A stretch of DNA of 64,000 nt from Thermomonospora catenispora (GTDB lineage: Bacteria > Actinomycetota > Actinomycetes > Streptosporangiales > Streptosporangiaceae), in contig NZ_RRYT01000005.1 of assembly GCF_006363815.1 (NCBI RefSeq), positions 62,001 to 126,000 on the forward strand. The letters are read 5' to 3'. Under the pieces are notes generated by a model. The model worked only from the letters and a program-made list of their open reading frames with translations. It had not been told where the DNA came from and did no database searches. Shown here one piece after another: positions 1-64,000 of this stretch. The stretch's first letter is position 1; each line of letters begins with the position of its first letter. The translations under genes were made by a program, and so were the position numbers.

Positions 1-848
1 CCCTCGATGTGGATGTGGAGATCCGCGACGCGGACGCGACGTTGCTGCCCGCCTTGCAGGCCTCTCCTCCCGACGCCGTGTTCCCCGTGCTGCATGGGGC
101 GATGGGTGAAGACGGAGCCATCCGGGACGTCCTCGATCTGCTCGGCATCCCCTACGTCGGAGCCGAGCCGCATGCCTGCCGCATCGCCTGGGACAAGCCC
201 ACCGCCAAGTCGGTGGTCCGCGCCGCCGGTCTGATCACCCCGGACTCGGTGACCTTGCCCAAAGAGGTCTTCCACGATCTCGGCGCCACCGCCCTGATGG
301 ACAGCGTGATCCGCCGGCTGGGCCTTCCCCTCTTCGTCAAACCGGCACGGGGCGGATCCGCTCTGGGCGTCTCCGCCGTCCATGAGCCGTCCGAGCTTCC
401 CACCGCCATGGTGGGCTGCTTCGCCTACGGCGACACCGCTCTCATCGAACGCTATGTCTCGGGGACCGAGATCGCCGTCAGCGTCATCGAGCGCGACGGT
501 ATGCCCATGGCGCTCCCGCCTGTGGAGATCGTTCCCGCCGGGGATCTGTACGACTACACCGCCCGCTACGACGCCGGCGACACCGAGTTCATCACTCCCG
601 CCCGTCTCCCCGAGGAGACCATCCGCCAAGCCACCGAGGTGGCGCTCACCGCGCATCGCGCTCTCGGCCTTCGAGACCTCTCCCGCACCGACCTGATCGT
701 CGACTCCGCCGGGCAGATCCACTTCTTGGAAGTGAACGTGGCGCCCGGCATGACCGAGACCAGTCTCTTCCCCCGTGCGCTTCAGGCGGCCGAGCTGGAG
801 CTGGGCCCCACCCTGGTGGACCTGATCCGCACCCGATGTTTCTCGTGA
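1..848 (+). CDS. ddl: D-alanine--D-alanine ligase, 5' end outside window
   Basis: ATP-grasp enzyme that joins two D-alanines for the peptidoglycan stem peptide; cytosolic. The frame is open to the window edge (first full codon at position 3), so the N-terminus is missing. Visible motifs are HGAMGEDG early in the protein (the family's HGxxGEDG), the central ATP-grasp lysine region FVKPARGGSALGVS, and the C-terminal metal/substrate segment EVNVAPGMTETSLFP. The C-terminus ends in RTRCFS with the TGA stop lying inside a parS site. It is transcribed towards parB, with about 1.2 kb of non-coding DNA between. The family call is firm; whether it is the only cellular Ddl cannot be told here. Confidence 0.9.
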   Translation, partial: LDVDVEIRDADATLLPALQASPPDAVFPVLHGAMGEDGAIRDVLDLLGIPYVGAEPHACRIAWDKPTAKSVVRAAGLITPDSVTLPKEVFHDLGATALMDSVIRRLGLPLFVKPARGGSALGVSAVHEPSELPTAMVGCFAYGDTALIERYVSGTEIAVSVIERDGMPMALPPVEIVPAGDLYDYTARYDAGDTEFITPARLPEETIRQATEVALTAHRALGLRDLSRTDLIVDSAGQIHFLEVNVAPGMTETSLFPRALQAAELELGPTLVDLIRTRCFS

Positions 849-852
849 AACA
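837..852. promoter_or_regulatory. parS: parS site 1
   Basis: The 16-mer TGTTTCTCGTGAAACA differs at one position from the palindromic parS consensus TGTTTCACGTGAAACA bound by ParB. It overlaps the ddl stop codon. Three further sites lie within 5 kb. Confidence 0.85.
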
Positions 853-2052
853 TGACCTCCGCCCGCGGCAGAGGCCTTGAGCCGAAGTCCTTCTGTGCAC
901 CGACCGGTCATGCGCCCCGAGAGAGGAGCGACGCCCGCCCGACCCGGCGGGGAGCCTGCGAAGGGCGGCCCTGTCACGCCAGGGTGCCGGAGCACATCGC
1001 CTCTGAACACCCGACCGCCTCTCACGACGGGCGGCGCGCGCAGGCCTCCCGAGGACGAGGCGACGCGGAAGAGGGCATGCGGCGACCGTGAGGCCGATGT
1101 TTCACGGGAAACATCCGGGTGCGGATCCGTGCGCTGAAGGAAGCGGACTCCACGGCGAGTGCACGGGATCGCCAGGATGCGCCCCCGGACGGCCCTGTCT
1201 CTTCGGGGGTGGACTTTGCCGCAGCAGCCGGCGGGCGGGATGAGCCGCGACGGGTGAGCGGTGAAGAGTGCCCCGGAGGCGCCGCAAGCGCCTCCCTACA
1301 GACGCCGCAGGAACCCGGAGGAGCTGCACCCGCCCCTGTACGCGGGTATCCGCCGTGCAGGGGGTTGACCCAGGTATCACGACGGGTGCGCGCGCCCAGT
1401 GGTGCGGGTACCCGTCGTGCATGACCTCCTCCTGAAGGCGGGTCACCCTCGTGCGGGTCGACCCTTCCCGCTTCACCGCCGTCCGCTCCGGCCCAGGAGA
1501 AGCCCCGGCGAGGCCTCACGCCTCCTCCACCGGCGTCCCGCTTCACCGCCGGCCCGGCGGTGAGGGCGTCGCACGCGGCGTTTCCCGATCATGCACCGCC
1601 CCGCACGGGCACCGCCGCCTCCGAACGTTCAACGGCACGGACTCGCGCGCACGGTCCTGCATGCCGAGCACACGGCCTGTCGCCGGGGGCCGGTCGACGA
1701 TGAGGGCGGCCCGCATCAGGAGAGCAGGCGTCCCCTGCCCGGGAACGAGGCGCCTCGCGGGAGATCAGACAGCCGTACCCCATGCAGGCATGCCCGCATA
1801 GCACGTGTGGGCGGGACTCATCGCCGCATGACACACCTGTGCGGGATCGGGAGGCGTCGCACAGGGGCGTGCCGGATCACCGGGTGCATGGGTCCGCCGG
1901 GTGGTCTGGAGATGATGCGGCGAACGCGAGGGGGCATCGGCGTATCCACCGCCTCCGAGTGCCCGATGGTGAACGCCGACGCACTTCTTCGGCATCGGTC
2001 GTGGCCGCTGTGCCGCGAGACGGCCTGAGCGGTCTGAGCGCCCCCCACAGAA
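853..2052. other. Long non-coding interval between ddl and parB
   Basis: About 1.2 kb without a convincing gene. Open frames on both strands lack ribosome binding sites and recognisable domains. It holds parS site 2 (1098-1113). Around 1400-1450 and 1780-1890 there are short GC-rich imperfect repeats built on GTGCGGG and CATGC words. I see no RNA gene. Confidence 0.6.
1098..1113. promoter_or_regulatory. parS: parS site 2
   Basis: TGTTTCACGGGAAACA, one mismatch from the parS consensus, in the non-coding interval downstream of parB. Together with sites 1, 3 and 4 it forms the origin-proximal ParB loading zone. Confidence 0.85.
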
Positions 2053-2055
2053 AAA

Positions 2056-2082
2056 CGCCCCGGAGACAAAGGCTCCGGGGCG
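2056..2082 (-). terminator. Rho-independent terminator of the parA-parB transcript
   Basis: A 10-bp GC-rich stem (2056-2065 with 2073-2082) with a 7-nt loop. Read leftward it is followed by CGTTTTT, so it has both hairpin and U-tract. It lies 17 bp past the parB stop. Confidence 0.85.
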
Positions 2083-2098
2083 GTGGGGAAGGGGTGAA

Positions 2099-3046
2099 TC
2101 AAAGATCGGTGCTCTGAAGGCCGGGCTCGTCAGGCGCCATGACCTTGATGATGCGGTCGAGGTCCTCGAGGGTGGCGAACTCCACGACGATCTTGCCCTT
2201 GGTACGGCCGAGGTCCACCCGGACCTTGGTCTCGTAGCGGTCAGAGAGGCGTTCGGCCAGCTCGCGGAGGGCGGGGGCCACGGGCTTCTTCCGGCCCTGG
2301 CGGCGAGGGGTCTTGGACGGCTCCTCGATCTCCCGCATCTGGATGATCTCTTCGACCGCCCGGACCGAGAGGCCTTCGGCGACGATGCGCTGAGCGAGCG
2401 CCTCCTGAGCTTCGGCGCTGTCCAGGGAGAGCAGGGCGCGAGCGTGCCCGGCGCTGAGCACACCGGCGGCGACGCGCCGCTGGACCGCGGGAGGCAGGTT
2501 GAGCAGGCGCAGGGTGTTGGTGATGTGCGGGCGGGACCGGCCGATCCGGGCGGCCAGCTGCTCATGGGTGGCGCCGAAGTCCTCCAGCAGCTGCTGGTAT
2601 GCGGCCGCCTCCTCCAGCGGGTTGAGCTGCTGGCGGTGGAGGTTCTCCATGAGGGCGTCACGGAGCAGGTCGTCGTCGGAGGTGTCCCGGATGATCGCCG
2701 GAATGGTCTCCAGCCCGGCCTGCTGGGAGGCCCGCCAGCGGCGCTCCCCCATGATCAGCTCGTACTGGTCGGGACCGGTCCGCCGCACCACCACGGGCTG
2801 CAGCAGGCCGACGATCTTGATGGACTCGGCCAGCTCCTGAAGCGCCTCCTCGTCGAAGTGCTGACGAGGCTGCCGGGGGTTGGGGGTGATCGAGCTCAGC
2901 GGCAGCTCGGCGAAATGCGCTCCGGCCACCGGCTCCAGGTCCGGGGCCGAGCCGTCTCGATTGTTCGCACCGCCCGTTCCTGGAGCGGGCCCCGTGGGAA
3001 TGAGGGCACCCAGTCCCCTGCCCAGACCGCGCCGCTGCTGTGTCAC
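2099..3046 (-). CDS. parB: Chromosome partitioning protein ParB
   Basis: CTP-dependent DNA clamp that loads at parS, spreads, and is moved by ParA to segregate origins. The 315 residues are typical of the family. A basic N-terminal ParA-contact tail ([12 protein letters not shown], about residues 6-17) is followed by the CTP-binding ParB/Srx domain (about 46-125) with the box GERRWRA at 100-106. A helix-turn-helix (about 156-182, [19 protein letters not shown]) recognises parS. The C-terminal dimerisation segment is separated by a short [11 protein letters not shown] linker. The GTG start is preceded by a GAGGTGA ribosome site. It lies 40 bp downstream of parA, in one operon, and ends at a strong terminator. 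Confidence 0.97.
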
Positions 3047-3086
3047 CTCGTCACCTCACCTGGCGCAATGCTGTCACTGGTCGTCA

Positions 3087-6000
3087 TCAGGCCCTTCCCG
3101 CGCCACGGTGGGCCATCTCGCACGCGGCCTCGCTGTAGGCGAGCGCGCCGCTGGAACCCGGATCGTAGGTCATCACCGACTGTCCGTAGCTCGGCGCCTC
3201 CGACACCCGCACGCTCCGGGGGATCACCGTCTTGAGCACGATGTCACCGAAGTGCCCGCGGACCTCGTCGGCGACCTGGGCGGCCAGCCGAGTCCGGGCA
3301 TCGTACATGGTCAGCAGGATGGTGGAGACCTCGAGCTGGGGGTTGAGGTGCGACTTCACCAGATCGACGGTGCGCAGCAGCTGCCCGAGCCCTTCCAGCG
3401 CGTAGTACTCGCACTGGATCGGGATCAGCAGTTCCTCCGCACCGACGAGCGCGTTCACCGTCAGCAGCCCCAGTGAGGGCGGACAGTCGATGAGAACGTA
3501 GTCGAACTGCTCCTTGTCATAGCGGTCCAGCGCCCGGCGCAGCCGGGACTCCCGGGCCACCTTGGAGACGAGTTCGATCTCCGCCCCCGCCAGATTGAGG
3601 GTCGCAGGGGCGCAGTAGAGGTTGGGAAGCTCTGGAGCCGATACGACGATCTCGGCCAGGGGCCGATCCTCGATCAGCACCTCGTAGATGGACGGGATGT
3701 CGGCGTGGTGGTCGACTCCCAGCGCGGTGGACGCATTGCCCTGAGGATCGAGGTCGATCACCAGCACCTTCAGCCCGTGCATGGCCAGAGAGGCCGCCAG
3801 ATTGACCGAGGTGGTGGTCTTGCCGACGCCGCCTTTCTGGTTGGCGATGGTGATCACCCGGCAGGTCGGCGGCTTGGGCCACTCCTGCTGTCCGGACGTG
3901 GACTGCACGGCGGCCCCCGCCCGCCCGGTGCCTTGGGCGGATCCGCTTGCCGGAGCGGGCGACGATGTTTCCCGTGAAACAGTGGCTTTCTGCAGTGCTT
4001 CGCGCACCAACTCCGATTCCCCCTGGGTGGATGCCCGACCGGCCAGAGGCGGGGGACCGTCGGCACTCCCTCCGCTGGTCGGCACATAACCGGTCGCCGC
4101 CGTTCCGGAGGTGGTGCCCCACGCGGCATGTCCGGACGGCGGCTTGTTCCGCTTGGCCGTGCCGGATGCGTTCTCACTCCCCGGTCTGCTCTGGGCAGCG
4201 GACTGCGTCGGCTTCGTCATCTCCTCCGGCGCGTCTGCAGACCCGCCGGGCACCGCATTCGTCGCTGAACCATCCGTCATAGGGCCCGACCCACCATCCG
4301 ACGTACCACTCGTTCCGGTGGGAACCGTACCGGACCCGCCCACCGGCATTCGCTCGACCGTCTCCCCCACCGGTCGCCCACCGACCGTACCGGTGAAGGG
4401 AGCCGCCGCCCCCACACCGCCGGACACGATGGGAGGGGGCAAGGGAGCCGATCTGTGCGGAGATGTGTTCTCGTCGCCCCCGGCTGCCCCCGATCCGGTC
4501 GGGGAGCGGGGGCCCGGTGGTCCCTTGCCCTTCGCCGCTCTCGAGTCGGGTGGTCCGAGAGCGGGCGGGAAACCGCCGGGCGGCGCCCCGCCCGAGAAGC
4601 GTCCGGAGAGGACGCCGCCCGGTCCGGAACGGAACGGAGTAGGAGAAGCATCCCACGAGCGGCCTTCTCCGCCGGGCCTTGTCCCGGGCGAGTCGCCCAT
4701 TCCTTCGGCATCACCGGGAGGCCGAGCCGCCTTCTCCGGCGGGCCGGTCTCGCTCCGGGCGGCAGAGGCTCTGTGCGGGAAGGCCGTGCCCGGTCTCAGA
4801 AACGCTCCGCCGACAGGGGAATCCTCCGCCTCCGCCGGGGCCGCTCGTGCGCTCGATGACCCGACATGCGGCATCGGCGGAGAGGAGCCATCGCGAGCAG
4901 GCGCGCTCTGGGCCGCATCCGGCCGGTCCTTGCGGACGTGCGGCAGGGTCGGGCTCATGCTCGAGGAGCCGGAGGGCGGCGCGGGCAGAGGCGCCATGGG
5001 CGGCTGTTCCTCGGCCCGTCCCGGCGCACCGCTGTGCTTGGAATCAACGGCGGCGGAGCCGGTGTTCCCCGTCCCTCCCGACGAGGGCCCGGTCATGGCG
5101 CCGGAAGGGCCGATCGGCCAGGCGGTGGGAATCCCCGATCGTTCCGGCCACGGCGGCGGGTATGCCGAGGCGCCGCCCTGCGACGGACGAGAAGCGCCCG
5201 AAGCCGCGCTCGTCTCCGCCGCCGGGGAGCTCACCCCGGTGGCATGAGCTTCATCCGGCCGTCCGGATGAGGGAGCGGACGGCGCATCCGATCGAGCCGC
5301 CGGAAAGGCGGCGGGGCCCACGCCGGAAGAACCCAGGCGGTGAGGGCCCTCCGACCCGCTGGGCGAGGGAGTTGCTTCGCCCGCCACGGCAGGAGGCGAT
5401 GTTTCCCGTGAAACATCCTCCCGCCCCTGCGCCGGCGGGAAGGCGGCGGAGCTCAGGCCGGCAGGACTCGGCGACGCTGCACCACGAGAAGGCGTGGACC
5501 AAGGAGGGGCGCTCGCAGACGGGCCGGCGGGCGCATCCGAGCGGTCGCCCGCGGCCGGCGTGAAGCCAAGCCCGGAGCCGGCCGAGCTCGCACCGGTGGA
5601 TCCCGACGGCATGGCCGGCCGGTCCGGGGGAGAGAAACGAGCGTCCCCCGTCCCCTCCGGCGAGGGAGAGGACGTCTTCTCGGCCGGCTCGGCCGGGTGG
5701 TCGGCTCCCGAAGGGGAGGAGGCGGAGGCCGTTCCAGCCGTTCCCTGCGGAAAAGCCGCATCCGGCCGCACAGGGGAAGGAGCGGACGGCGCGCCTGCCG
5801 GATCGGCCGGCGCAGCCGGAGCAGGGCCGGCGTCGACCGGCCTTCGAGGCCGAGGGACCTCCGGAGAGCCGGTCGGCTCGGCGGGCTGAACGGCGGCGCG
5901 GTCGTCCAGCGGCCCCTGAGAAGGAAGACCGCCCGGTCGAGCGGGCGGAGGAACGGCCGGTGCGCCCGACCGTGCCGGAGATGACGCGGCCGAGGGCGGA

Positions 6001-6464
6001 GCATCGTCCAGCGGGTAGACCCGTACGTCGTCCACCGGGTAGACCCGTATGTCGACCGGTGCCGGCAACGGCGATGCGGCCGATGAAGGCGCGGCGCCCG
6101 AGGCGGCCGGCCCTTGAGACGCCGCCGAGGAGGACGTCGAGGAGGGGCGAGCACCGACCGGCGCTTCCGGGCGGTCGGTGGCGGAAGACGGAGCGGACGG
6201 TGCAGGGGCCGGGCCGGTGGAGGCGGCGGAAGGGTGCACGGACGCCCCCGGCGGCGAAGAGACGGCCACGGCCGACGGCGCACCGGCGAGGATCGTGGAT
6301 CGGGCACCGGACGGGTCGGCGGCGGAGCCGGTGACCGGGGCGGCAGGGGGACGGGGGGCCGAGCAGGTCGTCAGGTCGTCGTGTCGCCCGCCCGGTCCTT
6401 GAGGGTCGTGCTGCGCCGCGTCACCGGCCTGGCCCGGCCGGCCCGGTCCTGGTGCCGTCGTCAT
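3087..6464 (-). CDS. parA: ParA ATPase with very long disordered N-terminal extension
   Basis: Walker-type ATPase that forms the nucleoid gradient pulling ParB-parS. The catalytic part is only residues about 866-1125: deviant Walker A KGGVGKTTT (near 877), switch DLDPQGNAST, and Walker B region VLIDCPPSLG. That 260-residue domain is the usual size of a whole ParA. Residues 1-865 are rich in Pro, Ser, Ala and Gly and have no recognisable domain. The start is chosen because the ATG overlaps the rsmG stop as ATGA (6461-6464), and sampled codons keep high GC at the third position. The gene contains two in-frame parS sites, each encoding VSRET. An internal TTG or GTG start at 4010/4007 would give a normal 306-307-residue ParA and cannot be excluded. 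Confidence 0.85.
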   Translation of the reverse strand: MTTAPGPGRPGQAGDAAQHDPQGPGGRHDDLTTCSAPRPPAAPVTGSAADPSGARSTILAGAPSAVAVSSPPGASVHPSAASTGPAPAPSAPSSATDRPEAPVGARPSSTSSSAASQGPAASGAAPSSAASPLPAPVDIRVYPVDDVRVYPLDDAPPSAASSPARSGAPAVPPPARPGGLPSQGPLDDRAAVQPAEPTGSPEVPRPRRPVDAGPAPAAPADPAGAPSAPSPVRPDAAFPQGTAGTASASSPSGADHPAEPAEKTSSPSPEGTGDARFSPPDRPAMPSGSTGASSAGSGLGFTPAAGDRSDAPAGPSASAPPWSTPSRGAASPSPAGLSSAAFPPAQGREDVSRETSPPAVAGEATPSPSGSEGPHRLGSSGVGPAAFPAARSDAPSAPSSGRPDEAHATGVSSPAAETSAASGASRPSQGGASAYPPPWPERSGIPTAWPIGPSGAMTGPSSGGTGNTGSAAVDSKHSGAPGRAEEQPPMAPLPAPPSGSSSMSPTLPHVRKDRPDAAQSAPARDGSSPPMPHVGSSSARAAPAEAEDSPVGGAFLRPGTAFPHRASAARSETGPPEKAARPPGDAEGMGDSPGTRPGGEGRSWDASPTPFRSGPGGVLSGRFSGGAPPGGFPPALGPPDSRAAKGKGPPGPRSPTGSGAAGGDENTSPHRSAPLPPPIVSGGVGAAAPFTGTVGGRPVGETVERMPVGGSGTVPTGTSGTSDGGSGPMTDGSATNAVPGGSADAPEEMTKPTQSAAQSRPGSENASGTAKRNKPPSGHAAWGTTSGTAATGYVPTSGGSADGPPPLAGRASTQGESELVREALQKATVSRETSSPAPASGSAQGTGRAGAAVQSTSGQQEWPKPPTCRVITIANQKGGVGKTTTSVNLAASLAMHGLKVLVIDLDPQGNASTALGVDHHADIPSIYEVLIEDRPLAEIVVSAPELPNLYCAPATLNLAGAEIELVSKVARESRLRRALDRYDKEQFDYVLIDCPPSLGLLTVNALVGAEELLIPIQCEYYALEGLGQLLRTVDLVKSHLNPQLEVSTILLTMYDARTRLAAQVADEVRGHFGDIVLKTVIPRSVRVSEAPSYGQSVMTYDPGSSGALAYSEAACEMAHRGAGRA
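3966..3981. promoter_or_regulatory. parS: parS site 3, inside parA
   Basis: TGTTTCCCGTGAAACA, one mismatch from consensus, within the parA reading frame just before the ATPase domain. On the coding strand it encodes the pentapeptide VSRET. Confidence 0.85.
5400..5415. promoter_or_regulatory. parS: parS site 4, inside parA
   Basis: TGTTTCCCGTGAAACA, identical to site 3 and 1.43 kb from it, within the part of parA encoding the disordered extension. It also encodes VSRET. Confidence 0.85.
6005..6052 (-). repeat. Tandem 24-bp repeat in the parA extension
   Basis: Two adjacent 24-nt units (6005-6028 and 6029-6052) differing at two positions. In the ParA frame they encode RVYPVDD and RVYPLDD, the only non-low-complexity motif in the extension. 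Confidence 0.75.
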
Positions 6465-7174
6465 GCGGACCTCTTCCTCGACTTCTTCGCGCGGCGCGGC
6501 GGCGTCCGGGCGGCGACCACGCGAACGATCGTCGTCGGCGGCTCGACCCTACCCTGCCCCAGCTTGAGCAGCTCGGTGGTGCGAACCCCGAAACGCTTGA
6601 GCACCGGGGCGGCCTCGGCAAGCTCTTGACCGGCACGTTCGCCCTTCAGCGCGAGCAGCTCCCCGCCGGGGCGCAGCAGCGGAAGCGCCCAACCGATCAG
6701 CCGGTCCAGCGGAGCCACCGCACGAGCGGTGACGACGTCGGCCTGGTAGTCCCCCGCCACCTCTTCGGCCCGAGCGCGCCGCACCTCGACGTTCGCCAGC
6801 TCCAGCATGGCGACGGCCTCGTTCAGGAACGTGGTCCGGCGCAGCAGCGGTTCCAGCAGCGTGATGGACAGGTCGGGCCGGACGATGGCGAGCACCAGCC
6901 CGGGCAGCCCGGCACCGGAACCGATGTCGATCACGGTCGCCTTCTCCGGCACCACATCGGACACCACTGCACAGTTGATCAGGTGCCGTTCCCAGAGCCG
7001 GTCGGCCTCCCGTGGGCCGATCAGGCCTCGCACAACTCCCGCATCGGCGAGAAACTCCGCATAACGTTCGGCCAGCGGCAGTGCGTCGCCGAAGATCTCC
7101 CGTGCCGCGTCCGGTGCCGAGCTTGGGTTCCTCACCGTACGAATCGTTCCATAAACAGCAGCGGACGTGCACAC
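6461..7174 (-). CDS. rsmG: 16S rRNA (guanine527-N7)-methyltransferase RsmG
   Basis: SAM-dependent enzyme that methylates N7 of G527 in 16S rRNA (GidB); its loss gives low-level streptomycin resistance in other bacteria. The SAM-binding loop DIGSGAGLPG is at residues 83-92 of the 237-residue frame and the second motif TLLEPLLRRTTFL follows. The C-terminus is basic (RRAKKSRKRSA). The start is uncertain: GTG at 7174 gives 237 residues, while GTG at 7135 (VRNPSSAP) gives 224, closer to most RsmG proteins; neither has a strong ribosome site. The stop overlaps the parA start as ATGA, indicating translational coupling of RsmG to ParA. Confidence 0.93.
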   Translation of the reverse strand: MCTSAAVYGTIRTVRNPSSAPDAAREIFGDALPLAERYAEFLADAGVVRGLIGPREADRLWERHLINCAVVSDVVPEKATVIDIGSGAGLPGLVLAIVRPDLSITLLEPLLRRTTFLNEAVAMLELANVEVRRARAEEVAGDYQADVVTARAVAPLDRLIGWALPLLRPGGELLALKGERAGQELAEAAPVLKRFGVRTTELLKLGQGRVEPPTTIVRVVAARTPPRRAKKSRKRSA

Positions 7175-7754
7175 AGGCCGCCCGCTGTGGATGACCGTCC
7201 CACGGCTTCACGCAGCCGCTTCGGCGGGAAGCGCTCACCGACGCTCATCCCTGCCGACGCGACCCGGCACGAGGAGCCCTTCTCCGCGCCCGCTCAGGTG
7301 AGCGACGAAGAACAGAGGACACCGCGGGCGTCTCACGGGCACCGCCCTGGGCCGCACCGATGGGGCTTCGCCCTGCCGGGCGACCGGCGGCGCCGGCGCA
7401 TCGGCGCCCTCCCGGGGGGCCGCCGGCGCCCCCCCACCGCGCTCGGCGCGCCTTCGCAACGAACCGTCTTCCCGGCGAACCGCTCAGGTCTCGCGCCCGG
7501 GCGCCGCAAGCGCACATCGCCGTATCCGGGGGGGCGATGCGCCGCTCACCCCGCCGGGGCGTCGGCCTCGTCCGGCCGCGCGATCACAGACGGTCGCTCA
7601 TCGGCCCGCCCCGCCCCGCGGTCCGCCGTCCCCCGCCACGGCCGGATCGAAGCCCCGCGGTCCCGGACGGAGCGGCGGCCCGAACACGCCGAACGCCGGG
7701 CGATGCGGCGGGCCCGGCGTTCGTGAGGCGTCGATCGTCAGGAGGGGTCGGTCA
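7175..7754. other. Intergenic region between khpB and rsmG
   Basis: About 580 bp, very GC-rich. Open frames here are out-of-frame GC artefacts with no domains or ribosome sites. It presumably carries the promoter of the rsmG-parA-parB transcript near 7140-7250. No clear hairpin or repeat was seen. Confidence 0.5.
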
Positions 7755-8240
7755 TCAGGAGGGATAGACGACGACGTAGCGTTCGGGCTCTTCCCCCTCG
7801 GACTCGCTGTGCAGGCCGGCGGCGGCCACGGCGTCGTGGATGACCTTGCGCTCGAAGGGGGTCATGGGGGCGAGCGGCTTGGGCTTGCCGGTCCGCTTGA
7901 CCTCGGCGGCGACATCCTGGCCGATCTTGGTGAGCTCGGCGCGGCGGCGTTCGCGGTAGCCGCCGATGTCGAGCATCAGGCGGGAGCGGTTGCCGGTCTT
8001 GCGGTGCACGGCCAGGCGGGTGAGCTCCTGCAAGGCCTCCAGGACCTCGCCGCGCTTGCCGACAAGCTCGTCCAGGGAGGCGCCGACGACCGCGACCACG
8101 GCACGTCCGCCCTCGACGTCCATGTCGATGTCGCCGTCGAAGTCCCCGATGTCGAGCAGACCCTCGATGTAGTCGGCGGCGATCTCGCCCTCCTGCTCGA
8201 GCGCCTGGACGTCGACCTCGGTGGCGTCGGTCTGGCTCAC
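7755..8240 (-). CDS. khpB: KH/R3H RNA-binding protein KhpB (Jag)
   Basis: RNA-binding protein of the Jag/KhpB family (often called SpoIIIJ-associated), encoded next to yidC in most Gram-positives and linked to cell elongation and division control. The start is GTG at 8240 because AGGAGA lies 4-5 bases upstream; the open frame continues further upstream without a ribosome site. The 161 residues begin with an acidic stretch, then a KH-like domain (VVGASLDELVGKRGEVLEAL carries the GxxG-type loop) and a C-terminal R3H domain (PFERKVIHDAVAAA). It is the next gene after yidC in the leftward operon, 97 bp away. Confidence 0.9.
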   Translation of the reverse strand: MSQTDATEVDVQALEQEGEIAADYIEGLLDIGDFDGDIDMDVEGGRAVVAVVGASLDELVGKRGEVLEALQELTRLAVHRKTGNRSRLMLDIGGYRERRRAELTKIGQDVAAEVKRTGKPKPLAPMTPFERKVIHDAVAAAGLHSESEGEEPERYVVVYPS

Positions 8241-8337
8241 GGGTTCTCCTTGTCGACGGGTTGCTCGGCTACCCGCCGACGGGGCGGGCGGCGCTACACG
8301 GCGGGGCAGGGAACGCACGCGTTCCCTGCCCTCGAAT

Positions 8338-9291
8338 CTAGCGCTTGGAGGATCCGCTGCGCTTGCTGCGCGGCTTGCGAGACGGCTGCTGCCGAACGAT
8401 CTTCGGGCGCTGCGGCTCGGGCTGCGCGGCGGAGTCCTTCTTGAGCCGGCTCTTGGCCGGAACGGGCGCGGTGCTCTTCCCGGTGCTCTTGGCCGGGGCG
8501 GCGTCCTTGCCGGCGCCGTTCGCCGTGGCGCCGAGCGGCGGGTACTTGGAGTAGATGTAGTGCTGCTGGGCCAGCGTCCAGGTGTTGGAGGTCACCCAGT
8601 ACATCAGCACGCCCAGCGGGAAGCCCAGGCCGAACAGGCCGAACATCGGGGCCATCACCAGCATGATCTTCTGGGCGGCGGCCATCGGGTTGTCCGGGTC
8701 CATCACCGGCTGCCGCTTCATGCTGGCGCGCATGGTGAGGAACGTGGTGGTGGAGCTGATCGCCACGGCGATGGCGGTGACCGCGACCGCGCTCCAGGAG
8801 ACGGGGGTGTCGCGGACGGCGTTCAGGAAGGTGTCGGGAATGGCCGCGCCGAGGATGTGGGCGTTCTGGGCGCTGTCGATCAGCTCCGCCGAGATCCCGA
8901 ACTTCGATTCGCCGTCCTCGGCTCGGGAGATGCCGTTGAGGACCTGGAACAGGCCGATGAACACCGGCATCTGCACCAGCAGCGGGAGGCAGCCCGACAG
9001 CGGGTTGGCCCCGTGCTCCTGGTAGAGCTTCATGATCTCCTGGTTGAGGCGCTGCCGGTCGTTCTTGTACTTCTTGCGGAGCGCCTGAACCTGGGGGTTG
9101 AGCTCCTGGAGCTTGCGGGAGGCGTGGATCTGCTTGATGAACAGCGGCACCATCAGCAGCCGCAGGAGCACCGTCAGCAGGATGATGGAGCCGCCCCACG
9201 CCCAGCCGCTGTCGGGGTCGACGACGGTACTCAGCCCGCTGTGGATCAGGACGATGAGCTTGGCGACGAGTTCGTACAGCCAATCAAGCAC
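8338..9291 (-). CDS. yidC: Membrane protein insertase YidC
   Basis: Inserts membrane proteins alone or with SecYEG. The 317 residues contain the five-helix core of the Gram-positive YidC/Oxa1 type. The first hydrophobic segment is at about 25-50 and contains the conserved groove arginine in LLRLLMVP. A cytoplasmic hairpin follows (QIHASRKLQELNPQVQALRKKY), then the segment GCLPLLVQMPVFIGLF and three later helices. A long lysine-rich C-terminal tail after residue 255 probably contacts ribosomes. The GTG start at 9291 has AAGGAG upstream and overlaps the yidD end by 8 bp, suggesting coupling. Confidence 0.96.
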   Translation of the reverse strand: MLDWLYELVAKLIVLIHSGLSTVVDPDSGWAWGGSIILLTVLLRLLMVPLFIKQIHASRKLQELNPQVQALRKKYKNDRQRLNQEIMKLYQEHGANPLSGCLPLLVQMPVFIGLFQVLNGISRAEDGESKFGISAELIDSAQNAHILGAAIPDTFLNAVRDTPVSWSAVAVTAIAVAISSTTTFLTMRASMKRQPVMDPDNPMAAAQKIMLVMAPMFGLFGLGFPLGVLMYWVTSNTWTLAQQHYIYSKYPPLGATANGAGKDAAPAKSTGKSTAPVPAKSRLKKDSAAQPEPQRPKIVRQQPSRKPRSKRSGSSKR

Positions 9292-9598
9292 CGGGCAGCT
9301 CCTTGGGCTCTGCGATCGGGGGGCCGCTCGGCGTGCGGCCTGACGTCTCGTTGTGCTTCGCCGGCGGCACCGGGTCGTACCCGCCGCGGTGGAACGGGTG
9401 GCAGCGGCCGATCCGGCACACCGTCAGCCAGCTCCCGCGCAGGGCCCCGTGGATCCGTAGGGCCTCCAGGGAGTAGGCGCTGCAGGTGGGCTGGAAGCGG
9501 CACTGGTTCCCCAGCAGCGGGCTGAGGAACTTCCGGTAGCCGCGAACGAAGAGCATGAGGAGACGGGCGGCCAAAGACACCCGCTTGTCGTTCGTCAT
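9284..9598 (-). CDS. yidD: Membrane protein insertion efficiency factor YidD
   Basis: Small membrane-associated protein that helps YidC-dependent insertion. The 104 residues start at ATG 9598. The signature GYRKFLSPLLGNQCRFQPTCS, with its conserved cysteines, and the following SAYSLEALRIHG and GRCHPFHRGGYDPVP are diagnostic. The C-terminal 25 residues are proline-rich and variable. The gene lies between rnpA (16 bp upstream) and yidC (8-bp overlap), its usual place. The frame is open further upstream but that part overlaps rnpA and has no ribosome site. Confidence 0.95.
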   Translation of the reverse strand: MTNDKRVSLAARLLMLFVRGYRKFLSPLLGNQCRFQPTCSAYSLEALRIHGALRGSWLTVCRIGRCHPFHRGGYDPVPPAKHNETSGRTPSGPPIAEPKELPGA

Positions 9599-9614
9599 GT
9601 CCGCCAGCGACCCC

Positions 9615-10034
9615 CTAGGCCCGTCGCCGCAGCAGCCGGTCCAGCGCCGACTCGAGATCCTTGGCCAGCTCGTCGTGACGCGCCGATGCCGCGGCCGGAT
9701 TGGCGCGTACCACAAGCAGGCTACCCGGCGGCAACCGGTCCAGGTGCCGGGCGACCAGGTGCCGAAGTCGGCGGCGGACTTTGTTGCGGACGACGGCGTT
9801 GCCGACGTTGCGGCCGACGATGAAGCCGACGCGGGGGAGGTCGTCGTCCGTGCGGCGCGCAGCCGGGACCGCCGCCCGACCGTTCGCCTTGGGGCGCGGG
9901 GCGGGGGGAGCGTGGGCTGTGTCATCCCGGCGCAGCAGGTGAACGACGACATGAGGACGTCCGGCGCGGCGACCGCGCCGGACGGTCAAGGTGAACTCGT
10001 CCCGCCGCCGCATCCGGTGACCGGAGGGCAGCAT
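9615..10034 (-). CDS. rnpA: Ribonuclease P protein component
   Basis: Protein subunit of RNase P, which matures tRNA 5' ends together with the RNA subunit (not in this window). The 139-residue form starts at ATG 10034 (MLPSGHRMRRRDEF), giving the normal N-terminus; the frame extends 22 codons upstream without support. The RNR signature is seen as GRNVGNAVVRNKVRRRLRHL. A basic insert (PPAPRPKANGRAAVPAARR) separates the first strands. It follows rpmH by 13 bp in the classic rpmH-rnpA pair. Confidence 0.95.
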   Translation of the reverse strand: MLPSGHRMRRRDEFTLTVRRGRRAGRPHVVVHLLRRDDTAHAPPAPRPKANGRAAVPAARRTDDDLPRVGFIVGRNVGNAVVRNKVRRRLRHLVARHLDRLPPGSLLVVRANPAAASARHDELAKDLESALDRLLRRRA

Positions 10035-10047
10035 GGGGCGGTGCGGG

Positions 10048-10185
10048 TCAGACCGAGATGCGAGCGCGGCCCTTGCGCCGGCGCGCGGCGAGGATCGCAC
10101 GGCCCGCCCGGGTGCGCATGCGCAGCCGGAACCCGTGCTTCTTGTGGCGGCGGCGGTTGTTCGGCTGGTACGTACGCTTGCTCAC
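10048..10185 (-). CDS. rpmH: 50S ribosomal protein L34
   Basis: L34 of the large ribosomal subunit, 45 residues and highly basic. The sequence begins [18 protein letters not shown] and continues [20 protein letters not shown], the invariant L34 pattern. The GTG start is at 10185. It is the first gene of the leftward rpmH-rnpA-yidD-yidC-khpB set and is divergent from dnaA. Confidence 0.97.
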
Positions 10186-10807
10186 TCGAGACTCCAGTGT
10201 GGTGCTGCGGTCGCGTGATCCCTGCAGGCCGTGGCGCCTGAGGTGGTTGGGTTGTGCGGTCGCACTCGGCGAGCGCGTCCGGTCCCCCGCAGCGGGGGCC
10301 CGCCTGGCTCGCCCGGACCGCTCGCCCCCATCGAGGGTACTTGCCGCCCATGAGGGACAGGCGCTCCTGGTCACGGAAGGCGGGCACGCGTGATCGCCGC
10401 CGATACGACTCGACCGTAGAACGGTACGCCCCGTCCGCCGCCGGGTCAAACCGATGCGGTCCCGGGGGCGGGCCGTCTACACTGCGGGGGACGGCGTGCG
10501 ACGTTCGCACGGTGCCCGTACGGCTCTCGCATGGATCGGGCGGTTGATGTTGCGGCCACCCGTCGGCACCCACTACCGTCACCGGGCGAGCTCGGTTCCA
10601 GTCCGCCGCACGAGCCGCCACGCGCACCGGCGCCTCCAGGAATCTCCCCTCCGGACCCCACTCGCCAGCAGAGTTTTACACAGCCTCCTGTGCGGTTTTG
10701 CACAGGGTGTGGACAACTCTGTGGATGACGCGTGAGAGAGTAAGTCCCCTGCGATAGGAGTCCAGATTTGGGACTCTGGTTACGGCGAATGGGGAGGGAT
10801 GTGGCGT
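10186..10807. promoter_or_regulatory. rpmH-dnaA divergent regulatory region
   Basis: About 620 bp without a gene, expected to hold the rpmH and dnaA promoters. Near its right end are two DnaA-box-like sites, TGTGGACAA (10708-10716, the complement of TTGTCCACA) and TGTGGATGA (10720-10728), which suit DnaA autoregulation. A 7-bp inverted repeat (CCTGTGC ... GCACAGG, 10687-10706) lies just upstream. The dnaA ribosome site GGGAGGG is at about 10792-10798. Confidence 0.65.
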
Positions 10808-12796
10808 ATGGACGGTCGTGACCTCGCGTCGGTGTGGGCCCGTACGCTGGCCGCTCTCTCCGAGGGGGACCTGCCGCCCAGTTACCGGGCCTGGCTGCCT
10901 CTGGTGCGCCCGCTTGCGCTGGTAGAAGGCACCGCCCTGCTGGCCGCCCCCAACGAGTTCGCCAAGGACGCGCTGGAGACCCGGCTGCGCGGCCTGATCA
11001 CTCAGGCGCTGTCCAAGGAGCTCGGCCGGGAGATCTTCGTGGCGGTCACCGTCCAGCCCGAGCCGCCCCAGCCGCCGGCCGAGCAGCAGTCCGCCGAGCG
11101 CCGGCCGGAGCCGCCGGAGGGGGCCTACGGAGGGCAGTCCCGGCCGGAAGTTATCCACAGCTCCGGCCGCCCCGGTGGATATCCCGAGGACTCCTATCCC
11201 CAAGGGGGCCAGGGCTACCCGTGGAGCCGTGAGCAGCCCCCCGGCTATGAGGGCGGCGGGTACGACGCCTCCCACCCCACGGGCCGGCCCCCCGCCTACG
11301 CCGCTCAGGGACGGCATGCGGCGCCGCCCGTCCACCATGACGACGACCGCGGCCGGGACGACGCGCCGCCGTGGGGCCGGGCGCCTCATCTCGCCGACCG
11401 GCCGTCGGGCGCGCCGCATTATGAGGACCGCTACGACGATGCGCAGCGTCCCGGCGCCGAGCCGCCGCACGCCGCCCGGGACCACGGCCGGCCCTACGAC
11501 GACGCCGAGCACCGGATGTCCGCCGGCGGGCGGCACCGCGCCGACGACGCGCCGCCCGGGCAGGGTCCGCAGCAGTACGAGGAGGGGTACCCCCGCGCCG
11601 CCTCGCCCGGCCCCTACGGGCCGGGACCGGGCGACGGCCGCGACCAGGGTCCCCGGCACGGGGAGGGCCGCGGCGAGCGGCCGGGGGACGGCGATGCCGA
11701 ACAGCCGTCGTGGCAGGCGCGTCGCCCCGCGGGCGAGCAGCCCAAGCCCGGGTCCGAGCACGCCCGGCTGAACCCCAAGTACACGTTCGAGACGTTCGTC
11801 ATCGGGTCCTCCAACCGGTTCGCCCACGCCGCCGCCGTCGCGGTGGCCGAGCAGCCGGCCAAGGCCTACAACCCGCTGTTCATCTACGGGGACTCCGGGC
11901 TGGGCAAGACGCACCTGCTGCACGCGATCGGCCACTACGCGCAGAGCCTGTTCAGCGGGGCGCGGGTGCGTTATGTGAGCTCGGAGGAGTTCACCAACGA
12001 CTTCATCAACGCCATCCGCGACGGCAAGGCCGACGGGTTCCGCCGCCGCTACCGGGACATCGACATCCTCCTGGTCGACGACATCCAGTTCCTGGAGGGC
12101 AAGGAGCAGACCCAGGAGGAGTTCTTCCACACCTTCAACACCCTGCACAACGCCAGCAAGCAGATCGTGATCTCCAGCGACCGGCCGCCCAAGGACCTGG
12201 TGACGCTGGAGGACCGGCTGCGCAACCGGTTCGAGTGGGGCCTGACCACCGACGTGCAGCCGCCGGAGCTGGAGACCCGGATCGCGATCCTGCAGAAGAA
12301 GGCCCGCCAGGAGGGTCTGGCGGTGCCGCCGGACGTGGTGGAGTTCATCGCCTCGCAGATCGCCACCAACATCCGTGAGCTGGAGGGGGCGCTGATCAGG
12401 GTCACCGCCTACGCCAGCCTCAACCGGCAGTCGGTGGACATGCGGGTGGCCGAGACGGTGCTCAAGGACCTGATCCCCAACGACACCGGTCCGGAGATCA
12501 CCGCGAGCCTGATCATGGCGCAGACGGTGGAGTACTTCGGCACCACCATCGAGGACCTGTGCGGCCCCTCCCGGTCCCGGATGCTGGTGACCGCCCGGCA
12601 GATCGCCATGTACCTGTGCCGGGAGCTGACCGACCTGTCGCTGCCCAAGATCGGCGCGCAGTTCGGCGGACGCGATCACACCACCGTCATGCACGCCGAA
12701 CGCAAGATCCGTTCGCTGATGGCCGAGCGCCGCGCCATCTACAACCAGGTCACCGAGCTCACCGGACGCATCAAGAACCAGGCCCGCAAGCGCTGA
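10808..12796 (+). CDS. dnaA: Chromosomal replication initiator DnaA
   Basis: AAA+ protein that binds DnaA boxes and melts oriC. The start at 10808 ([10 protein letters not shown]) is preferred over ATG 10799, which sits directly on the GGGAGGG ribosome site. Domain I (about 1-80) contacts the helicase machinery. Domain II (about 80-320) is a very long Pro/Gly/Asp/Arg-rich linker, as in mycelial actinomycetes. Domain III carries Walker [10 protein letters not shown] (near 360) and Walker [10 protein letters not shown]. Domain IV ends with the DNA-binding signature [12 protein letters not shown] (about 619-630). At 662 residues it is at the long end of the family because of domain II. A perfect DnaA box lies inside the coding sequence. 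Confidence 0.98.
11151..11159 (+). promoter_or_regulatory. Perfect DnaA box inside dnaA
   Basis: TTATCCACA, an exact consensus DnaA box, in the part of dnaA encoding the linker domain. It is one of few perfect boxes in the window. Confidence 0.6.
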
Positions 12797-12815
12797 CCCC
12801 GCTCACCCCGGCGAC

Positions 12816-12840
12816 CGGCGACCGGGGCGCCCGGTCGCCG
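12816..12840 (+). terminator. Hairpin after dnaA
   Basis: Perfect 10-bp stem CGGCGACCGG / CCGGTCGCCG with a 5-nt loop, 20 bp past the dnaA stop. There is no U-tract, which is common for actinomycete terminators. Confidence 0.6.
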
Positions 12841-12860
12841 AAGCCCTCCGTGCGCCGTCG

Positions 12861-12955
12861 TCTCCGCCGCTCTTCCGTCCGCCCCCTTCCCCGTCCCTCT
12901 CCTCGTCTCCTCCGCTTCCCTCTCCTCCCCCGCCCCCTCCCTCGTCCCTCCTCAT
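12861..12955 (+). other. Polypyrimidine tract next to oriC
   Basis: About 95 nt that is close to 90 percent C and T on the + strand, followed by a purine-enriched stretch (about 12980-13160). No reading frame or repeat unit explains it. It lies between the dnaA terminator and the first DnaA boxes. Confidence 0.7.
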
Positions 12956-13349
12956 CAGGGACCTCCGAGGAGACCTCCGCCTCCCGACGAGGGAGGAAGC
13001 GGAAGGACGCGAGGCGAAGGCCACGAAGGCCACCGAGACCACGAGGTCTCTTGGAGCATCCCCTGGAGCCGGCAGGGCGCCGGGAGGGGGCCGCGGAACG
13101 GAGACGGCCCGGCCGACGGGCCGCAACGCCGCAGAGCGAAGCGAAGGGCGCGAAGGGGGGGCCGGCGAGGCGCCGGAGAGACCGTCCGGGAGGGGCACGG
13201 CGGCCCGGGCGGCCACGGCACCGCGGCGGGGAGGTGAGGCCCGACGGACCGCCGGTGCCCCCCCACCGCCGGCGCCCGCACCGCTGCGGTCCGCCGGGCC
13301 GTGGGGGCGCCCCGCGGATCGTGGAGGAGGGGCGGGCGTTTTCGTTGAC

Positions 13350-13870
13350 TCGCCGGTTGTGGATGACGTGCGCGGGTGTGCTCAGGTGTGGACGACGCGT
13401 TCTGGGACGGTGTGGATTGCGGGGCCGCGGATATGGGGGGATATGCCCGAGCAGGCGCACAGCCTGGGGATAACCCTGTGGATCACCGCGGGAAAACGGT
13501 GGAAAGCCTGCGGACAGCCTGGGGACCGGCGGTGGAGAGCGTGTGGACGCGGGCTCGGGCCGCCCGAGCGCCCTGGGGACGGGGTTGGGGACATCCTGGG
13601 GATGAGTTGGGGACGGGTTGGGGATGACGCTCGGCCGAGACCGCCCTCACGGCCCTTCGAAGGGGCCTAGGGTCCACAGTGGTGGATGACGTTCCGTTGG
13701 GCTGCGGACAACTGGTGGAAAACCGGGGGACAACATGAGGACAACGTGTGGGGACGGCTCGGCCGTCCCCAGGCCCGACTGCGCCGTCCACCGGACACCC
13801 ACAGGGGCAGTGGATGAAAATGTAGGGTCTGACCTGGGCGAACGCCGGTCGTCCACAGTATCCACGGCCC
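13350..13870. other. oriC: Replication origin oriC
   Basis: The dnaA-dnaN spacer (12797-14006) contains a dense run of DnaA-box-like 9-mers in both orientations. Examples are TGTGGATGA (13358), TGTGGACGA (13387), TGTGGATTG (13411), the TGGGGATAA and TGTGGATCA pair near 13466-13485, TGTGGACGC (near 13541), a series of TTGGGGAC/CTGGGGAT words (13580-13625), GGTGGATGA (13681), and GTCCACAGT at the right edge. Most deviate from TTATCCACA or TTGTCCACA, as expected for many low-affinity sites. A comparatively AT-rich stretch (about 13885-13915, with AAGAAAAAT) beside dnaN is the candidate unwinding element. Confidence 0.9.
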
Positions 13871-14006
13871 CTATGACGAGTACTGCACCTTTTCTACTCA
13901 AGAAAAATCTCGACTCGACTCAGGGCCTGGGGACCGAGCGCCCGGCGCGCGACTCTGGGATCCTCGCCCACGATCCGAACCCGCAACCTGCAGGAGGCGT
14001 GTCCCC

Positions 14007-15134
14007 TTGAAGTTCCGCATCGACAGAGACGCCCTCGCCGACGCCGTGGCCTGGACCGCCCGGTCCCTGCCGCAGCGGCCGCCCGTGCCCGTGCTGGCCG
14101 GCATGCACATCGAGGTGACCGACCGGCTGAAGCTGTCGGCGTTCGACTACGAGGTGTCCGCTCAGGTCACCACCGACGTCGACGTGGAGGAGCCGGGCAC
14201 CGCCCTGGTCTCGGGACGGCTGCTGGCCGAGATCTCCCGCAGCCTCCCTCCCCAGCCTGTGGAGGTGACCACCGACGGGGCCAAGGTGATGCTCCGCTGC
14301 GGCAGCGCCCGGTTCACCCTGCTGACCATGCCCGTGGAGGACTACCCGTCCCTGCCGGAGATGCCGCCGGCCGCGGGCTCGGTGGGCAGTGACGAGTTCG
14401 CCGCCGCGGTCTCCCAGGTCGCCATCGCGGCCGGCAAGGACGACACCATCCCCATGCTCACCGGCGTGCGTGTGGAGATCGAGGGGGAGACCGTCACCCT
14501 GGCCTCCACCGACCGGTACCGGCTGGCGGTGCGGGAGCTGCACTGGAACCCCGAGCGCCCCGATTTCACCGCCACGGCCTTGGTGCCCGCCAAGACGCTC
14601 GCCGACACCGCCAAGTCCCTCACCCACGGCGCGGAGGTGTCGATCGCGCTCGGCGGCACGGACGGCATCGGCGAGGGGATGATCGGGTTCTCCGGCGGCG
14701 GGCGGCGGACCACCTCGCGGCTGCTGGACGGCGACTTCGTCAAGTACCGGTCGCTGCTGCCGAACGAGTACGCGGGGCTGGCCGAGGTGCAGACCGGCCC
14801 GTTCATCGAGGCGGTCAAGCGCGTGTCCCTGGTGGCCGAGCGCAACACCCCGGTGCGGCTGTCGTTCCGGCAGGGCGAGGTCGTGCTGGAGGCCGGCACC
14901 GGCGACGAGGCGCAGGCCGTGGAGGCGCTGGAGGCGTCGCTGGAGGGCGAGGACATCGACATCGCCTTCAACCCCTCGTTCCTGCTCGACGGGCTGTCGG
15001 CGATCAGCTCGGACGTGGCGCGGCTGTCGTTCACCACGCCGACCAAGCCGGCGGTGCTGACCGGCAAGCCGCCGGAGGACGGCGCCAACCCTAACTACCG
15101 GTACCTGATCATGCCCGTCCGCCTGTCCGGATGA
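14007..15134 (+). CDS. dnaN: DNA polymerase III sliding clamp (beta subunit)
   Basis: Ring-shaped processivity clamp of the replisome. The 375 residues form three homologous clamp domains; the protein begins MKFRIDRDALADAVAWTARS and ends with YRYLIMPVRLSG, the conserved C-terminal beta-clamp tail. The start is TTG at 14007, supported by AGGAGG at 13992-13997 with 9-bp spacing. It lies directly downstream of oriC and is followed by a hairpin at 15164-15194. Confidence 0.97.
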   Translation: MKFRIDRDALADAVAWTARSLPQRPPVPVLAGMHIEVTDRLKLSAFDYEVSAQVTTDVDVEEPGTALVSGRLLAEISRSLPPQPVEVTTDGAKVMLRCGSARFTLLTMPVEDYPSLPEMPPAAGSVGSDEFAAAVSQVAIAAGKDDTIPMLTGVRVEIEGETVTLASTDRYRLAVRELHWNPERPDFTATALVPAKTLADTAKSLTHGAEVSIALGGTDGIGEGMIGFSGGGRRTTSRLLDGDFVKYRSLLPNEYAGLAEVQTGPFIEAVKRVSLVAERNTPVRLSFRQGEVVLEAGTGDEAQAVEALEASLEGEDIDIAFNPSFLLDGLSAISSDVARLSFTTPTKPAVLTGKPPEDGANPNYRYLIMPVRLSG

Positions 15135-15163
15135 TCCGTCCCGGACCGGGTACCCCCAGGGCG

Positions 15164-15194
15164 CCGGTGGCGCGGACGAGCGCCGCGCCACCGG
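15164..15194 (+). terminator. Hairpin after dnaN
   Basis: Perfect 12-bp GC stem (15164-15175 with 15183-15194), 7-nt loop, 29 bp past the dnaN stop. No U-tract. Confidence 0.55.
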
Positions 15195-15400
15195 GCGACG
15201 GACCGCCCCGCCCGGCGCCCTGACCGTCCGAGACGACCCTCGGCCCCCGCCCGCGTCCGGCCCTCCCGATCTTGGGGATGATGAGGACGCTTCGGCGCAA
15301 GTCGTCCACATTCGGGAACGATCGGCGAGAGCATGACCGAGGCGTACGTCGCCGGTGCGGGCGCCCGTCGTCCGCACCGGCAGGTGAGAGGGGTTGAGCT

Positions 15401-16321
<921 letters not shown>

Positions 16322-16339
16322 CCTGGGCGGATTCGCTGA

Positions 16340-16371
16340 TCTTCCACAGTTTTCCACAGGGCTGTGGATAT
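16340..16371. promoter_or_regulatory. DnaA-box-like trio upstream of recF
   Basis: CTTCCACA (16341-16348), TTTTCCACA (16350-16358) and the opposed TGTGGATAT (16363-16371) within 32 bp, between gnd and recF. They may let DnaA influence recF transcription. Confidence 0.45.
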
Positions 16372-16418
16372 CGTGCGCCGCCCCTGGCGGTCCCGCCTCT
16401 GCCCTACCCTCGTGTCTC

Positions 16419-17633
16419 GTGCATGTGGCCCACCTGTCGCTTCAGGATTTCCGCTCGTACGCGACCGCGGAGGTCGCGCTGCGGCCGGGGGTCACCGTGT
16501 TCGTGGGGCCGAACGGGCAGGGCAAGACCAACCTGGTCGAGGCGGTCGGCTACGTCGCCACCCACGGCAGCCACCGGGTCGCCACCGACGCCCCGCTGAT
16601 CCGGCAGGGCGCCCAGCGCGCGATCGTCCGCGCCGGGGTGGTGCGCGACGACCGCAAGGCGCTGATCGAGCTGGAGATCAACCCGGGCCGGGCCAACCGC
16701 GCCCGGCTCAACCGCTCCCCCGTCCCCCGGCCGCGGGACGTGCTGGGGGTGCTGCGCACCGTGCTGTTCGCCCCCGAGGACCTGGCGCTGGTGAAGGGCG
16801 ACCCGGGGGAGCGGCGCCGGTTCCTCGACGAGCTGCTGACGGCGCGGGCCCCCCGCCATGCCGGGGTCCGCGCCGACTACGACCGGGTCCTCAAGCAGCG
16901 CAACGCGCTGCTCAAGTCCGCGGCCGCCCACCGGCGCTCCCCCGGCCCCGAGGTCCTGGCCACCCTGGAGGTGTGGGACTCCCATCTGGCCCGTCTGGGC
17001 GCGGAGCTCCTGGCCGCCCGTCTCGACCTGGTCTGGGACCTCACCCCGGCGGTCGCCAAGGCGTACGCCGCCCTCGCCCCGGGCGGCGGCGCGGTCTCCC
17101 TGGCCTACCGCACCTCCATCGGCGACCGCCTCCCCCCGCTCCCCGTCCTGGCCGCCGAGGACGGCCGTGCACCGGAGGGCGGACGGGAGCGGTCCGCCGG
17201 CGAGGCCGTGGACGGCGGGCGGGGGGTCGAGCGGGGCGCGCTGGCGGCCGCGCTGGAGGCGGCGATGCGGGACGCGCGGCGGCAGGAGCTGGAACGCGGG
17301 GTCAGCCTGGTGGGGCCGCATCGCGACGAGCTGGTGCTGCAGCTGGGCGGGCTGCCCGCCCGCGGATACGCCAGCCACGGGGAGTCCTGGTCGCTGGCGC
17401 TGGCGCTGCGGCTGGCGGCGTTCGAACTGCTGCGGGCGGACGGGGACGACCCGGTGCTGATCTTGGACGATGTGTTCGCCGAGCTGGACTCCGGGCGGCG
17501 GCGCCGGCTGGCGGAGCTGGTGGCGCCGGCCGAGCAGGTGCTCATCACCGCCGCGGTGCCCGATGACGTTCCGGCGGAGCTGAGCGGCGACTCCTTCAGC
17601 GTGGAGCACGGGGAGGTGACCCGTGTGGCGTGA
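16419..17633 (+). CDS. recF: DNA replication and repair protein RecF
   Basis: ABC-type ATPase that helps load RecA at single-strand gaps. Walker [10 protein letters not shown] is at residues 30-38, the signature region is at [18 protein letters not shown]-like residues near the C-terminal third, and Walker B is [13 protein letters not shown]. The 404 residues include a Gly/Arg/Glu-rich insert at about 230-270 ([16 protein letters not shown]), absent from most RecF proteins and probably disordered. The start is GTG 16419. The trio of DnaA-box-like sites lies upstream and dciA 144 bp downstream. Confidence 0.95.
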
Positions 17634-17777
17634 ACGGGCCCGAGGCGCCCGCCGCCGGGCGAGCGTCGCCGGCCTCGCCGGACCGGCGGCGGGAGGCGGC
17701 GCCCCGGCGGAGGGCCGTGTCCCGGTGACCGGCGCCCCGGCGGGCGGGGCGTTCGGGAGGCGACGGGGGGTGCGCGC

Positions 17778-18410
17778 GTGAGCGACGATCCACAGGGCGG
17801 GCACGACCCACGGGGTCCCCGGGACCGAGCCCCGCACCACCCGCAGAGCCCACAGAGCCCACAGGACTCACAGAACCCGCCCGGGCCGCCCGGGCCGCGG
17901 GAGGCGCCGGACCGGGGGCCGCAGGGCGAGGACCGGGCGGGGCCCCGGCCCCTGTCCGGCATCGAGCTGGCCCGTCAGGCCCTGGCGCAGGCCCGGGCGG
18001 ACGCCCTCAAGCGCGGCACCCTCCCCGGGCAGGGCAGGCGCAAGGCCGCCCGGCCGCGGCCGGTGCGGGAGGCGGGCCGCGGCGGGGACCCCAAGCCGTT
18101 CGCCGCGGCGATCCGGGACCTGCTGGCCGACCGCGGCTGGGAGACCCGGGCGGCGGTCGGCAGGGTGTTCGGCGACTGGCCGCGGATCGTGGGGCCGGAG
18201 CTGGCCCGGCACACCAAGCCGGAGCGTTTCGAGGACGGCACGCTGACCGTCGCGGCGGACTCCACCGCGTGGGCCACCCAGGTGCGGCTGCTGGCGGGCC
18301 AGCTGGTGAAGCGGCTCAACCAGGAGCTCGGACAAGGGACGGTGACCCGGGTCAAGGTCGTGGGGCCCTCCTCGGGCCCGCGCCGCCCGGGGGCCTGGCG
18401 GGTGCGCTGA
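17778..18410 (+). CDS. dciA: DciA-family (DUF721) replicative helicase loader
   Basis: DUF721 proteins are the DciA helicase operators, the probable loaders of DnaB in bacteria lacking DnaC/DnaI; the mycobacterial homologue also sits between recF and gyrB. The first half of the 210 residues is a disordered Pro/Gln/Ser-rich region (HHPQSPQSPQDSQNPPGPPG). The KH-like DciA domain spans about 110-195, with WPRIVGPELARHTKPERFEDG and STAWATQVRLLAGQLVKRLN. The GTG start is at 17778. It is transcribed with recF and precedes gyrB by almost 400 bp. Confidence 0.88.
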   Translation: MSDDPQGGHDPRGPRDRAPHHPQSPQSPQDSQNPPGPPGPREAPDRGPQGEDRAGPRPLSGIELARQALAQARADALKRGTLPGQGRRKAARPRPVREAGRGGDPKPFAAAIRDLLADRGWETRAAVGRVFGDWPRIVGPELARHTKPERFEDGTLTVAADSTAWATQVRLLAGQLVKRLNQELGQGTVTRVKVVGPSSGPRRPGAWRVR

Positions 18411-20747
<2,337 letters not shown>

Positions 20748-20802
20748 CGGCCCCGGCCCCGCCGGCCGCATGACGTTCCGCATCTGAGAAGAGGACTTTG
20801 AA

Positions 20803-23349
20803 GTGACGGAAGTGACCACCGCAGGCGGTGGACCGGGCGAGCGCATCGAACCGGTCGACATCCAGGTCGAGCTGCAACGCAGCTACCTCGACTACGCGAT
20901 GTCGGTCATCGTGTCCCGGGCGCTGCCGGAGGTGCGCGACGGGCTCAAGCCGGTGCACCGGCGCGTGCTGTACGCGATGTACGACGGCGGCTACCGGCCC
21001 GACCGCGGATACTTCAAATGCGCCCGCGTCGTCGGCGACGTCATGGGGAACTACCACCCCCACGGCGACGCGGCGATCTACGACGCGCTGGTCCGCCTCG
21101 CCCAGCCGTGGGCCATGCGCTACCCGCTCGTCGACGGCAACGGCAACTTCGGCTCGCGCGGCAACGACCCCGCCGCGGCCATGCGCTACACCGAGTGCCG
21201 CATGGCCCCGCTGGCGATGGAGCTGCTGCGCGACATCGACAAGGAGACCGTCGACTTCTCCCCCAACTACGACGGCCGCTCCACCGAACCCGACGTCCTG
21301 CCCGCACGATTCCCCAACCTGCTGGTCAACGGGTCGGCGGGCATCGCGGTCGGGATGGCGACCAACATCCCCCCGCACAACCTGCGCGAGGTCGCCGAAG
21401 GCGTCTTCTGGTACCTGGACCACTTCGACGCCGACGACGAGGAGCTGCTGGACGCCCTGATCGAGCGGATCAAGGGCCCCGACTTCCCCACCTCCGCGCT
21501 GATCGTCGGCCGCAAGGGCATCGAGGACGCCTACCGCACCGGCCGCGGCTCGATCACCATGCGCGCGGTGGTCGAGATCGAGGAGATCCAGGGCCGCACC
21601 TGCCTGGTCGTCACCGAGCTGCCCTACCAGGTCAACCCCGACAACCTGGCGCTGAAGATCGCCGAGCTGGTCAAGGAGGGCAAGCTCGAGGGCATCGCCG
21701 ACGTCCGCGACGAGACCTCCGGCCGCACCGGCCAGCGCCTGGTCATCGTCCTCAAGCGGGACGCGGTCGCCAAGGTCGTCCTCAACAACCTCTACAAGCA
21801 CACCCAGCTGCAGGAGACCTTCGGCGCCAACATGCTGGCGCTGGTCGACGGGGTGCCCCGCACCCTGCGACTGGACCAGTTCATCCGCTACTGGGTGGAC
21901 CACCAGATCGACGTCATCATCCGGCGCACCCGCTTCCTGCTGCGCAAGGCCGAGGAACGCGCCCACATCCTGCGCGCCCTGCTGCGGGCCCTGGACCGGA
22001 TCGACGAGGTCATCTCGCTGATCCGCGGCTCGGCCTCGGCGCAGGAGGCCCAGCAGGGCCTGATGGCGCTGCTGCAGATCGACGAGGTCCAGGCGCAGGC
22101 CATCTTGGACATGCAGCTGCGCAAGCTGGCCGCCCTGGAACGGCAGGCGATCACCGACGAGTACGACCGGCTGATGGCCGAGATCGCCGACTACAACGAG
22201 ATCCTCTCCTCGCCGGAGCGGCAGCGCCGGATCGTCCGCGAAGAGCTGGAGCCGATCGTCGAGAAGTACGGCGACGAGCGGCGCACCCAGATCGTCCCCT
22301 ACGACGGCGACGTCTCATATGAGGACCTCATCGCCGAAGAGGAGATCGTCGTCACCATCACCCGCGGCGGCTACGCCAAGCGCACCCGGGTGGACGCCTA
22401 CCGCGAGCAGAAGCGCGGCGGCAAGGGGGTGCGCGGCGCCCAGCTCAAGCAGGACGACATCGTCGAGCACTTCTTCGTCACCACGACCCACCACTGGCTG
22501 CTGTTCTTCACCAACAAGGGGCGGGTCTACCGGGCCAAGGCCTACGAGCTGCCCGAGGGCGGACGCGACGGCCGCGGCCAGCACGTGGCCAACATGCTGG
22601 CCTTCCAGCCCGACGAGCGCATCGCCGAGGTGCTGGACCTGCGCGACTACGACGTCGCCCCCTACCTGGTGCTGGCCACCAAGCAGGGCAAGGTCAAGAA
22701 GACCCCGCTCAAGGACTTCGACTCCCCGCGCAGCGGCGGGATCATCGCCATCAACCTCGCCGAGGACGACGAGGTGATCGCCGCCCGGCTGGTCTCGCCC
22801 ACCGACGACCTGCTGATGGTGTCGACGAACGCGCAGGCCATCCGCTTCCACGCCGACGACGAGCAGCTCCGCCCGATGGGCCGGGCCACCAGCGGCGTGA
22901 TCGGGATGCGCTTCGACAACGGCCACCTGCTGGACATGCACGTGGTCCGCAACGACGAAGAGGACGTGCTGGTGGCCACCGAAGGCGGTTACGCCAAGCG
23001 CACCCCGGTGGAGCAGTACCCTGTGCAGGGTCGCGGAGGCAAGGGCGTCCTCACCGCGAAGATCGTGGAATCCCGCGGCGGGCTGGTGGGGGCTCTCATG
23101 GTCCGTCCCGAGGACGGAGTGTTCGCGATGACCTCCAACGGAGGCGTCATCCGGACCAGCGCCGCCGAGATCAAGCGGTCCGGACGGCAGACCATGGGAG
23201 TTCGGCTGATGAACCTCGCCGAAGGCGACAGCATCGTCGCCATCGCACGGAACGTGGAATCCATGGGAGAGTCCGCGGCGGGCCTGGACGCCTCCGCGGG
23301 TGAGGCCGACGCCGACGACCCCGACGGGGCGGAGAAGGACGACCAGTGA
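20803..23349 (+). CDS. gyrA: DNA gyrase subunit A
   Basis: DNA-cleaving subunit. The catalytic tyrosine is in AAAMRYTEC (about Tyr129), and the quinolone-determining region reads [17 protein letters not shown], with alanine at the position equivalent to E. coli Ser83. C-terminal pinwheel repeats are present, including the GyrA-box-like [10 protein letters not shown]. The tail after residue 815 is acidic ([14 protein letters not shown]). GTG start 20803 with GAGG upstream. The 848 residues are typical. Confidence 0.97.
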
Positions 23350-23482
23350 CCCTTCCCCGCCCGCGTCGCCGCGGACCCGCCTCGTCTGCCGGCGGGTCCG
23401 CGGGGGGCTCGGTGACCGACGCGACCGGTCAGGCGTCGCAGCGGCCCGCGGACGACGGCTCGCGGGGCCGTGAGGAGGACCA

Positions 23483-24235
23483 GTGAGCACTCAGCCGAAC
23501 AAGAGCAGCAACCCCTCGGAGGCCGACGCCGCACCCGGCCCCGGCGGCGCGTCGCGGCCCCGTGGCGACTCCACCGAGTCGTTCCCCGCCCAGAGCACCT
23601 CCGGCAAGGACGAGGCGGCCCCCGACGCCACCCGTCCCGAGGGCATCACCCCGGTGAGCGACCCGGGCCCGGGCGCCGGGCAGGGGAAGAAGGACCCCGC
23701 CTGGTCGCCCGCCGGCGGCGCCGGACGCCCCTCCATGCAGCCCGCCCAGCCGGCCGGACGGTCCGGTGCGCCGGCCGGCGCACCGCGGGCCACGGGCGCA
23801 CAGCCCGCCGCACCGGCCGGCAAGGACAGGCGGCCCGCCGCCCGCCTGGGCGGCGCCAAGGCCCCGCGCCGCGCCCAGCTCCAGCTGGCCCGGCTGGAGC
23901 CCTGGTCGGTGATGAAGTTCAGCTTCGTGATGTCGCTGGTGGCCTTCCTCGTCCTGCTGGTGGCCGTGATAGTGCTGTACACCATCCTGTCCGGCCTGGG
24001 CGTCTTCGACGCGATCAGCGAGACCGTCAACGACCTCACCAGCGACCAGGACTCCACCGACGGCGTGAACGCCGGCAGCTGGTTCGGCTTCTGGCGCATC
24101 CTCGGCTACACGATCCTCGTCGGCGCCCTCAACGTCCTGCTCATCACCGCGTTGTGCACGGTCGGGTCGGTCATCTACAACCTGGCCGCAGACCTGGTGG
24201 GCGGCGTCGAGGTCACCCTCAAGGAGGCCGAGTAG
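23483..24235 (+). CDS. DUF3566 membrane protein
   Basis: Conserved actinobacterial protein almost always encoded right after gyrA; function unknown. Residues 1-135 are disordered and rich in Pro, Ala and Gly. The DUF3566 domain follows (about 138-250) with two transmembrane segments: VMSLVAFLVLLVAVIVLYTI, and a second around ILVGALNVLLITALCTVG. The short acidic loop between them (SDQDSTDG) is expected outside. The GTG start is at 23483 after GAGGAGG. It ends 115 bp before tRNA-Ile. The transcript is probably shared with gyrA. Confidence 0.9.
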   Translation: MSTQPNKSSNPSEADAAPGPGGASRPRGDSTESFPAQSTSGKDEAAPDATRPEGITPVSDPGPGAGQGKKDPAWSPAGGAGRPSMQPAQPAGRSGAPAGAPRATGAQPAAPAGKDRRPAARLGGAKAPRRAQLQLARLEPWSVMKFSFVMSLVAFLVLLVAVIVLYTILSGLGVFDAISETVNDLTSDQDSTDGVNAGSWFGFWRILGYTILVGALNVLLITALCTVGSVIYNLAADLVGGVEVTLKEAE

Positions 24236-24350
24236 CCGCCCATGCACCGCTCCGCCGCCGCGTCCGGGGGACGAGTCGCCAAATCGATTTCAGGTTGTCC
24301 CCTCAGATGGGGTAATCTCCATGCACGTGCCCCACAGAGCGGCGGCACTC

Positions 24351-24427
24351 GGGCCTATAGCTCAGTCGGTTAGAGCGCATCCCTGATAAGGATGAGGCCG
24401 GTGGTTCAAGTCCACCTAGGCCCACCA
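24351..24427 (+). tRNA. tRNA-Ile (GAT)
   Basis: Full cloverleaf: acceptor GGGCCTA pairs with TAGGCCC, the anticodon loop CTGATAA gives GAT, the T-arm is GGTGG TTCAAGT CCACC, the discriminator is A, and CCA is encoded. It follows gyrA-DUF3566 as in most actinomycetes. A degenerate integrase lies just downstream, so it has probably served as an integration site. Confidence 0.97.
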
Positions 24428-24433
24428 GCTCAG

Positions 24434-24463
24434 AAGCCCCCACCGGGTATCCGGTGGGGGCTT
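24434..24463 (+). terminator. Rho-independent terminator after tRNA-Ile
   Basis: 13-bp stem AAGCCCCCACCGG / CCGGTGGGGGCTT with GTAT loop, followed by TT, starting 7 bp past the tRNA. Confidence 0.85.
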
Positions 24464-24490
24464 TTGACGGCAGCGCTGACGGCAACGGCC

Positions 24491-25290
24491 TTAGTCTCCC
24501 CGGTCTCCGAACAGCTCATCGGCCACCCTGCCCAGCCCATCACGGTGGCTCTCGCCGTCGCCGCGCGTGTAGATCTCCAGCGTCACCGAGATGCGCGCGT
24601 GCCCCAGGATCTCCTTGGCGTCGCTGGGCGGAACGCCCATCTTCTTGAGCAATGAGGCCGTGGTGTGCCGCAGGTCGTGCAACCGGATTCGGCGCAGGCC
24701 GGCCTGATCACAGATCCGCTCGAAGGTGCGTCCCAGGTTCCGGGGCTCGATGGGCCGCCCGTGGCGGGTGGTGAAGACCAGGCCGGTCTCCTCCCTCTCG
24801 TCACCGGCCTGCCGCCGAGCGACCATCTGCCGTTCGGCCAGTTCGATCACGGCTTCACGGGCGATCGGCAGCAACGGTAGGTGTCGCCGATCGGCCGCGG
24901 TCTTGACCGGTGTCCGGGTGAGCTGACCGTCGATGCGCTGCATCTGCCACTCGACCCGGATGACTTCCTCATCCAAGTCGATGTCATCCCAGGACAGGCC
25001 GAGGACCTCACCGCGCCGCAGCCCGTAGGCGAGGAGCAAGACGAACGCCGGATACAGCCGCTCAGTGCGCGCAGCCGCCGGGAAGGCCCGCGCCTCATCC
25101 ACCGACCAGGGCTTGACCTTGCGCCCAGGTGCGGGTGGCAACGTGGTCAGTCGGGCGGCGTTGAGGTGATCAGTTCTTCCTGCATCGCTCGGGTCAGCGC
25201 AGCGCCCAGGACCGTGCGCATGATGTGGACCTTGGCCACCGAGTGGCCGGCCTTGATCTGCTTGTTCAAGAGCGGCGGCGCATGCGGCCT
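24491..25290 (-). pseudogene. Truncated, frameshifted tyrosine integrase
   Basis: Remnant of an AICE/phage-type tyrosine recombinase facing tRNA-Ile. The catalytic half is intact in one frame: Arg in YGLRRGEVLGLSWDD, HDLRHTTASLL, and the tyrosine in TLEIYTRGDG. Upstream of NAARLTTLP the frame breaks: reading the next frame continues family-like sequence (LNKQIKAGHSVAKVHIMRTV, then LGAALTRAMQEELIT). One base is missing at 25164-25165. Before about 25290 the coding similarity stops and CRISPR-like DNA begins, so the arm-binding and core-binding domains are gone. It is clearly not a working enzyme. Confidence 0.88.
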
Positions 25291-25360
25291 GAAGGCCGGT
25301 CACCGGGCGGCGACCGCCGGGCCGGACGCCAACAAAGCCACCAGTCAGAGACCCCACCGC

Positions 25361-25514
25361 ACAGCAGCGCCCCCAGGGGCGGTGAAGAACCCGGTTTTGA
25401 GATGCCTGGGCCTGCTGATGGTGTTGCGACGCCTCTAGGGGTGCAGGAACCCCGGTGCGACTGCGGCAACACCACCGAGTGGCGGTTGCGATCCCTCCAG
25501 GGGTGATGAGGAAC
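25361..25514 (-). CRISPR. Small degenerate CRISPR array (3 repeats)
   Basis: Repeat-like units at 25361-25390, 25423-25450 and 25485-25514 with spacers of 32 and 34 nt. The rightmost unit begins GTTGCGATCC and ends GATGAGGAAC; the others are progressively diverged. The sequence to the right (from 25515) matches the leader of the array at 52822-53394, so the leader end is on the right and transcription would run leftward. No cas gene lies in the window. Confidence 0.75.
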
Positions 25515-25736
25515 CCCCAGAGTAAAGCCGCAGGCCAGAGCACCGAAAGCCCACCAAATACGGGCCGGTTCTGCAGCGGACCGCCGGTTGTGCAAACGCC
25601 CTGGTAGAACGCATGACCCCCAGACGAGGAGTGAGGACGCATTACGGGCACGGTAACCCAACACCCGTTCTCCTAACCCCTCCTCAGGCTGATCGAGCGT
25701 ATCTCTGAGGGACTGCGTCGTTCCGGAGCGCTCATC
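25515..25736 (-). promoter_or_regulatory. CRISPR leader, copy 1
   Basis: About 220 bp homologous to 53395-53633. Shared words include CCAGAGTAAA, CCGCAGGCCAG, CCGCCGGTTGTGCAA, CCCTGGTAGAACGCA, GTGAGGACGC and CAGGCTGATCGAGCG. It should contain the array promoter reading leftward. Between 25737 and 25920 I see nothing further. Confidence 0.7.
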
Positions 25737-25921
25737 TACGCGGTGCTGCCCTCACACCATCTGGTTGTTCGTACGTACGGGCATTCCGGATCGCCGTACT
25801 GTCACCGTCGACGGCGCCGTGGCGGCGACATCGGCGGACATCAACGTGCCCAAAGGGCCGTCGGCAGGTCAGCGGTGCCATGGGCGTTGGTCGCCGTGAG
25901 ACGGGACGACCGGTGAGGGTG

Positions 25922-25945
25922 GGGCCGGCGGTTCAAGCCCACCCC
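25922..25945 (+). repeat. Possible attR remnant resembling tRNA-Ile 3' end
   Basis: GGGCCGGCGGTTCAAGCCCACC resembles the tRNA-Ile T-arm region (GAGGCCGGTGGTTCAAGTCCACC) with a few differences. With the dead integrase between, it may be the decayed right attachment site of a lost element. T-arms are generally alike, so this is tentative. Confidence 0.35.
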
Positions 25946-25958
25946 ACGGATCCGACCC

Positions 25959-26012
25959 TTGGTCCATGTCCGACGACGCATGGATTTGGTCCATGTCCGA
26001 CGACGCATGGAT
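25959..26012. repeat. Perfect tandem 27-bp duplication
   Basis: Two identical adjacent 27-nt units (25959-25985 and 25986-26012), starting TTGGTCCATGTCCGACGACG. The second unit ends on the last base of the stop codon of the leftward gene at 26012-26521. Confidence 0.9.
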
Positions 26013-26521
26013 CAGCGGGCGTGGTCCAGTGCGTTCAGCGCGTCGGTGTCCAGTGGGGCGTACGGCTCGGTGACCAGGTGGTCTTTGCGTGTTCCTCGTC
26101 GGAAGGCGAGCCCGTCGACCTCGATGAACCCGGTGCCGTCGACGGTGAACGTGCTGCCTCGTTCGAACATCAGGATCAACGGCTCGAAGGGGTGCGGCAG
26201 GTTCGGCAGCCTGACGCGTTCGCCGAGCGCGGCGAAGTGCAGCGCCCATTCGCAGGTCTGCGCCACCGACGGGAACACCCAGTCGGGGCCGGCCGCCCGG
26301 ACGGCCTCGACGACCTGCAAGGGGGCGCGCACCTCCGGGTCGATCAGGGCCGCGATGTCGAAGAACGGCCAGCGGTCGGCGTGCAGTTCGGCGGACCACC
26401 AGGCCGCACGGCGCAGGTACTCGCGCATCAGCAGGACCTGGGAGCGTCGCCGGTCCAGCCGGTCGGACCAGTCGTCGATGGCCGTCAGGCGTTCGGCCAG
26501 TCTCGTCACGGCGTCGTCCAT
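26012..26521 (-). CDS. Hypothetical protein, 169 aa
   Basis: I do not recognise the family. The start ATG 26521 is supported by AGGAGG 8 bp upstream; the open frame continues far upstream but only as GC-rich shadow. The first third is helical and Arg/Asp-rich (LAERLTAIDDWSDRLDRRRSQV). A central region is aromatic and hydrophobic (RRAAWWSAELHADRWPFFDIAALI), and the C-terminal half looks like a beta-rich domain (FERGSTFTVDGTGFIEVDGLAFRRG). There is no signal peptide or membrane helix. It is a single gene between the CRISPR/integrase scar and a 670-bp spacer, with a 27-bp tandem duplication against its stop. Confidence 0.7.
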   Translation of the reverse strand: MDDAVTRLAERLTAIDDWSDRLDRRRSQVLLMREYLRRAAWWSAELHADRWPFFDIAALIDPEVRAPLQVVEAVRAAGPDWVFPSVAQTCEWALHFAALGERVRLPNLPHPFEPLILMFERGSTFTVDGTGFIEVDGLAFRRGTRKDHLVTEPYAPLDTDALNALDHAR

Positions 26522-27188
26522 CGCCCGGTCCTCCTGAGGGGAGCGTCGCTCACGAGCCCGTCGACGGCGGGCGGGGCGTCGGCGAGCCCGGTCGGCCTGG
26601 ACGGCCCGTCCAGCGGGAGAGCGCGCGAAGAGGCCGGTTTCTCCGCTGTGGAGCCGGGTCGCCGCGGTGCCGTGTGCGGGTCGGATCGTCCCGTCGAAGA
26701 TCGTAACGGCCGGGGCGGGATCGGGCGGCGGGGCGCCGGGGAACGAGGGCGGAGGGGGCATGGGGCGTGTCCGCTCGGGCCGGGAAGGTCGGAACGTCCG
26801 AAGGCGCCTTGCGGAAGAAAACCAAGGCCGGGGGAGGACCCGGGGAGTGCGCGGGGCGATGACGCGGCACCCGGGCGTGTGCATGCCGGCCGGACGGGAC
26901 CGTGGTGCCGGAGTCGCGGTCTTGACGCGGTCGGAACCGCGGGGCGATGCCGGCGAGTGGAACGCCGGAATCGAAAGCGATCTCCGCCGTCGCCGTCGGG
27001 AGGGCGGAACACGATCTGCCGGCGGTGACCGATCGTCTTCCCGAGGAACGTCCAGACGGGGCGGAGAACGATTCTTCATTCGGCGGGCGCGGCTTCTCGT
27101 CGTGGAGCGGACGCCTCTCCGGCGATTCGCGGCGCCCGATCCGGGGAGGCGTTGAGAGCCGACCCGAAGACGGTGATCGAATTGGCCG
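26522..27188. other. Gene-poor interval
   Basis: About 670 bp. Several open frames overlap on both strands, all Arg/Pro/Ser-rich and without ribosome sites. I see no RNA gene or hairpin. The promoter of the 26012-26521 gene is presumably here. Confidence 0.5.
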
Positions 27189-27470
27189 TCATGCGCTCCG
27201 GCTGGGGCGGACCCGGGCGGCCTGTGCCGCTCTGCGCTGGGCCGCCGCGGCTCGGGCGCGCCTCATGCTTTCCCGGACCTTGGCCGCGCCGCGTTTCGCC
27301 GTGGCGGCGTTCCGAACGCGATCGGCATAGGGCGCCAGCACTTCCCACACCGGCGGCGGCGTCCATTCCTCCCGCACCGGAGGGGCGGGCGAGTTCCCGT
27401 TGACGGTGGAGATCATGAGCGCCGTGCTGCAGTGGGGGCAGCGCACGGCCGAATGCGCATGAGTGCTCAT
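27189..27470 (-). CDS. Small hypothetical protein with CxxC pair
   Basis: 93 residues from ATG 27470 (MSTHAHSAVRCPHCSTAL). The N-terminal CPHC could form half of a zinc site but there is no second pair. The middle is polar (PVREEWTPPPVWEVLAPY) and the C-terminus is a long Ala/Arg helix (AATAKRGAAKVRESMRRARAAA), possibly nucleic-acid binding. There is no clear ribosome site, and an upstream ATG at 27500 would add ten residues. The function is unknown and it is less certain than its neighbours to be a real gene. Confidence 0.5.
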   Translation of the reverse strand: MSTHAHSAVRCPHCSTALMISTVNGNSPAPPVREEWTPPPVWEVLAPYADRVRNAATAKRGAAKVRESMRRARAAAAQRRAAQAARVRPSRSA

Positions 27471-27907
27471 ACCACAAATGATTCCCAGAGGGTCTGACAA
27501 AACGTCGCATTGGGTGTACCCCGCCGGGGCGGTTCCTCATGCCCGTGCCACCGGATTTTCTGATCTTCGTCACCGCCGTTTCCGTCGTTCCGTCGGGCGG
27601 GCTTGTCCGGCCGCATCGCGGCGCCGGGCCGCGGCGGCCGGTGCCGCAGATCGCCTCCGCATGCGGTGGCGAGGCCGCTGACCAGCGGTTTCGCCACCGA
27701 GGTGCGAGGCGGGCAGGGTCGGGCGGGGAGTCGCCGGGGGCGCTTGTGAGGGCGTTCTCATCGGGTAGGGCACCGCGAAAGCGGTCGTGCCGGTCGTCGG
27801 GGCGAGGCGGCGCCGTCGAGCGGTCGGCAGGCGGTCCGGCCCGGACGGGGCGTCGCGATGCGGCCGGCCGCGACCGGCGGACCGAGGCGGAAGAGGGAGG
27901 TCGGACC
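27471..27907. other. Intergenic region
   Basis: About 440 bp between divergent genes. No credible gene or strong hairpin. The right end carries GGGAGG, the ribosome site of the PPOX gene at 27908. Confidence 0.5.
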
Positions 27908-28429
27908 ATGCCGACGACAGAACTCGACGTCCGCTACAGCAGTGAGAACGCCACGGCGGCCTCCTGGGAGGAGGGCCGGGCGGTGCTGGAACGAGCGGAG
28001 CTGTACTGGCTGTCCACCGTTCGTCCCGACGGCCGTCCGCACGTCACGCCGCTCGTGGCGGTCTGGATGGACGACGCGTTGCACTTCTGCACCGGCCCCG
28101 AGGAGCGCAAGGCCAAGAATCTGGCCGCCGACCCTCACTGCGTCCTCACCACCGGCACCAACCGGAACGAGGGCATGGACGTGGTCGTCGAGGGCCGGGC
28201 CGAACGCGTCACGGACGAGCGCCGGCTCGCGCGGCTGGCCGGGGCCTTCGCCGCCAAGTACGGGGAGCAGTGGCGGTTCGGGGTGCGCGACGGCGCCTTC
28301 GCGGTCCCGGAGGGCGGGGCGGCCTGGGTCTTCGCGGTCGTTCCGCGGAAGGCGTTCGGGTTCGGCAAGGGCGACGTCTACAGCCAGACCCGCTGGACGT
28401 TCCCCTCCCACGAGATGCGTCCTCGCTGA
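27908..28429 (+). CDS. Pyridoxamine 5'-phosphate oxidase-like flavoprotein
   Basis: Split-barrel flavin-binding protein of the PPOX/F420-reductase superfamily. ATG 27908 has GGGAGG upstream. The strand pattern LYWLSTVRPDGRPHVTPLVAVWMDDALHF near residues 35-65 is the family's core, followed by KAKNLAADPHCVLTTG and FGFGKGDVYSQTRWTF at the C-terminus. At 173 residues it is typical. The cofactor (FMN or F420) and substrate cannot be deduced. It is monocistronic and followed by a large hairpin. A different PPOX protein lies at 53933. Confidence 0.85.
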   Translation: MPTTELDVRYSSENATAASWEEGRAVLERAELYWLSTVRPDGRPHVTPLVAVWMDDALHFCTGPEERKAKNLAADPHCVLTTGTNRNEGMDVVVEGRAERVTDERRLARLAGAFAAKYGEQWRFGVRDGAFAVPEGGAAWVFAVVPRKAFGFGKGDVYSQTRWTFPSHEMRPR

Positions 28430-28579
28430 AGACGCGCTCCCGGGCCCGGGGGCGCGTCCGGCCGGCGCCGTCGCCGTCGAGCGCGTCGGCGGGCGGCGGA
28501 CGCCTCTCGCGCGGCGGCGGTGACGGGCGGCGCCCGGGCGGCCGGGGGGACGCGGCGCGGACCTTCGCTCGGGGGAAAC

Positions 28580-28617
28580 GAACGAGGTCACGACGCCTGA
28601 GCGCCGTGACCTCGTTC
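28580..28617. terminator. Strong hairpin downstream of PPOX gene
   Basis: 13-bp perfect stem (28580-28592 with 28605-28617), 12-nt loop, in the 470-bp spacer between two convergent genes, so it may serve both. Further right, 28693-28708 is the perfect palindrome GCTCACCCGGGTGAGC and a second stem (GGTGAGCCGG / CCGGCTCACC) overlaps it. No gene is seen in 28430-28898. Confidence 0.75.
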
Positions 28618-28898
28618 CCCCGGCCCGTGTCGATGTGCCGACACACCTGCTGAGACCGCCGTCCCGGCGGACCTTTCCGCAAGCCCGTTGAGCTCACCCG
28701 GGTGAGCCGGCCCCCGTTCCGGCTCACCGGTGAGCGCCGAGCGGAACCGCAAGGCCCGGTGGTCCCATCCCGGTCACCCGCCGTCGGGTGTCCTCACTGG
28801 GCGCGCATGACGTTAGTCGCGCGAAGGCGCGCGGATTCGCCGAGACGGGGATGCGGTCGATGAACGGTCGAGTCTCTGCGATAAGCGGTGTGTGATTC

Positions 28899-30077
28899 TC
28901 AGTGAGCGTGCTGTGATCGATCAGTCGGCCGCTGCAGGGGGCGGCGGGGAGTCAGCCGCCACAGGGAGGTGGTCTCCGCCGCTCGCGCCCGGTGCAGCGG
29001 ATCGTCGGGGTCGTGGACCTTGGGGTGGCGGGGTTTGGCGTCCAGCCGGTCGATCACCGTCAGGCCGGCGGCGTCGAACGCGGCCAGCAGGTCGTCGCGG
29101 GACCGCAGGCCGAGGTGCTCGGCGATGTCGGAGAGGATCAGCCAGCCCTCACCGCCCGGTTCCAGGCGGTCGGCCAGCCCGGCGATGAACCCCTGGAGCA
29201 TCCGGCCCTTGTGGTCGTACACGGCGTGCTCGAGGGAGGAGGCGGCCTTGGCCGGGATCCACGGGGGATTGCACACCGCCAGCCGTGCCCGGCGGCCGGG
29301 CGGGAACAGGTCGGCCCGGTGGACCTCCACCCGGTCGGCCAGGCCCAGCCGTTCGATGTTCTCCCGGGCGCAGGCCAGCGCCCGCGGGTCGACGTCGGTG
29401 GCGATCACCCGGCGCACGCCTCGGCGCGCCAGGAGGGCCGCGAGCACGCCGGTGCCGGTGCCGATGTCGAACGCGGGCGAGGGGTCCGGCGGGAGCGGGG
29501 CGCGGGCGACCAGGTCCACGTACTCTCCCCGGACCGGGGAGAAGACCCCGTAGTGGGGGTGGATCCGCTCGCCCAGGGCGGGCACGGGGACGCCTTTGCG
29601 GCGCCATTCGTGCGCCCCGATCACCCCCAGCAGTTCGCGCAGGGCGACCAGCGAGGGCTCGTCCGCGGGCCCGTACGCCTCCAGGCACGCCCGCCGCACG
29701 TCGGGGGCGCGTCGCAGCGGAACGCGGTAGTCGGCGTCCAGCGGGATCAGCAGCATGCCGAGGGTCCGGGCCCGCTGTCCCTGGGTCAGCCGGTACAGAT
29801 GGAACGCCTGTGGGTCGCCCGGGGCGGGGCGGGGGCGGCGCCGCCGGGACCGGTCGAAGCGCCGGTTCATCGCCTGCAGGAGCCGGCGGGCGTTGTGGAA
29901 GTCGCCGCGCCACAGCAGGGCGGTGCCCGTGCAGGCCAGCCGGTAGGCGTCGTCCGCCCGCATCCGGTCGTCGGCGACGGTCACCTGTTTCGGCGGCGGT
30001 GATCCCGATGCCGAGCGCCAGCGCGCCGTGCGGGTCTCGCCCGCCTCGGTCCATCGAACGTGGGTGTTCTCCTGCAC
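28899..30077 (-). CDS. Class I SAM-dependent methyltransferase (PrmC/HemK-like)
   Basis: The N-terminal half (about 1-190) is an all-helical region without a known fold assignment (DAYRLACTGTALLWRGDFHNARRLLQAM). The C-terminal half is a Rossmann methyltransferase with DIGTGTGVLAALLARRG (SAM loop), the acidic TDVDPRALACA, and the NPPW motif typical of enzymes that methylate planar amide or amino nitrogens (glutamine-N5, adenine-N6 or guanine-N2). The start GTG 30077 is chosen for AGGGAG upstream; 392 residues. The substrate is unknown; a ribosomal protein, release factor or rRNA is possible by family. The upstream region is the DnaA-box cluster. Confidence 0.8.
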   Translation of the reverse strand: MQENTHVRWTEAGETRTARWRSASGSPPPKQVTVADDRMRADDAYRLACTGTALLWRGDFHNARRLLQAMNRRFDRSRRRRPRPAPGDPQAFHLYRLTQGQRARTLGMLLIPLDADYRVPLRRAPDVRRACLEAYGPADEPSLVALRELLGVIGAHEWRRKGVPVPALGERIHPHYGVFSPVRGEYVDLVARAPLPPDPSPAFDIGTGTGVLAALLARRGVRRVIATDVDPRALACARENIERLGLADRVEVHRADLFPPGRRARLAVCNPPWIPAKAASSLEHAVYDHKGRMLQGFIAGLADRLEPGGEGWLILSDIAEHLGLRSRDDLLAAFDAAGLTVIDRLDAKPRHPKVHDPDDPLHRARAAETTSLWRLTPRRPLQRPTDRSQHAH

Positions 30078-30230
30078 GGGACTCCCTGACGCCGATCGGG
30101 CTTCGACGCTATCGCGCTCCCCGGGCCGGCGCATCCTCTTCCCCGATCGTCCTCTCCGGTCGTCGTTTCTGGTCGTCGTTTCTGGTGCTCGTCTCCGGTC
30201 GCCCGGCGGGCGGGCGGGACGGTTGAATGG

Positions 30231-30530
30231 CGGTGGACAACATGGGGATCGGGCTGGGGACAGCCGGTGGGGGAAAGGGCCTTCTCGCTGGTCGCGGGGT
30301 GTGGACACAGGTTTTCCACAGGCTGTGGACGAAGGGGGTGCGGAGAGTTGTCCACAGGGCAATCCCCAGCCCGCCGTCCACACGTGGACAAGTGGCCGAG
30401 ATCTGGGGATCCTCCTGGGGAAACACGGTGGACGGGCTGGGCAATGCGCTGGTCGCGGGCTGTGGAGGCCGACCGCCCACAGCCTGTGGATAACTCGTGG
30501 CGGCGGGGTGACGGACAAGGCTGTGGATAA
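30231..30530. promoter_or_regulatory. Off-origin DnaA-box cluster
   Basis: At least eight DnaA-box-like 9-mers in 300 bp: GGTGGACAA (30232), TGTGGACAC (30300), TTTTCCACA (30312), TGTGGACGA (30324), TTGTCCACA (30348-30356), CCGTCCACA (30374), CGTGGACAA (30383), and two perfect TGTGGATAA copies (30485-30493 and 30522-30530). The second perfect box is inside the start of the DUF418 gene. Several weaker CTGGGGAT words lie between. This part of the 30078-30507 spacer has no gene. Confidence 0.75.
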
Positions 30531-31572
30531 CCGTCGGGCCGACCCGGGGACGACGACGCCTCCGGAGGCGCCGCCGGCGCTCGAAGAGTCCCCCCGGATC
30601 GCGGAGATCGACGCGGTGCGCGGGCTGGCGCTGTGCGGGATCCTGGCGCCCAACATCGTCGCCATGACCGGGATCCGCCCGACCGCCCCGGTGGATCCGG
30701 GCCCGGCGGCGCACCTGTACGAGACGCTGCTGCACCAGCGGTTCTTTCCGCTGCTGTCGTTCCTGTTCGGGCTCGGCGCCGTGGTGTTCCTGCGATCGGC
30801 GCGGCGGCGCTCGGAGCGGCCCCGGGACGTGCTGCTGGCCCGGTTCGGGGCGCTGATCCTGATCGGCGCGGCCCACCAGACGCTGCAGCCGAACGAGATC
30901 CTGCTCCCCTATGCGCTGGGCGGGATCGCCGTCGTGCTGCCGGCCTCCTGGCTGCCCCGCCGGGCCGTGCTGGCCGGCGGGCTCGCGTGCACCGTCGCGT
31001 CCCTGGTCGTCGCCCGGGGCGGCATCACGCTGGTCCCCGGGTTGTTCCTGCTCGGGATGGCCGCCGCCGAGTACGGCCTGCCCCGCCTGCTCTCCGAGCG
31101 CCGCCGGCCGGTGACGGCCGCGTTCGCGATCACCGGCACGGCGGCGCTCGCCTTGAACCTCTGGCAGGTCCGCGCCGGCGGGGCGGCGTTCGACACCCCG
31201 CTGCCGGCGACCGCCGGGCTGGTCACGGCGGCCGCCTACGCCGCCGGCCTGCTGACGCTGCTGCGCGTCCCCCGCCTCGGCGGCGCCCTGACGGCGGTCC
31301 TCGTCCCGCTGGGCAGGCTGACGCTGACCAACTATGTCACCGCCTCGGCGCTGATCCTGGCCGCCGACGCCCTGCTGGACCTCGGCGGCCGCCCCCGCGT
31401 GGTCGCCGTGGCGGGCACCGCGCTGGCCGTCCTCGCCGCTCAGGCGGTCTTCAGCCGATGGTGGCTGCGCCGGTTCCGCCGGGGCCCGCTGGAGTGGGTC
31501 TGGCGCTGCCTGACCTGGTGGCGCCTCCTGCCCAACGGGCTCCCCGACGGTCCTCCGGCCGCCTGCCGTTGA
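30508..31572 (+). CDS. DUF418 family membrane protein
   Basis: Polytopic membrane protein, about eight to nine predicted helices in 354 residues. DUF418 hallmarks are the N-terminal RIAEIDAVRGLALCGILAPNI, HQRFFPLLSFLFGLGAVVFL, and the C-terminal FSRWWLRRFRRGPLEWVWRCLTWW. Some relatives (the YeiB group) are proposed transporters; the substrate is unknown. The start GTG 30508 is the first one after the DnaA-box cluster and has only a weak ribosome site, so the N-terminus may be shorter. It converges with the helicase gene, only 10 bp apart. Confidence 0.85.
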   Translation: MTDKAVDNRRADPGTTTPPEAPPALEESPRIAEIDAVRGLALCGILAPNIVAMTGIRPTAPVDPGPAAHLYETLLHQRFFPLLSFLFGLGAVVFLRSARRRSERPRDVLLARFGALILIGAAHQTLQPNEILLPYALGGIAVVLPASWLPRRAVLAGGLACTVASLVVARGGITLVPGLFLLGMAAAEYGLPRLLSERRRPVTAAFAITGTAALALNLWQVRAGGAAFDTPLPATAGLVTAAAYAAGLLTLLRVPRLGGALTAVLVPLGRLTLTNYVTASALILAADALLDLGGRPRVVAVAGTALAVLAAQAVFSRWWLRRFRRGPLEWVWRCLTWWRLLPNGLPDGPPAACR

Positions 31573-31582
31573 GGGACGGGCG

Positions 31583-34030
31583 TCAGGAGGCCACCGGCTC
31601 GCGCTCCGGCAGCTCGGCCAGCGCGGCGGGCAGCCGGCCGCCGGGGGTGTGGACGACGCCCAGACGACGGGTCGCCCGGGTGAGCGCCACGAACAGGTCG
31701 TTGGGACCCTGCGGGCCCTCGGCGAGGATCTCGGCGGGCTCGACGACGATGACCGAGTCGAACTCCAATCCCTTGGCCTGGGCCACGGTCAGATGGACGA
31801 CCTGTTCGCGCAGGTCGGGGTCGGGGCGGACGAACCCCGCGGCACGACCGGAGGGAACGATCACGGCCAGGCGCCCCCGCCCCAGGTGGGCGATCTCGTC
31901 GGCGACGAGGGCGTCCAGGCGGTCGGCGAGCTCGGCGGCGGGGACCTCCGCGCGCCAGGGGACCTGCCCGATGCTGCGCACCGACCGGGGCCGCTCCGCG
32001 AGGGAGGACCCGGTCAGCTCGGTGTGCACCCGGGCCGCCACGTCCATGAACTCGGCGGGCATCCGGTAGTTGACGGTGAGACGCTCCAGCCGCCAGCGGC
32101 CCGGGACGTGCGGCTCCAGCACCCGTTCCCAGCTGGAGGTGCCGGCCGCGTCGCCCGTCTGGGCCAGGTCGCCGACCACCGTCATCCACCGGCCCGGGCA
32201 GCGGCGGAACAACAGCCGCCAGGCCATCGGCGACAGCTCCTGCGCCTCGTCCACGATCACATGGCCGAACGCCCAGGTCCGGTCGGCGGCGGCGCGTTCG
32301 GCGATGGTGCGGGAGTCCCGCTCCTCGTGCCGGGCGGCCAGCGTCTCGGCGTCCACCACGTCGCTCGCCGTCAGCGCGGCCTCCTCGTCGGCGTCCAGAT
32401 CGATGGAGCGGGAGCCGTGCACCACCTCCAGCACGCCCTGGGCGTAGGCGACGCGGCGGCGGTGCTCGGCGGCGGCCCGGGCCCGTTCCGCGCTGTCGTC
32501 CTCACCCAGCAGCTCGGCGGCCTCGTCGAGGAGGGGGACGTCGGCCGGGGTCCACGGCGCGGACGGGTCCCGTTCCAGCAGGGCGCGTTCGCGCTCGGTG
32601 AGACGGGGCGCCGCGGAGGCGAGCCGCCGGGGGGAGGCGTACAGGTCGGCCAGCAGCCGTTGCGGGGTCAGCGTCGGCCACAGCTCCTCGAGCGCCTCGG
32701 CGACGGCCGGGTCGTGCCGCAGGTCCTGGCGGATCGCCGCCACGTCCTCCTCGTCGAAGAGGTCGGTGACCGGCTCCTCGTCGGGGTCCGGGTCCAGCTC
32801 CGCGAGGACCTCCGGGAGCAGGATGCTCTCGTTGAGCCGGTCGGCGGCCTGCCGGGCCAGTGCGTCCAGGACCGCGTCGACGAAGTACGGCCGGGCCGGG
32901 TTGTGCGGGAGGCCGGTGCGGCGGGCGCGTTCGCGGGCCCGCGCGCACATCTCGTCGTCCAGCAGCAGGGTGCCCTGCGCGGTCTCGATCTCCAGGGCCC
33001 GCCGCCCGGGGGCCGGTTCCTCGGAGGCGGGCGGCTCGTCCGGCGCGGACGGGCGGGGGTGCGGCGAGCACAGGTCGTCGTCCCGGTGGGCGAGCAGCTC
33101 GCCGGGGGTCTGCTGCCGGTCGCGGACGGCCTTGGCGATGACGTCGACCATCTCCGCGCGGCCTTTGATCTCGGCGGCCTCGGGCCGTTCGACCCCGTCG
33201 GCCGTCACGCCGGGGAACAGGCCGCCGATCGTGGACATCAGCACGCCGGTCTCGCCGAGGCCGGGCAGCACGTCCTCGATGTAGCTGAGGAACGTGGGGT
33301 TGGGGCCCACCACCAGGACGCCGCGCCTGGCCAGCAGGTCGCGGTAGGTGTAGAGGAGGTAGGCGGCGCGGTGCAGGGCCACCACCGTCTTGCCGGTGCC
33401 CGGGCCGCCCTGGACCACCAGCACGCCGCGGTGGTCGCAGCGGATGACGGCGTCCTGTTCGGCCTGGATGGTGGCCACGATGTCGCCCATGCGGCCGGTC
33501 CGGTCGGCCTTGAGCGCGGCCATCAGCGCGGTCTCGCCGGTCAGCGGGGCGTCGCCGGCCCGGGAGGCCTGGTCGGGGTCGAGGAACTCGTCGTTGATCT
33601 CCACCACCCGGCGGCCCTGGGTCTTGATGTGGCGGCGGCGGGCGACGTCGTGGGGTTCGAGCGCGGTGGCCAGGTAGAAGGGGCGGGCGGCGGGCGCGCG
33701 CCAGTCGATCAGCAGCGGTTCGGCGTCCTCGCCGGCGGAGTCCTCCGGCGGCAGCCCGATCCGGCCGATGTAGCGTCGCCATCCGTCCCGCATGTCGAGC
33801 CGGCCGAAGCACAGTCCGTGTTCGGCGGCGGCGAGCCGGGCCAGCCACTCGGTGTACCGGGCGGCCGCCGCCTCGCGGTCCCACCGGTCCTGATCCCTCG
33901 CGGCGACCTGCCGCAGCGTGTCCGCCAGCCGTGCGGAGGCCTCCCGGCGCAGCCCGTCGAGCCGCCGGTACAGACGTGACACGTACTCTTGCTCGTGCTC
34001 CTGCTCGCGCTGCACGTCGGCACTCGACAA
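31583..34030 (-). CDS. helD: HelD-type UvrD-like helicase, RNA polymerase recycling factor
   Basis: Superfamily 1 ATPase that dislodges stalled RNA polymerase; actinobacterial members of this family can protect against rifamycins. The N-terminus is a coiled coil (EQEHEQEYVSRLYRRLDGLRREA) that enters the polymerase secondary channel in studied homologues. Walker A is QGGPGTGKTVVALHRAAYLLY, Walker B HVIVDEAQELSPMAW, and later motifs include LTVNYRMPAEF and FVALTRATRRLGVVHT. A large acidic insert lies in the middle (ELDPDPDEEPVTDLFDEED). TTG 34030 is preferred because GGAGGGGG lies just upstream; 815 residues. No signal of truncation. Confidence 0.88.
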   Translation of the reverse strand: MSSADVQREQEHEQEYVSRLYRRLDGLRREASARLADTLRQVAARDQDRWDREAAAARYTEWLARLAAAEHGLCFGRLDMRDGWRRYIGRIGLPPEDSAGEDAEPLLIDWRAPAARPFYLATALEPHDVARRRHIKTQGRRVVEINDEFLDPDQASRAGDAPLTGETALMAALKADRTGRMGDIVATIQAEQDAVIRCDHRGVLVVQGGPGTGKTVVALHRAAYLLYTYRDLLARRGVLVVGPNPTFLSYIEDVLPGLGETGVLMSTIGGLFPGVTADGVERPEAAEIKGRAEMVDVIAKAVRDRQQTPGELLAHRDDDLCSPHPRPSAPDEPPASEEPAPGRRALEIETAQGTLLLDDEMCARARERARRTGLPHNPARPYFVDAVLDALARQAADRLNESILLPEVLAELDPDPDEEPVTDLFDEEDVAAIRQDLRHDPAVAEALEELWPTLTPQRLLADLYASPRRLASAAPRLTERERALLERDPSAPWTPADVPLLDEAAELLGEDDSAERARAAAEHRRRVAYAQGVLEVVHGSRSIDLDADEEAALTASDVVDAETLAARHEERDSRTIAERAAADRTWAFGHVIVDEAQELSPMAWRLLFRRCPGRWMTVVGDLAQTGDAAGTSSWERVLEPHVPGRWRLERLTVNYRMPAEFMDVAARVHTELTGSSLAERPRSVRSIGQVPWRAEVPAAELADRLDALVADEIAHLGRGRLAVIVPSGRAAGFVRPDPDLREQVVHLTVAQAKGLEFDSVIVVEPAEILAEGPQGPNDLFVALTRATRRLGVVHTPGGRLPAALAELPEREPVAS

Positions 34031-34308
34031 CGTTCCCCCTCCAGTGATATAATTGAGTTGGGGAGGTTTGTTCACCTCTTCCCCGTAAGTTGGCCAGCAT
34101 AGCATTTTTCGGGCCTTCAGTGCGGCTTGTCGTCGGCCGTGCGCCCGACGCCGTCCGGGCCGTGACGGCCGCGCACCGGGCCTCGCGCACCCGGTGGCCG
34201 GTTCCGGCCGCTCTTCTCCGCCGTGCTGGGGGTCCGCGGATGAGAGCGACGCGACACGACCTCCGACGGTCGAATACCAGTTCGAGACTCCGATAGGGTC
34301 AGGTGCCC

Positions 34309-34545
34309 ATGGGGCATCTGCTCAACGAGTCGATCCGTGCCGAAACCGACGCCTCGGGCCGGTTGACCGCCTACGAGTGGCGGGGAGCGCGTTACACCGT
34401 CCGTCAAGTGCTGAAGGCGTACGGCGAGGCCGACGATGCCCGCATCTACCGGGTGCGCGTCCAAGGCGAGGACTCCTCCGTCGCGGTGGCCGAGCTCGCC
34501 CGCGCCGCCGACCACTGGCGCCTGCGCCACCTGTTCTCGGCCTGA
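34309..34545 (+). CDS. Small conserved hypothetical protein
   Basis: 78 residues from ATG 34309 (MGHLLNESIRAETDASG); a GTG six bases upstream is an alternative. The pattern SIRAETDASGRLTAYEWRGARY, then RIYRVRVQGEDSSVAVAEL, suggests a small all-beta domain like the short actinobacterial DUF6504-type proteins, but I am not certain of the family. There is no membrane segment. It lies 279 bp from the divergent helicase start and about 300 bp before the HTH-Nudix gene. Confidence 0.65.
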   Translation: MGHLLNESIRAETDASGRLTAYEWRGARYTVRQVLKAYGEADDARIYRVRVQGEDSSVAVAELARAADHWRLRHLFSA

Positions 34546-34817
34546 GCATCGCCGTCCTCGACCGATCGAGCCCTCCCCTCGAACGGCCGCACCGTCGGCG
34601 CGCCGCATCCGCCGGGATGCACCGGGATGCCCGAGATGCGCCGGGATCCGCCGGAGTCCGTCTCGAGATTCGTGGAGATCCGTCGTCCGCGCGCGGGCCC
34701 GGGCCGCGGAGCATGCCCGCCGTCGGCCGCTCAGCCGCCCTGCCATCACCCCACTGCCGGCCCACCGGCGGTCGTGCCGCTCGGACGCCACCGGCCGACG
34801 GACGTTCATGCGCTTAA

Positions 34818-34839
34818 GCTGTATGAGACTTCATACAGC
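34818..34839. promoter_or_regulatory. Palindromic operator candidate upstream of HTH-Nudix gene
   Basis: GCTGTATGA-GACT-TCATACAGC, a perfect 9-bp inverted repeat, ends 12 bp before the chosen start and just before the GGAGG ribosome site. It is AT-rich compared with its surroundings, as an operator or promoter would be. Confidence 0.6.
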
Positions 34840-34851
34840 GCGGAGGCGGAC

Positions 34852-35850
34852 GTGGGCGTGGAGCGGATCCGTCGAGAGGACGGAGGCGAGGACCTCCTCA
34901 TCCGGCTGGACGATGTGCAGGCCGCCCTGGTCGGGGCCGACGGTGCGGCGATGGCGGAGGACCTGTGGCGGGCGCTGGCGGCTCTGGCGGAGATCCGGAT
35001 CGGCGGATGGGACGGATCCCCGGCCGTGACACGGGCGCTGGAGGCGCACCGGGAGACGGCCGGGGACATGGCCGCCCGGCAGGCCGACACCGTGTACCGG
35101 ATCGAGCAGGGGCTGATGCCCCGGCTGGAGGCGATCCGCACCCTGGCGCTGCGGGCGCTGCGCGCCTCCGGCGCCTCGTACGCGGAACTGGGGGCGGCCA
35201 TGGGCGTGCCCCGGTCCACCGCCCAGTCACGGTGGGCGCGCATCGCCTCCACCGAGCACCCCGCCGAGGAATGGGCGCGGACCGGCGGACCCTTCCCCCA
35301 GGCCCCCGCCCCCGGCGTGCCGGTGTGCGACCACCGGTCGGTCGGGATCGACATCGTGCGCGGCGACGGGGCCCGCCTGCTGCTGGAACGCGTGCGTCCC
35401 CCGGTGGGGATCGCGCCCGTGGCCGGGCACGTGGACGACCACGGCACCCCCGAAGACGCCGCACGGGCGGAGACCGGTGAAGAGCTGGGCCTGACGGTCG
35501 TGTCCCTGCGGCCGCTGACCGGAGGATGGCTGCCCAACCGGTGCCGCCGCCCGGTCGCGCCCGGCCGGCGGGCCGGGCACGACTGGAGCATCTACGCCGC
35601 CACCGTCACCGGGGATCTCGCCCCGGGCGCCGACGAGGCCCGCAACGTGGGCTGGCGCACCCCCGCCGAGATCCAGCGCCTGGCGGAACGCACCGTCGCC
35701 CACGCCCATGGACGCGTCTCCGCCCTCGACTTCGCCAACGAGCCGGGCCTGGAGCCGGTGTGGGTCCACTGGTACGCCCGCCTCGGCGTCATCCGCGTCT
35801 CCGAGGCCGACCTGGAGGCCGTCACCGCCCTGTTCACCGGCCGGGACTGA
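34852..35850 (+). CDS. HTH and Nudix domain fusion protein
   Basis: 332 residues from GTG 34852, 5 bp after GGAGG; GTG 34858 is an alternative. An N-terminal region (about 1-85) is followed by a helix-turn-helix-like segment, ALRASGASYAELGAAMGVPRSTAQSRWARI (about 103-132). The Nudix domain covers about 160-310, with box residues GTPEDAARAETGEELGL; the usual arginine of RExxEE is replaced by alanine, so catalysis may be altered. Proteins with this layout may bind a nucleotide ligand and control transcription, for example as NrtR-like regulators, but the domain order differs. The palindrome at its own promoter suggests autoregulation (inference). Confidence 0.75.
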   Translation: MGVERIRREDGGEDLLIRLDDVQAALVGADGAAMAEDLWRALAALAEIRIGGWDGSPAVTRALEAHRETAGDMAARQADTVYRIEQGLMPRLEAIRTLALRALRASGASYAELGAAMGVPRSTAQSRWARIASTEHPAEEWARTGGPFPQAPAPGVPVCDHRSVGIDIVRGDGARLLLERVRPPVGIAPVAGHVDDHGTPEDAARAETGEELGLTVVSLRPLTGGWLPNRCRRPVAPGRRAGHDWSIYAATVTGDLAPGADEARNVGWRTPAEIQRLAERTVAHAHGRVSALDFANEPGLEPVWVHWYARLGVIRVSEADLEAVTALFTGRD

Positions 35851-35946
35851 GCCGGGCCGAGCCGGGACCGACGGTCCCGCGCCGGCGTCGCGACCCCGCC
35901 GGGCCTCGGGGAACGCCCGCCGCGCTCGCCGGCCTTCCCGGGCCGG

Positions 35947-36807
35947 TCAGGCGAGGGCGGAGAGGCGGTCGACCTCCTCGGGGGCGAGGGAGATCGTGGC
36001 GGCGGCGACGTTGTCCTCCAGATGGGCGACCTTGGAGGTGCCGGGGATGGGCAGCATCACCGGAGAACGGTGCAGCAGCCAGGCCAGGGCGATCTGGGCC
36101 GGGGTGGCGTTGTGGCGTTCGGCGGCGTCGTCCAGCACCCCGCCGGAGGCGGCGAGCTTGCCGGTGGCCAGCGGGAACCAGGGGATGAAGCCGATGCCGT
36201 GCTTTTCGCAGTGCTCCAGCACCGGCTCGTGGTCCCGCTGGGTGAGGTTGTAGAGGTTCTGCACGGTGACGATGTCGACGATCCGGCGGGCGGCCTCGAG
36301 CTGCTCCACATCGACCTCCGACAGGCCGATGTAGCGGATCTTGCCCTCGTCCCGCATGTCGCGCAGCACGCCGACCTGGTCCTCCAGCGGCACCTTCGGG
36401 TCGATCCGGTGCAGCTGATACAGGTCGATCCGCTCCAGCTTCAGCCGCCGCAGGCTCATCTCCACGCACTGCCGCAGATACTCCGGCCGCCCCACCGGCT
36501 GCCAGATCCCCGGTCCCTGCCGGGTGAAGCCGCCCTTGGTGGCGATCACCAGCCCGTCCGGGTAGGGGTGCAGCGCCTCGGCGATCAGGTCCTCGCTGAC
36601 GAACGGCCCGTAGGAGTCGGCGGTGTCGATCAGGTTCACGCCCAGCTCGACGGCCCGGCGCAGCACCCGGATGGCCTCGTCCCGATCCTCCGGCTCCCCC
36701 CATACTCCGGGGCCGGTGATCCGCATCGCCCCGAACCCCAGCCGGTTCACCGGCAGGGCACCGCCCAGCGCGAACTCACCGCTGGCCGCCGCCGGCCGCT
36801 CGGTCAT
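35947..36807 (-). CDS. Aldo/keto reductase
   Basis: TIM-barrel NADPH-dependent oxidoreductase. ATG 36807 with AGGAGG upstream; 286 residues. Catalytic tetrad residues are visible: Asp and Tyr in [11 protein letters not shown], Lys in VIATKGGF, and His in YQLHRID. The cofactor-binding C-terminus reads [16 protein letters not shown]. It resembles the AKR subfamily containing Escherichia YdbC-type oxidoreductases. The physiological substrate is unknown. Monocistronic, convergent with the HTH-Nudix gene and divergent from the EamA gene. Confidence 0.9.
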
Positions 36808-37151
36808 GCGCACCTCCTTGTGACATCGCCGTGCCCATTCTTCCCCGATTTCCCGCGATCGCCTCTGCCGCCTCCCCGGACGAACGTTCCGGATCCGTGC
36901 GCGCCTCGTCGCATCCGCGCCGCGCCGGGATGCGCCACGGGCCTCGTGGCCGCGGCGGACCCGCCGGGGCGGGGCGCGGGGTCCCGGGCCGCGAGGCGGA
37001 GAGAAGTGAGGGGTGATGCCGATCATGCCGCCGGGGAGGAAAGCCGCCGAGAAGGAAACGCGAAGAGCCCGTGGCGGCTCGGGCCGCCCGGGTGTGGATG
37101 AGCATACGCCGCGCCGTCCGACGGGCGGCGCCGTCGTGATCGGGGAGGACC
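36808..37151. other. Divergent promoter region
   Basis: About 340 bp between the reductase and the EamA transporter. I see no gene, strong hairpin or clear operator. Confidence 0.5.
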
Positions 37152-38096
37152 GTGAGCCGCCGAGGATGGGTGCTGTTCACGCTGATGAGCGTGATCTGGG
37201 GCGTTCCGTACCTGATGATCAAGGTCGCCGTGGAGGGCGGCGTCTCGGTGCCGATGGTGGTGTTCACGCGCACCGCGGTCGGGGCCGTGGTGCTGCTGCC
37301 GCTGGCGTTATGCGCGCTCGGGGCGGGCGGCCTGGCGGACCTGGTCCGCCGGCACTGGCCGACGCTGGCCGCCTTCACCGTGGTGGACATGGTCCTCCCC
37401 TGGGGGCTGCTGGCGCACGCCGAACATCGGCTGACCAGCTCGATGACCGGGCTGCTGATCGCGGTCACCCCGATCCTGGCGGTGCTGGCGGGACGGCTGA
37501 CCGGCGGGTCGGAACGGATCGGCGGACGGCGCTGGGCGGGCCTGGCGATCGGGTTCGCCGGCGTCGCCGTGCTGACCGCGCCCGGTCTGCGCGGCGGGGA
37601 CGCCCGGGCGATCGTCGAGGTCCTGTTGACCGCCTGCGGATACGCCCTGGGGCCGCTGCTGGCCGCGCGGCGCCTGTCGGACGTGCCCGGCCTGCCGATG
37701 ACCGCGGTCTGCCTGACGTTCGCCACCGCGCTGTCGGCGGGACCGGCCGCCGCCACCTGGCCGGACGCCATGCCCTCCGGTCGCGTGCTGGCGGCGCTGG
37801 CGGGCCTGGCGGTGATCTGCACGGCGCTGGCGTTCGTGATCTTCTTCGCCCTGATCCGTGAGGTCGGGCCGGCGCGGGCCGTGGTCTTCACCTACGTCAA
37901 CCCGGCGGTGGCGGTGCTCGCCGGGGTGGTCTTCCTGGGCGAGCCCTTCACGCCGATCATCGTCTCGGCCTTCGTGCTCATCCTCGGCGGCTCGATCCTG
38001 GCCATGAGCAGGCAGCCCGCCGGGCCGCCGGCACCGTCGGAGGTCTCCCCGCCCGTGGCCGAGGAGCCCTTCTCGGCCGACCGGGCCTCCCGTTGA
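37152..38096 (+). CDS. EamA/DMT-superfamily transporter
   Basis: Ten-helix drug/metabolite transporter of the inner membrane, 314 residues from GTG 37152 (GGGGAGGACC upstream). Two EamA repeats are visible: the first starts [22 protein letters not shown], the second at about 160 with [19 protein letters not shown]. The final helices ([36 protein letters not shown]) are typical. The C-terminal tail is Pro-rich. The substrate is unknown; relatives export amino acids or metabolites. A parS-like palindrome begins 7 bp past its stop. Confidence 0.9.
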
Positions 38097-38102
38097 TCGC
38101 AA

Positions 38103-38118
38103 GGTTCCACGTGGAACA
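38103..38118. promoter_or_regulatory. parS: Distant parS-like site
   Basis: GGTTCCACGTGGAACA; the central 14 bp GTTCCACGTGGAAC form a perfect palindrome. It matches the parS form TGTTCCACGTGGAACA at 15 of 16 positions and lies just after the EamA stop, 33 kb from the parAB cluster across oriC. Confidence 0.65.
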
Positions 38119-38238
38119 TCCGCCGCCCGCCCCCCGGCCCCGGCTCCGGCGGCTCGGTGGTCGGCCTGGTGGGGCGAGGGCAGGTCTGTCACCCGCCCGG
38201 CGGCCGGCGGTCGGCTCGGTGGTCGGCCGGACGGCCGC

Positions 38239-38568
38239 TCACCAGCCGATGCGCCACAGGAAGAGGATGAGGGAGCACACCGCCAGAACGGCGGCGGCCA
38301 GGACCCAGCCGCCCAGGTAACAAAGCAGACCGCACCCCACGGCGATCACCGCGAGGGTCACCAGGAGGCAGCGGCCGCCGGGACGGCGTCCCGTGGAGTC
38401 GTCCCCGGCGGCGTCCTGCCGTCCGGAGGAATCGGCGGAGGGAGTGCTCTTCGGCCCGGACGGCGTCGAGGACGGATCGGGGATGCCGTCGTCGTAAGGG
38501 TCGGGTGAGGGAGGGAGCAGACCCTGCAGCTCGGACTCCCAGAGGTCGAAGTCGTCCTGTACGCCCAT
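38239..38568 (-). CDS. Small two-helix membrane protein
   Basis: 109 residues from ATG 38568 (MGVQDDFDLWESELQGLL). The acidic N-terminus is followed by a disordered Ser/Pro/Gly/Asp segment to about residue 68, then two hydrophobic stretches, LLVTLAVIAVGCGLLCYLGG and VLAAAVLAVCSLILFLW. It ends RIGW. The cytosolic acidic region followed by a membrane hairpin gives no functional clue. No known family was recognised. Confidence 0.65.
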   Translation of the reverse strand: MGVQDDFDLWESELQGLLPPSPDPYDDGIPDPSSTPSGPKSTPSADSSGRQDAAGDDSTGRRPGGRCLLVTLAVIAVGCGLLCYLGGWVLAAAVLAVCSLILFLWRIGW

Positions 38569-38779
38569 CGGACTGCCTGACCTTCGTGTCGGCAACAGTC
38601 CTGTTATCGCCCTTCCTCCGGGATTCCACACGCCCTGACCATGGGAAGCCCGGCACGTGGGGTGAAATTGGGCCACGGGGTGCGGAGACGCCCGTCCCGG
38701 TTGCTAGGCTGCGGAGAGCCCGGGGAAGTGTCCACTGGCCGTCCCGGGTCGACATTGTCGAGGTGAAGGGGTCCGCACC

Positions 38780-38899
38780 GTGAAGAAGCTGATCATTCTC
38801 GCTGTCATCGCTCTTGGCGGGCTGGTCGTGTGGCGTCGACTGCAGCAGGACCGCGCCGAGCTGGACCTGTGGACCGAGGCCACATCCTCTGACAGCTGA
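38780..38899 (+). CDS. DLW-39 family protein
   Basis: 39-residue protein starting at GTG 38780. It begins MKKLIILAVIALGGLVVW, a single transmembrane helix, and continues RRLQQDRAELDLWTEATSS with the DLW signature and exact length that give the family its name. In actinomycetes this tiny gene is characteristically found near tRNA-Ile downstream of gyrA. Here it is 14 kb away, consistent with later insertions between. Function unknown; probably a membrane micro-protein. Confidence 0.85.
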   Translation: MKKLIILAVIALGGLVVWRRLQQDRAELDLWTEATSSDS

Positions 38900-39066
38900 T
38901 CTCGACCGGGGACATCCCCGCGACCACCGGGGACGTCCCGGTGACAACGCATGACCCCGCCGCGGCCCGTTCACGGCCTGCGAAGCGCATGAACGCGCCT
39001 CGCGCCGTACGGGCCGTGTTCTGTGAAGAGCCCTGCCGGTGAGGCGATCCACCGGACGTTCCACGC

Positions 39067-39116
39067 CTGCACCCGTCCAGGTCCCGGCGCGGACGCCGGG
39101 GTCTGGACGGGTGCAG
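39067..39116. terminator. Very long bidirectional hairpin
   Basis: A 14-bp perfect outer stem (39067-39080 with 39103-39116) continues through two G-T wobbles and seven more pairs to a CGGA loop: 23 bp in all. It lies between the convergent DLW-39 and CHAP genes. The rest of 38900-39154 holds only short GGGGAC/GTCCCC repeats. Confidence 0.85.
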
Positions 39117-39154
39117 CGCGGCGGAGGGCCTCCTCGCTCAGGTCTCGGCCGCCC

Positions 39155-40180
39155 TCACGTGATCGGCGCCTCCCAGGTCATCCGCCAGGTGATCGGGCCG
39201 ACGATGCCGTCCACCTCCAAGCCCTTCTCGGCCTGGAACGCCCGGCACACCCGCTCCGACTCGGGCCCATAGGCCCCGTCGACGGTGATCCGCCAGCCGC
39301 GCTCCTTCATGCGGGCCTGCCAGCGACGGACATCGTCCCCCCGCATGATCGGAGGCTGACGCAGGTACCGGCCGGGCCACGGCGGCGCGGGCGTCGACGG
39401 TGCCTTGGGCGGCTTGGGCTTGCTCGGGGCCGGCTTCGGCGGCTCCTGCCCCAGCTTCTTGGCCAGGGCCGTGGCGGTCTGCTGGTCGTACTTGCCGGTG
39501 ACCTTGGGGACGATGTCGGGATGGTCGGCCTGCAGCTTCTTGACGGCGGCCTCGGTCTCGTCGCCGAAGTCACCGTCGACGCCGTAGCGGGGCAGCTTGT
39601 AGCCGGCCTTGATCAGGGCGCTCTGCAGATCGCGGACCCGCTTGCCCGTGTCGCCCTTGACCAGCGCGGGCTCGCCCGCCGGCACCTTGCCGTCCCACTT
39701 GTAGTCGTCGACCCCGTACGCGGGACGGCCGTAGCCGGCGATCACCGAGGCGGACCGGACGCGGCGGCGGACCGCGTCCCCGGTGTTGCCCTCGATGGTC
39801 TGCACGCGCCCGCCGCCGAGCACCTTCTCGATGACGCCGACATGGTCGATCGCGCCGATCGAGTTGGACTGTCCCCAGTCGAAGAACACGATGTCGCCCG
39901 GCTTGGCGCGGTTGACGTTGGCGACCGTCCCGCTGTACCAGCGGCCGATCTTCTGGAAGTCCTGGGCGTGCCACACCGTGTAGGCGCGGTCCCCGCCCGG
40001 CAGGACGGCGGCGCGGTTGCCGCTCTTGCGCGCCCAGTAGGTGACGGCCATGTCGCACCACGGGGCGGACAGGAACTCGTTGCCGTTCCGGGAGGCGTAA
40101 TCCCGGGTGATCTTGTTGGGGCGGCCGGACAGCCCGATGTCGGCGCGGGCGGCCGCCAGCATCCCTGCTGCGGTGCCCAT
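39155..40180 (-). CDS. CHAP-domain peptidoglycan hydrolase, endolysin-like
   Basis: 341 residues without a signal peptide. The N-terminal CHAP amidase/peptidase domain (about 1-150) shows the catalytic Cys in LSAPWCDMAVTYW and His in GAIDHVGVIEKV, with GDIVFFDWG between. Two peptidoglycan-binding (PG_binding_1) domains follow: VRDLQSALIKAGYKLPRYGVDG (about 195-260) and VRRWQARMKERGWRITVDGAYG (about 285-340), separated by a Pro/Lys linker. Lack of a secretion signal and this architecture resemble phage endolysins of actinophages. The start ATG overlaps the upstream small gene as ATGA. No holin or other phage genes are adjacent. Confidence 0.88.
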   Translation of the reverse strand: MGTAAGMLAAARADIGLSGRPNKITRDYASRNGNEFLSAPWCDMAVTYWARKSGNRAAVLPGGDRAYTVWHAQDFQKIGRWYSGTVANVNRAKPGDIVFFDWGQSNSIGAIDHVGVIEKVLGGGRVQTIEGNTGDAVRRRVRSASVIAGYGRPAYGVDDYKWDGKVPAGEPALVKGDTGKRVRDLQSALIKAGYKLPRYGVDGDFGDETEAAVKKLQADHPDIVPKVTGKYDQQTATALAKKLGQEPPKPAPSKPKPPKAPSTPAPPWPGRYLRQPPIMRGDDVRRWQARMKERGWRITVDGAYGPESERVCRAFQAEKGLEVDGIVGPITWRMTWEAPIT

Positions 40181-40368
40181 CAGTCGGTCGCCTCCTCGTC
40201 CGCCTCGCCGGCGCTGCGGAAGAACCCGTCGGGGTCGGGATCGCCGTAGAGCTGCCGCAGGACCTCCTCTTCGTCCGGTTCGGTGGGCCTGTGCGCGTTC
40301 AGATGGACGTCCACCTGGCCCATCAGCTGAATCTCCGCCGGGCCCTGCGGCTCGTTGGTCTGGGGCAT
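40180..40368 (-). CDS. Small acidic protein coupled to endolysin
   Basis: 62 residues from ATG 40368 with AGGAGA upstream. The sequence is acidic and polar (TEPDEEEVLRQLYGDPDPDGFF) with one short hydrophobic patch (IQLMGQVDVHL). No family recognised. Its stop overlaps the CHAP start (ATGA, 40179-40182), so the two are translated together. It could be a phage-derived structural or regulatory protein; there is no transmembrane helix, so it is not a holin. Confidence 0.65.
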   Translation of the reverse strand: MPQTNEPQGPAEIQLMGQVDVHLNAHRPTEPDEEEVLRQLYGDPDPDGFFRSAGEADEEATD

Positions 40369-40712
40369 TCTTCGTTCTCCTGGTGTCGGGGGGTTCGGCG
40401 GCATGCCGCGCGATGAACGGAGCGGCGCGACATGCCGCCCTGTCTTCAGGGCGAAACGCCCGATACGCTGGTGTTCGGCGGCAGCCGGAACAGGCCTGCG
40501 CCGACCGGTGCCCCTCGGCCGCTCGAACTCATCCGGCGCCTCACCGCTATCATCCGACCACACTGGGTGACCTGTCAGCAGAATCCGGCAACTCGGACTC
40601 TGCCGCCACATCGTTGTCCCCCTCCCGGTCACCCGCTCCGCTTCGACCGGCGGCGTCACGGTGTACGATCGGTCGCGGTTCTCCAGCACACGACCCCGAC
40701 CGTGAGAACCAG
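40369..40712. other. Spacer before tRNA-Ala
   Basis: About 340 bp between the endolysin pair and tRNA-Ala. No gene seen; it should contain the divergent promoters of both. Confidence 0.45.
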
Positions 40713-40785
40713 GGGGCCTTAGCTCAGTTGGCAGAGCACCGGCTTTGCAAGCCGGGTGTCAGGGGTTCGACTCCCCTAGGCTCCA
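40713..40785 (+). tRNA. tRNA-Ala (TGC)
   Basis: Cloverleaf with acceptor GGGGCCT / AGGCTCC (one G-T wobble), D-arm GCTC AGTTGGCAG AGC, anticodon stem CCGGC / GCCGG around TTTGCAA (anticodon TGC), T-arm AGGGG TTCGACT CCCCT, discriminator A. CCA is not encoded. Its 3' half is the attL core of the AICE. Confidence 0.96.
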
Positions 40786-40810
40786 CCCAGCCGAAAGCCC
40801 AGGTCAGAGC
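40743..40810 (+). repeat. attL: attL of the AICE (68-bp direct repeat)
   Basis: From the tRNA-Ala anticodon loop (CTTTGCAAGCC) through the 3' end and 25 bp beyond, identical to 52402-52469 except for one T/G difference in the T-loop. The integrase gene lies 28 bp further right, the usual place. Confidence 0.92.
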
Positions 40811-40837
40811 CTCTTTCTCGACCTGGGCCTTGATCGT

Positions 40838-41992
40838 TCAGGACGCCCGCCGCCGCTTCCGTGCCCGTTGCGTGCCCGATCGGTTCCGCCGCTTGAGTTC
40901 CTTCTTGGCCATCGCGCTGAGCGTGTCCGCGATCTCCCGGTGCCGCTCATCGGTGGCGTGCAGGTAGATCATGGCCGCCCGATCACTGGCGTGCCCCATC
41001 CGCTGCTTCAACTCGGGGAGCGTCGCGCCGGCGATGGCCGCCAGCGTGTTGCCGGTATGCCGGAGGTCGTGAAACCGGACGCCCTTGAGGCCCGCCTTGT
41101 CCAGCGCCCGCAGCCAGTTGCGCCGGAAGTTCGGCCGCCGCAGCATCGCGCCCTTCTCCCCGACGAAGACCAGGCCCTCATCCCCGTCCTGGGCGAACCG
41201 CTCGACATGCTCCTTCACCGCGCCGAGCACGACCTTCGGGATCGGAAGCGTACGCACACCCGCCTCCGTCTTGGGCGGACCGAAGTGCAACGGACGACCG
41301 CTCACCTCGACAAGCACCCGCTCAACCCGCACCGTGCCCGCCTCCAGATCCAGATCCTTGCGGCGCAGCGCCACCGCCTCACCCCACCGCAGGTTGGCGA
41401 ACGTCGCCAGCAGGACGAGCGCCTTGTACCGCGCGTCGATCGCATCGGCCAGGGCGAACACTTCCCCGATGCTGAGGACCGGTCGCTCCGGCGAGCGCTC
41501 CACGCTCGCGCCCTTGATGTTGCACGGGTTGCGCTTGGTCAGTCCGTCCGAGACCGCCGTGCCCATGATCGCCTTGAGCAGCCGATACGCCTTCGCCAAA
41601 GTGACCGGCCCGACGCCGTTGTCGAGCAGCGTCTTCCGCCACCGCCGCACGTGCGCATCGTTGATGTCGCCCACATCCAACTTGCCGAACGTGGGCACCA
41701 GGTGCAGCCGGGCCAGCGCCTCATACCGCGCCACCGTCGAAGGCCGCAGGTTCGGACGCTCCAGAATCCACGCCTCCGCGTACTCCTTGAACGGCACCCG
41801 CCCCGCGTCAGGGTTCAGCCAGTCACCCGCCAGGATCTCCGCCTCTTTCAGGGCGAGCCATCGGTTCGCCTCCGTCTTGGTGGCGAACGTGTGCGGAGCC
41901 GGCCGGTCGATGCCGTCCGGACCCTTGTAGCGGGCTTGCCAACGCCCCGACGCCAGTTGCCGAACTCTTCCGAACCGACGCTTCCCAGCCAT
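40838..41992 (-). CDS. int: Tyrosine site-specific integrase of the AICE
   Basis: Integrates and, with Xis, excises the element at tRNA-Ala. The 384 residues have an N-terminal AP2-like arm-binding segment (RVRQLASGRWQARYKGPDG), a SAM-like core-binding domain (about 65-165) and a catalytic domain with Arg in ANLRWGEAVALRR, RFHDLRHTGNTLA (His-x-x-Arg) and the nucleophile Tyr in AAMIYLHATDERH. The C-terminus is very basic. The ATG overlaps the xis stop as ATGA. Unlike the copy at 24491 it is intact. Confidence 0.96.
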   Translation of the reverse strand: MAGKRRFGRVRQLASGRWQARYKGPDGIDRPAPHTFATKTEANRWLALKEAEILAGDWLNPDAGRVPFKEYAEAWILERPNLRPSTVARYEALARLHLVPTFGKLDVGDINDAHVRRWRKTLLDNGVGPVTLAKAYRLLKAIMGTAVSDGLTKRNPCNIKGASVERSPERPVLSIGEVFALADAIDARYKALVLLATFANLRWGEAVALRRKDLDLEAGTVRVERVLVEVSGRPLHFGPPKTEAGVRTLPIPKVVLGAVKEHVERFAQDGDEGLVFVGEKGAMLRRPNFRRNWLRALDKAGLKGVRFHDLRHTGNTLAAIAGATLPELKQRMGHASDRAAMIYLHATDERHREIADTLSAMAKKELKRRNRSGTQRARKRRRAS

Positions 41993-42240
41993 CAGGCCGC
42001 CCGTCCCCTCGACCGACCCCGCACCGTCACCGGCTCCACCAGGCCCGCCGCGATGAACTCCCGAAGCGCCGACTCAGGGATACGAACGTGCCGCTTCCCA
42101 TAGCGAACGAAGCGGATCCGCCGCTCCTCGATCAACCGCCGAGGGAACCGCGGACTCGTGTTGAGCAGTTCGGCCGCCTCCGCAACGGTCAGCAGCCGGT
42201 CATCAGGGTCGAGCTGCATCATGTCCTTCCGCTCGGTCAC
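41992..42240 (-). CDS. xis: Excisionase (MerR-like helix-turn-helix)
   Basis: 82 residues; LLTVAEAAELLNTSPRFPRRLIEERRIRFVRYG is the winged-helix DNA-binding domain of AlpA/Xis-type directionality factors. The protein ends in a basic tail (RGRSRGRAA). It lies between rep and int with ATGA overlaps on both sides, the rep-xis-int order of pSAM2-like elements. The first ATG (42240) is used because of the overlap; MMQLDPDD a few codons in could also start. Confidence 0.92.
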   Translation of the reverse strand: MTERKDMMQLDPDDRLLTVAEAAELLNTSPRFPRRLIEERRIRFVRYGKRHVRIPESALREFIAAGLVEPVTVRGRSRGRAA

Positions 42241-43889
42241 GCCGCCTCCGCAGTTGCCGAGAGTTGAGCCTGTGTCGCTTGGTCGAGTTGTGCGCGTCGC
42301 CGTAGGCGTTCGTCGATCAGATGGAGCAGTCGTTCGTCCAGTGGCCGTACGTCGGGGTCGCCGGGTCCGGCGCGTTCCCAGGCGTAGGTGCCGTTCGGCT
42401 CGTCGGGCCGGGCCGCCGGGATGCCCGCCTCAGCCAGCCGGGCGAGGATCCAGGCTTTGCGGTCGGCCTTGTGGTCGGCGAGGGTCTTGCCGGACCAGCG
42501 CCGGGAGACCAGGACGCGCCGGCCGCCGTAGCCGAGGTGTTCGCGGCGGTGGGCTTTGCCCTTGCAGAAGCCGGGGACCAGGCCGGGCCGGGGGTTGTGG
42601 GGCTGCACCCCGTAGCGCAGCCAGTTCGCACAGGTGGGCGAGCACGGCTCATAGCGCAGGGCGTCGGCCAGCCGGTCGACGTGCGCCCGCTGGGCTTCGG
42701 TCTCGGGTGCGTGGCATTCGGCGACGTTCTTGACCAGGTACTTGGTCAGGTAGCCGATGCACCGCCGCGCGTCCGGCGTATCCGCCAGCACCCCCTCGGC
42801 GTGGACCTGCTCACCGAACCGGACCACGTGCAGCGGCGTGGCGTCCGGGTCGGCGCCGATCGCGTCCAGTGCCTCATCCCAGGTGGGCAGCACCTCCCCG
42901 GTGTCCGGGTCGACGTAGCCGCCCGCGCCGTCGTCACCGGCCGCTGGATCCCAGACCGGTAGCCGCCCGTTGGGGTAGACGATCCGGTCGGTGGAGGGCC
43001 ACCACACCTGGTGGTAGGTGGCCGCCGCGACGCGGCGGAGGTCGGCGCGGGAGATGGTGCCGCGGATGGCCATGTGCAGATGCGGGGCGAGCCGCTTTTG
43101 GGGTTCGACGGTGGCGAAGTACTGGACGTCGTAGCCGACGAAGCGGCGCAGGTTCTGCACGAACCGGTCGATCAGCTTGGAGAAGTGCAGCGCGTCCCTG
43201 GCCGTCCGCCGGTAGTCGTAGGTGCTCGGGTCGACGGGTGTGCCGTCCGCCCGCACCTTGCCGTAGGAGTCGAGGGTGAGGGTCAGGAAGATCGACGGCC
43301 GGAACGTTCGGCCGCCCTTGCCGAGGAAGGTCCGCCCGACCGTGCGGTTCTCCACTGGCCGGCGGGGCAGGTCGGGCACGTCCTGACGCCGCCGGGTGGA
43401 GCGGGTCCGCCGGGAGCGTTGGTCGCCGGTGCGGAGCCTGCCCGCGACGCCCGTGCGTTCGATCTCCCGATCGAGTTCCAGCAGGAGCCCGTCCCACCAG
43501 GCCAGGTCCCCGTGCTCGTCCGGCCCGTCCGCCTCGACCGCGTCCCGCCGGGCCTGGGCGTGGGCGCGTAGTTGCATCAGGTGGCGTTGTTCGGCGTTGG
43601 GGTCGGCCCGCTCGATCACCGGTTCGGTGTCCAGGTGCCAGCCCTGGGCGCACTGCACGGCGCGGAGCTTGCGCTTGCGTTCGGCGCAGGACGGGCAGAC
43701 CGAGGCCAGCGTGTGCCCGCACGGCACGTCGAAGCGTTCGCTCTCGCCGGTGGCCAGGTTGACCCGCCGCATCGGCACCGGCCGGATGCACACCCCGTGC
43801 TCGATGGCGACCGCCTTGACGACCTCCCGCGCCAGCGGCGCGAGCGTCTTGACCGGAGCCGAGGCGGTGGTCTCAGCGGTGCCGGTCAT
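42237..43889 (-). CDS. RepSA-like replication initiator of the AICE
   Basis: 550-residue initiator for rolling-circle replication, the repSA position in pSAM2 elements. The N-terminal zinc-binding region shows CIRPVPMRR, FDVPCGHTLASVCPSCAERKRKL. The central domain has the HUH-type pair in KRLAPHLHMAIRGTI, preceded by FLTLTLDSYGKV (motif 1) and followed by a tyrosine-bearing RRCIGYLTKYLVKNV, the usual catalytic-motif order. The C-terminus is basic with YAWERAGPGDPDV. ATG 43889 overlaps traB as ATGA. Nick-site sequence was not located. Confidence 0.88.
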   Translation of the reverse strand: MTGTAETTASAPVKTLAPLAREVVKAVAIEHGVCIRPVPMRRVNLATGESERFDVPCGHTLASVCPSCAERKRKLRAVQCAQGWHLDTEPVIERADPNAEQRHLMQLRAHAQARRDAVEADGPDEHGDLAWWDGLLLELDREIERTGVAGRLRTGDQRSRRTRSTRRRQDVPDLPRRPVENRTVGRTFLGKGGRTFRPSIFLTLTLDSYGKVRADGTPVDPSTYDYRRTARDALHFSKLIDRFVQNLRRFVGYDVQYFATVEPQKRLAPHLHMAIRGTISRADLRRVAAATYHQVWWPSTDRIVYPNGRLPVWDPAAGDDGAGGYVDPDTGEVLPTWDEALDAIGADPDATPLHVVRFGEQVHAEGVLADTPDARRCIGYLTKYLVKNVAECHAPETEAQRAHVDRLADALRYEPCSPTCANWLRYGVQPHNPRPGLVPGFCKGKAHRREHLGYGGRRVLVSRRWSGKTLADHKADRKAWILARLAEAGIPAARPDEPNGTYAWERAGPGDPDVRPLDERLLHLIDERLRRRAQLDQATQAQLSATAEAA

Positions 43890-45355
43890 GCGGCCTCCGG
43901 CCGGTAGGCGCCACCGGACAGCGCGTAGGCGACCATCTGCCGGATGTCCTCATCCGAGACGTACGCCGCCCGCACCCGCACCGGGTCCGGGCAGGTCTCC
44001 AGCCGGACGAACCCGACGCCGGCCCCGACCTCCGGAACGGTCGAGATCTGGTCGGCCAGCGCCCCGCGGTCGCGTGCGCCGTCGCCCAGGACCATGTCGA
44101 CCTGTTCGTCCTCATCCAGCCGCAGCGCGATCCGGTCCGGGAACAGGTTGCGCAGGTTGTTGACCTCCTTGCGGGCGTCCTGCTGCGCGCCGAGCACGCA
44201 GTACCCGACCGACCGGCCCTGACTGGTCAGAATCGCCAACGCGGATTCGGCGCGTTTGCGCAGGTCGCGTTCGGGGCTGTAGGCGGTCAGGAACGCCAGC
44301 TCATCCACGATGATCAGCCGGAACGGATGCTCCACCGTAGGCGTGAAGGTGCGGGTGTGGCCGGCGAACTGGTCGGCGCGGGCGTTCATGTCGCCAGCGG
44401 CCTCCTCCAGCAGGGCGACCATGCCACCGCCAGGGTCGGAGGAGTAGCGGCCGAACCGCTCGAACAGCGGGCGGCCATACGAGAGTTCCATCCGTTTGGG
44501 GTCGATGGCCCAGACCTCGACCAGCCCGGCGACCATCAGTGGCAGCACGGCGCGGATCACCGACCACAGCACCGAGCCCTTCCCGGAACCCGTCGCCCCG
44601 GCCACGAGCACGTGGGTGCCCAGCAGCCGCAGCCGCCACGGCGAACCGTCCTCCAGGCGGCCGACCTCCACCGCCCGCAGGTCCACCGCCGCCGCGTCCG
44701 GGATCGGCAGCGCCGGAATCGGAGACGCCAGGGCATCAACGCGAACGAACTCCAGCCACACACGGCCGGGCCGGTTCCCCTCGCGGACCCGGACCAGGGT
44801 GGCGCCGAAACCGTGCGCCAGGTTCGGGGCGACCTTCTCCCAGGCGTCGGGAGCCTGCCCCTTGAGCATCTGGACGAGCAGCCGGTCCGAGGCCGGGCCG
44901 CACTCGACCCGGCGCAGCGTGGGCAGGTATTCGCGGCCCCGGTGGGTCTTGGTGAGTCCGGCGGTGACGAGGACCGGTTGCCAGTGCCGCCGGTACACCC
45001 ACCAGCCCCGCCACCGCGCCCGCGCCGGACGGTAGACCCGGCGCAGGAACGAGGCCCGATCCATCGCCGCCCACACGCCCAGGCCGACCGCGACCAGGAC
45101 GCCGACGAGGGCGGGCACGCGCCAGCCGTACCGCCAGCCGAGCCAGCCGGCCACCACCGCCGAGCCGACCGCGATCGGGTGCCGCAGGCAGAACACGACC
45201 GCCCGCAGCAGGAGGCGGAGCAGGTTGACGAGCAGGACCAGGCCCTCGGGCATGTGCCAGATCGGAGGCGCCCACTTCGGTGCGGCGAACGGATCCCGTT
45301 GGGCTTCGACGGCGACGTTGTCACCTGGCTTGACCTTGCGGAACTCCCACGACAT
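43886..45355 (-). CDS. FtsK/SpoIIIE-like DNA translocase TraB (TraSA)
   Basis: Single-protein conjugation motor of mycelial actinomycetes that moves double-stranded element DNA between hyphae. N-terminal hydrophobic helices lie at about 35-95 (LVLLVNLLRLLLRAVVFCL, VPALVGVLVAVGLGVWAA). The motor has Walker A LVAGATGSGKGSVLWSVI and Walker B RLIIVDELAFLT. The C-terminus (VRAAYVSDEDIRQMV) is the winged-helix DNA-recognition end. Start: ATG 45355 has AGAGG 11 bp upstream; GTG 45367 is possible but sits on the ribosome site. 489 residues. Confidence 0.92.
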   Translation of the reverse strand: MSWEFRKVKPGDNVAVEAQRDPFAAPKWAPPIWHMPEGLVLLVNLLRLLLRAVVFCLRHPIAVGSAVVAGWLGWRYGWRVPALVGVLVAVGLGVWAAMDRASFLRRVYRPARARWRGWWVYRRHWQPVLVTAGLTKTHRGREYLPTLRRVECGPASDRLLVQMLKGQAPDAWEKVAPNLAHGFGATLVRVREGNRPGRVWLEFVRVDALASPIPALPIPDAAAVDLRAVEVGRLEDGSPWRLRLLGTHVLVAGATGSGKGSVLWSVIRAVLPLMVAGLVEVWAIDPKRMELSYGRPLFERFGRYSSDPGGGMVALLEEAAGDMNARADQFAGHTRTFTPTVEHPFRLIIVDELAFLTAYSPERDLRKRAESALAILTSQGRSVGYCVLGAQQDARKEVNNLRNLFPDRIALRLDEDEQVDMVLGDGARDRGALADQISTVPEVGAGVGFVRLETCPDPVRVRAAYVSDEDIRQMVAYALSGGAYRPEAA

Positions 45356-45400
45356 ACGCTTGTTCACCTCTTCACTTCTGCACTGGTTGGGGAGAGAACC

Positions 45401-45433
45401 GGGGTGGCTGGAGGGACCAGCTCCAGCCGCCCC
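45401..45433 (-). terminator. Hairpin between small gene and traB
   Basis: 13-bp stem (45401-45413 with 45421-45433, one wobble), 7-nt loop, in the 89-bp gap upstream of traB. It may attenuate traB relative to the upstream genes. Confidence 0.5.
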
Positions 45434-45444
45434 ACCTACAGCAG

Positions 45445-45732
45445 TCAGGCCGCCGACGTGTCCGGGGTGGACGTGTCGCAGCGGGTGTTCTCGGAGTGCT
45501 GGCGTTCGATCTCGGCGACGTAGGCCGTGACCGCCTCGGCCAGCCGCCGGGCCGTGGCCAGGTCGTTATCGGTCGCCCGGCCACGGGTCGCGGACGAGAT
45601 CATCAGGTTGAGGTCACCGGTGCTGATGCTCAGGATCGGTCCGCTTTCGGGCCGGTCCGGGTACGTGGAGCAGGTGATGCGGGCGTCCGCGCCCAACAGC
45701 ACGCTCTGCGACATGAACGAGGACCGGGTCAC
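45445..45732 (-). CDS. AICE small protein B (paralogue of adjacent gene)
   Basis: 95 residues. No family was recognised. The C-terminal helix ATARRLAEAVTAYVAEIERQHSE is clearly related to ARRLAEQAAAYAVEVERLY of the upstream gene, and both have a preceding beta-rich segment (PILSISTGDLNLMIS here), so the two are paralogues. The position upstream of traB is where Spd (spread) and related transfer genes occur in pSAM2 elements, but there is no membrane helix. Its ATG overlaps the upstream stop (ATGA, 45729-45732). Confidence 0.75.
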   Translation of the reverse strand: MTRSSFMSQSVLLGADARITCSTYPDRPESGPILSISTGDLNLMISSATRGRATDNDLATARRLAEAVTAYVAEIERQHSENTRCDTSTPDTSAA

Positions 45733-45992
45733 GCCGCCCCCTTGCTAGTCCGGGCCGAGGAGTGTCCGGAGCGGTAGAGCCGTTCGACCTCGACCGCGTA
45801 CGCCGCCGCCTGTTCGGCCAGCCGCCGGGCGAACTCGACCTCACCGGCCCCCAGCCGTTCCGGAAGGGTGAAGGTCACCAGCAGCCGACCGGCCGCCACG
45901 GTGAACAGCGGCGTCCGGGACCGGAAGGCCCGGAACTCGCTGGAGGCCCCGGACCCGACCGGCAGCGACAGCGCCGACACCCGCCCGGACAT
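45729..45992 (-). CDS. AICE small protein A (paralogue of adjacent gene)
   Basis: 87 residues, same predicted layout as the downstream paralogue: beta-rich first half (TPLFTVAAGRLLVTFTLPERL) and C-terminal helix (VEFARRLAEQAAAYAVEVERLYRSG). Soluble, no known domain. ATGA overlaps at both ends tie it to the Pra-like gene upstream and its paralogue downstream. The pair probably arose by tandem duplication and may form a heterodimer (inference). Confidence 0.75.
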   Translation of the reverse strand: MSGRVSALSLPVGSGASSEFRAFRSRTPLFTVAAGRLLVTFTLPERLGAGEVEFARRLAEQAAAYAVEVERLYRSGHSSARTSKGAA

Positions 45993-46429
45993 CAGGCCGC
46001 GTCCTTACCAGCCGCCGGGCGAGCACCGCCCCGACCCGCCGCCGAGCCGCCGGGGGCCTGGACGCCGGTCGCCCGGTAGGAGTAGGCGATACGGGTGATC
46101 GGCTCACCCTGCGGGTTCCTGCCGGACACCTCCACATACGGCGTCACCGTCATTCCGGTGAACTCCACCGGCCGGAACGGCCCCATCACCGGCTCCGGCA
46201 GCACCGGGCACTCCCGCGCGATGACCCGCACCCGGATCGCCGACGCCTTGTGCCTGGCGGCCGGGTCGGCGTCGTACACGTCCACCACCCACACCGGCAG
46301 ACCGGTGTCCTTGTCGATCTCCTGCCGCTTGGTGTCGAAGTTGGTCAGCGGTTCGGCCTGCCCGGTCGCGTACACGCCGTGCGGGAACACCTGCCCGAAC
46401 TCCACCGGAATCCGCCCTTGAATACCCAT
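45992..46429 (-). CDS. Pra-like activator of replication, integration and excision
   Basis: 145 residues beginning MGIQGRIPVEFGQVFPHGVYATG. The sequence resembles the proteins annotated as plasmid replication, integration and excision activators in pSAM2-like elements; Pra of pSAM2 switches on rep, xis and int. The middle (VVDVYDADPAARHKASAIRVRV, PVMGPFRPVEFTGMTVTPYVE) is beta-rich, and the C-terminus is a Gly/Ala tail. It heads the leftward operon that runs through traB, rep, xis and int, and the KorSA-like repressor is upstream, matching the Pra/KorSA switch. Family identification is from memory of the pattern. Confidence 0.7.
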   Translation of the reverse strand: MGIQGRIPVEFGQVFPHGVYATGQAEPLTNFDTKRQEIDKDTGLPVWVVDVYDADPAARHKASAIRVRVIARECPVLPEPVMGPFRPVEFTGMTVTPYVEVSGRNPQGEPITRIAYSYRATGVQAPGGSAAGRGGARPAAGKDAA

Positions 46430-46546
46430 TCACATCACTCCTTCTCCGCCCATCCACTCGTCCGATCAAGTGGACTGCTGTCAGCATAAGCGATCAACTC
46501 ATGCGGACAAGTGGCGGAGTAGGTGACCTAGGTCACACTCGGGCGG
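46430..46546 (-). promoter_or_regulatory. Promoter/operator region of the AICE pra operon
   Basis: 117 bp, AT-richer than its surroundings. The perfect palindrome GTGACCTAGGTCAC is at 46523-46536, and the word CAAGTGG occurs twice (46466 and 46508). These are candidate sites for the GntR/KorSA-like repressor. Confidence 0.5.
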
Positions 46547-47281
46547 TCAGTCGGGGACACTGTAAACGTCTTCCAGCTCATGCAGAGTGCCGGGCATGAC
46601 GATCTCGACTGCGAACAGCGCCGCATCGGTGGCGTCATGCGCGGTCGCCAGGATCGACAGGAGCGGATCAGAGGAGCCGACCTGGAGCAACGTCGGCTCG
46701 TCCGCATCGGGCAGGCGGGCGGTGAGCCGTTCGGCGATGTGGTCGATGCGCAACTGCCTGACAGAGCGCAGGTGCGCGCGGACACCGACCGGCAGCGGCG
46801 AGTCCGATCCAAGATCGGTGCCGTAGGCCAGTTCCGGCGGAAACCAGCAGGTCACCAACTCGGAGGGGATGCCGTCCCGCGTGCTCACCCAACGCCGCAT
46901 GACCAGCGAGGCACCCTCGGCCAGGCCCAGCACGGCCGCCACGGGCGAGGGCGCCGGCACCGTGCCCACCTGGACGAGACTCACCCCATCGCGGGCCTCT
47001 GGTTGGTCGAGCACCGCCAGGCCGGGCCGGGTCACCTCACGTTCGGAAGCCGGCCGCCCCTTCACGAACGAGCCCCGCCCGTGCTCACGGACGATCCACC
47101 CCTCCTGTTGGAGCATCTGCAACGCCCGGACCACGGTGGTACGGCCGACCGCGAACTCCCGCACGAGCTGCGACTCCGAAGGCAGCATCGAGCCGGGCGG
47201 ATACTGGCCCTCCTCGATCCGCCGCCGCAGCTCCAGCACGACACGCGCGTACTTGGGGGGCTCGAACTCCAGACTCGGCAT
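46547..47281 (-). CDS. GntR-family repressor, KorSA-like
   Basis: 244 residues from ATG 47281 (AGGTGG upstream); the frame is open 9 codons further. N-terminal winged helix: KYARVVLELRRRIEEGQYPPG, SESQLVREFAVGRTTVVRALQML (about 12-75). The C-terminal UTRA effector domain (about 95-240) follows, with ASLVMRRWVSTRDGIPSELVTCWFP. KorSA of pSAM2, which represses pra, is of this class; position next to the Pra-like gene supports that role. UTRA ligand unknown. Confidence 0.88.
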   Translation of the reverse strand: MPSLEFEPPKYARVVLELRRRIEEGQYPPGSMLPSESQLVREFAVGRTTVVRALQMLQQEGWIVREHGRGSFVKGRPASEREVTRPGLAVLDQPEARDGVSLVQVGTVPAPSPVAAVLGLAEGASLVMRRWVSTRDGIPSELVTCWFPPELAYGTDLGSDSPLPVGVRAHLRSVRQLRIDHIAERLTARLPDADEPTLLQVGSSDPLLSILATAHDATDAALFAVEIVMPGTLHELEDVYSVPD

Positions 47282-47414
47282 GGCGACCACCTGACGACTT
47301 AGGTACATGAGCGCACAAGCGCCTACGGCACTCTAACGCCCACCACCCCAGCCCGTCACCCCCGACCCCAGCCCTGACCAGGACCTTCAACCAGCCCACG
47401 AGGGGAAGGGGTCG

Positions 47415-47876
47415 TCAATCCGTCGCACGGCACAGGGCCAGGCAGACCGTGACATGCAGATGGACCAGCGCCATCGCCGGAGCTATCGGCGCATCCGCCG
47501 GAGGCGGTGACCACGCGGCACCCGGAGGGGTACGCATGACCTCGGCCATCCATTCCCGCAGCCCGCGATCGGAGCAAAAACCGGTGTGCTCGGCGGCGAT
47601 GTCGTCCGGGGACCGACCGGTCAGCCGCGCCAGCCCCCCCACCCCGCCTTGCACCGTGGCCGCCAGCATCCCCAAAAACCGCAACTGACCGTGCCGACGA
47701 GACAGCTTGACGGCCAGCCGTTCCACCTCCAGGAACGCCTGTTCGCTGACCCGGCCCTCCTCGGAGTCGCCGTAGGCCAGGCGCAACCCCGCATCCAGCA
47801 GCCGACGAACATCACGCGCCGCACTGGCCCGCCCCACCACCTCACCCCGTTCCCATGCTGCCGTGCCCTCTAGCAC
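47415..47876 (-). CDS. AICE cargo protein, 153 aa
   Basis: Unrecognised, mostly helical protein. GTG 47876 is chosen because it overlaps the upstream stop by 7 bp; the frame is open upstream but out of register with the upstream gene. Notable segments are VRRLLDAGLRLAYGDSEEGRV, FLEVERLAVKLSRRHGQLRFLGM and, at the C-terminus, MALVHLHVTVCLALCRATD. No membrane helix or signal peptide. It is the last gene of the leftward five-gene cargo operon. Confidence 0.65.
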   Translation of the reverse strand: MLEGTAAWERGEVVGRASAARDVRRLLDAGLRLAYGDSEEGRVSEQAFLEVERLAVKLSRRHGQLRFLGMLAATVQGGVGGLARLTGRSPDDIAAEHTGFCSDRGLREWMAEVMRTPPGAAWSPPPADAPIAPAMALVHLHVTVCLALCRATD

Positions 47877-48160
47877 CGGTGGTGCTGGGAGCCGTACACC
47901 GGCCAGAACCCCACCGCGCCCCGGATCTGCATCCGCAGGTCGTCGGGTTCGGGTGATTCGAGCAAGCGCCAGCCGCCGGGGCCGGGCACCATCGCCCGCC
48001 ACAGACCGGAGGTCAGCCCATACCAGATCGTGACGGTGGGGAACTCCCCGCCGAACTCCCGCCGCGCCAGCCGCCACACCGCCTCCAACCGGTCGGCGCG
48101 CACGTTCGGCACCCACCGGCCCGTCTCATCCGTCGCCGTCGCCGTCGCCGCCCTGCTCAT
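47870..48160 (-). CDS. AICE cargo protein, 96 aa
   Basis: Unrecognised small protein. The core VWRLARREFGGEFPTVTIWYGLTSGLWRAMV is a compact alpha/beta segment seen, as far as I recall, in similar small genes of actinomycete accessory regions. It starts at ATG 48160 with an ATGA overlap to the gene upstream and overlaps the downstream start, so it is translationally coupled in the operon. Confidence 0.7.
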   Translation of the reverse strand: MSRAATATATDETGRWVPNVRADRLEAVWRLARREFGGEFPTVTIWYGLTSGLWRAMVPGPGGWRLLESPEPDDLRMQIRGAVGFWPVYGSQHHRC

Positions 48161-48435
48161 ACCGGCCCCCTCCCGGGGTCGCGGACGATCACGCGCGCCA
48201 CGCCCTCGGGGTCATCGGCCGGGCCGATGGTCCGCCCGTCGCTCCAGGCGAACCACCATTCGCCCTCTTCCAGGACACAGCCGATGTCCTCCGCCGGCCG
48301 GGCCGGATGCGGATAGGTGACCCGCAGCACCACCGGACCATCCCAGGCCCGCACCAGCGCAGCGCCGAACCCGCCGCCGAGCTGTTCCAGGCAGCGGCAC
48401 AGGGCCTCCAGGTGGACCACACGAGGGTCAGACAT
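48157..48435 (-). CDS. AICE cargo protein with PADD motif, copy 2
   Basis: 92 residues from ATG 48435 (GAGGT upstream). It belongs with the upstream gene to one family: helix, then beta strands with VVLRVTYPHPAR, EEGEWWFAWSDGRTIGPADDPEGVARVIV. The W-F-x-W/S...I-x-PADD pattern followed by a helix recurs in small genes beside XRE regulators in actinomycetes (recollection, not verified). Function unknown. The stop overlaps the next gene (ATGA). Confidence 0.7.
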   Translation of the reverse strand: MSDPRVVHLEALCRCLEQLGGGFGAALVRAWDGPVVLRVTYPHPARPAEDIGCVLEEGEWWFAWSDGRTIGPADDPEGVARVIVRDPGRGPV

Positions 48436-48505
48436 GGGGACCTCAGTACCCGCCACCACATGCAGGTCAATGCCGTGCAGCGCCGCGCAGCGGGAGTATC
48501 CGCCG

Positions 48506-48817
48506 CTACGCCCCGGCATCGGGCACCGCCAGGCCCTTGACCGCCACCACCGCCTCATGCAGATGCGCGTCATCGGCCGGAGCGATCATCACGCCGTTCG
48601 CCGACCGGAACCACAGCTCACCGCCGCACTCGTCCCGGACCTGACAGCGCACCTGCACCAGCACCCCCGGCCCGCCGGCGACCACCAGCAGCGGATCGGA
48701 CTCCGCCAGCTCCGCCGCGAACCCATGCGCCCGCAACGCCTGCGCCAACGCCCACAACCGCAACCGCTGCAAGTCCCGCTCCCGAGGGGCATCCATCGCC
48801 CGCCCCGCACCACGCAT
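48506..48817 (-). CDS. AICE cargo protein with PADD motif, copy 1
   Basis: 103 residues from ATG 48817, supported by the excellent AGGAGGTGA ribosome site 7 bp upstream. LRAHGFAAELAESDPLLVVAGG and GELWFRSANGVMIAPADDAHLHEAVVAV match the layout of the downstream gene (copy 2), so the two are paralogues. No catalytic motif visible. It is the second gene of the cargo operon. Confidence 0.72.
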   Translation of the reverse strand: MRGAGRAMDAPRERDLQRLRLWALAQALRAHGFAAELAESDPLLVVAGGPGVLVQVRCQVRDECGGELWFRSANGVMIAPADDAHLHEAVVAVKGLAVPDAGA

Positions 48818-48925
48818 GAACCCATCACCTCCTGAACGACCCGCCAGCACGCCAAACGCGCACCTCGACCACCGATCAGTCATCCGATCTCGGTGACCAA
48901 GACAGTCGGCCACCCCGCAGACTCG

Positions 48926-49108
48926 TCACGCCGCCCGCGTCACCCGTGGAGGGCTGCACCGCAGACAAGGCGTCCGCGTCAGCCCAGGCCCCGACCGCTC
49001 ATCCCGCCGCCCGACCAACACCGCCCGGCGAGGATGGAGCCACTTCCATCCACGCCTACCGCAGGACGCGCACGGAGCGCTTTCACCCCCGCGATGCGCC
49101 TGACTCAT
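48926..49108 (-). CDS. Zinc-ribbon micro-protein of the AICE
   Basis: 60 residues from ATG 49108, with GGAGG 8 bp upstream, which sets it apart from chance frames. CASCGRRGWKWLHPRRAVLVGRR and, later, TRTPCLRCSPPR give two CxxC pairs around a basic, aromatic centre: a zinc-ribbon layout suited to nucleic-acid binding. First gene of the leftward cargo operon and divergent from the XRE regulator. Function unknown. Confidence 0.65.
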   Translation of the reverse strand: MSQAHRGGESAPCASCGRRGWKWLHPRRAVLVGRRDERSGPGLTRTPCLRCSPPRVTRAA

Positions 49109-49152
49109 GCACTTTCCTCCCGGAGCGTTCGACCCTGCTCAAAGCCGTCATC

Positions 49153-49193
49153 ACGCAAACCCATTGCGTTCTGACGTGTCGAGAAGCTAGAAC
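49153..49193 (+). promoter_or_regulatory. Candidate promoter and operator of the XRE gene
   Basis: TTGCGT (49164-49169) and TAGAAC (49188-49193) with 18-bp spacing form a plausible promoter. The inverted repeat ACGCAA ... TTGCGT (49153-49169) overlaps the -35, where the XRE protein could bind to regulate itself and the divergent cargo operon. The remaining part of the 145-bp gap shows nothing else. Confidence 0.45.
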
Positions 49194-49253
49194 CGCTGGT
49201 AGACCTCAACCCGGAAAGAAATTCCGGGATCCCCCGGAGGCTTCAGGCAGGCC

Positions 49254-50474
49254 ATGACCGATCAATGGGAGAGCCTGACTCCAGGCCAGCGTGTGGCCTG
49301 GCATCGAGTCCGGCGCGGCATGCCCCAAGAGGTGCTGGCCGGACTGGTCGGCCGGACCGTGGATTGGCTGAGCAAGATCGAAAACGACCGGGCACCCCTG
49401 GACCGCTTGTCCGTCATTCGCGCACTGGCCGACGCGCTGGGAGTCTCGGTCTTCGACCTGATCGGCGAGCCAACGCCGGACAAACCCACCCGTGAAGTGC
49501 CGGGCGTGTCGGCGGTTCGGACCGCTCTCACCGATCACCGGCAGCTCTCACCGCTGCTGCGGACCATCGAGGCAGACCACGAGGCCCCGCGACTCGACCA
49601 GCTACAACGCGATCTCGCTGAGGTCATGGAGGCGTACCAGGCATCCCGCTATGGCCTCATGCTCCGAAGGCTTCCCGAGCTGATCACTCAGGCACAGCTT
49701 GCCGCCCGCGAGTACATCGGCGACGAGCACCGTAGCGCCGAGCGCGTGGCAGCCCTGGCCAACCAGGCCGCTGCGATGATCCTTACCAAGCTGGGAGAGG
49801 CCGATCTCGCATGGATCGCCGCCCAGAAGGGTCTTGCCGCCGCCGAACGATCCGAAGACCCGGCCGTGATCGGCTCACTCTTCCGATCGGTGATCCACTC
49901 CCTGCACACCCAAGACCGGCACAGCGACTCTAAGGAGATGACCCGCAAGGCGGCCGACTACCTCCGCCGCGAACTCACCCCCTCCGCGCCGGAGATCGTC
50001 TCGATTTACGGAACGCTGCTGCTCCCTGGAGCAGTCGCCGCCGCGCGGGCCGGCGACCGCAGCACCGCCGCCGAGTACCTGGACGAGGCCGAGGAGATGG
50101 CGACGCTCATCGGCACGGACGCAAACCACCTCTGGACGGCATTCGGCCCCACCAACGTCAAGATCCACCGGGTCACGGCAGCGATGTCCCTCGGTGATGT
50201 ACAGATCGCCCTGGATCTCATCCCCCGCGTGGACACCAGAGGACTACCGGTTGAGCGACGCGTCCGCCACGCCCTCGAAGTGGTGAACGCCTATCTCGCC
50301 CGCAACATGACCGAGCAGGCGATCGAGAAGCTACTGACCGCCGAGCGCCGAGCCCCCGAGCAGGTGCACGACCACATCATGAGCCGTCAGCTCGTCCTAC
50401 GACTCCGCACCACCAGCGCGGGCAAGCGCAGTCGCAAGCTCGCAGAGCTAGCCCGCAGGATGAAGGTCATCTAG
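49254..50474 (+). CDS. XRE-family regulator with TPR-like domain
   Basis: 406 residues. The N-terminal helix-turn-helix (about 10-70) is GQRVAWHRVRRGMPQEVLAGLVGRTVDWLSKIE, followed by a long all-helical, TPR-like C-terminal region (about 130-400, including YLDEAEEMATLI and YLARNMTEQAIEKLL). This architecture is common in actinomycete regulators and resembles peptide-sensing RRNPP proteins, though no ligand can be deduced. GGAGG lies 12-13 bp upstream of the ATG. It is followed by the Nudix gene 16 bp later, so the two are probably co-transcribed. Confidence 0.88.
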   Translation: MTDQWESLTPGQRVAWHRVRRGMPQEVLAGLVGRTVDWLSKIENDRAPLDRLSVIRALADALGVSVFDLIGEPTPDKPTREVPGVSAVRTALTDHRQLSPLLRTIEADHEAPRLDQLQRDLAEVMEAYQASRYGLMLRRLPELITQAQLAAREYIGDEHRSAERVAALANQAAAMILTKLGEADLAWIAAQKGLAAAERSEDPAVIGSLFRSVIHSLHTQDRHSDSKEMTRKAADYLRRELTPSAPEIVSIYGTLLLPGAVAAARAGDRSTAAEYLDEAEEMATLIGTDANHLWTAFGPTNVKIHRVTAAMSLGDVQIALDLIPRVDTRGLPVERRVRHALEVVNAYLARNMTEQAIEKLLTAERRAPEQVHDHIMSRQLVLRLRTTSAGKRSRKLAELARRMKVI

Positions 50475-50490
50475 CCCATCTCCTAGAGTC

Positions 50491-50967
50491 GTGCAGGTGA
50501 CCCCAGATCCCACAGAGAGCTTCGCCCGTCCCCGTGTCGCAGCCGGCGTCCTGTTCTTCGACGAGCAAGACCGCGTTCTGCTGGTCGTGCCCTCCTACAA
50601 GGACTACCGCGACATCCCCGGCGGCTATCTCGAACACGGCGAGACCCCTACCGAAGCCGCCGCCCGAGAGGTGCGGGAGGAACTCGGGATCTCCCCGTCG
50701 ATCGGCCGTCTGCTGGTGATCGACTGGGCACCCAACCAGATCGAGGGCGACAAGCTGCTGTTCCTGTTCGACGGCGGCACGCTCACCGCCGAGTACCTCG
50801 ACAAGATCCAGCTCGACCCGGCCGAGATCACGCGATACGAGTTCCACGACGTCGCCCAGGTCCACGAACTGACCATCACCCGGCTCGCCCGCCGCATCGT
50901 GCAGGGCCAAGCCGCCCGCCAGGACGGCAGCACCCGATACCTGGAGCACGGCCAGCCACGCCACTGA
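50491..50967 (+). CDS. Nudix hydrolase, Pif-like
   Basis: 158 residues. The Nudix box is complete: GGYLEHGETPTEAAAREVREELGI (GX5EX7REUXEEXGU). Pif, the immunity factor of pSAM2 that blocks redundant transfer, is a Nudix-motif protein, so this may be the element's entry-exclusion factor; a metabolic nucleotide hydrolase is the alternative. GTG 50491 is used, GTG 50497 is possible. It is encoded just after the XRE regulator in the rightward part of the AICE. Confidence 0.85.
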   Translation: MQVTPDPTESFARPRVAAGVLFFDEQDRVLLVVPSYKDYRDIPGGYLEHGETPTEAAAREVREELGISPSIGRLLVIDWAPNQIEGDKLLFLFDGGTLTAEYLDKIQLDPAEITRYEFHDVAQVHELTITRLARRIVQGQAARQDGSTRYLEHGQPRH

Positions 50968-51162
50968 TCTTCCTTGCCGAATTAAGCCTTTTGGGATCAA
51001 GAGGCGGCGGCGCTCGCGCCGCCGCCCCGGCCGCCCGGCCCCGCCGTCCGGCGCGTGCGGCGTGGGCGCCGGTCACCGGCCGCCGGTCCGGCCGGCCGCG
51101 CATCGCGAACCCGTCGCCAGGTGCCCCGCTGTACCGGCGGTCACGGGGTACGCGCCGCCGCC

Positions 51163-51396
51163 TCAGCGTTCTTGGCGACGCCCACGACGGCTCGACCAGT
51201 TACGCACCGATGCCACGATCAAACCGACCCACGTCCCCGCAAAACCCCCCAGCAGGCCAGTGCCTATCGCACTGTCGGAAGCCTCATAACCGCTACTGGC
51301 CCCCCACAGCGCTCCCACCAGCCCGCCGACCACGAGGCCCACGAACGCAGCGAGCACAGCGCCCCTCCGACAGCCGACAACGCACCCAGCCTCCAC
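51163..51396 (-). CDS. Possible small two-helix membrane protein
   Basis: 77 residues if started at GTG 51396; no good ribosome site. Two hydrophobic stretches, GAVLAAFVGLVVGGLVGALWG and AIGTGLLGGFAGTWVGLIVASV, and a basic tail (SSRRGRRQER) make a plausible membrane hairpin. Spd transfer-spread proteins of pSAM2-like elements are small and hydrophobic, but sequence similarity is not visible. It could be a chance frame. Confidence 0.4.
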   Translation of the reverse strand: MEAGCVVGCRRGAVLAAFVGLVVGGLVGALWGASSGYEASDSAIGTGLLGGFAGTWVGLIVASVRNWSSRRGRRQER

Positions 51397-51492
51397 CAGG
51401 ACCCGGCAGACAGACAACGCCTCCGGCGGGGGCACTCCGGCTCCGGGAAGCCCAGCCCGCACGGGAACCGGTGATCTGTGGTGGCGGTGGAA

Positions 51493-51646
51493 GCCTGGTC
51501 TTCCCGCCCACCGCCGTCCCAGGCACAGCCGAGCAGACCAGGGCCAGGGCGCGAAGGTCGTTCGTCCAGTGGGGCGCTCCACCTTCACGCCCTGGCCCTG
51601 GCCCGCTCCCCGGAGGGTGGGACGACGGCAGACGGGAAGACCAGGC
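51493..51646. repeat. Large imperfect inverted repeat (fold-back)
   Basis: Two 66-nt arms (51493-51558 and 51581-51646) separated by 22 nt. Arm ends match best: GCCTGGTCTTCCCG pairs perfectly with CGGGAAGACCAGGC, and the inner 19 nt pair with one mismatch. The middle is about half matched. It is non-coding and unique in the window. Confidence 0.85.
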
Positions 51647-51764
51647 AGGCGGAACTGTGCTGTGCGCTCTCCGGTTCGGCTCCTACTCGGAGCAATAAGC
51701 CGGATCGCCCGCGTATCGCCGATGGGTCGGTGATGATGGCGTCTTGGCGAGGTGGAGGAGAGCT

Positions 51765-52262
51765 ATGGGGCAGTCGGTACCGCCATGGGAAGTTGACGGG
51801 TTGCCTGATGGGATCAGGGTCCGTGACCTCGACAACGCCCGGCGCTTCTACATGACCGGCCTGCTCACCTGGGGCCGACGGCTCGTTCCCGTCCATCCGG
51901 ACCGCTTTGGCGTCTACTTCAGGCTGAGCGGCACCCACTACGAGCACAACGAGGCGCGGCTAACGCAACTGGCCGCTCTTGACCCCATGTACCAGGATGA
52001 ACGCGGAGCCTACTACCCCGCGATCTTGCTACCAGACCCAACCTGGGATGCCAGAGTCCGTCCCGTGGCCGTGTGCTCGTACAGCGGTTACATAGGATCC
52101 GCCTGGCAGCCAGAGGCAACGGCACTCTGGCCGGAAGTGGTGGACGCCCGCGAGCGCGGCCAATACATGATCACTCGTCTACGGCTCATACGCGAGCCCG
52201 TTCCCGGTAGCTCAGTGGAGATCTCGCCCAGCGTGTGGTTGCCGGCCACCCAGAACAGGTGA
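51765..52262 (+). CDS. Hypothetical protein near attR
   Basis: 165 residues from ATG 51765, with GGAGGAGAG upstream. Unrecognised. The sequence is rich in aromatic residues (FYMTGLLTWGRRLVPVHPDRFG, GAYYPAILLPDPTWDARVRPVAV, CSYSGYIGSAWQPEATALWP) and looks like a globular alpha/beta protein without membrane segments. It is the last gene before attR. Its lower GC content than the chromosomal core suggests the same acquired origin as the element. Confidence 0.75.
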   Translation: MGQSVPPWEVDGLPDGIRVRDLDNARRFYMTGLLTWGRRLVPVHPDRFGVYFRLSGTHYEHNEARLTQLAALDPMYQDERGAYYPAILLPDPTWDARVRPVAVCSYSGYIGSAWQPEATALWPEVVDARERGQYMITRLRLIREPVPGSSVEISPSVWLPATQNR

Positions 52263-52401
52263 AGTCGCCCCGTTCATGGCCGTGCCCGTTGCGTGCCCGA
52301 TGGCAGGGGGAGTTGCGGGGACTCACGGTCACTTGCGAGGAAATGATCTAGGGACGCGCAGGTCAGAGAGTCGGCTGGTCAGGAGGCTTGATCGTTACGG
52401 C

Positions 52402-52469
52402 CTTTGCAAGCCGGGTGTCAGGGGGTCGACTCCCCTAGGCTCCACCCAGCCGAAAGCCCAGGTCAGAGC
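52402..52469 (+). repeat. attR: attR of the AICE (68-bp direct repeat)
   Basis: Copy of the tRNA-Ala 3' end and downstream 25 bp (40743-40810) with one difference: GGGGGTCGACT where the tRNA has GGGGTTCGACT. A further weakly similar segment (CCTGGGC..GATCGTT) follows on both sides, from the tRNA terminator. Confidence 0.92.
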
Positions 52470-52534
52470 AGCTCGCTCCGCCTGGGCTTCGATCGTTTGG
52501 GAGGGCTGTCACCGGCGCGCCCGTCAGGTGCCCG

Positions 52535-52700
52535 ATCGGGGGCGCCGAGACCGCCGACCGGCAGCGCCACACCGCCCAGCCCGAGCAGCAGCCCGGTGAA
52601 CGCCCGTTCGGCGGCGGCCTTGGCGGTGAGCGCGCCGGCGAGCCGGCGGCGATGGTCGTCCGCGGCATGCAGACGGGTCGTCGCCGCCCGGCCGCTGAAC
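52535..52700 (-). pseudogene. Fragment of an FtsX/MacB-type ABC permease
   Basis: Leftward translation gives AERAFTGLLLGLGGVALPVGGLG, which matches the penultimate membrane segment of FtsX-family permeases (normally followed by VANTM), preceded by family-like HAADDHRRRLAGALTAKAAA. The match ends abruptly at about 52540, and no start or domain-sized frame exists. It sits between attR and the CRISPR array and is probably chromosomal debris. Confidence 0.45.
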
Positions 52701-52821
52701 GGTGACCATCGGACCGGGCGCCACCCACAGCCGCCGGCCAGGGCCCTCACTGCCCGGTAGCCCTCCTTCCAGAGGGTGATCGACTCCTGCGTCGTTTTGG
52801 GGAAGCCTCGCAGCCGTTCTC

Positions 52822-53394
52822 GTTGTGCCGCCTCTGAGGGTGATGAGGACCTCCGTGCGCTGATCACCACAGCGGCCGACTGCAGCCGGGTCGCGATCCC
52901 TCCAGGGATGATGAGGAACCGAGCGGCTGAACCTGTGCGAGCGGATCAGCATGTTGCCTGCTCGCTTGCTCACGATCCCTCCAGGGATGATGAGCGCCTC
53001 AAATACAAGGCGCACGCTCGCTGAGGGTGAGCGTTGCGATCCCTCCAAGGGTGATGAGCGACTGCTTCGGGTGCTCCTGCACGATACCCAGGAGTACGCG
53101 TTGCGATCTCTCTGGGAGGATGAGCGCCTCTCGAGCAGGCTGCCCGGATCGTCTACAACGCGGTGTGATCCCACTCTAGAGGTGATGAGCGACCCGCTAC
53201 CAGGTCACCTGCGCCATCAGCCGCCACCTGCCGTTGCGACCCCTCCAGGGGTGATGAGCGACTGCTGCGCACCGCCCCGCCCCCGGCCGACCACACGGCG
53301 TTGCGATCCCTCCAGGGGTGATGAGCGACCTCCAGGCCGGCCCGGTCAGCGTCCGCCAGCAGCGGTTGCGATCCCTCCAGGGGTGATGAGCGAC
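52822..53394 (-). CRISPR. CRISPR array, nine repeats
   Basis: Repeats at 52822-52850, 52890-52919, 52969-52998, 53033-53062, 53100-53128, 53164-53193, 53233-53262, 53300-53329 and 53365-53394; consensus 30 nt, starting GTTGCGATCC and ending GGTGATGAGCGAC on the + strand. Spacers are 34-39 nt, one 49. The two rightmost copies are identical and the third differs at one base; those to the left diverge steadily, so the leader is on the right and transcription is leftward (repeat 3' end ATCGCAAC). No cas genes in the window. Confidence 0.93.
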
Positions 53395-53633
53395 CCCAGA
53401 GTAAAACCGCAGGCCAGGGCGACGGAAGCCCGCCGGATACGGGCTGGTTCTGCAACGGATCGCCGGTTGTGCAACCGCCCTGGTAGAACGCACGAATCCC
53501 GGACGGCAAGGGGTGAGGACGCCTCACGGGCACGGCGGCCCGGCGTTCCTCCTCCTGTCCCCCAGGCTGATCGAGCGCCCCTTGGAAGGCTGCACCGTCC
53601 CCCAGTCTTCCTGCGGCTCGGAGCGCTCGTCCG
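53395..53633 (-). promoter_or_regulatory. CRISPR leader, copy 2
   Basis: About 240 bp homologous to 25515-25736, directly adjoining the youngest repeat. Expected to hold the array promoter and adaptation signals. Between 53634 and 53932 I see no gene, only the 10-bp tandem repeat below. Confidence 0.75.
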
Positions 53634-53892
53634 CGTGGGCCCATCGTCTCGATTTTCGGCCGTCCAGGCGGACGACGGCCGCTCCAAGCCGGTCGCACCG
53701 AGGTCGCACCGGAGGGCACGGGCGAGGCCGCGCTGAGATCGCGCCGGGCATGAGCGAGGTCGTGCCGGCGTCTGAGCGAGGGCCGTGTCGGGAACGCGAG
53801 CGGGATCGTGAGCAGAGTCGTGAGAAACACAGGGGGCGTGTGGAGTCGGGAGATCGGCGGCGGGGTAGAGGCGACCACGGAGAGGTTCGGAC

Positions 53893-53922
53893 GCTCAGGG
53901 AAGCTCAGGGAAGCTCAGGGAA
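53893..53922 (+). repeat. Three tandem copies of a 10-bp unit
   Basis: GCTCAGGGAA repeated perfectly three times (53893-53902, 53903-53912, 53913-53922), ending at the ribosome site of the PPOX gene that starts at 53933. Confidence 0.9.
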
Positions 53923-53932
53923 GAGGTCATTG

Positions 53933-54397
53933 ATGGCGGACAACGGCCCGCACGTCCCTCCGGACCGGGGGCGGCAGCCGGTGACCCAGCATCTGGACGA
54001 GGCCGAGTGCCTGCGGCTGATCGCGCCGGGCGGCATCGGGCGGCTGGCGTTCACCGGCCGCTACGGGGTGACGGTGCTGCCGGTCAACTATGCGCTGCAC
54101 GAGGGCACCATCGTCTTCCGCACCTCGCACAGCAGCCCCACGGATGAGGATCTGCGCACCGGCATCAGCGGCGCCGAGTACAAGGTGGGCTTCGAGATCG
54201 ACCACATCGATCCCGACCGGAAGGAGGGCTGGAGCGTACTGGTCCAGGGGTCCGCGCACCATGTGGACTCCGAGGAGGAACGCGCCTCGGTGCGGCGGGC
54301 GGGCGTCGAGCCGTGGCCCGGCGGGGAGAAGGAGACGTTCATCCGGATCATCCCCACCCGCATCACCGGGCGCCGCATCACCCATACCGGCGCCTGA
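53933..54397 (+). CDS. Pyridoxamine 5'-phosphate oxidase family protein
   Basis: 154 residues from ATG 53933 with AAGAGG upstream. LIAPGGIGRLAFTGRYGVTVLPVNYALHEGTIVFRT is the split-barrel core of small flavin-binding proteins (NimA-like/PPOX). KVGFEIDHIDPDRKEGWSVLVQGSAHHVDS follows, and the C-terminus has FIRIIPTRITGRRI. Many actinomycete relatives bind FMN or F420 and lack a known substrate. It is monocistronic with three 10-bp repeats in its leader. Confidence 0.88.
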   Translation: MADNGPHVPPDRGRQPVTQHLDEAECLRLIAPGGIGRLAFTGRYGVTVLPVNYALHEGTIVFRTSHSSPTDEDLRTGISGAEYKVGFEIDHIDPDRKEGWSVLVQGSAHHVDSEEERASVRRAGVEPWPGGEKETFIRIIPTRITGRRITHTGA

Positions 54398-54750
54398 CGG
54401 CACCGCCGGGACGGCGTCGGTAGAGAGCACGGGGGACGCACCGGCCTGCCGCCATCGTGCCGTCGCGTCCGTCCGCCGAGATCATCGCTCCGCCCGGCGG
54501 CCGCTCGTCCTCGAGCCCTCGCGGCCGGGCCCGGCACGGCATCCGGGGCCGGCCCGGCGGGAGCGGCATCGCAAGGGGAGCGGCGCCATGGGGACGATCC
54601 CGCCGAGAGGGCACCGCGGGGACCCGCCGAACCGGCACCGTGGGGGTCGGCGCGGTTCGTCCGCCCGCCCGGAGCGTCCCGAGAGCGATGACGGCACGCT
54701 GAACGGAACGAACCTTTGCATCACCTGGCGTTCTCAATAAATTACGGTGC
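54398..54750. other. Spacer with sulfatase promoter
   Basis: About 350 bp. No gene. Its right end carries the promoter listed at 54716-54743; the rest is GC-rich with no clear repeat. Confidence 0.5.
54716..54743 (+). promoter_or_regulatory. Candidate promoter giving a leaderless sulfatase mRNA
   Basis: TTGCAT (54716-54721) and TAAATT (54738-54743) with 16-bp spacing, in the only AT-rich patch of the spacer. The transcription start would be about 54749-54751, coinciding with the GTG start codon at 54751, and there is no Shine-Dalgarno sequence. Confidence 0.5.
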
Positions 54751-56154
54751 GTGTTCGGTGCGAGTGCGGGATCAGGCGGCCCCCTGCTGAACCGTCGCAG
54801 GTTTCTGACGGGGGCGGCCGGACTGGCGGCGGTGGGCGGGCTCTGCGGGAGCGCCCCTCAGCCGGTCGTCGCGGGCCGGCGGCGGCCGGGCGGCCGGCCG
54901 AACATCGTGCTCCTCGTCACCGACGACCAGCCGCTGGGCACCGAGTGGGCCACCCCGTCGATCCGCGGCACCACGTTCACCAGGGCGTATGCGACCACGC
55001 CGCTGTGCGGGCCGTCCCGGGCGTCGATCCTGACCGGGCGGTATGCGCACAACCACGGGGTCCTGCAGAACCTTTGGCCGCAGCGGCTCGACATGCGCTC
55101 CACCCTCCCGTGCCTGCTTCGCGAGCAGGGCGGCTATCGCACCGCGATCGTCGGCAAGTACCTCAACGGGTGGCATCTGCGGGACGCTCCGCCGTACTTC
55201 GACGAGTACGCGGTCATGCATCCGCCCCTGTACGAGCACGCCCGGTGGAACCTCAACGGCACCATCGTCACCCAGGCCGCCTACACCACCTCGTTGATCA
55301 GGCAGTACGCGGTCGACTTCTTACGGCGGCGCCGGGGCGATCCGCGTCCGTGGTTCCTGTACGTGACCCCGTACGCGCCGCATGAGCCGTTCTGGCCGGA
55401 GTCGGCGTACGCCGATCTCGCCGTTCCGCCGTGGGACGGCAATCCCGCCGTGGCGCGGACCGGCAGGGAGGGCAAGCCCGCCTACATCCGGGGCGCCGAC
55501 GGCACCCCGGAGCACGGCCGGCGCATCCGCGCGGCACAGCTCCGGGCGTTGCGCTCCGTCGACGATCTGTTCCGCGCGCTGTGGAACGAGCTGGCCGCCC
55601 AGGACGCGTTGAACGACACGCTGGTCATGGTGGTCAGCGACAACGGCTACTGCTGGGCCGATCACGGCTGGGTGGGCAAGAACGTCCCGTACGCCCCGTC
55701 GACCAGGATCCCGTTGACGATCCACTGGCCCGCCGGGGGGTTCGGGCCGGGGCGTCGTGATGACCGGCTGGTCGCCACCATCGACATCGCCCCCACCCTG
55801 CTGGACGCCGCCGGGATCCCCGCCGAGGCGGACGGCCGTTCTCTGCTGCGTCCCGGCGACCGCGACGATCTGCTGCTCGAGTGGTGGAAGCACGGCGGCG
55901 GCCAGGCGGGGCACAGCTGGGCCTCCGTGGTCGGCCGCGATTTCCAGTACATCGAGCATTACGACCTGAGGCTGAACGACGACGGCCGGCTCGAGGGCGA
56001 CGGTGCGGTCGTGCACCGTGAGTACTACGACCTGCGGGCCGATCCGCACCAGGTGCGGAACCTCCTGCACGGGGCCGCCCCGGACGCCTGGCGTCGCCTG
56101 GGCGTCGATCGGCTGTCGGCCCGGCTGGCCCCCGTCCGGTCCGCCTTCCGGTGA
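54751..56154 (+). CDS. Tat-exported sulfatase
   Basis: Type I sulfatase, 467 residues. The Tat signal NRRRFLTGAAGLAAVGGLCG is at about 14-35, so it is exported folded. Metal ligands begin with IVLLVTDDQP; the formylglycine site is LCGPSRASILTGRYAHNHG, a proper CxPSR cysteine motif that needs a formylglycine-generating enzyme or equivalent. Further family features are VGKYLNGWH, MVVSDNGYCWADHGWVGKN and DIAPTLLDAAGI. The natural sulfate ester is unknown. GTG 54751 is chosen as the first codon, probably leaderless. Convergent with the acyltransferase. Confidence 0.92.
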   Translation: MFGASAGSGGPLLNRRRFLTGAAGLAAVGGLCGSAPQPVVAGRRRPGGRPNIVLLVTDDQPLGTEWATPSIRGTTFTRAYATTPLCGPSRASILTGRYAHNHGVLQNLWPQRLDMRSTLPCLLREQGGYRTAIVGKYLNGWHLRDAPPYFDEYAVMHPPLYEHARWNLNGTIVTQAAYTTSLIRQYAVDFLRRRRGDPRPWFLYVTPYAPHEPFWPESAYADLAVPPWDGNPAVARTGREGKPAYIRGADGTPEHGRRIRAAQLRALRSVDDLFRALWNELAAQDALNDTLVMVVSDNGYCWADHGWVGKNVPYAPSTRIPLTIHWPAGGFGPGRRDDRLVATIDIAPTLLDAAGIPAEADGRSLLRPGDRDDLLLEWWKHGGGQAGHSWASVVGRDFQYIEHYDLRLNDDGRLEGDGAVVHREYYDLRADPHQVRNLLHGAAPDAWRRLGVDRLSARLAPVRSAFR

Positions 56155-56173
56155 CCGGGGCGCGGGGCCGCCG

Positions 56174-56944
56174 TCAGCCGGCGGCTTCGCGGGGGGTCTC
56201 CTGCTCCCGGTCGAGCTCCTCGCGGGAGGGGCGGTCGTCGGCCTCCTCGGCGGAGATCCTGGCGAGCTCTTCCAGGGAGGCCAGGGGGCGGGGGGAGCGC
56301 AGGGGAGGCACCCAGCCCTGGTCAGGGTCGTAGCGGCGGAGGATCTTGGCGGGGACGCCGCCGATGACGCAGTGGTCGGGGAACTCGCCGCGGACGACCG
56401 CGCCGCCGGCGACGGCGACGTTGCGGCCCAGCTTGGTGCCGGGGAGGATGATCGCGCCGGCGCCGATCCAGCACCCGTCGCCGATGACGACCGGTTTGTT
56501 CTCCGGCCACTGGCGGCCGATGGGCGTGTCCAGGTCCCGGTAGCTGTGGTTCTGGTCGGTGATGTAGACGTTCGGGCCGGTGAAGACGTGGTCGCCGATC
56601 TCGATCGACTGGTGGCCGACGATATAGGTGCCGCGGCCCAGGGAACAGCTCTTGCCGATCTTGACGATCAGGTCGGGGCCCAGGTCCAGGCCGGGCACGA
56701 AGCCGGCGGAGATGGTGACGTGGGTGCCGATCAGGGTGTGGTCTCCGATCGAGATCCACGGCTCGCCGTAGATGGCGCCCGCCGGGAAGCCGATGCAGGC
56801 CCCCTCACCCAGGTAGGCGAAGCGGTGTCGTCCGGGGGTGGCGGGGGTGATCTCACCGTGCCGTTGGATCCACTCCCAGCCGCGGTGCACGGCGGAGTGC
56901 AGCATCCGCCGAGCCAGCGTGGCCAGAACGTGTTTCAGCGACAT
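56174..56944 (-). CDS. Left-handed beta-helix acyltransferase
   Basis: 256 residues from ATG 56944. Hexapeptide repeats run from about residue 55 to 195 (ISIGDHTLIGTHVTISAGF, IGKSCSLGRGTYIVGHQSIEIGDHVFTG, VVIGDGCWIGAGAIILPGTKLG), forming the LbH trimer fold of O-acetyltransferases; DQNHSYRDLDTPIG holds the catalytic His region. The N-terminus (about 1-35) is amphipathic and the C-terminus acidic. It may acetylate a surface polysaccharide. Convergent with the sulfatase (19 bp apart). Confidence 0.9.
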   Translation of the reverse strand: MSLKHVLATLARRMLHSAVHRGWEWIQRHGEITPATPGRHRFAYLGEGACIGFPAGAIYGEPWISIGDHTLIGTHVTISAGFVPGLDLGPDLIVKIGKSCSLGRGTYIVGHQSIEIGDHVFTGPNVYITDQNHSYRDLDTPIGRQWPENKPVVIGDGCWIGAGAIILPGTKLGRNVAVAGGAVVRGEFPDHCVIGGVPAKILRRYDPDQGWVPPLRSPRPLASLEELARISAEEADDRPSREELDREQETPREAAG

Positions 56945-57100
56945 GGCGCACACGCTACCGGCTGGTAGCGGCGAACGGCACCATGCCCCTCCCGCCTCCC
57001 CTTCCGCATCCTCTCCGCCGGCCCGTCGTCGGCCCCCGCACCCGCCGCCCGCCCGCGCCGGAGGCGTGCGCGGGCGGCGACCGATCGCGGGCGCGGGCAC

Positions 57101-57136
57101 GTGAAGGGACCCGCCGTCGGTGGCGGGTCCCTTCAC
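57101..57136. terminator. Strong bidirectional hairpin
   Basis: Perfect 15-bp stem (57101-57115 with 57122-57136), GTCGGT loop, 74 bp past the stop of the DUF5324 gene. Confidence 0.8.
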
Positions 57137-57209
57137 GCGTGTCTTCGTCGCCGGAAGCCCGAAGCCGGCTCGACGCGTGCCACCGACGCCGGAGCAGGCT
57201 GGCCGGGGG

Positions 57210-57650
57210 TCAGTGGGCCGGTGTGCCGTCTTCCGCGGCGGCGGTCTGCGGGTACTGCTCGTACGGCGTCTGGAACGCGTTCCGCCGGGTCATGGCGGCG
57301 CCGGCGGCGCCCAGCGCGGCGATCGCGGCCAGCACGATCAGGCCGGTGTTGCGGGGACGGTCGGGCGGCGCGGGAGGTTCGATCCGGTGGGCGGTGTCGT
57401 TCAGCCAGGCGCTCAGGCGCGGCGCGAGGTCCCGCTCGACGTATCCGGCGGCGCGTTCCAGCCGAGGGGCGCTCCAGCGGCGGGCCCGCAGCACGCGTTC
57501 GGCGGCGTACTCGCGGGAGCGGGCGGCGACCGGGCCGACCCGTTCGGCGGCCACCGCCGCGCTCTGCCGGGCGGCATGCCGCAGCTGGCGGATGCGCGAG
57601 GTGTCGATCTGGACTTCCGACTTCCGGCGGACTGAGATCAATGAGGACAC
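57210..57650 (-). CDS. DUF5324 family protein
   Basis: 146 residues from GTG 57650 with GGGGAGG upstream; the frame is open beyond without support. Mostly helical and Arg/Ala-rich (RQLRHAARQSAAVAAERVGPVAARSREYAAERVL), then one transmembrane helix (TGLIVLAAIAALGAAGAAM) and a short C-terminal tail. This pattern and its position divergent to the cyclophilin gene are those of the actinomycete DUF5324 proteins; function unknown. Confidence 0.82.
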   Translation of the reverse strand: MSSLISVRRKSEVQIDTSRIRQLRHAARQSAAVAAERVGPVAARSREYAAERVLRARRWSAPRLERAAGYVERDLAPRLSAWLNDTAHRIEPPAPPDRPRNTGLIVLAAIAALGAAGAAMTRRNAFQTPYEQYPQTAAAEDGTPAH

Positions 57651-57869
57651 GCTAACCTCCCCTGTGTGCGAGGTCCCGCCCTGCACCCTTCCCACGTGAC
57701 ATGGGGTAAACCCGGGACGTGGGAGGATGCGGTCACCCCTCGCGGAGGCATGCATCGGCCCGGTATTGCGGTGGAAAGGGATCAAGCCGGCATCCAGGCC
57801 CGCACGAACGGGTAGGGACACCGCCCGTCCCCTGCACATCCGGCTCCACGACAGAAGGAGGCAGCCGCC

Positions 57870-58403
<534 letters not shown>

Positions 58404-58446
58404 AGGGTGTGAGCATCTCCGTCGCGTTCACGCCCCCCCGAGGAGC

Positions 58447-59352
58447 GTGACCCCGTTGAACCCACAAGTCCCCGGAGCCCCCGCCGAGGCGCCGAGCTGC
58501 TACCGCCACCCCGGGCGGGAGACCTACGTGCGGTGCACCCGGTGCGACCGCTACATCTGCCCCGAGTGCATGCGGGACGCCGCGGTGGGGCACCAGTGCG
58601 TGGAGTGCGTGCAGGAGGGCAACCGCACCGTGCGGCAGGCGCGCACCGTGTTCGGCGGGCGGGTCTCGCACACCCCGGTCGTCACCTACACGCTCATCGC
58701 GCTGAACGTGCTGGCGTACGTGGCGGAGATCGTCTCCGACCGGATGGTGGACCGGTTCGCGATGCTGGGCGTGTGGGTCGACCAGTTCGGCATCGTGCAG
58801 CCGGGCGGGGTGGTGGACGGCGAGTTCCACCGGCTGATCACCGCCGCGTTCCTGCACTCGCCTCCGAGCGGCTCGTTCAGCATCACCCACATCCTGTTCA
58901 ACATGTGGGCGCTGTGGGTGTTGGGGCCGCAGCTGGAGCAGGTGCTGGGCCGGTGGCGGTTCACCGCCCTGTACCTGCTGTCGGCGCTCGGCGGCTCGGT
59001 CCTGCTCTACCTGGTCAACCCCACCGGTGTGGCGGTCGGGGCCTCGGGCGCGATCTTCGGTCTGTTCGGGGCCTACTTCGTGGTCGCCAAGCGGATGAAC
59101 GCCCCCACCGGCGGCATCGTCACCCTGCTGGCCCTCAACCTGGTGATCACCTTCACGGTGAGCGGCATCTCCTGGGAGGGCCACATCGGCGGCCTGGTCG
59201 TCGGGAGCCTCCTCACCGCCGCCTTCGCGTTCGCGCCGCGGAACAACCGCACCGCCCTGCACGTCGCCGCGGTGGCGGGCACCTGCCTGCTGCTGATGGC
59301 CCTGGTCGTCGTCCAGACCGCCCGGCTCAGCGACGTCACGGTGCTGCTGTGA
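58447..59352 (+). CDS. Rhomboid-family intramembrane serine protease
   Basis: 301 residues. The N-terminus (about 18-55) is a zinc-binding B-box-like module with six Cys and two His (CYRHPGRETYVRCTRCDRYI, then CPECMRDAAVGHQCVECV). Six to seven membrane helices follow. The catalytic serine is in VGASGAIFGLFGAYF and the catalytic His in WEGHIGGLVVGSLLTA. GTG 58447 has GAGGAG upstream. The zinc module plus rhomboid core is a standard actinobacterial combination; substrate unknown. Probably in an operon with ppiA, 43 bp upstream. Confidence 0.93.
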   Translation: MTPLNPQVPGAPAEAPSCYRHPGRETYVRCTRCDRYICPECMRDAAVGHQCVECVQEGNRTVRQARTVFGGRVSHTPVVTYTLIALNVLAYVAEIVSDRMVDRFAMLGVWVDQFGIVQPGGVVDGEFHRLITAAFLHSPPSGSFSITHILFNMWALWVLGPQLEQVLGRWRFTALYLLSALGGSVLLYLVNPTGVAVGASGAIFGLFGAYFVVAKRMNAPTGGIVTLLALNLVITFTVSGISWEGHIGGLVVGSLLTAAFAFAPRNNRTALHVAAVAGTCLLLMALVVVQTARLSDVTVLL

Positions 59353-59731
59353 GCTCCGGCGACCCTCGTGCGGCGATGCCGCCGGGCCGGTCGCCGGTCG
59401 GGCATTCCCGGGGCCCGGGCTTCGCCGGCGGTGTCGCACGGTGACGCCGCCGAGGCGGCCGGGCGGGCGCGGCCGGGGCGCCGGCGTCGTGGCGCCGGGG
59501 CGTGCGGCGAGCGATCGGACCGCCCCGGCGGAACACGGCGGGACACCCGGCGCGTGTCCGGCGGACGGCGCCGCGGATCCCGCCACTCGGCCGATGCGCC
59601 GCCGGTCACGCAGGCGCTCCTGCGCCGGTGGGCGCCGTGATCCCGGCCCCGGCGTCCCTTGAGGCCGTGCCCCGCAGGCGGTCCCGCCGCAGGGCCGGGC
59701 GGCGACCGGTGGGCGTGCGGAGGCCGGTCGG
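59353..59731. other. Spacer between convergent rhomboid and crgA genes
   Basis: About 380 bp of very GC-rich DNA. No gene, RNA or convincing hairpin was found. Confidence 0.5.
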
Positions 59732-59989
59732 TCAGCGCCAGCGCGTGGACAGCACCACGCCGAGGATGATGGCGCCGAAGCCGATGCCCAGGTTCCAGTT
59801 GCCCAGGTCCGTCATCAGCGGGACCTCGGTGCCGGTGCTGGCCGTCACATAGAAGGTGGCGATCCAGAGCAGGCCGATCAGCCACAGGGAGAGCATCGTC
59901 GGGACCAGCCAGCGCGGGCTGACCTCGACCTTCTGCGTCTTCTGCGGCGGCGTGTAGACGGCCTTCTTGCGGACTTTCGACTTGGCCAC
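59732..59989 (-). CDS. crgA: Cell division protein CrgA
   Basis: Small septation regulator of mycelial actinobacteria that interacts with FtsZ and cell-wall synthesis proteins. 85 residues from GTG 59989 (AGGAGA upstream), starting AKSKVRKKAVYTPP. Two transmembrane helices (WLVPTMLSLWLIGLLWIATFYV, NLGIGFGAIILGVVL), basic start, short ends. Both length and context (next to the sortase gene) are standard. Confidence 0.95.
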   Translation of the reverse strand: MAKSKVRKKAVYTPPQKTQKVEVSPRWLVPTMLSLWLIGLLWIATFYVTASTGTEVPLMTDLGNWNLGIGFGAIILGVVLSTRWR

Positions 59990-60133
59990 GGTGGCTCGTT
60001 CTCCTCGGGCGGACGGCGGCGCGGCAGTCCGCGCATGGGCAGCTCTGCCGACAGGGTAGTCGCTGGTGAGCAGAGTAAGGCCTGACAGGCCGTCGGAGCG
60101 AGAGCCCGTGACCGAATCACGTGCAGTGCGGCA

Positions 60134-60961
60134 TTGATCCGGCCCCTGCGTCATGTCCGCGCACAACGCCGCTCCCGCCGGCGGGCGACGGTGTCCCTGA
60201 GCGGAGGCGGCGACCCCGGCCGGGGAACGGCGTCTTCGAGCGGGGCGGCGACCTCGGTCGGAGACGGCGAGGCGAATGCCACCATAGGGGCACGACCGGA
60301 CGGACGGAGGGGAACGCTGCGAGCCATCATCCGCGGCATCGGCGAGCTGTGCATCACCGCCGGACTGATCGTGCTGCTGTTCATGGCGTACGAGCTGTGG
60401 GGGACCGGCCGGTACACCCGCGAGCAGCAGGACCGGCTCAGCGACCAGCTCCTCCGGTCCTGGAACGCGCCCCCCGCCCGGGTCACCACCGAGAAGGTCA
60501 AACTGGGGAACGGGATCGCGATGATCCGCATCCCGCGGCTCGGCAAGGACTACCGGTACGTGATCGTCGAGGGCGTCGAACCCCGGGACCTCCGCAAGGG
60601 GCCGGGCCACTACCCCGGCAGCGCCATGCCCGGCCAGATCGGCAACTTCGTCGTCTCCGGGCACCGCACCACCTACTCCGCCCCGTTCAACGGCCTCGAC
60701 CGGCTGCGCGACGGCGACCGCATCCTCATCGACACCCGCACCGCCCAGTACGTCTACAAGGTCACCGGACGGCGGGTGGTCAAGCCGACCGCGGTGGAGG
60801 TCACCGCGCCCGTGCCGTTCCGCCCCGGCGCCAAGCCCACCGAACGGCTGATCACCCTCACCACCTGCCACCCCAAGTTCTCGGCGGCCAAACGGCTCAT
60901 CGTCTTCGGAAAGCTGGCGGAACGACGTCCCCGCCGCCTGCAACCCTCCGACGGCGGGTAG
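60134..60961 (+). CDS. Class E sortase
   Basis: Transpeptidase that attaches LAxTG-type proteins to the cell wall. One membrane anchor (GELCITAGLIVLLFMAYELWG, near residue 75) precedes the catalytic domain. Active-site residues are His in NFVVSGHRTTY, Cys in LITLTTCHPKF and the following Arg in AAKRLIVFGK. The start is uncertain: TTG 60134 gives 275 residues and a long disordered cytosolic N-terminus; GTG near 60190 is an alternative. Divergent from crgA and 35 bp before the small membrane gene. Confidence 0.9.
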   Translation: MIRPLRHVRAQRRSRRRATVSLSGGGDPGRGTASSSGAATSVGDGEANATIGARPDGRRGTLRAIIRGIGELCITAGLIVLLFMAYELWGTGRYTREQQDRLSDQLLRSWNAPPARVTTEKVKLGNGIAMIRIPRLGKDYRYVIVEGVEPRDLRKGPGHYPGSAMPGQIGNFVVSGHRTTYSAPFNGLDRLRDGDRILIDTRTAQYVYKVTGRRVVKPTAVEVTAPVPFRPGAKPTERLITLTTCHPKFSAAKRLIVFGKLAERRPRRLQPSDGG

Positions 60962-60996
60962 CCTCCCTCCTTGCGGGAGACCGACGAGGAGAACCG

Positions 60997-61191
60997 ATGT
61001 ATGCGTGGATCTGGCGGCATCTGCCCGGCTCGGGACCGGTCAGGGCACTGATCGCGCTCGGGTTGGCGGCCGTGGTCGTGCTGCTGCTGTGGAACGTGGC
61101 GTTCCCCTGGGCCGAATCGAAGATCCAGTTCGATCGGAACACCGTCGAACACGGCGGCTCCGCCGTGACCTCCACCCCCACCGGGCGTTGA
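60997..61191 (+). CDS. Small single-helix membrane protein
   Basis: 64 residues from ATG 60997, with GAGGAG upstream. MYAWIWRHLPGSGPVRAL is followed by one transmembrane helix (IALGLAAVVVLLLWNVAFPWA) and a polar outside tail (SKIQFDRNTVEHGGS). It lies between the sortase and pabA genes with short gaps, where actinomycetes commonly have a gene of this size. Function unknown. Confidence 0.82.
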   Translation: MYAWIWRHLPGSGPVRALIALGLAAVVVLLLWNVAFPWAESKIQFDRNTVEHGGSAVTSTPTGR

Positions 61192-61205
61192 ACGGGTCGC
61201 CCGCC

Positions 61206-61784
61206 ATGGCCCCGCGCATCCTCGTGGTGGACAACCACGACAGCTTCGTCCACACCATCGTCCAGTACCTGCTCGAGCTGGGCGCCGAGTGCCGGGTCGA
61301 GGACCGGTCCGCGGTGACGGTCGCCGACGCCGCCGGCGTGGACGGCGTCCTGCTGAGCCCCGGACCGGGGCATCCCGCCGACACCGCCGTCTGCCTGGAC
61401 CTGGTCGACCACGCCGACCGGCGCCGCCTCCCCCTGCTGGGCGTCTGCCTGGGCCACCAGATCATCGCCCACGCCTACGGCGGCAAGGTCCTGCGCGCCC
61501 CCGAACCCGTCCACGGGTGCACCAGCCCCGTCCACCACGACGGGACGGGCGTGCTGTCCGGCCTGCCCGACCCGTTCGAGGCCACCCGCTACCACTCCCT
61601 GGCGGTGGATCCCGCCGCCGTGCCCGACGTCCTGGAGGTCACCGCGCGCACCCCCGACGGGATCGTCATGGCCCTCCGGCACCGCCATCGCCCCATCGAA
61701 GGCGTCCAGTTCCACCCCGAGTCCATCCTGTCCGAGGCCGGCCATCGCCTGTTCGCCAACTGGCTGGCCTGCTGCGCCGCCTGA
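61206..61784 (+). CDS. pabA: Aminodeoxychorismate/anthranilate synthase, glutamine amidotransferase subunit
   Basis: Class I glutamine amidotransferase supplying ammonia to chorismate-using enzymes for folate (PabA) or tryptophan (TrpG). 192 residues. Motifs are VVDNHDSFVHTIVQYL, the oxyanion region SPGPGHP, nucleophile Cys in LLGVCLGHQII, and His-Glu in GVQFHPESILSEAGH. Which partner it serves cannot be told as no component I gene is near; its usual name in this conserved location is PabA. ATG 61206 has a weak ribosome site, 14 bp after the small membrane gene. Confidence 0.9.
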   Translation: MAPRILVVDNHDSFVHTIVQYLLELGAECRVEDRSAVTVADAAGVDGVLLSPGPGHPADTAVCLDLVDHADRRRLPLLGVCLGHQIIAHAYGGKVLRAPEPVHGCTSPVHHDGTGVLSGLPDPFEATRYHSLAVDPAAVPDVLEVTARTPDGIVMALRHRHRPIEGVQFHPESILSEAGHRLFANWLACCAA

Positions 61785-61867
61785 GCCGCGGCGGCGCGCC
61801 GTCGCGACCGTCCCGAAAAATCCGCCGGCCCCTGTAACAACCTCCCCCTCCCATCCGAATCACCCCA

Positions 61868-61908
61868 TGAGGGCTTCCGCCATTGCCCCCGAGTGGCGGA
61901 AGCCCTCA
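61868..61908. terminator. Bidirectional hairpin 1 between pabA and pknB
   Basis: Perfect 15-bp stem (61868-61882 with 61894-61908), 11-nt loop. Confidence 0.8.
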
Positions 61909-62011
61909 CTCATGTCCGTCGGCCGGTCCGCCCGCTCTGGCCCGGGCGACACCGGCCCGAACGACGCCGTCCGGAGCGACACCGGCTCGAGAACGACACC
62001 GGCCCGAGCAA

Positions 62012-62050
62012 CGCCGAAGGCCCCGGTCCTCGCGACCGGGGCCTTCGGCG
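62012..62050. terminator. Hairpin 2, pknB terminator
   Basis: Perfect 17-bp stem (62012-62028 with 62034-62050), CTCGC loop, 12 bp past the pknB stop on the minus strand. Confidence 0.85.
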
Positions 62051-62062
62051 TGAGCGGACGGG

Positions 62063-63895
62063 TCAGTTCCTGCCGGGGAAGGGGAACTCCGGACCATCGT
62101 CGTCCCCGCCGCCGTCGGCGCGCTGGGCGACGAAGATGGTGACCGTCGTGCCCGGCGCCACCTGCTGGCCCGGCGGGACGCTCTGCCGCACCACCTTGCC
62201 CTCCTGAGCGGGGTGCTGCGGCGGGACCGGCACGACCCGCACGTCCAGGCCGGCGGTGCGCAACGTGGTGTCGGCCTGCGACTCGGTCTGCCCCACCACG
62301 TTCGGGACGGTGATGTTCTGCGGGCCGGACGAGACGTACATGACGACCGTCGACCCCTGGGCGGCCTCCTGACCGGGGCCGGGAGTGGTGCGGACGACCA
62401 GGCCCTTCTCCACGTCGTTGGAGGGCGTGCTGCGCTGGCTCACCTTGAAGCCGGCCTGCTCCAGCGTCTGACGGGCGCTCTCGGCCGGCTGGCCGGTCAC
62501 ATCGGGCACCAGCGCCTTCTGCGGCGGCTCCTTGCCCTTGGAGACGACCAGGTTGACCGACTCGCCCGTGGCCACCTGCTCCCCGGCCGCCGGGTCGGTG
62601 CTGATCACCCGGCCCTTGGCGACCTCGTCGCTGTACTCCTCGGTGACCTCGCCGACCTTCAGCCCGGCGTCGGTGAGCGCCTTCTCGGCCTCCTCCCGCC
62701 GCTTGCCCTCCACATCGGGCACCTCGACGGCCTGCACGGAGGCCGACGGGCTGTTGCTCGCGCCGCCGCTGGGGCCGGTGCCGCGGGAGAGCGCCACGCC
62801 GATCAGCGCGGCACCGCCGATGAACACCGCCACCACCAGCGCCCAGATGGCGATCTGCTTGCCCTTGCCGCCTCGGCGGTCGTCCTCCTCGTCGTACTCC
62901 ACCGGAGGCAGGTCGTAGTCGTCGTCGCGAGGCGGCCGGCGCGGCCGGGCGTGCGGCGGAGGACCGCCGGGACCGCCGGGAGCCGGGCTCATCACCCGGG
63001 TGCCCTGCGCGGCGTTGTCCATCAGCATGGTGGACGCCGCGTTCGCCGCCACCGGCATGCCCTGCATGGCCCGCTGGATGTCGGCTCGGAACTCCGCCGC
63101 GGTCTGGTAGCGATGGGCGGGATCCTTGGCCATCGCCTTGAGCACGATGTTGTCGCACCACTGCGGGATCGCCGGGTCCATCCGCGACGGCGGCACCGGC
63201 TCCTCCCGCACATGCTGATAGGCGATCGCCACCGGGGAGTCGCCGGTGAAGGGAGGCTGCCCGGTCAGCAGCTCGTACAGCACGCAGCCGGTGGAGTACA
63301 GGTCGCTGCGGGCGTCGACGCGCTCACCGCGGGCCTGCTCCGGCGACAGGTACTGGGCGGTCCCGATCACCTGCGCGGTCTGGGTCATGGTGGCGGCGGT
63401 GTCGGCCATCGCCCGGGCGATGCCGAAGTCCATCACCTTGACCTCGTGATTGCGGGTGAGCATCACGTTGGCCGGTTTGATGTCCCGGTGGATGATGCCC
63501 CCGCGGTGGCTGTAGTCCAGCGCCCGCAGGATCCCGTCGGTGATCTCCAGCGCGCGCTCGGGCGCCAGCCGGCCCTGTTCGCGGAGCAGGTCGCGCAGGG
63601 TCTGGCCCTCGACGTACTCCATCACGATGTACGGGATGGAGGTGTCGCCCACCTGGTCTTCGCCGGTGTCGTACACGGCGATCACCGACGGGTGGTTCAG
63701 CGAGGCCGCCGACTGCGCCTCCCGGCTGAACCGGGCCTGGAAGATCGGGTCCCGAGCCAGGTCCGAACGCAGTGTCTTGACCGCGACGATTCGGTCCAGC
63801 CGCAGGTCCTTGGCACGGTAGACCTCGGCCATGCCGCCGCGCCCGACGACGCTATCGAGCTCGTAGCGGCCACCGAGCAGCCGAGGCTGAGTCAT
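62063..63895 (-). CDS. pknB: PknB-type Ser/Thr kinase with three PASTA domains
   Basis: Membrane kinase that senses peptidoglycan fragments and controls cell-wall growth and division. The kinase domain (about 10-270) has GRGGMAEVYRA (P-loop), VAVKTL (Lys), IIHRDIKPANVML (catalytic loop), KVMDFGIARA and activation-loop threonines in TAATMTQTAQVIGT. A juxtamembrane Pro/Asp linker leads to the helix IAIWALVVAVFIGGAALIGVAL (about 350-370). Three PASTA repeats begin EVPDVEGK, LVPDVTGQ and TVPNVVGQ; many homologues have four. 610 residues. It follows a cell-wall gene cluster partly outside the window. Confidence 0.97.
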   Translation of the reverse strand: MTQPRLLGGRYELDSVVGRGGMAEVYRAKDLRLDRIVAVKTLRSDLARDPIFQARFSREAQSAASLNHPSVIAVYDTGEDQVGDTSIPYIVMEYVEGQTLRDLLREQGRLAPERALEITDGILRALDYSHRGGIIHRDIKPANVMLTRNHEVKVMDFGIARAMADTAATMTQTAQVIGTAQYLSPEQARGERVDARSDLYSTGCVLYELLTGQPPFTGDSPVAIAYQHVREEPVPPSRMDPAIPQWCDNIVLKAMAKDPAHRYQTAAEFRADIQRAMQGMPVAANAASTMLMDNAAQGTRVMSPAPGGPGGPPPHARPRRPPRDDDYDLPPVEYDEEDDRRGGKGKQIAIWALVVAVFIGGAALIGVALSRGTGPSGGASNSPSASVQAVEVPDVEGKRREEAEKALTDAGLKVGEVTEEYSDEVAKGRVISTDPAAGEQVATGESVNLVVSKGKEPPQKALVPDVTGQPAESARQTLEQAGFKVSQRSTPSNDVEKGLVVRTTPGPGQEAAQGSTVVMYVSSGPQNITVPNVVGQTESQADTTLRTAGLDVRVVPVPPQHPAQEGKVVRQSVPPGQQVAPGTTVTIFVAQRADGGGDDDGPEFPFPGRN

Positions 63896-63926
63896 GTCGA
63901 ATGCACTTTCCCTCGTACGTCTACAC

Positions 63927-64000
63927 CTACTGCGACTGTGTTCCCTCGCCGCCCGGAGGCGCCTCCGGCGGGTCCGGACTGGGAGAGGACTCCCCGTCCT
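63927..64000 (-). CDS. C-terminal end of an upstream gene, truncated by window
   Basis: A leftward open frame entering from the window edge encodes DGESSPSPDPPEAPPGG and ends SQ-stop at 63927, 32 bp before pknB. This low-complexity tail would suit the end of a PknA or penicillin-binding protein in the usual pbpA/pknA-pknB cluster, but too little is visible to say. Confidence 0.4.
   Translation of the reverse strand, partial: DGESSPSPDPPEAPPGGEGTQSQ

Follow-up and report, generated by a model that had tools for sequence, protein, structure and literature searches.

ParA is usually taken to be an ATPase of ~250–300 residues, and the locus described here raises the question of whether a ParA gene of Thermomonospora catenispora really encodes an amino-terminal arm of 866 residues and, if so, what such an arm could do. 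In the window (the whole 64,000-nucleotide stretch of DNA that was analysed), the minus strand holds a single open frame of 1125 codons (1125 aa; 3087–6464), with its ATG at 6464 and its stop at 3089–3087. RsmG (237 aa, Pfam GidB; 6461–7174, minus strand) ends at 6461, so that the parA ATG and the rsmG TGA overlap as ATGA. A parB gene with ParB_N, HTH_ParB and ParB_C domains adjoins (2099–3046, minus strand), giving the order rsmG-parA-parB near dnaA. The original prediction of an 1125-residue frame that starts on the rsmG stop, runs for ~2.6 kb without interruption and ends in a ParA ATPase is borne out, though on the minus strand and with the ATPase as the last ~259 residues. No sigma-70 promoter was found within 3800–7300, and terminator-like sites in the same interval number 1 against 1.1 expected.

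The identity of the ATPase is clear. Pfam AAA_31 covers residues 869–1046 (E 6.8e-62), CbiA also matches (E 1.1e-27), and the deviant Walker A P-loop KGGVGKTT lies within residues 875–884 of a domain encoded at 3090–3866 on the minus strand. Residues 869–1118 match the solved ParA family protein 8RAY (chain B, phmmer E 2.6e-77) and Thermus Soj (1WCV, E 2.9e-61; also 2BEJ and 2BEK), with which the protein shares the same deviant Walker ATPase and the same rsmG-parA-parB order near dnaA. The seven distinct solved ParA/Soj sequences recovered at E 1e-30, each of 255–276 residues, all align from residue 868/869, and none has an arm. Together with the ParA/MinD fold, the adjoining parB and four parS-like sites (1 mismatch) at 838–5414, these matches identify the protein as the chromosomal ParA of an actinomycete in the Actinomadura/Thermomonospora group. 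Among the Pfam matches listed at E 0.1, all begin at residue 869 or later, and residues 1–866 match no NCBIfam family at that threshold; a known domain in the arm is thus rejected by Pfam and NCBIfam profiles. Plasmid type Ia ParA proteins (P1 ParA/SopA) carry an N-terminal HTH DNA-binding domain, which the same profile searches (E 0.1) do not find here.

Is the extension real coding sequence? It holds no stop in its own frame, versus 9, 5, 7, 9 and 5 in the remaining frames, and no shuffle left its whole length open, whether mononucleotide (0 of 2000) or dinucleotide (0 of 1000). For the hypervariable middle (residues 71–657) taken by itself, 17 of 1000 shuffles gave an open frame, so that chance is excluded by the shuffles and the relatives for the extension as a whole and not for the window's middle alone. 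It had been argued that GC-rich third codon positions speak for translation. The extension is indeed GC-rich at this position (GC3 0.75), but its three codon positions (0.72/0.77/0.75, versus 0.69/0.43/0.88 in the core) hardly differ, and codon bias alone is therefore no proof of coding; in 80 relatives, mean GC3 is likewise lower in the extension (0.79) than in the core (0.94). Comparative evidence, in contrast, does support coding.

This evidence is extensive. Of 80 loci in the Actinomadura/Thermomonospora-like clade, 78 have an in-frame start with the 4-nt rsmG overlap (four further overlap loci with a GTG start sit below the 82% identity cut and are not counted in the 80), and all 78 arms are free of stops, the very defect that the original prediction had named as damaging. 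Of the two exceptions, one (L208) has a break in the ATPase core with the arm still readable, and the other (L133) is without the overlapping start. The motif GHAAWGTTSGTAATGYVP (residues 778–795; 4080–4133, minus strand), of the form GHA..GYVP, is present in 68 of 82 loci as 25 peptides and 62 DNA versions, and its pN/pS of 0.083 across 58 clade sequences compares with 0.178 in the core. These values indicate that the motifs upstream of the ParA core are under purifying selection, with the proviso that clade sequences share descent and locus counts are not independent. For GxGWP, 61 of 141 loci have the motif in the parA frame, versus 1 and 0 for the two alternative frames. Synonymous constraint peaks at codons 1–8 (z 3.5, 309 windows); values at the parS codons (2.7) and at an internal start (2.6) are modest, and other N-terminal windows reach equal scores. 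An assembly artefact is unlikely, because a giant extension recurs in a congener (G061) with a single-contig genome. Taken together, these comparisons make it very probable indeed that a long form of ParA is made from the ATG overlapping the rsmG stop.

A second start appears to lie within the arm. A Shine-Dalgarno sequence in CAG GGG GAA (4025–4017) precedes a GTG (4007–4005) within codons reading Q-GES-E-L-V-REAL (4005–4025, minus strand). The median Shine-Dalgarno energy is −9.4 kcal/mol for both starts, the overlapping one (82 loci) and the internal GTG (77 loci, 76 of them at −7 or stronger). Elsewhere, 1596 in-frame start-like codons have a mean of −2.7, with 1% reaching −9.4. The conservation goes beyond coding need: QGES has its Gly encoded by GGG in 71 of 73 sequences (a codon that serves 24% of Gly across these genes), and the Val at the internal start is GTG in all 73 (39% of Val). 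One congener (L122) is without the internal Shine-Dalgarno sequence (−2.6). Outside the overlap set, such a start is rejected: it is seen in 3 of 23 loci with the VRxAL motif (L135, L222, L237), not above the 13.7% of background codons at −7 or stronger.

It is also conceivable that ParA is made only from this GTG, the upstream frame being untranslated leader DNA. The strong, conserved Shine-Dalgarno sequence and GTG, along with the weaker codon bias of the extension noted above, point in this direction. Such a reading is nevertheless barely credible, since the overlapping start, the selection on GHA..GYVP and the near confinement of GxGWP to the parA frame all speak against it. Moreover, beyond the overlap set VRxAL is found in 23 of 59 loci, and in 15 of these 23 the homologous Val is GTA (the median Shine-Dalgarno energy is −2.9); there is therefore no start there, and translation of the motif has to begin further upstream. 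Of the rival start at 4007/4010 weighed in the original prediction, the conserved GTG and Shine-Dalgarno sequence stand, and the exclusion of the long form by that start does not. On balance, the GTG at 4007 probably also yields a 306-residue short form, and two isoforms are likely. No giant or dual-start ParA was found in the open literature searched.

Of five parS-like sites in the genome (≤1 mismatch), the extension holds two. Site 1 (3967–3980) is read V829-S-R-E-T, and site 2 (5401–5414, GTTTCACGGGAAAC on the minus strand) is read V351-S-R-E-T; two more lie downstream of parAB, GTTTCTCGTGAAAC at 838–851 and GTTTCACGGGAAAC at 1099–1112. The contexts of sites 1 and 2 match over 27 nt, which suggests a duplication in frame; the window's arm has two sites and its congener's has one. 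In many relatives, a parS-like site lies about 65–115 nt upstream of the core. The two sites and the synonymous constraint at their codons would fit a stretch kept mainly as DNA, a parS carrier and spacer from rsmG with coding as a by-product. We consider this unlikely: motifs distant from parS are conserved as protein, and of 101 loci, 52 carry parS-like sites in the rsmG-core gap, 55 in all, every one of them in the same reading phase (V-S-R-E-T or a close variant), a uniformity that a pure DNA role would not need, while the other 49 loci have no pattern-matching site there.

If the arm is translated, how did it come to be so long? Its composition is 70% P+A+S+G+T. The N-terminal ~40 residues (6345–6464, minus strand) are homologous to the family's GLGWP-type N-terminus, with the motif degenerate here (GPGRP, GPGGR), and the first 205 nt of the extension have 73% gapped DNA identity to a congener (L119). 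A hypervariable, low-complexity Pro/Ala/Ser/Gly linker, carried by both giants, follows (about residues 41–657; 4494–6344, minus strand). These ~620 residues are unalignable with the congener save for short pieces, mostly in frame, so that claims of function at single residues are not warranted there; the congener's middle holds ~102-nt repeats. The C-terminal 627 nt of the extension (3867–4493, minus strand) align gap-free with L119 at 84% identity. Beyond parA, the arm motifs found their best matches among the proteins of five congeners at E 0.010 (GHA/LVREAL) and 0.0175 (N-terminus), which we take as chance.

The comparison of parA length among relatives, proposed with the original prediction, yields extensions of 82–353 residues measured the same way, the giants being the window (866) and its congener G061 (868). 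The arm looks genuine, translated and lineage-specific; it is not unique in kind, since related genera have arms of roughly 80–350 residues that also bear conserved short motifs. The data suggest an extreme expansion of an older, shorter arm. A serious competitor, to which we give somewhat less than even odds, holds that the extension is translated and that its growth to 866 residues was near-neutral, driven by repeat slippage in a GC-rich genome, with only the short ancestral motifs mattering. The unalignable middle and its repeats fit this account, as do dN/dS values comparing the two giants (0.57 for the C-terminal part of the extension that can be aligned versus 0.06 for the core, the value computed for the unalignable middle being set aside) and the spread of arm lengths inside one genus (162, 241, 353, 866 and 868). 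Against it, two species keep ~2.6 kb open at near-equal lengths, and in another genus (G055, L123) the open arm extends to as many as 618 residues and contains several GxGWP-like repeats. The length and low complexity of the arm might also suggest that it drives ParA condensation at the hyphal tip or nucleoid. Aromatic and charged residues are the usual stickers, and with 6 W, 4 Y and 11 F in 866 residues and a near-neutral net charge (−9) the arm offers few of them, making condensation very unlikely.

Based on these comparisons, we propose, with a probability of about 0.6, that the gene encodes a long form of ParA with a disordered, motif-bearing arm, along with a probable short form. The long form would initiate at the ATG overlapping the rsmG stop, and its arm, with a GLGWP-type motif, GHAxWG..SGTA..GYVP and QGESELVREAL..VSRET, would connect to the ATPase through a linker of less than ~350 residues in most relatives, which would have grown beyond 860 here and in one congener. 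Beyond the frame, its conservation, the selection on its motifs and its two start signals, all of which are read directly from the DNA, we infer two isoforms, a partner and a tether role for the arm, and the direction in which its length changed. Tentatively, and by analogy with mycobacterial ParA and DivIVA, the motifs may engage a partner that lies outside the nucleoid, and the linker may set the reach of the ATPase during its cycle on DNA and with ParB. The ordinary gradient job would fall to the short form. The degenerate GLGWP versions of the window speak against binding by that motif in this species.

The analogy has limits. Mycobacterial ParA shares an actinobacterial N-terminal arm, and the N-terminal region of M. 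smegmatis ParA is credited with DivIVA binding, a fused 20-residue N-terminus being insufficient (PMC9298525). The mycobacterial and Corynebacterium extensions have 20–25 residues versus 866. ParA of Streptomyces coelicolor, also a hyphal actinomycete, is recruited to hyphal tips by the polarity protein Scy, but the mapped Scy-contact residue E250 lies in the C-terminal domain, not in an N-terminal arm (PMC3718342). Mycobacterial FtsK is likewise a conserved segregation machine, tuned by a lineage-specific, long disordered N-terminal extension (PMC13277299); it is a different protein, and its arm is positive and lipid-binding, whereas the arm here has a net charge of about −9.

It is also possible, if doubtful, that one gene makes two ParAs, a long form coupled to rsmG translation, whose giant disordered arm would use its motifs to anchor segregation to a polar scaffold, and a short form at the nucleoid that starts internally, with the arm of the long form doubling as centromere DNA whose parS sites keep a fixed phase and multiply by in-frame duplication. 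The locus joins an arm ~3 times as large as the enzyme, in which short motifs are conserved, to an apparent second start and to centromere sites in coding sequence. For the Actinomadura/Thermomonospora-like group, it means that annotation of the parA start can err in either direction. The natural length series of 82–868 residues, with five lengths in one genus, would offer a test of what keeps ParA at poles or tips and of the role of linker length.

The parA frame, 1125 codons on the minus strand, spans 6464 to 3087, and its ATG overlaps the rsmG stop. ParA-family matches in a profile search start at residue 869, bearing out the original prediction of a ParA with a long extension. Residues 1-866 have no match among the NCBIfam families, and P, A, S, G and T make up 70% of them. 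One flank holds rsmG (GidB) and genes for an R3H-domain protein and a 60KD_IMP (YidC-like) protein, followed by dnaA, and the other holds parB, which is the usual origin-proximal arrangement. Sequence and context place the product, as an enzyme, in the chromosomal ParA/Soj family; going by profiles, it differs from plasmid type Ia ParA in carrying no HTH. DnaA (10799-12796, plus strand; 665 aa) is another origin-region protein with a long low-complexity linker, about 250 residues rich in Pro, Gly, Asp and Arg between Pfam DnaA_N (to residue 72) and Bac_DnaA (from 324).

The extension is uninterrupted, as had been claimed: its own frame has 0 stops, each other frame has 5-9, and the whole stays open in 0/2000 mononucleotide and 0/1000 dinucleotide shuffles. 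The hypervariable middle by itself is open in 17/1000 shuffles for the window and 2/1000 for its congener G061, the second giant. GC-rich third positions, also put forward at first, are present but do not prove coding, as GC by codon position is 0.72/0.77/0.75 in the extension versus 0.69/0.43/0.88 in the core. Codon-position GC leaves translation of the extension undecided, and it is the relatives that bear on this question.

ParA is present in 5/5 genomes of the genus examined, each with an ATG that overlaps the stop of rsmG and lies in the reading frame of the core, and the extensions measure 866 (window), 868 (G061), 241 (G062), 162 (G063) and 353 residues (G064). In 82 of the 101 loci read, an in-frame start (78 ATG, 4 GTG) shares 4 nt with the rsmG stop; these include 78 of the 80 loci whose core identity is 82% or higher. 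Arms in the 82 loci span 82-353 residues in 80 and reach 866 and 868 in two. Frameshifts or stops in relatives had been named as grounds against the extension; the arms of the 78 clade loci contain no stop. Of the two remaining clade loci, L133 has no overlapping start; L208 (G262) has an intact, readable arm, and its frame, as sequenced, is broken where the ATPase core begins. Outside the overlap set, the frame closes before reaching the rsmG stop in 12/59 loci (L208 included), and arms there need not start at that stop. Across the family, ParA was found in 333/341 genomes; the length range there covers the matches listed.

Motifs upstream of the core are kept as protein while their codons vary. 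Within the clade, pN/pS is 0.083 for GHA..GYVP (58 sequences) and 0.071 for QGESELVREAL (76), with 0.31 for the N-terminus (64), 0.30 for the WPxP stretch ahead of the core (80) and 0.178 for the core itself (82). Of 141 loci, 61 carry GxGWP in the parA frame, against 1 and 0 in the other two frames; the window's arm has degenerate GPGRP/GPGGR where GLGWP stands in relatives. Outside the overlap set, VRxAL lies upstream of the core in 23/59 loci (exactly LVREAL in 17), and its valine is no start in 15 of the 23 because it is encoded by GTA, which cannot initiate translation. Four loci of other family genera (L235, L241, L251, L257) have a ParA arm with a different N-terminal motif, TEEVNSFVP, and in three of these V-S-R-E-T recurs several times, as though in-frame multiplication of parS had happened there as well.

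The alternative start of the original prediction, TTG GTG at 4010/4007, falls within E-L-V-REAL. Its valine is GTG in 73/73 sequences (GTG share of Val in these genes, 39%), the codons ahead are CAG GGG GAG in most clade loci, and the QGES glycine is GGG in 71/73 (24% of all Gly codons). Shine-Dalgarno strength was taken as pairing energy with the anti-Shine-Dalgarno sequence. The median is -9.4 kcal/mol both over the 77 loci with the internal GTG and over the 82 overlapping starts, against a mean of -2.7 kcal/mol at 1596 other in-frame start-like codons. Pairing at the internal GTG reaches -7 in 76/77 loci, the sole exception being L122, of the window's genus, at -2.6; these sequences are kin by descent, and hence the counts are not independent events. 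Outside the overlap set, 3 of the 23 VRxAL loci (L135, L222, L237) have the internal start, which is the background rate there (median of the 23, -2.9). Synonymous constraint peaks over the opening codons (z = 3.5), with raised values at parS (2.7) and the internal start (2.6). In the clade the GTG at 4007 and its Shine-Dalgarno are conserved, and so is the overlapping start. Start signals for both forms can be read directly, and long and short isoforms probably both exist.

The 5.35-Mb draft (G000) contains five sites with at most 1 mismatch to GTTTCACGTGAAAC: 838-851, 1099-1112, 3967-3980 and 5401-5414 in the window, the last two inside the extension, and C54:56002-56015. All five fall within about 12 kb. 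A perfect palindrome, GTTCCACGTGGAAC, lies distant from parAB at 38104-38117, 2 mismatches from parS. Between rsmG and the ParA core, 52 of 101 loci carry 55 parS-like sites, and 55/55 share one phase, reading V-S-R-E-T or a close variant. Over a broader set of 127 loci, sites ahead of the core and within the open frame number 67, 11 and 0 in phases 0, 1 and 2; past the open frame they number 8/8/14. Openness itself excludes phase 2 for the canonical site, since a TGA would stand in frame, and phase 1 is compatible with an open frame. Eight phase-1 sites are from Streptomyces, 397-484 nt upstream of the core; the other three (L049, L055, L060; other actinobacteria), at 130-136 nt, contradict a universal phase. 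The parS-position Arg codon is CAT (His) in 37/73 clade sequences, giving GTTTCACATGAAAC, a variant or decayed parS at the same place (for example A-K-V-S-H-E-T in L198 and L208). The sequence around the second site of the window agrees with that around the first for 27 nt and with that around the site of the congener for 42 nt, which suggests that it arose by in-frame duplication.

When the two giants are compared, the final 627 nt of their extensions align gap-free at 84% identity and the first ~205 nt align with gaps at 73%, and the ~1770 nt in between have only short pieces in common. At E 1, 25 of 35 plus-strand local matches are in frame, with 18 further minus-strand matches indicating the noise level; repeats in the congener's middle are offset by ~102 nt (34 codons). 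The alignable C-terminal arm has a dN/dS of 0.57 and the core 0.06. Near-neutral lengthening of the linker, added to a short arm that is itself functional, is a tentative reading somewhat short of even odds. Another family genus also has long arms: in G055 (L123) the arm is open from an ATG 618 codons ahead of the core and bears several GxGWP-like repeats; in G084 (L219) it is ~393 codons long, with five matches to a broader GxGWP-like pattern. Judging from the lack of long arms in the genera between, these may have grown independently.

The arm may act as a tether, with a probability of roughly 0.35, and would do so by binding a partner; tethering and near-neutral growth can both be partly true. 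We recognised no description of such a ParA arm in the open literature searched. The closest parallels are an actinobacterial ParA extension of 20-25 residues (PMC9298525) and, in a different protein, a disordered arm of mycobacterial FtsK (PMC13277299). PMC9298525 also attributes DivIVA binding by mycobacterial ParA to its N-terminal region, 20 residues of which, moved onto another ParA, were insufficient. By analogy, this N-terminus and DivIVA are the nearest experimental lead for how the arm may work.
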